A DNA stretch of 12,500 nucleotides from Patescibacteria group bacterium. Lineage in GTDB: Bacteria; Patescibacteriota; Minisyncoccia; Phycocordibacterales; PALSA-1337. The notes beneath the pieces are model-generated. The model did not search any database. It was not told where the DNA came from and saw nothing but the letters and a program-made list of their open reading frames with translations. The DNA is taken from the NCBI GenBank assembly GCA_028871265.1, contig JAGWNR010000007.1, forward strand, positions 1 to 12,500. Direction: 5' to 3'. Positions 1-12,500 of this stretch are shown piece after piece; position 1 is the stretch's first letter, and every line of letters begins with the position of its first letter. The position numbers were made by a program, and so were the translations under genes.

Positions 1-597
1 GAGACTAGATTGGTTAATATTGTTGGCACACAGAATATTGCGGTAGCTACAAGAGCAGTGGGTGCAAGGCTTGTCTTCTCTTCATCCAGTGCTGTATATG
101 GTGATCAGCCTTTTGGAAAACCAATTAAAGAAGATGCACCGCTTGGGCCTAAAAGTCCATATGGCGAACACAAACTGATCGCTGAATCCTTTTCTGATGT
201 TTCTCTTAGATATTTCAATGTTTTTGGTCCTCGTCAACGAAGTGACAGTCCTTATTCTGGAGTTATTGCGCGATTTGTGGATTTTAAAAGGGCTGGTAAA
301 CCGTTAATTATATTTGGTGATGGTTTGCAGACGCGTGATTTTGTTTATGTTGATGATGTTGCGCGAGCCAATCTGGTTGCAATGGAAAAAGCCAAACGAG
401 GTAGCGTCTACAATATTGGTTCCGGAGTATCATCAGCGATTTTAGATATCGCTAATTTTATCGGAGGCCCAATTGAATATAAGCCGGCACGCATTGAACC
501 ACATGATTCGTTGGCTGACATAAGTAAAGTGGGTCTGGAACTTTGTTGGGAACCCAAAATATCGCTGCAAGAGGGTATTCGTCGAATTTTGCTTTAA
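1..597 (+). CDS. NAD-dependent sugar-nucleotide epimerase/dehydratase (GalE-like), 5' end outside window
   Basis: The frame is open from base 1, so this is the C-terminal ~198 residues of a protein that begins upstream; the first in-frame TTG (10) is not a real start. The family is the extended short-chain dehydrogenases that epimerise or dehydrate nucleotide sugars with NAD(P). Visible marks are the strand/helix start 'VNIVGTQN', the serine-rich 'SSSSAVYGD' with the catalytic Ser region, and the YxxxK catalytic pair (Tyr codon 160-162, Lys codon 172-174, in 'SPYGEHK'). Further on are 'RYFNVFGPRQ' and the substrate-domain segment 'RDFVYVDDVARA'. The Rossmann GxxGxxG part is missing because of the window edge. 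It resembles UDP-glucose 4-epimerase or UDP-GlcNAc/glucuronate epimerases, and the exact substrate cannot be read. It probably supplies sugars for surface polysaccharide. No terminator is seen before secD. Confidence 0.88.
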   Translation, partial: ETRLVNIVGTQNIAVATRAVGARLVFSSSSAVYGDQPFGKPIKEDAPLGPKSPYGEHKLIAESFSDVSLRYFNVFGPRQRSDSPYSGVIARFVDFKRAGKPLIIFGDGLQTRDFVYVDDVARANLVAMEKAKRGSVYNIGSGVSSAILDIANFIGGPIEYKPARIEPHDSLADISKVGLELCWEPKISLQEGIRRILL

Positions 598-608
598 GAA
601 CATTTAAT

Positions 609-637
609 TTGCTTTTTCAATCACAAAGTAATATACT
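609..637 (+). promoter_or_regulatory. Promoter for secD-secF
   Basis: TTGCTT (609-614), a 17-bp spacer, then TATACT (632-637). Transcription would start near 644, giving a leader of about 24 nt before the secD ATG at 668. No Shine-Dalgarno sequence lies in that leader. Confidence 0.5.
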
Positions 638-667
638 CGGTTTTATCGAATTTTCGAACTTAATTTC

Positions 668-2116
668 ATGCTAAAGCACCGAATGTTGGCATTCTTTATA
701 ATCGTTATCGCCGCCGCAATCGGCTATTTTGTGACGACTTCGGGGCCTTTCAAGCTGGGACTGGATCTAAACGGCGGCACTGAATTGGTCTATACCGCCA
801 ATGTTTCCAAGATTCCGGCTACCGAGGTTTCCGATTCCATGACGGCCTTGCGCGATACTATCGAGCGCCGTGTCAATGTTTTTGGCGTGTCAGAGCCGAT
901 TGTTCAAACCGAAACCACCGGCGTTTTTGGCACAACCGGCACCGAAAATCGTCTGATTGTCGATTTGCCAGGTGTGACTAATGTCGAAGCAGCCAAATCA
1001 GCCATCGGCGCCACGCCGGTTCTGGAATTTTTCCTCATCAAATCCAATGACTATAATGCCATTACGGCCAAACACTTAAACGCTACCGATACCGAAATGG
1101 CTCTGGACGCTATAAAAATCCCGACTGGCATTACCGGCGGGTTACTCTCTAGAGCGGTAGTTACTTCGGACCAGACGACCGGTTCGTATGCGATTTCTCT
1201 GCAATTCAATTCGGCCGGCACAGCGCTTTTCGCTTCAACTACAAAAAATAATATTGGCAGTATTTTGGCTATCTATTTGGACGGTCATCCTCTGGAATTG
1301 CCGACAATTCGCGAAGCTATTCCAAATGGTCAGGCCCAAATTACCGGAAATTTCACCTTGACGCAGGCAAACGAATTGGTACGCAATCTAAATTTTGGCG
1401 CTTTACCGGTGCCGATCACGATTTTGTCGGAACAAACAATCGGGCCAACATTGGGCGCGGCCACGATTAACGCCGGCATTATGTCTGGTATCATTGCTTT
1501 TATCGTCATCGCGATCTTCCTCATCGTTTGGTATCGCTTGCCGGGACTTTTGGCGGTCATCGCTCTGGCCTGCTATGTCGCTCTCAACCTTTTCGTCTTC
1601 AAGGTCGGTATTTCACCAACTTTCTTTTATCTAGTCATCATTTTTATGATTTTGGCGGTGGTGGTGCATTGGTCTTTCGGCATCGCCATTCCCGTTTTCT
1701 ATGGACTTTTGGCTCTCATTCCTGGCGCTTTGTCGCCGGTGGTTTTGACCTCGGCGGGTATTGCCGGCTTCATCCTGTCGGTCGGCATGGCGGTCGATGC
1801 CAACATCCTCATTTTTGAACGTCTAAAAGAAGAGCTCAAGAAAGGCAAGAGCATCAGCGAAGCCGTCCAAGAAGGCTTTGCTCGCGCCTGGCCGTCGATC
1901 CGCGATTCAAACACTTCGTCAATCATCACCGGCGTCATTTTGTACCTATTTAGCTCGACGTCAGTGGTCACCGGCTTTGCTCTGGTCTTCATCGTCGGCG
2001 TCTTCATCAGTATGTTCACGGCCATCACGGCGTCACGCATGCTCCTATTGGCGGTGTCGCCGAAAAAGACCGGTCGATTCGCATTATTCCTCATGAAAAA
2101 CGGCTTCACCCGATAA
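668..2116 (+). CDS. secD: Protein translocase subunit SecD
   Basis: SecD pairs with SecF in the cytoplasmic membrane and uses the proton gradient to help pull exported proteins through SecYEG. The protein has 482 residues, shorter than the ~615 of E. coli. An N-terminal membrane helix (about residues 6-23) is followed by the family motif 'LGLDLNGGT' (30-38), a periplasmic P1-type region, and a C-terminal membrane block carrying 'VDANILIFER' (starting V376). The block has additional hydrophobic material: about 43 residues (roughly 314-356) separate 'LNLFVFK' from 'VVLTSAGIAG', segments I expect to lie almost next to each other in SecD, and they look like two extra membrane helices. The ATG at 668 is chosen because it gives the complete first helix; Met6 is a weaker alternative. 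secF follows after 4 bp. Confidence 0.96.
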   Translation: MLKHRMLAFFIIVIAAAIGYFVTTSGPFKLGLDLNGGTELVYTANVSKIPATEVSDSMTALRDTIERRVNVFGVSEPIVQTETTGVFGTTGTENRLIVDLPGVTNVEAAKSAIGATPVLEFFLIKSNDYNAITAKHLNATDTEMALDAIKIPTGITGGLLSRAVVTSDQTTGSYAISLQFNSAGTALFASTTKNNIGSILAIYLDGHPLELPTIREAIPNGQAQITGNFTLTQANELVRNLNFGALPVPITILSEQTIGPTLGAATINAGIMSGIIAFIVIAIFLIVWYRLPGLLAVIALACYVALNLFVFKVGISPTFFYLVIIFMILAVVVHWSFGIAIPVFYGLLALIPGALSPVVLTSAGIAGFILSVGMAVDANILIFERLKEELKKGKSISEAVQEGFARAWPSIRDSNTSSIITGVILYLFSSTSVVTGFALVFIVGVFISMFTAITASRMLLLAVSPKKTGRFALFLMKNGFTR

Positions 2117-2120
2117 AACC

Positions 2121-3053
2121 ATGTTTATAGTACGCTACAGAACTTTCTTTTATACACTCTCGGCGATATTGGTCGTCGGCTCGATTGTGGCCATCGCCGC
2201 CTGGGGTTTGAATTTGAGCATCGATTTCAAGGGTGGCTCTCTACTCCAAGTTTTATATCCGGACGGTCGACCGGCGCAAACGGCGGTTCAGTCGGCAGTT
2301 GCACCGCTCGGTCTTTCTGTCACTTCTATCGTGCCATCGGGTACAAATGAATACGACATTCGCACCGAGACGCTCACTGATGCACAGGAAAACGCTTTGA
2401 CCGGCGCTCTATCGGCTTTGTCGTTGGCGCCGGCACCGGTGGCCAGTTCGACGGCTACTACTTCAACTATGCAAATTGTCGGCTTTAACACCATTGGTCC
2501 GGTTTTGGGCAAGGAAGCGGCAGAAAAATCTCTGGCGGCGATCATTCTGGTCATTGCGGCGATCATTCTCTTTATCGCCTGGGCTTTCCGTAAAGTCTCC
2601 GAGCCGGTTTCATCCTGGAAATATGGCATTGTGGCTGTGGTGGATTTGATTCACAACATTATCATTCCGACAGGCGTTTTCGCCGCTCTGGGTCATTTCT
2701 ATGGTTACGAAGTGGACACGCTTTTCGTCACGGCTCTCTTGGTGGTTCTGGGCTTTTCGGTGCATGATACAATTGTGGTCTTTGATCGAATCCGCGAAAA
2801 TTTGCGCCTCGGTACGAACGGTCGCCCATTCGCCGAAACTGTCGGCGCCAGTATCAAACAGACGTTTGTGCGTTCCGTTAACACCTCGCTGGTGGTGTTG
2901 TTCGCTCTGGTCGTCCTCTATTTCGTCGGCGGTATTTCCACCGAACATTTCTCTCTGGCCCTCATCATCGGCATCGCCGCCGGTACCTATTCGTCGATTT
3001 GTCTCGGTTCACCATTGTTAGTGACTATTGAGAAATGGCAGAGAGGGAAGTAG
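2121..3053 (+). CDS. secF: Protein translocase subunit SecF
   Basis: This is the partner of SecD in the accessory export complex. The 310 residues match the usual SecF size. Membrane helices are predicted by eye at about 8-29, 137-156, 168-190, 200-221, 253-271 and 276-298, the normal six. The SecF motif 'LSIDFKGGS' is at 32-40 and the helix-4 motif 'VHDTIVVFDRIREN' begins near residue 214; it carries the Asp that, with SecD, lines the proton path. The ATG lies 4 bp after the secD stop with no SD sequence, so translation is probably coupled to secD. The gene ends with TAG, directly followed by a terminator. Confidence 0.96.
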   Translation: MFIVRYRTFFYTLSAILVVGSIVAIAAWGLNLSIDFKGGSLLQVLYPDGRPAQTAVQSAVAPLGLSVTSIVPSGTNEYDIRTETLTDAQENALTGALSALSLAPAPVASSTATTSTMQIVGFNTIGPVLGKEAAEKSLAAIILVIAAIILFIAWAFRKVSEPVSSWKYGIVAVVDLIHNIIIPTGVFAALGHFYGYEVDTLFVTALLVVLGFSVHDTIVVFDRIRENLRLGTNGRPFAETVGASIKQTFVRSVNTSLVVLFALVVLYFVGGISTEHFSLALIIGIAAGTYSSICLGSPLLVTIEKWQRGK

Positions 3054-3068
3054 TGCATTAAAATGAAA

Positions 3069-3109
3069 AACCGCCCCGCAAGATAAAACTTGCGACAGGC
3101 GGTTGTTTT
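3069..3109. terminator. Bidirectional intrinsic terminator between convergent genes
   Basis: The stem is AACCGCC (3069-3075) with GGCGGTT (3098-3104), continued by CGCAAG (3077-3082) with CTTGCG (3089-3094) around an ATAAAA loop. Runs of T follow on the + strand (3103-3109), and on the - strand the preceding A run reads as T. It lies 15 bp after the secF stop and 26 bp past the stop of the convergent gene, so it can end both transcripts. Confidence 0.85.
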
Positions 3110-3134
3110 GCTGGTTTTTCAAGCCAGGTGACCT

Positions 3135-3872
3135 TTAAGTAGCCACTTTCTGATCCTTCCGATGGAAATTGTATCCATAAGGTCTGTCAACCAAATGGCG
3201 AAAATATCCCCAGTCGAATTTTGACCAAAACACTTTCTCCAGTTTTTCTGTTACAAGTTGATTGTGATGTCCTTCGCCGCTGAAAGTGTAATGAGGACAA
3301 AAGTGCATGACTGAAATATGGTAAAAGGGTTTTGAATCGAGATATTTCTCCACCATCTTCACGGCTTCACGCACACGGAAAGCCAGGATTCTTTCGTTTA
3401 GAACAGTCTCTTGTCGGCCGCGCTCTTCTTCAAAGCACAGACCAATTTGTTCGTGTTCGGTGTCTCTGGTTAATCCCAATCCTGTTTGGTGTCTGAAACC
3501 CTCAATCAAGAGTTCTTTTGAACCCAGTATCGGCATGTCATGGTAAAGGCTATCTTCCATACCTTGCCCGAGCCAATGGGGGTTTTGCTCCAAGAGCCTG
3601 CGATAAGACATAAATCGAAAGTAAAAAGCTATCTCCCAATATCCTTCGACTTTTTTGTTCCAGTAATCGTCTTCAAGATACCGGAGCATCACCATAACTG
3701 ATTTTCCTCGGATATGAAAGAAAAGGGAGGTATCGCGTGCTTTTGTGCATGGCACGTGATAGTCACATTCGTTCTTGTCTATGGTTACCCGGGAAATGAG
3801 AGTGAAGCCGTCTCTCACCATGTATTTTTGGACTTCATCGAAATAGCCTTGCGGCATGAGGTCTCGAATCAT
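3135..3872 (-). CDS. Hypothetical soluble protein, unrecognised
   Basis: The protein has 245 residues and I do not recognise the family. It has no signal peptide and no convincing membrane helix, so it is probably cytoplasmic. It is rich in aromatic residues and histidine, for example 'HISVMHFCPHYTFSGEGHH' (a His/Cys-rich patch in the last third) and 'RYLEDDYWNKKVEGYWE', which could bind a metal, though no known metal motif is evident. The start at 3872 is supported by AAAGGA a few bases upstream on the - strand and by a good promoter about 60 bp upstream. The gene converges on secF and shares its terminator. It differs from the core genes in the window in having an SD site and a leader of roughly 50 nt, consistent with an accessory or acquired gene; that is inference. 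Confidence 0.75.
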   Translation of the reverse strand: MIRDLMPQGYFDEVQKYMVRDGFTLISRVTIDKNECDYHVPCTKARDTSLFFHIRGKSVMVMLRYLEDDYWNKKVEGYWEIAFYFRFMSYRRLLEQNPHWLGQGMEDSLYHDMPILGSKELLIEGFRHQTGLGLTRDTEHEQIGLCFEEERGRQETVLNERILAFRVREAVKMVEKYLDSKPFYHISVMHFCPHYTFSGEGHHNQLVTEKLEKVFWSKFDWGYFRHLVDRPYGYNFHRKDQKVAT

Positions 3873-3898
3873 AAGATCCTTTCATTTTTTGTTGTTTT

Positions 3899-3915
3899 GT
3901 TGGCAACTAGCCAAC
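3899..3915. promoter_or_regulatory. 17-bp palindrome in the leader, possible operator
   Basis: GTTGGC (3899-3904) and GCCAAC (3910-3915) form a perfect 6-bp inverted repeat with a 5-nt spacer. It sits about 10-27 nt downstream of the predicted start of transcription of the - strand hypothetical gene and upstream of its SD site. It could be a repressor operator or a small RNA hairpin. No T run follows, so it is not a terminator. Confidence 0.4.
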
Positions 3916-3932
3916 CCGTGCTTTTCAAAACA

Positions 3933-3961
3933 ATGATATCATAGATACAGTCAAAAGTCAA
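3933..3961 (-). promoter_or_regulatory. Promoter for the - strand hypothetical gene (3135-3872)
   Basis: Read on the - strand: TTGACT (3961-3956), a 17-bp spacer, TATCAT (3938-3933). This is close to the sigma-70 consensus, with a predicted start near 3926 and a leader of about 54 nt. A second TTGACT copy (3954-3949) lies within the spacer. Confidence 0.7.
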
Positions 3962-3974
3962 GCCCAATTATTTA

Positions 3975-4136
3975 CTAAACCCCACCCACCACACTCAAAC
4001 TCGTACCTATGTAATACGGCCAAATGATGACGGCTAGGACGCCGCTCCAGAAAGAGAGGTGCAGATAGCCGATGGTGAAAAGCCATCCGGCAACCCAGAG
4101 ACCGCCCATAATGCTATGTTTTTCTACTTTGATCAT
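3975..4136 (-). CDS. Small membrane protein, 53 aa, unrecognised
   Basis: This short reading frame begins 'MIKVEKHSIMGGLWVAGW' and continues with an aromatic, strongly hydrophobic stretch ('LHLSFWSGVLAVIIWPYYIG') to a TAG stop at 3975. Residues 11-53 are almost uncharged, giving one long or two short membrane segments with a short charged N-terminus. The start at 4136 is preferred over the internal ATG at 4109 because a strong - strand promoter places the transcription start at that ATG. Reality is supported by the coherent membrane character and the fitted promoter. The gene ends just upstream of the promoter of the next - strand gene. Function unknown. Confidence 0.6.
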   Translation of the reverse strand: MIKVEKHSIMGGLWVAGWLFTIGYLHLSFWSGVLAVIIWPYYIGTSLSVVGGV

Positions 4137-4157
4137 AGAATAATTGTACGCTATACT
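4129..4157 (+). promoter_or_regulatory. Leaderless promoter for the + strand small membrane protein
   Basis: TTGATC (4129-4134), 17-bp spacer, TATACT (4152-4157), then exactly six bases to the ATG at 4164. The expected transcription start is at or next to that ATG. The -35 box overlaps the first codons of the divergent - strand gene. Confidence 0.65.
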
Positions 4158-4171
4158 ATTTTCATGGTCAA
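4143..4171 (-). promoter_or_regulatory. Leaderless promoter for the - strand small membrane protein
   Basis: On the - strand: TTGACC (4171-4166), 17-bp spacer, TACAAT (4148-4143), then six bases to the ATG at 4136. Its -35 box lies in the first codons of the + strand gene that starts at 4164. Confidence 0.65.
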
Positions 4172-4313
4172 TCCTTTTGACAAAACATTTTTCAAGTTTC
4201 TATTTGGTTTTATTTTGATTCTAGCCGTCAGTTTTACTATTCTTTATTTCGTAAATACCGCTTCGGAGACGGTCTCACCAACGCCGGAAACATTGACAGC
4301 AGGGCAGAAATAA
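4164..4313 (+). CDS. Small single-span membrane protein, 49 aa
   Basis: The protein starts 'MVNPFDKTFFKFLFGF', has one clear membrane helix (about residues 9-31) and ends in a Thr/Pro/Glu-rich tail 'TASETVSPTPETLTAGQK'. The charge pattern suggests the N-terminus inside and the tail outside. The frame is open further upstream to an ATG at 4059, but that stretch overlaps the divergent gene. The promoter places transcription at 4164, so this ATG is chosen. A strong terminator follows 28 bp after the stop, making it a one-gene unit. The family is not recognised. Confidence 0.65.
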   Translation: MVNPFDKTFFKFLFGFILILAVSFTILYFVNTASETVSPTPETLTAGQK

Positions 4314-4320
4314 TAGTCCA

Positions 4321-4337
4321 CTATTGTCCGACGATAG
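4321..4337. repeat. Small inverted repeat between stop codon and terminator
   Basis: CTATTGT and GCGATAG-type arms (4321-4327 with 4331-4337) form a 7-bp stem with one G-U pair and a 3-nt loop. It could stabilise the 3' end of the small mRNA. No other role is visible. Confidence 0.35.
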
Positions 4338-4340
4338 CGA

Positions 4341-4366
4341 AAAAAGTCCTCAACCGAGGGCTTTTT
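4341..4366 (+). terminator. Intrinsic terminator after the small membrane gene
   Basis: An 11-bp stem pairs 4341-4351 (AAAAAG then TCCTC) with 4356-4366 (GAGGG then CTTTTT) around an AACC loop. The right arm ends in a T run, and the A-rich left arm could make it work in both directions. Confidence 0.85.
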
Positions 4367-4422
4367 CGATTTCTTTAGACGGATTTTAATATTTTTTTAA
4401 TCTTTCTTAATACCCATTTCTT

Positions 4423-4428
4423 TATAAT
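4423..4428 (+). promoter_or_regulatory. Candidate -10 box for the secreted lipase-like gene
   Basis: This is a perfect TATAAT with only a T-rich, poor -35 region upstream. If used, transcription starts near 4435 and the mRNA has a leader of about 115 nt containing the repeat hairpin at 4462-4537. Confidence 0.4.
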
Positions 4429-4461
4429 TTCACCATTAATAAATAATTTAGTTGAAAGTCC

Positions 4462-4537
4462 ATAAAGTCTATAAAGTTCATAAAGTTAAAGGCAATGACA
4501 TTAGACTTTATAAACTTTATGAGCTCTCTAACTTTAT
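4462..4537. repeat. Repeat-built hairpin (ATAAAGT units) in the leader
   Basis: ATAAAGT occurs three times on the + strand with a 9-bp period (4462, 4471, 4480), and its complement ACTTTAT occurs three times downstream (4505, 4514, 4531). Segment 4471-4486 pairs with 4505-4520 over 16 bp with a single C-A mismatch, leaving an 18-nt loop (4487-4504). Translated, the repeat gives a 'KVHKVYKVHKV' type peptide, which explains the apparent N-terminal extension of the next gene. Confidence 0.8.
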
Positions 4538-4550
4538 AAACCAATTTTCC

Positions 4551-7325
4551 ATGAAAATATATTCATTTTGTGTACTTCTGTGTTCTTTTGTTTTAGTAGC
4601 TCCAGTTTCAACCTTTGCCGAAACGCATGTGACCAGCCTGGATACCGGTGGCCCAGTTTGGACAGAGGCCAATAGTCCTTATGTTATTGACGACTATCTC
4701 TATTTCAATCAGGCAAATCCTCTGACAATTGAGCCAGGTGTCTCTATAGTGGGAGGTTCTGATTCAAACGTGAATATTATCTTTGCCGGTTCTTCAACAA
4801 TTGCCGGTACACCAACAAAACCTATCACTTTTTCCAATCTATCACTGGTAGAAGTGTTAAACGGTACATCGACAATACAAAATGTTTCTTTCGATCACGC
4901 ACCGTTTGAGCTTCAAATCGCCACAGCAACCATGGATCATGTCACTTTTGCTAATGCGGATAAGGCCATAATTGTTCGTCGGGGTAATTTGAATGCATCC
5001 AACATCTCTATTGCAAGTTCAACCTACGGTGTGTATTCGCAATATGCCAGGCCTGTTCTAATGTATTCAAATAGTATTTTTGATCGTATTACTTCTATCT
5101 GGTCAAATTTTATTGGTAAAAAAGTTATGGCCCAAGCGGCCGATGACCCATGGCAGAGTCATGTGACTATTAATAACAGTTCGTTTGAAGATACAAAGTA
5201 TGGTGTTTACAACGAGACTATGAATGTAGTTCACGCCGAAAATAATTGGTGGGGTAGTGATGCCGGTCCTTCGACATCGGCAAATGCATCCACGAGCATG
5301 ATTTATGGACCGGTGTCGTATACGCCGTGGACGGGCAGGGCAACCAGTACTCCCAGTTGTTGCTCGAGCGTTCTTTTCATTCCCGGTCTAGAAGCCAGCC
5401 GATTGGTTCGCAATACTCGTTTAGGTCTGTCTACGACCACGGTTAAACTGTGGGAGCCGATGGATAATCTAAATGTCAGGGAACTGTTTCTGGATTCAGC
5501 CGGTCGTTCGATCCAGCCAAATATTCACCCAAACGGTTTGCTGGATAATGCTCTGGGATTTATGCCTATTTATCAAAAGTTTATCCAGACTATGAACGGT
5601 CTGGTTTCTGCAGGAACGATCGCCGAGTGGAAAGCATATCCGTACGATTGGCGCATGTCGTTAACCGATGTCTCCAGAGGTTCGATCGGCACTTCGTCAG
5701 TTATTAAAACTATTGAAAGTATGGCTTCGACATCAAAAACCGGCAAAGTGACCATCATTGCTCATTCGAACGGCGGTCTGGTCACAAAACTGGTTTACAA
5801 TGCTCTGCGTGATAGAGGGCAAGCCAATCTGGTCGACAAAATCATATTTGTAGCTGTGCCGGAATTGGGTACACCGCAGGCCGTTGCCAGTCTACTGCAT
5901 GGCGATAGTGAAGAAATTGCCGGCGGAATCGTGCTTTCTAAAAGTACAGCGCGACAGTTGGGTGTAAACATGCCCAGTGCTTATTCGCTTTTGCCCAGTA
6001 TGGGATATTTTGATCTTGTGCCGCAGACTATTATGAGTTTTGCTAGCTCTACATTGGCCGGTCTTAACTTTTCAAAATATTTTCCGACCATTACAACCTA
6101 TTCCGGTATGAAATCATTCATTACTGATAAGAGTCACGGTCAAGTTTCTGAATCAGTCAATATTCCCGTTACTGGAAATGCCAGATTTTTTCCACAGGCC
6201 GAATCAGTCCATTCTGTGCTCGATAATTGGCAACCGGCGAGTTCTACACAGTTGGTCGCTATTGCCGGTTGGGGACTGCCGACTTTGACTGGTATTGAAT
6301 ACTTTGAAAAGTTTGTATGTCAATCGATTAGTCTGTTTGGACTTGTAAAAAATTGCGGTAATGAATTGAAATATAACAAAAAAGCCGACAGCGGCGATGG
6401 CACGGTTGTCTTTCAGAGTGCGACATACTCTCCTTCGACGAAACAGCTTTTCGATATTTCCGGTTATAACAAAGATAATCACACCAATCTGGCTCATGCC
6501 GATATTTTGCAAGCCAATCAGGTTGAACAAAAAATCAAGCAAGACATTGGCGCAGCCAGTTCGTCTGCGGAAATATCTTATTTTTCCAGTAGCATACCGG
6601 CTGATTATAAATTCCCACCCAATCTAGTTATTGATGTTTATTCTCCGGTTGATATCAATGTTTATGATTCGTACGGCAATCATACCGGGCCGATTCCTAG
6701 TCCGGTGCCCGGTTCGGACCTAACCTTTTACGAAGAAAAAATTCCCGGTAGTTATTATGACGTGACTGGCGCCGGTGTAGAAGTAACACTGCCTGTTGAT
6801 CCTACACTTCAAATTAATCTTGACGGTACTGGCATAGGTGGCGTCGCTGTAGATACTAGAATTACAGATATGAATAATCACGGGGAAACCGTCGCTTCCT
6901 CGAGCTTTGATGGTATGATCGTCACGCCGATTACTCATATGGAACTAACTGTCGGCACGACCTCGAATGCCGATCCATATCAGATGATCAAAATTGACGA
7001 AAACGGTGACGGTATTTTCGATGCTACAGCCACGCCGGGTGTTATGCCAAACATTACGCCGGAAATGTATAGGCAGTCTCTCGCTGATAGTATCCGCGTG
7101 CTCAAGCTTGACCCAAGGGATGAAAGGAGGTTCCTCGATCGGCTAGATAAGGCTTGGAAATCTGGTGAAAGAAATAAAAATAGCAAGTCTGACAAAGATG
7201 ACAAAACCTGGCAAAAACTGCTAGACAAAAGAGTTCGTCATATCAATCGCAAAAATGTTAGTGACCAGAACCGCAGGGAAATGAGCGAGTTTGTCAATGA
7301 AATGCTGGATGATGCCGGGGTGTAA
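4551..7325 (+). CDS. Secreted beta-helix / LCAT-type acyltransferase (lipase) protein
   Basis: The start at 4551 gives 924 residues with a textbook signal peptide ('MKIYSFCVLLCSFVLVAPVS', cleavage likely after 'TFA'). The frame continues upstream to a TTG at 4452, but that part is coded by the ATAAAGT repeats. Residues ~25-265 look like a right-handed beta-helix, ending in 'NNWWGSDAGPS', a motif typical of such repeats. Residues ~270-665 are an alpha/beta hydrolase of the lecithin:cholesterol acyltransferase type: 'VLFIPGLEASRL' (oxyanion region), 'YPYDWR', the nucleophile elbow 'IIAHSNGGL' (Ser406), 'GDGTV' (Asp616), and His649 (or His644) as the likely triad histidine. A beta-rich region follows, then a calcium-loop-like 'DENGDGIFD' (816-824) and a charged helical tail. 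No anchor is seen, so it is probably released or held by protein contacts. A lipid or other ester substrate is inferred; it is not shown. Confidence 0.82.
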   Translation: MKIYSFCVLLCSFVLVAPVSTFAETHVTSLDTGGPVWTEANSPYVIDDYLYFNQANPLTIEPGVSIVGGSDSNVNIIFAGSSTIAGTPTKPITFSNLSLVEVLNGTSTIQNVSFDHAPFELQIATATMDHVTFANADKAIIVRRGNLNASNISIASSTYGVYSQYARPVLMYSNSIFDRITSIWSNFIGKKVMAQAADDPWQSHVTINNSSFEDTKYGVYNETMNVVHAENNWWGSDAGPSTSANASTSMIYGPVSYTPWTGRATSTPSCCSSVLFIPGLEASRLVRNTRLGLSTTTVKLWEPMDNLNVRELFLDSAGRSIQPNIHPNGLLDNALGFMPIYQKFIQTMNGLVSAGTIAEWKAYPYDWRMSLTDVSRGSIGTSSVIKTIESMASTSKTGKVTIIAHSNGGLVTKLVYNALRDRGQANLVDKIIFVAVPELGTPQAVASLLHGDSEEIAGGIVLSKSTARQLGVNMPSAYSLLPSMGYFDLVPQTIMSFASSTLAGLNFSKYFPTITTYSGMKSFITDKSHGQVSESVNIPVTGNARFFPQAESVHSVLDNWQPASSTQLVAIAGWGLPTLTGIEYFEKFVCQSISLFGLVKNCGNELKYNKKADSGDGTVVFQSATYSPSTKQLFDISGYNKDNHTNLAHADILQANQVEQKIKQDIGAASSSAEISYFSSSIPADYKFPPNLVIDVYSPVDINVYDSYGNHTGPIPSPVPGSDLTFYEEKIPGSYYDVTGAGVEVTLPVDPTLQINLDGTGIGGVAVDTRITDMNNHGETVASSSFDGMIVTPITHMELTVGTTSNADPYQMIKIDENGDGIFDATATPGVMPNITPEMYRQSLADSIRVLKLDPRDERRFLDRLDKAWKSGERNKNSKSDKDDKTWQKLLDKRVRHINRKNVSDQNRREMSEFVNEMLDDAGV

Positions 7326-7408
7326 ATTGAATCGATCACTGCTACTGTGCTGGCAAATAGAATGTTTTGAGTTATTGCGAGTAGAATTGTCTATTTTATT
7401 GCAATTGC
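7326..7408. other. Spacer after the lipase-like gene
   Basis: No terminator or gene is seen here. The only mark is the 8-bp palindrome GCAATTGC (7401-7408) that touches the -35 box of the RNA promoter. Confidence 0.4.
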
Positions 7409-7436
7409 TTGACAAAAATATCAGATTTGCTAGTCT
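7409..7436 (+). promoter_or_regulatory. Strong promoter for the structured RNA locus
   Basis: A perfect TTGACA (7409-7414), a 16-bp spacer and TAGTCT (7431-7436). The predicted start (about 7443) coincides with the first base of the closing helix of the RNA domain, which argues that promoter and RNA belong together. Confidence 0.65.
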
Positions 7437-7442
7437 CTATTC

Positions 7443-7682
7443 TAGACGGTCGGTACAAAATCGCTCAAATGCATCATGGTCCCGAACGGACTTCTTGGCA
7501 CGTGTTGAGTTTTTGTGCCGACAAAGCCCCGGGGCGCTGAAATAACTCGTGAGCGAATCCGCTTCTGGAATCGTGTCTGGTTTTGCCGGGCATTGACCTA
7601 TGAGGTGGAACTGGTTAGAGGAAAAGGGTGTTCGCAAGGATGTCCCATTCCTGTTTCCATACCGACCGTCTGTTCTTTTTAT
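7443..7682 (+). ncRNA. Unidentified structured RNA, domain 1 (~240 nt)
   Basis: AGACGGTCGGTA (7444-7455) pairs perfectly with TACCGACCGTCT (7660-7671), a 12-bp closing helix, followed by a T-rich tract (7673-7680). Enclosed hairpins: 7478-7482 with 7488-7492; 7495-7501 with 7515-7521; 7551-7555 with 7560-7564; 7596-7599 with 7603-7606. A long arm (7619-7652) is capped by a GCAA tetraloop at 7634-7637. TCGCTC (7461-7466) can alternatively pair with GAGCGA (7551-7556), a possible tertiary contact or switch. I find none of the signature sequences of RNase P RNA, SRP RNA or tmRNA on either strand, and the branched fold does not look like the rod of 6S RNA. No credible protein is coded here. Confidence 0.6.
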
Positions 7683-7690
7683 AAAAATTT

Positions 7691-7804
7691 GGTTTGACAC
7701 ATTCGTAATGTTTTACCTGCCGGAAGTTCGTGCGACAACTAATCAATCCGGAGGTGTCGGACGCTGCGTGTGTCTGAATTATACGTTTCGTTTAGTGTCA
7801 AACC
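7691..7804 (+). ncRNA. Unidentified structured RNA, domain 2 (~114 nt)
   Basis: GGTTTGACAC (7691-7700) pairs perfectly with GTGTCAAACC (7795-7804), a 10-bp closing helix. Inside, 7729-7739 pairs with 7753-7763 (nine of eleven positions) around a 13-nt loop. GTGTC occurs two further times (7754-7758 and 7770-7774), so the closing strand has alternative partners. It may be the second half of the same transcript as domain 1 or a separate RNA: a TATAAA at 7680-7685 would place a start at about 7692, but it has no good -35. A terminator follows. Confidence 0.5.
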
Positions 7805-7814
7805 TTTATTTTTT

Positions 7815-7849
7815 GAGCCGCGGCATTTTGTCTCGGCTCTTTTATTTTT
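7815..7849 (+). terminator. Intrinsic terminator ending the RNA locus
   Basis: GAGCCG (7815-7820) pairs with CGGCTC (7834-7839), followed by a ten-base stretch of T with one A. It separates the RNA locus from prfB, which has its own promoter. Confidence 0.85.
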
Positions 7850-7874
7850 AATGACAAGGTGACACCTCACACAC

Positions 7875-7903
7875 CTGACACCAGGCCTACCCTATGATAA
7901 TGT
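7875..7903 (+). promoter_or_regulatory. Leaderless promoter for prfB
   Basis: CTGACA (7875-7880), 17-bp spacer, then TAATGT (7898-7903) preceded by TG at the extended -10 position, and exactly six bases to the prfB ATG at 7910. TGACA also occurs at 7852 and 7860, that is 24 and 16 bp before the copy in the -35 box. Confidence 0.5.
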
Positions 7904-7909
7904 AAAAGT

Positions 7910-8800
7910 ATGAATAAAGAAGAAATCGCCGCGCGTATTGCCGAAATTGAAACTGCTATGAACCAGGCGGATTTTTGGGCTGACAAGCCCAAGGCGCAAG
8001 CCGCGGTCAAAGAGTTGCAAGAACTCAAGGCCGACCAAGAATCCGGTGGACCGCATGGTAAATATGATCGAGGTAGCGCTGTCATGACGATTTTTTCCGG
8101 TGCCGGCGGCGATGATGCCGAAGATTTTTCCGCCATGCTCTATCGGATGTATCAGCGCTACAGCGCCGCACAAGGCTGGTCATGGAAACTGATTCATCAA
8201 AATGAAAACGATCATGGCGGCTTTCGTAATGTGACTATTGAAATCGATGGCAAAGGCGTCTATGGCCGACTCAAAAATGAGAGCGGCGTGCATAGGCTGG
8301 TGCGTATTTCACCTTTCAATGCCAATCAAAAACGCCAGACGTCGTTTTCCATGGTCGAAGTCATTCCCGAATTCGATAAAACCAATGCCGCCGATGTAAA
8401 ATTGGAAGAAAAAGATCTGGATATTTCCATCGCTAAAGCCGGCGGTCCCGGCGGTCAAAATGTGAACAAACGTGAGACAGCAGTGCGCATCGTTCACAAA
8501 CCGTCTGGTATTTCTGTACATGTGACCAGCGAGCGCAGCCAAGCGCAGAACAAAGAAAAAGCCCTCGACATTATTCGCGCCAAACTTTATAAACAAATGG
8601 AGGACGAACGTATCGCCCATGAAAAAGGCATGTATATCTCTAAAACCACATCAATCGAATGGGGCAATCAGATCCGCTCGTACGTCTTGCATCCTTATAA
8701 AATGGTCAAGGATCATCGCACCGAGGTTGAAACTTCAAATATTGATAAAGTTCTGGAAGGAGATTTGGATATGTTTTTGGAGGCGGAGAAGGAGTTGTAA
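7910..8800 (+). CDS. prfB: Peptide chain release factor 2 (compact form)
   Basis: RF2 recognises UAA and UGA stop codons and triggers release of the finished protein. The decoding tripeptide SPF is at 134-136 (in 'HRLVRISPFNANQKRQTSF') and the catalytic GGQ at 181-183 ('GGPGGQNVNKRETAVRI'). The protein has 296 residues against about 365 in E. coli. The loss is in the N-terminal helical domain 1, where some 60 residues between 'NQADFWADKPKAQ' and 'IFSGAGGDDAEDF' are replaced by a short linker. An in-frame TAA at 7898-7900 closes the frame just upstream of the ATG, and there is no CUU-UGA shift site, so the classical autoregulatory frameshift is absent. A promoter sits six bases before the start. 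Confidence 0.95.
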   Translation: MNKEEIAARIAEIETAMNQADFWADKPKAQAAVKELQELKADQESGGPHGKYDRGSAVMTIFSGAGGDDAEDFSAMLYRMYQRYSAAQGWSWKLIHQNENDHGGFRNVTIEIDGKGVYGRLKNESGVHRLVRISPFNANQKRQTSFSMVEVIPEFDKTNAADVKLEEKDLDISIAKAGGPGGQNVNKRETAVRIVHKPSGISVHVTSERSQAQNKEKALDIIRAKLYKQMEDERIAHEKGMYISKTTSIEWGNQIRSYVLHPYKMVKDHRTEVETSNIDKVLEGDLDMFLEAEKEL

Positions 8801-8807
8801 GTTACTC

Positions 8808-8835
8808 TTGACTTTTTTGAAACAAGGAGTAGTTT
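8808..8835 (+). promoter_or_regulatory. Candidate promoter for the 8956 membrane-protein gene
   Basis: TTGACT (8808-8813), 16-bp spacer, TAGTTT (8830-8835): the same layout as the RNA promoter at 7409. Start near 8842, leader about 114 nt. An alternative is TTGACG (8851-8856) with an extended -10 TGaTATGTG ending at 8879. Confidence 0.45.
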
Positions 8836-8845
8836 GAATCCAGAA

Positions 8846-8923
8846 ATTCGTTGACGTCTGCGAATGAACTTGATATGTGTCCGAAAGCGCGAGGTAATCG
8901 GCTTTTGGATGGGCGGCAAGCCC
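8846..8923 (+). promoter_or_regulatory. Structured 5' leader, three hairpins in a row
   Basis: Stems: ATTCGT (8846-8851) with GCGAAT (8860-8865); CCGAAAGC (8881-8888) with GCTTTTGG (8901-8908); GGGC (8911-8914) with GCCC (8920-8923) around GGCAA. They lie between the promoter and the SD site. The layout suits a regulatory leader; I do not recognise a known riboswitch class. Confidence 0.45.
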
Positions 8924-8941
8924 TGTCGAGAACAATTAGAC

Positions 8942-8947
8942 GAGGAG
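8942..8947 (+). promoter_or_regulatory. Strong Shine-Dalgarno site
   Basis: GAGGAG ends eight bases before the ATG at 8956 and fixes the start. It is the strongest SD in the window and stands out because most core genes here have none. Confidence 0.75.
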
Positions 8948-8955
8948 ATTGAAAA

Positions 8956-9798
8956 ATGAATACGAACAAATACGAGGTCCCCATGACCTTGGCGCGGATG
9001 AAGGAACAGGCGGGTTTGCATGAGGCTATAAAGTCGAATGCTTATTATTGGTTGTGGAAGCATACTTGGATCCAAAACGGTCCTGTTGGCGGGCCGGAGT
9101 ATCCTTTGATCAAGAGGGAAGTGGCCGATTTTCAGCGGATGAAATCAACCACAACATTACTTTTGGTCACTTTTATGTTTGGCATGATTTCTTTCTGCGT
9201 TTATTGGCTATCCATTCATAAAGACAAATTCGAAAATGGTTTGGTAGTAATAGCTTTTCTCTGTGGTCTGTGGCTTTTCGTCACAGCACTTGTTTCCCTC
9301 CCTGAGTTTCAAATGAGGTGGGACATTTTTGTCGACACTTGGCTCGATGCCAATTGGAAGACAAAGAATTTTGCCGATGAGGTCAAGGTGATTGTTGACA
9401 CTTGTTCGCAGGCTGTCCTTTCCAGAGAGGAACGAGCTGAAAATGCAAGACTTCCTTTGACTTGGTTTCAAGGAAATGGGGAAGAAATCAACGCCAAAAA
9501 AGTGCCAGCTCATGTAATCAAAGCTTGTCAGAAATACATTTCTGATTTTGCCTTAGAAGTGAAGCACAGGGAAGCTCCGGGATTGCGAGGAAATGAAACT
9601 CGCTGTCAGATGATAAGCCGACAAATGCTCGCCACTAATCATCGAGGATGGCTCAAACATGTGTTTGGGGTGTATCAACGATTTGAGATTCTGCAAAAAA
9701 CAGAGAAGCTCGGGGATTACTACGCCGAGGCAGAACGGACAATCGCTGCGGAAGAAGCCAAAGCACTGGAAGAAAAGCTTCGGCTCAAACCAGCATAA
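8956..9798 (+). CDS. Hypothetical two-helix membrane protein, unrecognised
   Basis: The protein has 280 residues of unknown family. A polar N-terminal region of ~65 residues precedes two membrane helices (about 66-86 and 95-115), then a soluble C-terminal domain of about 165 residues that ends in a charged, probably coiled helix ('AEAERTIAAEEAKALEEKL'). The arrangement suggests both soluble parts face the cytoplasm with a short external loop. It has a long structured leader and a strong SD site, unlike the core genes around it, and its own terminator. No catalytic motif is visible. Together with the - strand gene at 3135-3872 it is one of two SD-led accessory-looking genes here. Confidence 0.8.
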   Translation: MNTNKYEVPMTLARMKEQAGLHEAIKSNAYYWLWKHTWIQNGPVGGPEYPLIKREVADFQRMKSTTTLLLVTFMFGMISFCVYWLSIHKDKFENGLVVIAFLCGLWLFVTALVSLPEFQMRWDIFVDTWLDANWKTKNFADEVKVIVDTCSQAVLSREERAENARLPLTWFQGNGEEINAKKVPAHVIKACQKYISDFALEVKHREAPGLRGNETRCQMISRQMLATNHRGWLKHVFGVYQRFEILQKTEKLGDYYAEAERTIAAEEAKALEEKLRLKPA

Positions 9799-9820
9799 AA
9801 TGCTCGATGCATATTTTCAC

Positions 9821-9849
9821 AGCGTCGGAGAAATCCGGCGCTTTTACTT
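9821..9849 (+). terminator. Intrinsic terminator before ftsE
   Basis: AGCGTCGGA (9821-9829) pairs with TCCGGCGCT (9834-9842) over 9 bp with one G-U pair, capped by a GAAA tetraloop, then TTTACTTTT. It ends the membrane-protein gene 23 bp after its stop and abuts the ftsE promoter. Confidence 0.88.
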
Positions 9850-9858
9850 TTCAAAATG

Positions 9859-9867
9859 TGGTACAAT
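9859..9867 (+). promoter_or_regulatory. Extended -10 promoter of ftsE, leaderless
   Basis: TGG followed by TACAAT (9862-9867) makes an extended -10 box, with exactly six bases to the ATG at 9874. No good -35 exists because the terminator occupies that position, which is usual for extended -10 promoters. Confidence 0.6.
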
Positions 9868-9873
9868 AGTCTC

Positions 9874-10554
9874 ATGATCTACTACGATAAAGTCACTAAA
9901 ATTCATGCCGATGGGACCAAAACGATTGATGAGGTTTCTTTTGCTGTCGAGCCAAAAGAATTTGTAACCATCGTCGGTCAATCTGGTGCCGGCAAAACCA
10001 CCCTGATGCGCATGCTAATTGCCGAGGAACGGCCGACAACCGGCACTGTTTTTTTTGAATCCCACAATGTCCACAAATTTCGCCGCCACGACATGACCAA
10101 ATATCGCCGCAGAATCGGCATGGTTTTTCAGGATTATCGACTCATTCCTAACAAAACAGCTTATGAGAATATCGCTTTTGCCATGGAAGCGTCCGGTCGC
10201 AGCGCCGCCGAAGTCGCCGCCGATGTGCCACATGTTCTGGAGCTTGTTGATCTGGGTAAAAAAATGTGGAACTTTCCGCGTGAACTTTCCGGCGGAGAAC
10301 AGCAACGTGTCGCCATTGCCCGTGCCATCGTCAATCAGCCCGATATTGTCATTGCCGATGAACCGACCGGTAATCTGGATCCGGAAAACACCTACGACAT
10401 AATAAAAATTTTACAAAAAGTGAATGAACTGGGTACGACCGTGCTACTCACCACGCACAACAAAGGCGTGGTCGACGCTATTGGCGGTAGGGTGATAACA
10501 ATGGAAAAGGGAAAGCTGGTCAGAGATGATAAGAAGGGAGGATATATTTTGTAA
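9874..10554 (+). CDS. ftsE: Cell division ATP-binding protein FtsE
   Basis: FtsE is the ATPase of the FtsEX complex, which couples cytoplasmic division events to cell-wall hydrolases outside. The 226 residues are the usual length. Walker A 'GQSGAGKT' (35-42), Q-loop Gln86 in 'MVFQDYRLIPNKTAYENI', ABC signature 'LSGGEQQRV' (138-146), Walker B 'IVIADEP' (158-164) and the switch His195 are all present; the 'DYRLIPNKT' segment is characteristic of FtsE. The frame is open to an ATG at 9856, but that codon lies in the promoter and would add six residues, so 9874 is chosen. ftsX follows 21 bp later. Confidence 0.95.
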   Translation: MIYYDKVTKIHADGTKTIDEVSFAVEPKEFVTIVGQSGAGKTTLMRMLIAEERPTTGTVFFESHNVHKFRRHDMTKYRRRIGMVFQDYRLIPNKTAYENIAFAMEASGRSAAEVAADVPHVLELVDLGKKMWNFPRELSGGEQQRVAIARAIVNQPDIVIADEPTGNLDPENTYDIIKILQKVNELGTTVLLTTHNKGVVDAIGGRVITMEKGKLVRDDKKGGYIL

Positions 10555-10563
10555 ATTTTATAT

Positions 10564-10569
10564 TATACT
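10564..10569 (+). promoter_or_regulatory. Possible leaderless -10 box for ftsX
   Basis: TATACT with exactly six bases to the ftsX ATG at 10576. No -35 is seen, so read-through from ftsE may supply most of the message. There is no SD site at the proper distance. Confidence 0.45.
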
Positions 10570-10575
10570 ATTAAC

Positions 10576-11529
10576 ATGATCACCAACCTCAACCGCATTG
10601 TCAAAACAGGCTTCGTCAATTTTTGGCGAAATGGTTTTTTATCGCTTGCGGCCATAATTGTATTGACACTCTGTCTATTGTCATTTGGCGCTATTATGTT
10701 TGCCGATGTGTTTGGTCGGACAATGCTAAAACAAGTAGAAGATAAAGTAAACATTACCGTATATTTCACCCCGACAGCACAAGATTCTGATGTTACCAGT
10801 TTTGTTAATACAATTAATAAATTACCGGAAGTTGCTTCTACAACATTCATTTCCAGCGATCAGGCTCTGGTTAATTTCCAAACAAAATGGCAGAATAATT
10901 CCCTCATTCTAAATAGTTTGAATGAAATTGGTAATAATCCTTTTCCCGCCGCTTTGATAATTAAAACCAAACTACCTTCGGAATATGCCGGTTTGGTCAA
11001 TTTTATACAGAGCCCGGCGGCAGAAAGTGCCTCGGGTACTTCGGTTATAGAGAGTGTTAATTACGGTGAAAATCAAGTGCTCATTGATAGGTTGGGTAGA
11101 TTAATACCAGATGTAGAAGGAGCCGGCGCTATCGTGGCAATCTTATTGGTTCTGGTTGCTGTAATCATGACTTTTAATACTATACGTCTCATTATATATA
11201 GCTCGCGAGATGAAATTTCAGTTATGCGCCTAGTAGGAGCGTCGCATGCATATGTTCGAGGGCCGTTTGTAATTTCAGGAATTATGTACGGGTTGGTTTC
11301 CGGTATTTTAACTATATTTATAATGGCTGCAATAGTTTTTTGGAGTGGGGCAATCATTGCCCACTTTGCAGGATTGCAGGTTGCAAATGATTTGGCTTCG
11401 GTGACGTCTGTCGTATCAGTATATTTTATTTCAAATATAGGTGAAATTTCGGGTATCATTTTATTAGCTGGCTGTCTATTGGGTGCTTTATCAAGTTATC
11501 TGGCTGTAAAGCGGTATTTGAGGGTGTAG
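10576..11529 (+). CDS. ftsX: Cell division protein FtsX
   Basis: FtsX is the membrane partner of FtsE. The 317 residues show the expected fold: a short cytoplasmic start, helix 1 (about 21-43), an external domain (about 44-180), then helices at about 183-206, 234-258 and 289-309. Family landmarks are 'NPFPAAL' (121-127) in the external domain, 'NYGENQVLIDRL' before helix 2, and the cytoplasmic coupling segment 'SSRDEISVMRLVGAS' (209-223). In many bacteria the external domain activates a wall hydrolase; no hydrolase gene follows here, and pyrG comes next. By eye the gene is more AT-rich than ftsE. Confidence 0.94.
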   Translation: MITNLNRIVKTGFVNFWRNGFLSLAAIIVLTLCLLSFGAIMFADVFGRTMLKQVEDKVNITVYFTPTAQDSDVTSFVNTINKLPEVASTTFISSDQALVNFQTKWQNNSLILNSLNEIGNNPFPAALIIKTKLPSEYAGLVNFIQSPAAESASGTSVIESVNYGENQVLIDRLGRLIPDVEGAGAIVAILLVLVAVIMTFNTIRLIIYSSRDEISVMRLVGASHAYVRGPFVISGIMYGLVSGILTIFIMAAIVFWSGAIIAHFAGLQVANDLASVTSVVSVYFISNIGEISGIILLAGCLLGALSSYLAVKRYLRV

Positions 11530-11571
11530 AGTTTGATTATTCTTCAAATTTTTATTGTAATTTTTTAATGG

Positions 11572-11601
11572 TTGTATAGTAGTGTTCTGTTGTTATATAC
11601 T
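11572..11601 (+). promoter_or_regulatory. Leaderless promoter for pyrG
   Basis: A weak TTGTAT (11572-11577), 18-bp spacer, then TATACT (11596-11601) and exactly six bases to the ATG at 11608. No SD site is present. Confidence 0.55.
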
Positions 11602-11607
11602 TTGCTC

Positions 11608-12500
11608 ATGAAAAAGAAAGTCCGGAGTCCTCGTGTAAGAGCGAAATCATCTATAAATCATAAATATATTTTTGTCCTTGGTGGCGTTATGTCCGGCGTG
11701 GGCAAAGGCATTGCCACCGCTTCGCTGGGCACATTGCTCTCCACCAAAGGTTTCAAGACTAATTTGGTCAAAGTAGACCCTTATTTGAACGTCGACGCAG
11801 GCACCATGAATCCCACTGAACATGGTGAAGTTTTTGTCTTGGATTCCGGTCTTGAGACCGATCAGGATATGGGTAACTACGAGAGGTTTCTGGGGCGCAA
11901 TCTGACAGCCAACGATTATTTGACTAGCGGCATGGTCTACAAAGCCGTTATCGATCGCGAGCGCTCTCTGGGCTATGGCGGCAAATGTGTTGAGGCAATA
12001 CCTCAAATTCGCGATGAGATTGTCAGTCGCTACGAAAAAGCCGCCAAGGTTAATGGTTCGGATATTTCTATAATTGAAATAGGTGGCACGATCGGCGATT
12101 ATCAGAACATTATGTTTATCGAAGCGGCTCGTGTGCTCAAGATTCGCCATCCTCACGATGTGGCTTTTATGGTGGTCTCATATTTGCCTACGCCGGGAAC
12201 GCTCGGTGAGATGAAAACCAGGCCGACGCAAAACGCCATCAATCAATTGGCTTCATATGGCGTGACCACGGATATTGTCATTGCTCGCGCTGCGACACCG
12301 CTAGATGAACGTCGCAAAGAAAAAATTGCCACCGCTTGCAATATTTTGCCAAAACGAGTCATATCGGCGCCGGATATCGAAAGTATTTACGATGTGCCGA
12401 TCAATTTTGAAAAAGACAAATTGGCGGACATAGTTCTGGAAGTCTTGGATTGTCCGGAGCCGCCGCATGAGCCGCAATTGGATATGAATAAATGGCGTCA
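11608..12500 (+). CDS. pyrG: CTP synthase, N-terminal part (3' end outside window), divergent type
   Basis: CTP synthase makes CTP from UTP, ATP and glutamine-derived ammonia. The visible 297 residues cover the synthetase domain; the glutaminase domain lies beyond the window. After a basic leader of ~18 residues come the P-loop-like 'GGVMSGVGKGI' (25-35), 'VDPYLNVDAGTMNPTEHGEV' (56-75), 'ETDQDMGNYERF' (83-94), 'IIEIGGTIGDYQN' (155-167, with the metal-binding Glu) and 'GEMKTRPTQ' (200-208). Several positions differ from the common form: 'MSGVGKG' for VSSLGKG, 'YGGKCVEAIPQ' for a YLGKTVQVIPH-type segment, and KTRPTQ for KTKPTQ. This marks a divergent branch of the family. The start is set by the -10 box six bases upstream. 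Confidence 0.93.
   Translation, partial: MKKKVRSPRVRAKSSINHKYIFVLGGVMSGVGKGIATASLGTLLSTKGFKTNLVKVDPYLNVDAGTMNPTEHGEVFVLDSGLETDQDMGNYERFLGRNLTANDYLTSGMVYKAVIDRERSLGYGGKCVEAIPQIRDEIVSRYEKAAKVNGSDISIIEIGGTIGDYQNIMFIEAARVLKIRHPHDVAFMVVSYLPTPGTLGEMKTRPTQNAINQLASYGVTTDIVIARAATPLDERRKEKIATACNILPKRVISAPDIESIYDVPINFEKDKLADIVLEVLDCPEPPHEPQLDMNKWR

Follow-up and report, generated by a model that had tools for sequence, protein, structure and literature searches.

Among the structured non-coding RNAs of bacteria, OLE, GOLLD, ROOL and raiA are large, stand-alone and of unknown role. They are several hundred nucleotides long, fold into domains with multiple branches, encode no protein, and have many homologues with covariation. 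Among the titles and opening lines of abstracts listed in a literature search, none describes such a gene, for a large structured RNA, in Parcubacteria. Here we propose a candidate: a two-domain stretch, E1/E2, upstream of prfB. It resembles the four RNAs above in size and branching, but no homologue and no above-chance Rfam match was found for it. Our best reading, held with somewhat better than even confidence, is a stand-alone non-coding structured RNA gene of about 410 nt, likely acting in trans. Since an RNA class requires homologues with covariation, E1/E2 remains an orphan candidate: a probably lineage-restricted structured RNA with a strand-specific fold, little sign of coding and no above-chance match to a known family.

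The source assembly (G000) has 654,659 bases in 123 contigs and is about 90% complete. The window, that is, the whole stretch of DNA analysed, is a host contig of 12,500 nt in which a 584-nt gap (7326–7909) separates an LCAT-domain ORF (4452–7325, 957 aa, Pfam PF02450) from prfB on the plus strand (7910–8800, ATG at 7910), whose product has the Pfam PCRF and RF-1 domains. Among the best 80 of a larger number of prfB matches, the closest named ones are from Parcubacteria/Patescibacteria MAGs, at 73% and 71% identity, and lower-ranked ones are from Taylorbacteria, Zambryskibacteria and Nomurabacteria. PrfB is 296 aa long and its N-terminal part is short, the PCRF profile being aligned only from position 93 of 194; the PrfB proteins of most relatives align across nearly all of the 296 aa.

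A putative promoter lies on the plus strand at 7409–7436. It consists of TTGACA (7409–7414), 16 nt, and TAGTCT (7431–7436), with a predicted start near 7443, the layout given by an earlier, sequence-only reading. That reading called it a consensus promoter, which is correct for the −35 box, a 6/6 match, but not for the −10 box, which agrees with TATAAT at 3/6 positions despite a TGn extension (TGC just before it, TG at 7428–7429); a stricter sigma-70 scan, demanding at least 4/6 in each box, leaves the site out. It is the only TTGACA-N15-19-TANNNT site in the window on either strand, and its predicted start coincides with the closing helix of E1. In another genome, at locus L005, the first 32 bases of the query have a blastn match that by eye also looks like a promoter: it contains TTGACA and precedes a likely gene, which weakly backs the assignment of 7409–7436 as a promoter.

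Domain E1 (7443–7672, plus strand) is predicted to have three arms closed by a helix of 13 pairs (7443–7455 with 7660–7672). The helix contains the perfect 12-bp inverted repeat 7444–7455/7660–7671 exactly as first described, extended to 13 by a U-G pair. In RNAfold, E1 has an MFE of −99.5 kcal/mol and a z-score of −6.0, with none of 500 dinucleotide shuffles as good, versus −72.6 kcal/mol and z −2.5 for the reverse complement, which 5 of 500 shuffles equalled. The mean pair probability of each helix is between 0.88 and 0.98. The model has three terminal hairpin loops, where at least four hairpins had been counted; the GNRA (GCAA) tetraloop noticed earlier caps the last arm. G-U pairs account for 14 of the 81 pairs of E1, which is not what a DNA palindrome would favour; in the comparison with inverted-repeat elements described below, the G-U share is 16% for E1 and 12% for E2. 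The GC content is 0.52 in E1, 0.33 upstream of it and 0.06 in the spacer that follows, a contrast in favour of an RNA gene. The T tract reported after the repeat is indeed there: TTCTTTTT, at 7673–7680 on the plus strand, with T at seven of eight positions, abuts the closing helix and is a possible pause site or weak terminator. By eye, TTCT flanks E1 on both sides (7440–7443 and 7673–7676), the right-hand side having an additional base. When the window is scanned for folds in fixed frames of 150 and 230 nt, E1 is not top-ranked, which we interpret as the loss of the closing helix in frames that miss one of its arms. A pseudoknot within E1, pairing the 11-nt loop 7503–7513 with 7541–7549 (GAGUU/AACUC) by a run of five Watson-Crick pairs, was dropped, as 10% of shuffles match it, or 22% when G-U pairs are admitted.

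The sequence-only reading gave the unit an extent of about 240 nt, to 7682. Instead, it appears to run on into a second domain, E2, and a terminator-like hairpin. E2 (7691–7804, plus strand) has two arms and a perfect 10-bp closing helix (7691–7700 with 7795–7804). Its MFE is −42.6, with z −4.7 and none of 500 shuffles as good, and the minus strand has z −2.4; with 100 shuffles and another seed, the values are −3.7 on the plus and −2.1 on the minus strand. E1 and E2 are both closed domains, each followed by a T-rich stretch; they share only 7-nt matches, so neither is a copy of the other. The terminator-like hairpin (7815–7850, plus strand) has a T-rich tail; the segment 7815–7852 has z −4.6 (2 of 300 shuffles as good), and E2 together with the hairpin has z −7.6 (0 of 200). 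The hairpin is the probable 3′ end of the transcript. It is absent from the listing of the terminator pattern scan, which found two sites where 1.3 were expected and lists the GCAA hairpin inside E1 (7626–7645) as terminator-like. A TATAAA at 7680–7685 stands at −10 distance from 7691, and by eye no good −35 box precedes it; E2 is therefore probably on the same transcript as E1. When 7443–7855 is folded whole, the energy is −159.7 kcal/mol (z −7.3, 0 of 100 shuffles as good), and the E1 and E2 folds are kept; like each domain separately, the whole folds strongly on the plus strand and weakly on the minus strand.

We infer transcription, the two ends and action in trans as follows. The promoter at 7409–7436 would start transcription at about 7443, and the RNA would fold into E1, a closed four-way junction, and E2, a closed two-armed domain, and would end at the hairpin at 7815–7850, giving a transcript of about 410 nt (7443–7852, plus strand). 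Should some polymerases stop at the T tract that follows E1, a second, shorter RNA of about 240 nt might also be made. The RNA would most likely work in trans, as a scaffold, a binding partner or a regulator.

The same structures could be read as the 3′ untranslated region and terminator of the LCAT gene, which ends at 7325, perhaps processed to a small RNA. No terminator-like site is listed between 7326 and 7443, so an LCAT transcript could reach E1/E2, and the hairpin at 7815–7850 would then be the terminator of that transcript. Against this, a promoter-like site intervenes between the LCAT gene and E1, and the covariance models of E1 and E2 (R2 and R1, described below) found nothing in the 11 LCAT loci from relatives that were analysed (L055–L065, flanks up to about 1,500 nt). 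We regard a 3′ untranslated region as unlikely.

How improbable is it that a promoter start, a closing helix and a T tract line up? The sequence-only reading considered the chance to be low. An inverted repeat followed by a T tract is, by itself, not unique. The same-genome control (20 of the 123 contigs, 117,780 bases, both strands) yielded one inverted repeat with arms of at least 12, spacing 80–320 and GC of at least 5, and it was without a T tract; laxer settings (spacing 60–320, GC of at least 4) yielded four. With arms of at least 10, as in E2, 32 strand-places were found there, and a T tract was present at 3. At the loci of other genomes, 1,310,366 strand-bases held 50 strand-places with arms of at least 12, of which 11 had a T tract. 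It is therefore the promoter coincidence and the strand-specific fold that carry the case for an RNA gene.

Long inverted repeats are, in fact, over-represented in the DNA analysed. Its 785,463 bases contain 63 with arms of at least 12 where about 12 would be expected under uniform composition, roughly a five-fold excess, and arms reach 45 bp; with arms of at least 17 there are 19 where about 0.01 would be expected, again under uniform composition. Nested pairs, tRNA pairs and repeats in coding stretches are all counted here, and some genomes enter twice. Some of the repeats with arms of at least 17 are tRNA-related, and perfect arms of 31–45 bp close elements of 85–251 nt at L037:3147-3397, L071:3402-3486, L029:261-476 and L013:1375-1491. 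This abundance gives some credit to the idea that E1 is a worn MITE-like palindromic insertion, whose 12-bp ends would be terminal inverted repeats and whose RNA fold would be a by-product. MITE-like elements share with E1 short terminal inverted repeats and an intergenic place, and the TTCT that flanks E1, asymmetric by one base, might be a target-site duplication. However, the counts behind the excess include the categories just named, and E1 differs from such elements in being single-copy: blastn and the E1 model find it once in the source genome, and the E2 model likewise finds only itself. Blastn of 20 source-genome contigs found no copy of E1 and, for E2, only an 18-nt match; on 40 contigs at E ≤ 0.05, it found none for either.

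Moreover, both domains fold predominantly on one strand and with G-U pairs, unlike most of 58 inverted-repeat elements used for comparison. The ratio of plus- to minus-strand energy is 1.37 for E1 and 1.42 for E2. Most of the 58 elements fold about equally well on either strand, and in our reading of the table, two reach a ratio of at least 1.37; several have a G-U share similar to that of E1/E2. Given these data, a palindromic insertion is an improbable account of E1. As yardsticks for genuine RNA genes, the 8 RNase P RNAs compared, out of 18 found, gave ratios of 1.11–1.24, all eight favouring their own strand, one tmRNA gave 0.94 and four tRNAs 0.95–1.24, all below the ratios of E1 and E2, the tmRNA and three of the four tRNAs having little or no asymmetry. 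Strand asymmetry thus supports an RNA gene, yet it is no rule for RNA genes. The strength of the fold alone is unexceptional at this spot, since many relatives also have strong folding upstream of prfB: by the fold z-score of the 500 nt upstream of prfB, the window ranks 10th of 100 loci (few shuffles each).

There is little sign that E1/E2 is coding. Four ORFs lie over it, including an 87-aa minus-strand ORF that spans E1; they score −0.172 to +0.004 bits per codon and have no Pfam match, and a fifth, which covers the −35 box only, scores 0.032. Nine genes of the window score 0.022 to 0.389 and nine shadow ORFs −0.288 to 0.211 bits per codon, so the score separates the two only in part, since their ranges overlap.

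Nor does E1/E2 match a recognized RNA family above chance, in agreement with the earlier suggestion of a structured RNA outside the known ones. A cmscan of the entire window against Rfam at E ≤ 5 gave two matches elsewhere and none in the E1/E2 stretch. The covariance-model check that had been proposed gave no significant match either: against Rfam 15 at E ≤ 10, 7320–7915 returned four chance-level matches (E 1.4–8.1, 14–19 bits versus gathering thresholds of 41–60), three of them in the terminator region (7781–7856, plus strand) and the fourth across the promoter and the 5′ end of E1 (7401–7473, minus strand). E1 on its own, plus strand had no match at E ≤ 10.

That the stretch could not be matched to RNase P RNA, SRP RNA, tmRNA or 6S RNA from sequence landmarks agrees with the Rfam and ARAGORN searches, with the proviso that the 6S model may fail to recognize 6S RNA in these bacteria: RF00013 has no match in 7320–7915, and it matched none of 21 genomes versus 5 of 14 controls. 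6S RNA is a long rod with a central bubble, whereas E1 is modelled as a closed junction with three arms and not as a rod of that type. The small SRP model RF00169 has no match in 7320–7915, and it matched none of the 21 genomes (G000–G012 and G036–G043) versus 11 of 14 controls. This fits PMC4508563, which reports that neither ffh nor ffs was found in its Parcubacteria genomes. ARAGORN finds no tmRNA in the gap, and the tmRNA sits elsewhere in the source genome (L158). It also calls no tRNA there at default settings or with -i; relaxed settings give one low-score call at -i0,600 -ps80 and three at -ps60.

A diverged housekeeping RNA, with RNase P RNA as the candidate, deserves separate comment. 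RNase P RNA class A (RF00010) is like E1/E2 in size class and in its strand-specific fold. It was found in 18 of 21 genomes at 86–150 bits, and all 12 family relatives tested have normal copies; there was no match in the source genome, in G036 (61% complete) or in G038, of the same order (96%). The absence from a genome whose tested family relatives all have it could mean that E1/E2 is the missing copy. But a source-genome copy should be recognizable, given the scores in the 18 genomes, and the RNase P models have no match in 7320–7915 at E ≤ 10. The source genome being about 90% complete, the absence is probably an assembly gap, although, to judge from the miss in G038, there can also be other reasons. 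We consider a diverged housekeeping RNA extremely unlikely.

Relatives were searched for homologues with two covariance models, R2 for E1 and R1 for E2 plus terminator. Because each was built from a single sequence (two identical copies), distant homologues can be missed. The large runs used Infernal's stricter filters. The sets comprised 53 genomes of the family, 397 of the order and, for R2, 383 of the class; they overlap and each contain the source genome, the only member of its genus (g1) among the genomes searched. The homology search called for by the sequence-only reading produced no convincing homologue in any of these sets. R2 found the source genome only among the family genomes (E ≤ 1) and the order genomes (E ≤ 0.1), and in the class set the source genome plus one weak match (G489, 16.1 bits, E 0.098). 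R1 found the source genome plus two weak matches in the family (G008, E 0.007; G035, E 0.012) and plus four in the order set. In three of these four, what aligns is the terminator hairpin plus some of the closing helix, and the 85–100-nt interior is replaced by 5–35 nt; the fourth has many broken pairs; we take all four as chance matches or terminators. Blastn of E1 against 60 genomes gave the source genome plus six matches of 16–32 nt in other genomes, and a short match at L002 has by eye no E1-like surroundings. Further searches were similarly negative: an exact-pattern scan for the E1 helix pair found none in viral and genome contigs, scans for an internal piece of E1 and for the E2 helix pair found none in viral contigs, and blastn found nothing for E1 (286 nt) in phages or for the entire 584-nt gap in plasmids.

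The searches at relatives' loci bear on another possibility, namely that E1/E2 is a two-domain leader of prfB, with attenuation at the hairpin 7815–7850. The arrangement would suit a leader, with both domains on the same strand and directly upstream of the prfB ATG at 7910, and a terminator-like hairpin in between. Even so, by eye a promoter-like CTGACA-15-GATAAT separates the hairpin from prfB (the scan does not extend to a spacing of 15 nt), the predicted fold offers no alternative antiterminator, and neither model has a convincing match at the prfB loci of relatives. R1 and R2 found nothing at loci L002–L007 and no convincing match at 91 further loci; the best R1 matches at prfB loci are one at L016 (E 0.05), which lies on the other side of the gene, and one at L112 (E 0.14), and the R2 matches at L103 and L133 (E 2.7 and 3) align the closing helix only. 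It is thus very unlikely that E1/E2 is a prfB leader.

The spot upstream of prfB is itself informative with respect to the preferred reading, a stand-alone RNA gene. ARAGORN places tRNAs, mostly tRNA-Thr, within 700 nt upstream of prfB at 58 of 99 loci, which come from two collections so that some genomes appear twice, and all 51 Rfam matches at 20 prfB loci are tRNAs. The window has no default ARAGORN tRNA at this spot. Since the same genomic spot is a site of RNA genes in relatives, it counts in favour of an RNA gene here. Counting against one are the absence of any homologue, and hence of covariation, in the genomes searched, the poor −10 box, the want of a good −35 box for E2, the TTCT flanks and the terminator-like character of the GCAA hairpin. 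A more specific proposal, that E1/E2 is a new, narrow class, a two-domain RNA of about 410 nt confined to one genus-level lineage of Parcubacteria and placed at the tRNA spot of its relatives, is one that we advance tentatively and with considerable doubt.

As it stands, a bacterium whose genome is very small, with 654,659 assembled bases, appears to retain a folded RNA of 410 nt for which the searches found no counterpart in its family. If this RNA is transcribed and conserved within the genus, it would mean that a single lineage of reduced bacteria can evolve or keep a large structured RNA of its own, and such RNAs would be invisible to searches that need many homologues.

Some further observations concern the neighbouring genes. 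In relatives (L066, L069 and other loci), genes for tRNA Thr, Asp and Met often lie directly upstream of prfB. In the source genome, no tRNA-Thr was found in the 40 of its 123 contigs examined. The 957-aa LCAT-domain protein has matches in 45 of the 53 family genomes, the source genome counted. The listed TTG start of its ORF sits at a 9-nt tandem repeat (4455–4486), and by eye the ATG at 4551, ahead of a signal-peptide-like stretch, is a better start. The plus-strand segment 4303–4562, before and at the start of this ORF, has a strong fold (z about −5.3), which is probably due in part to the tandem repeat and an inverted copy of it.
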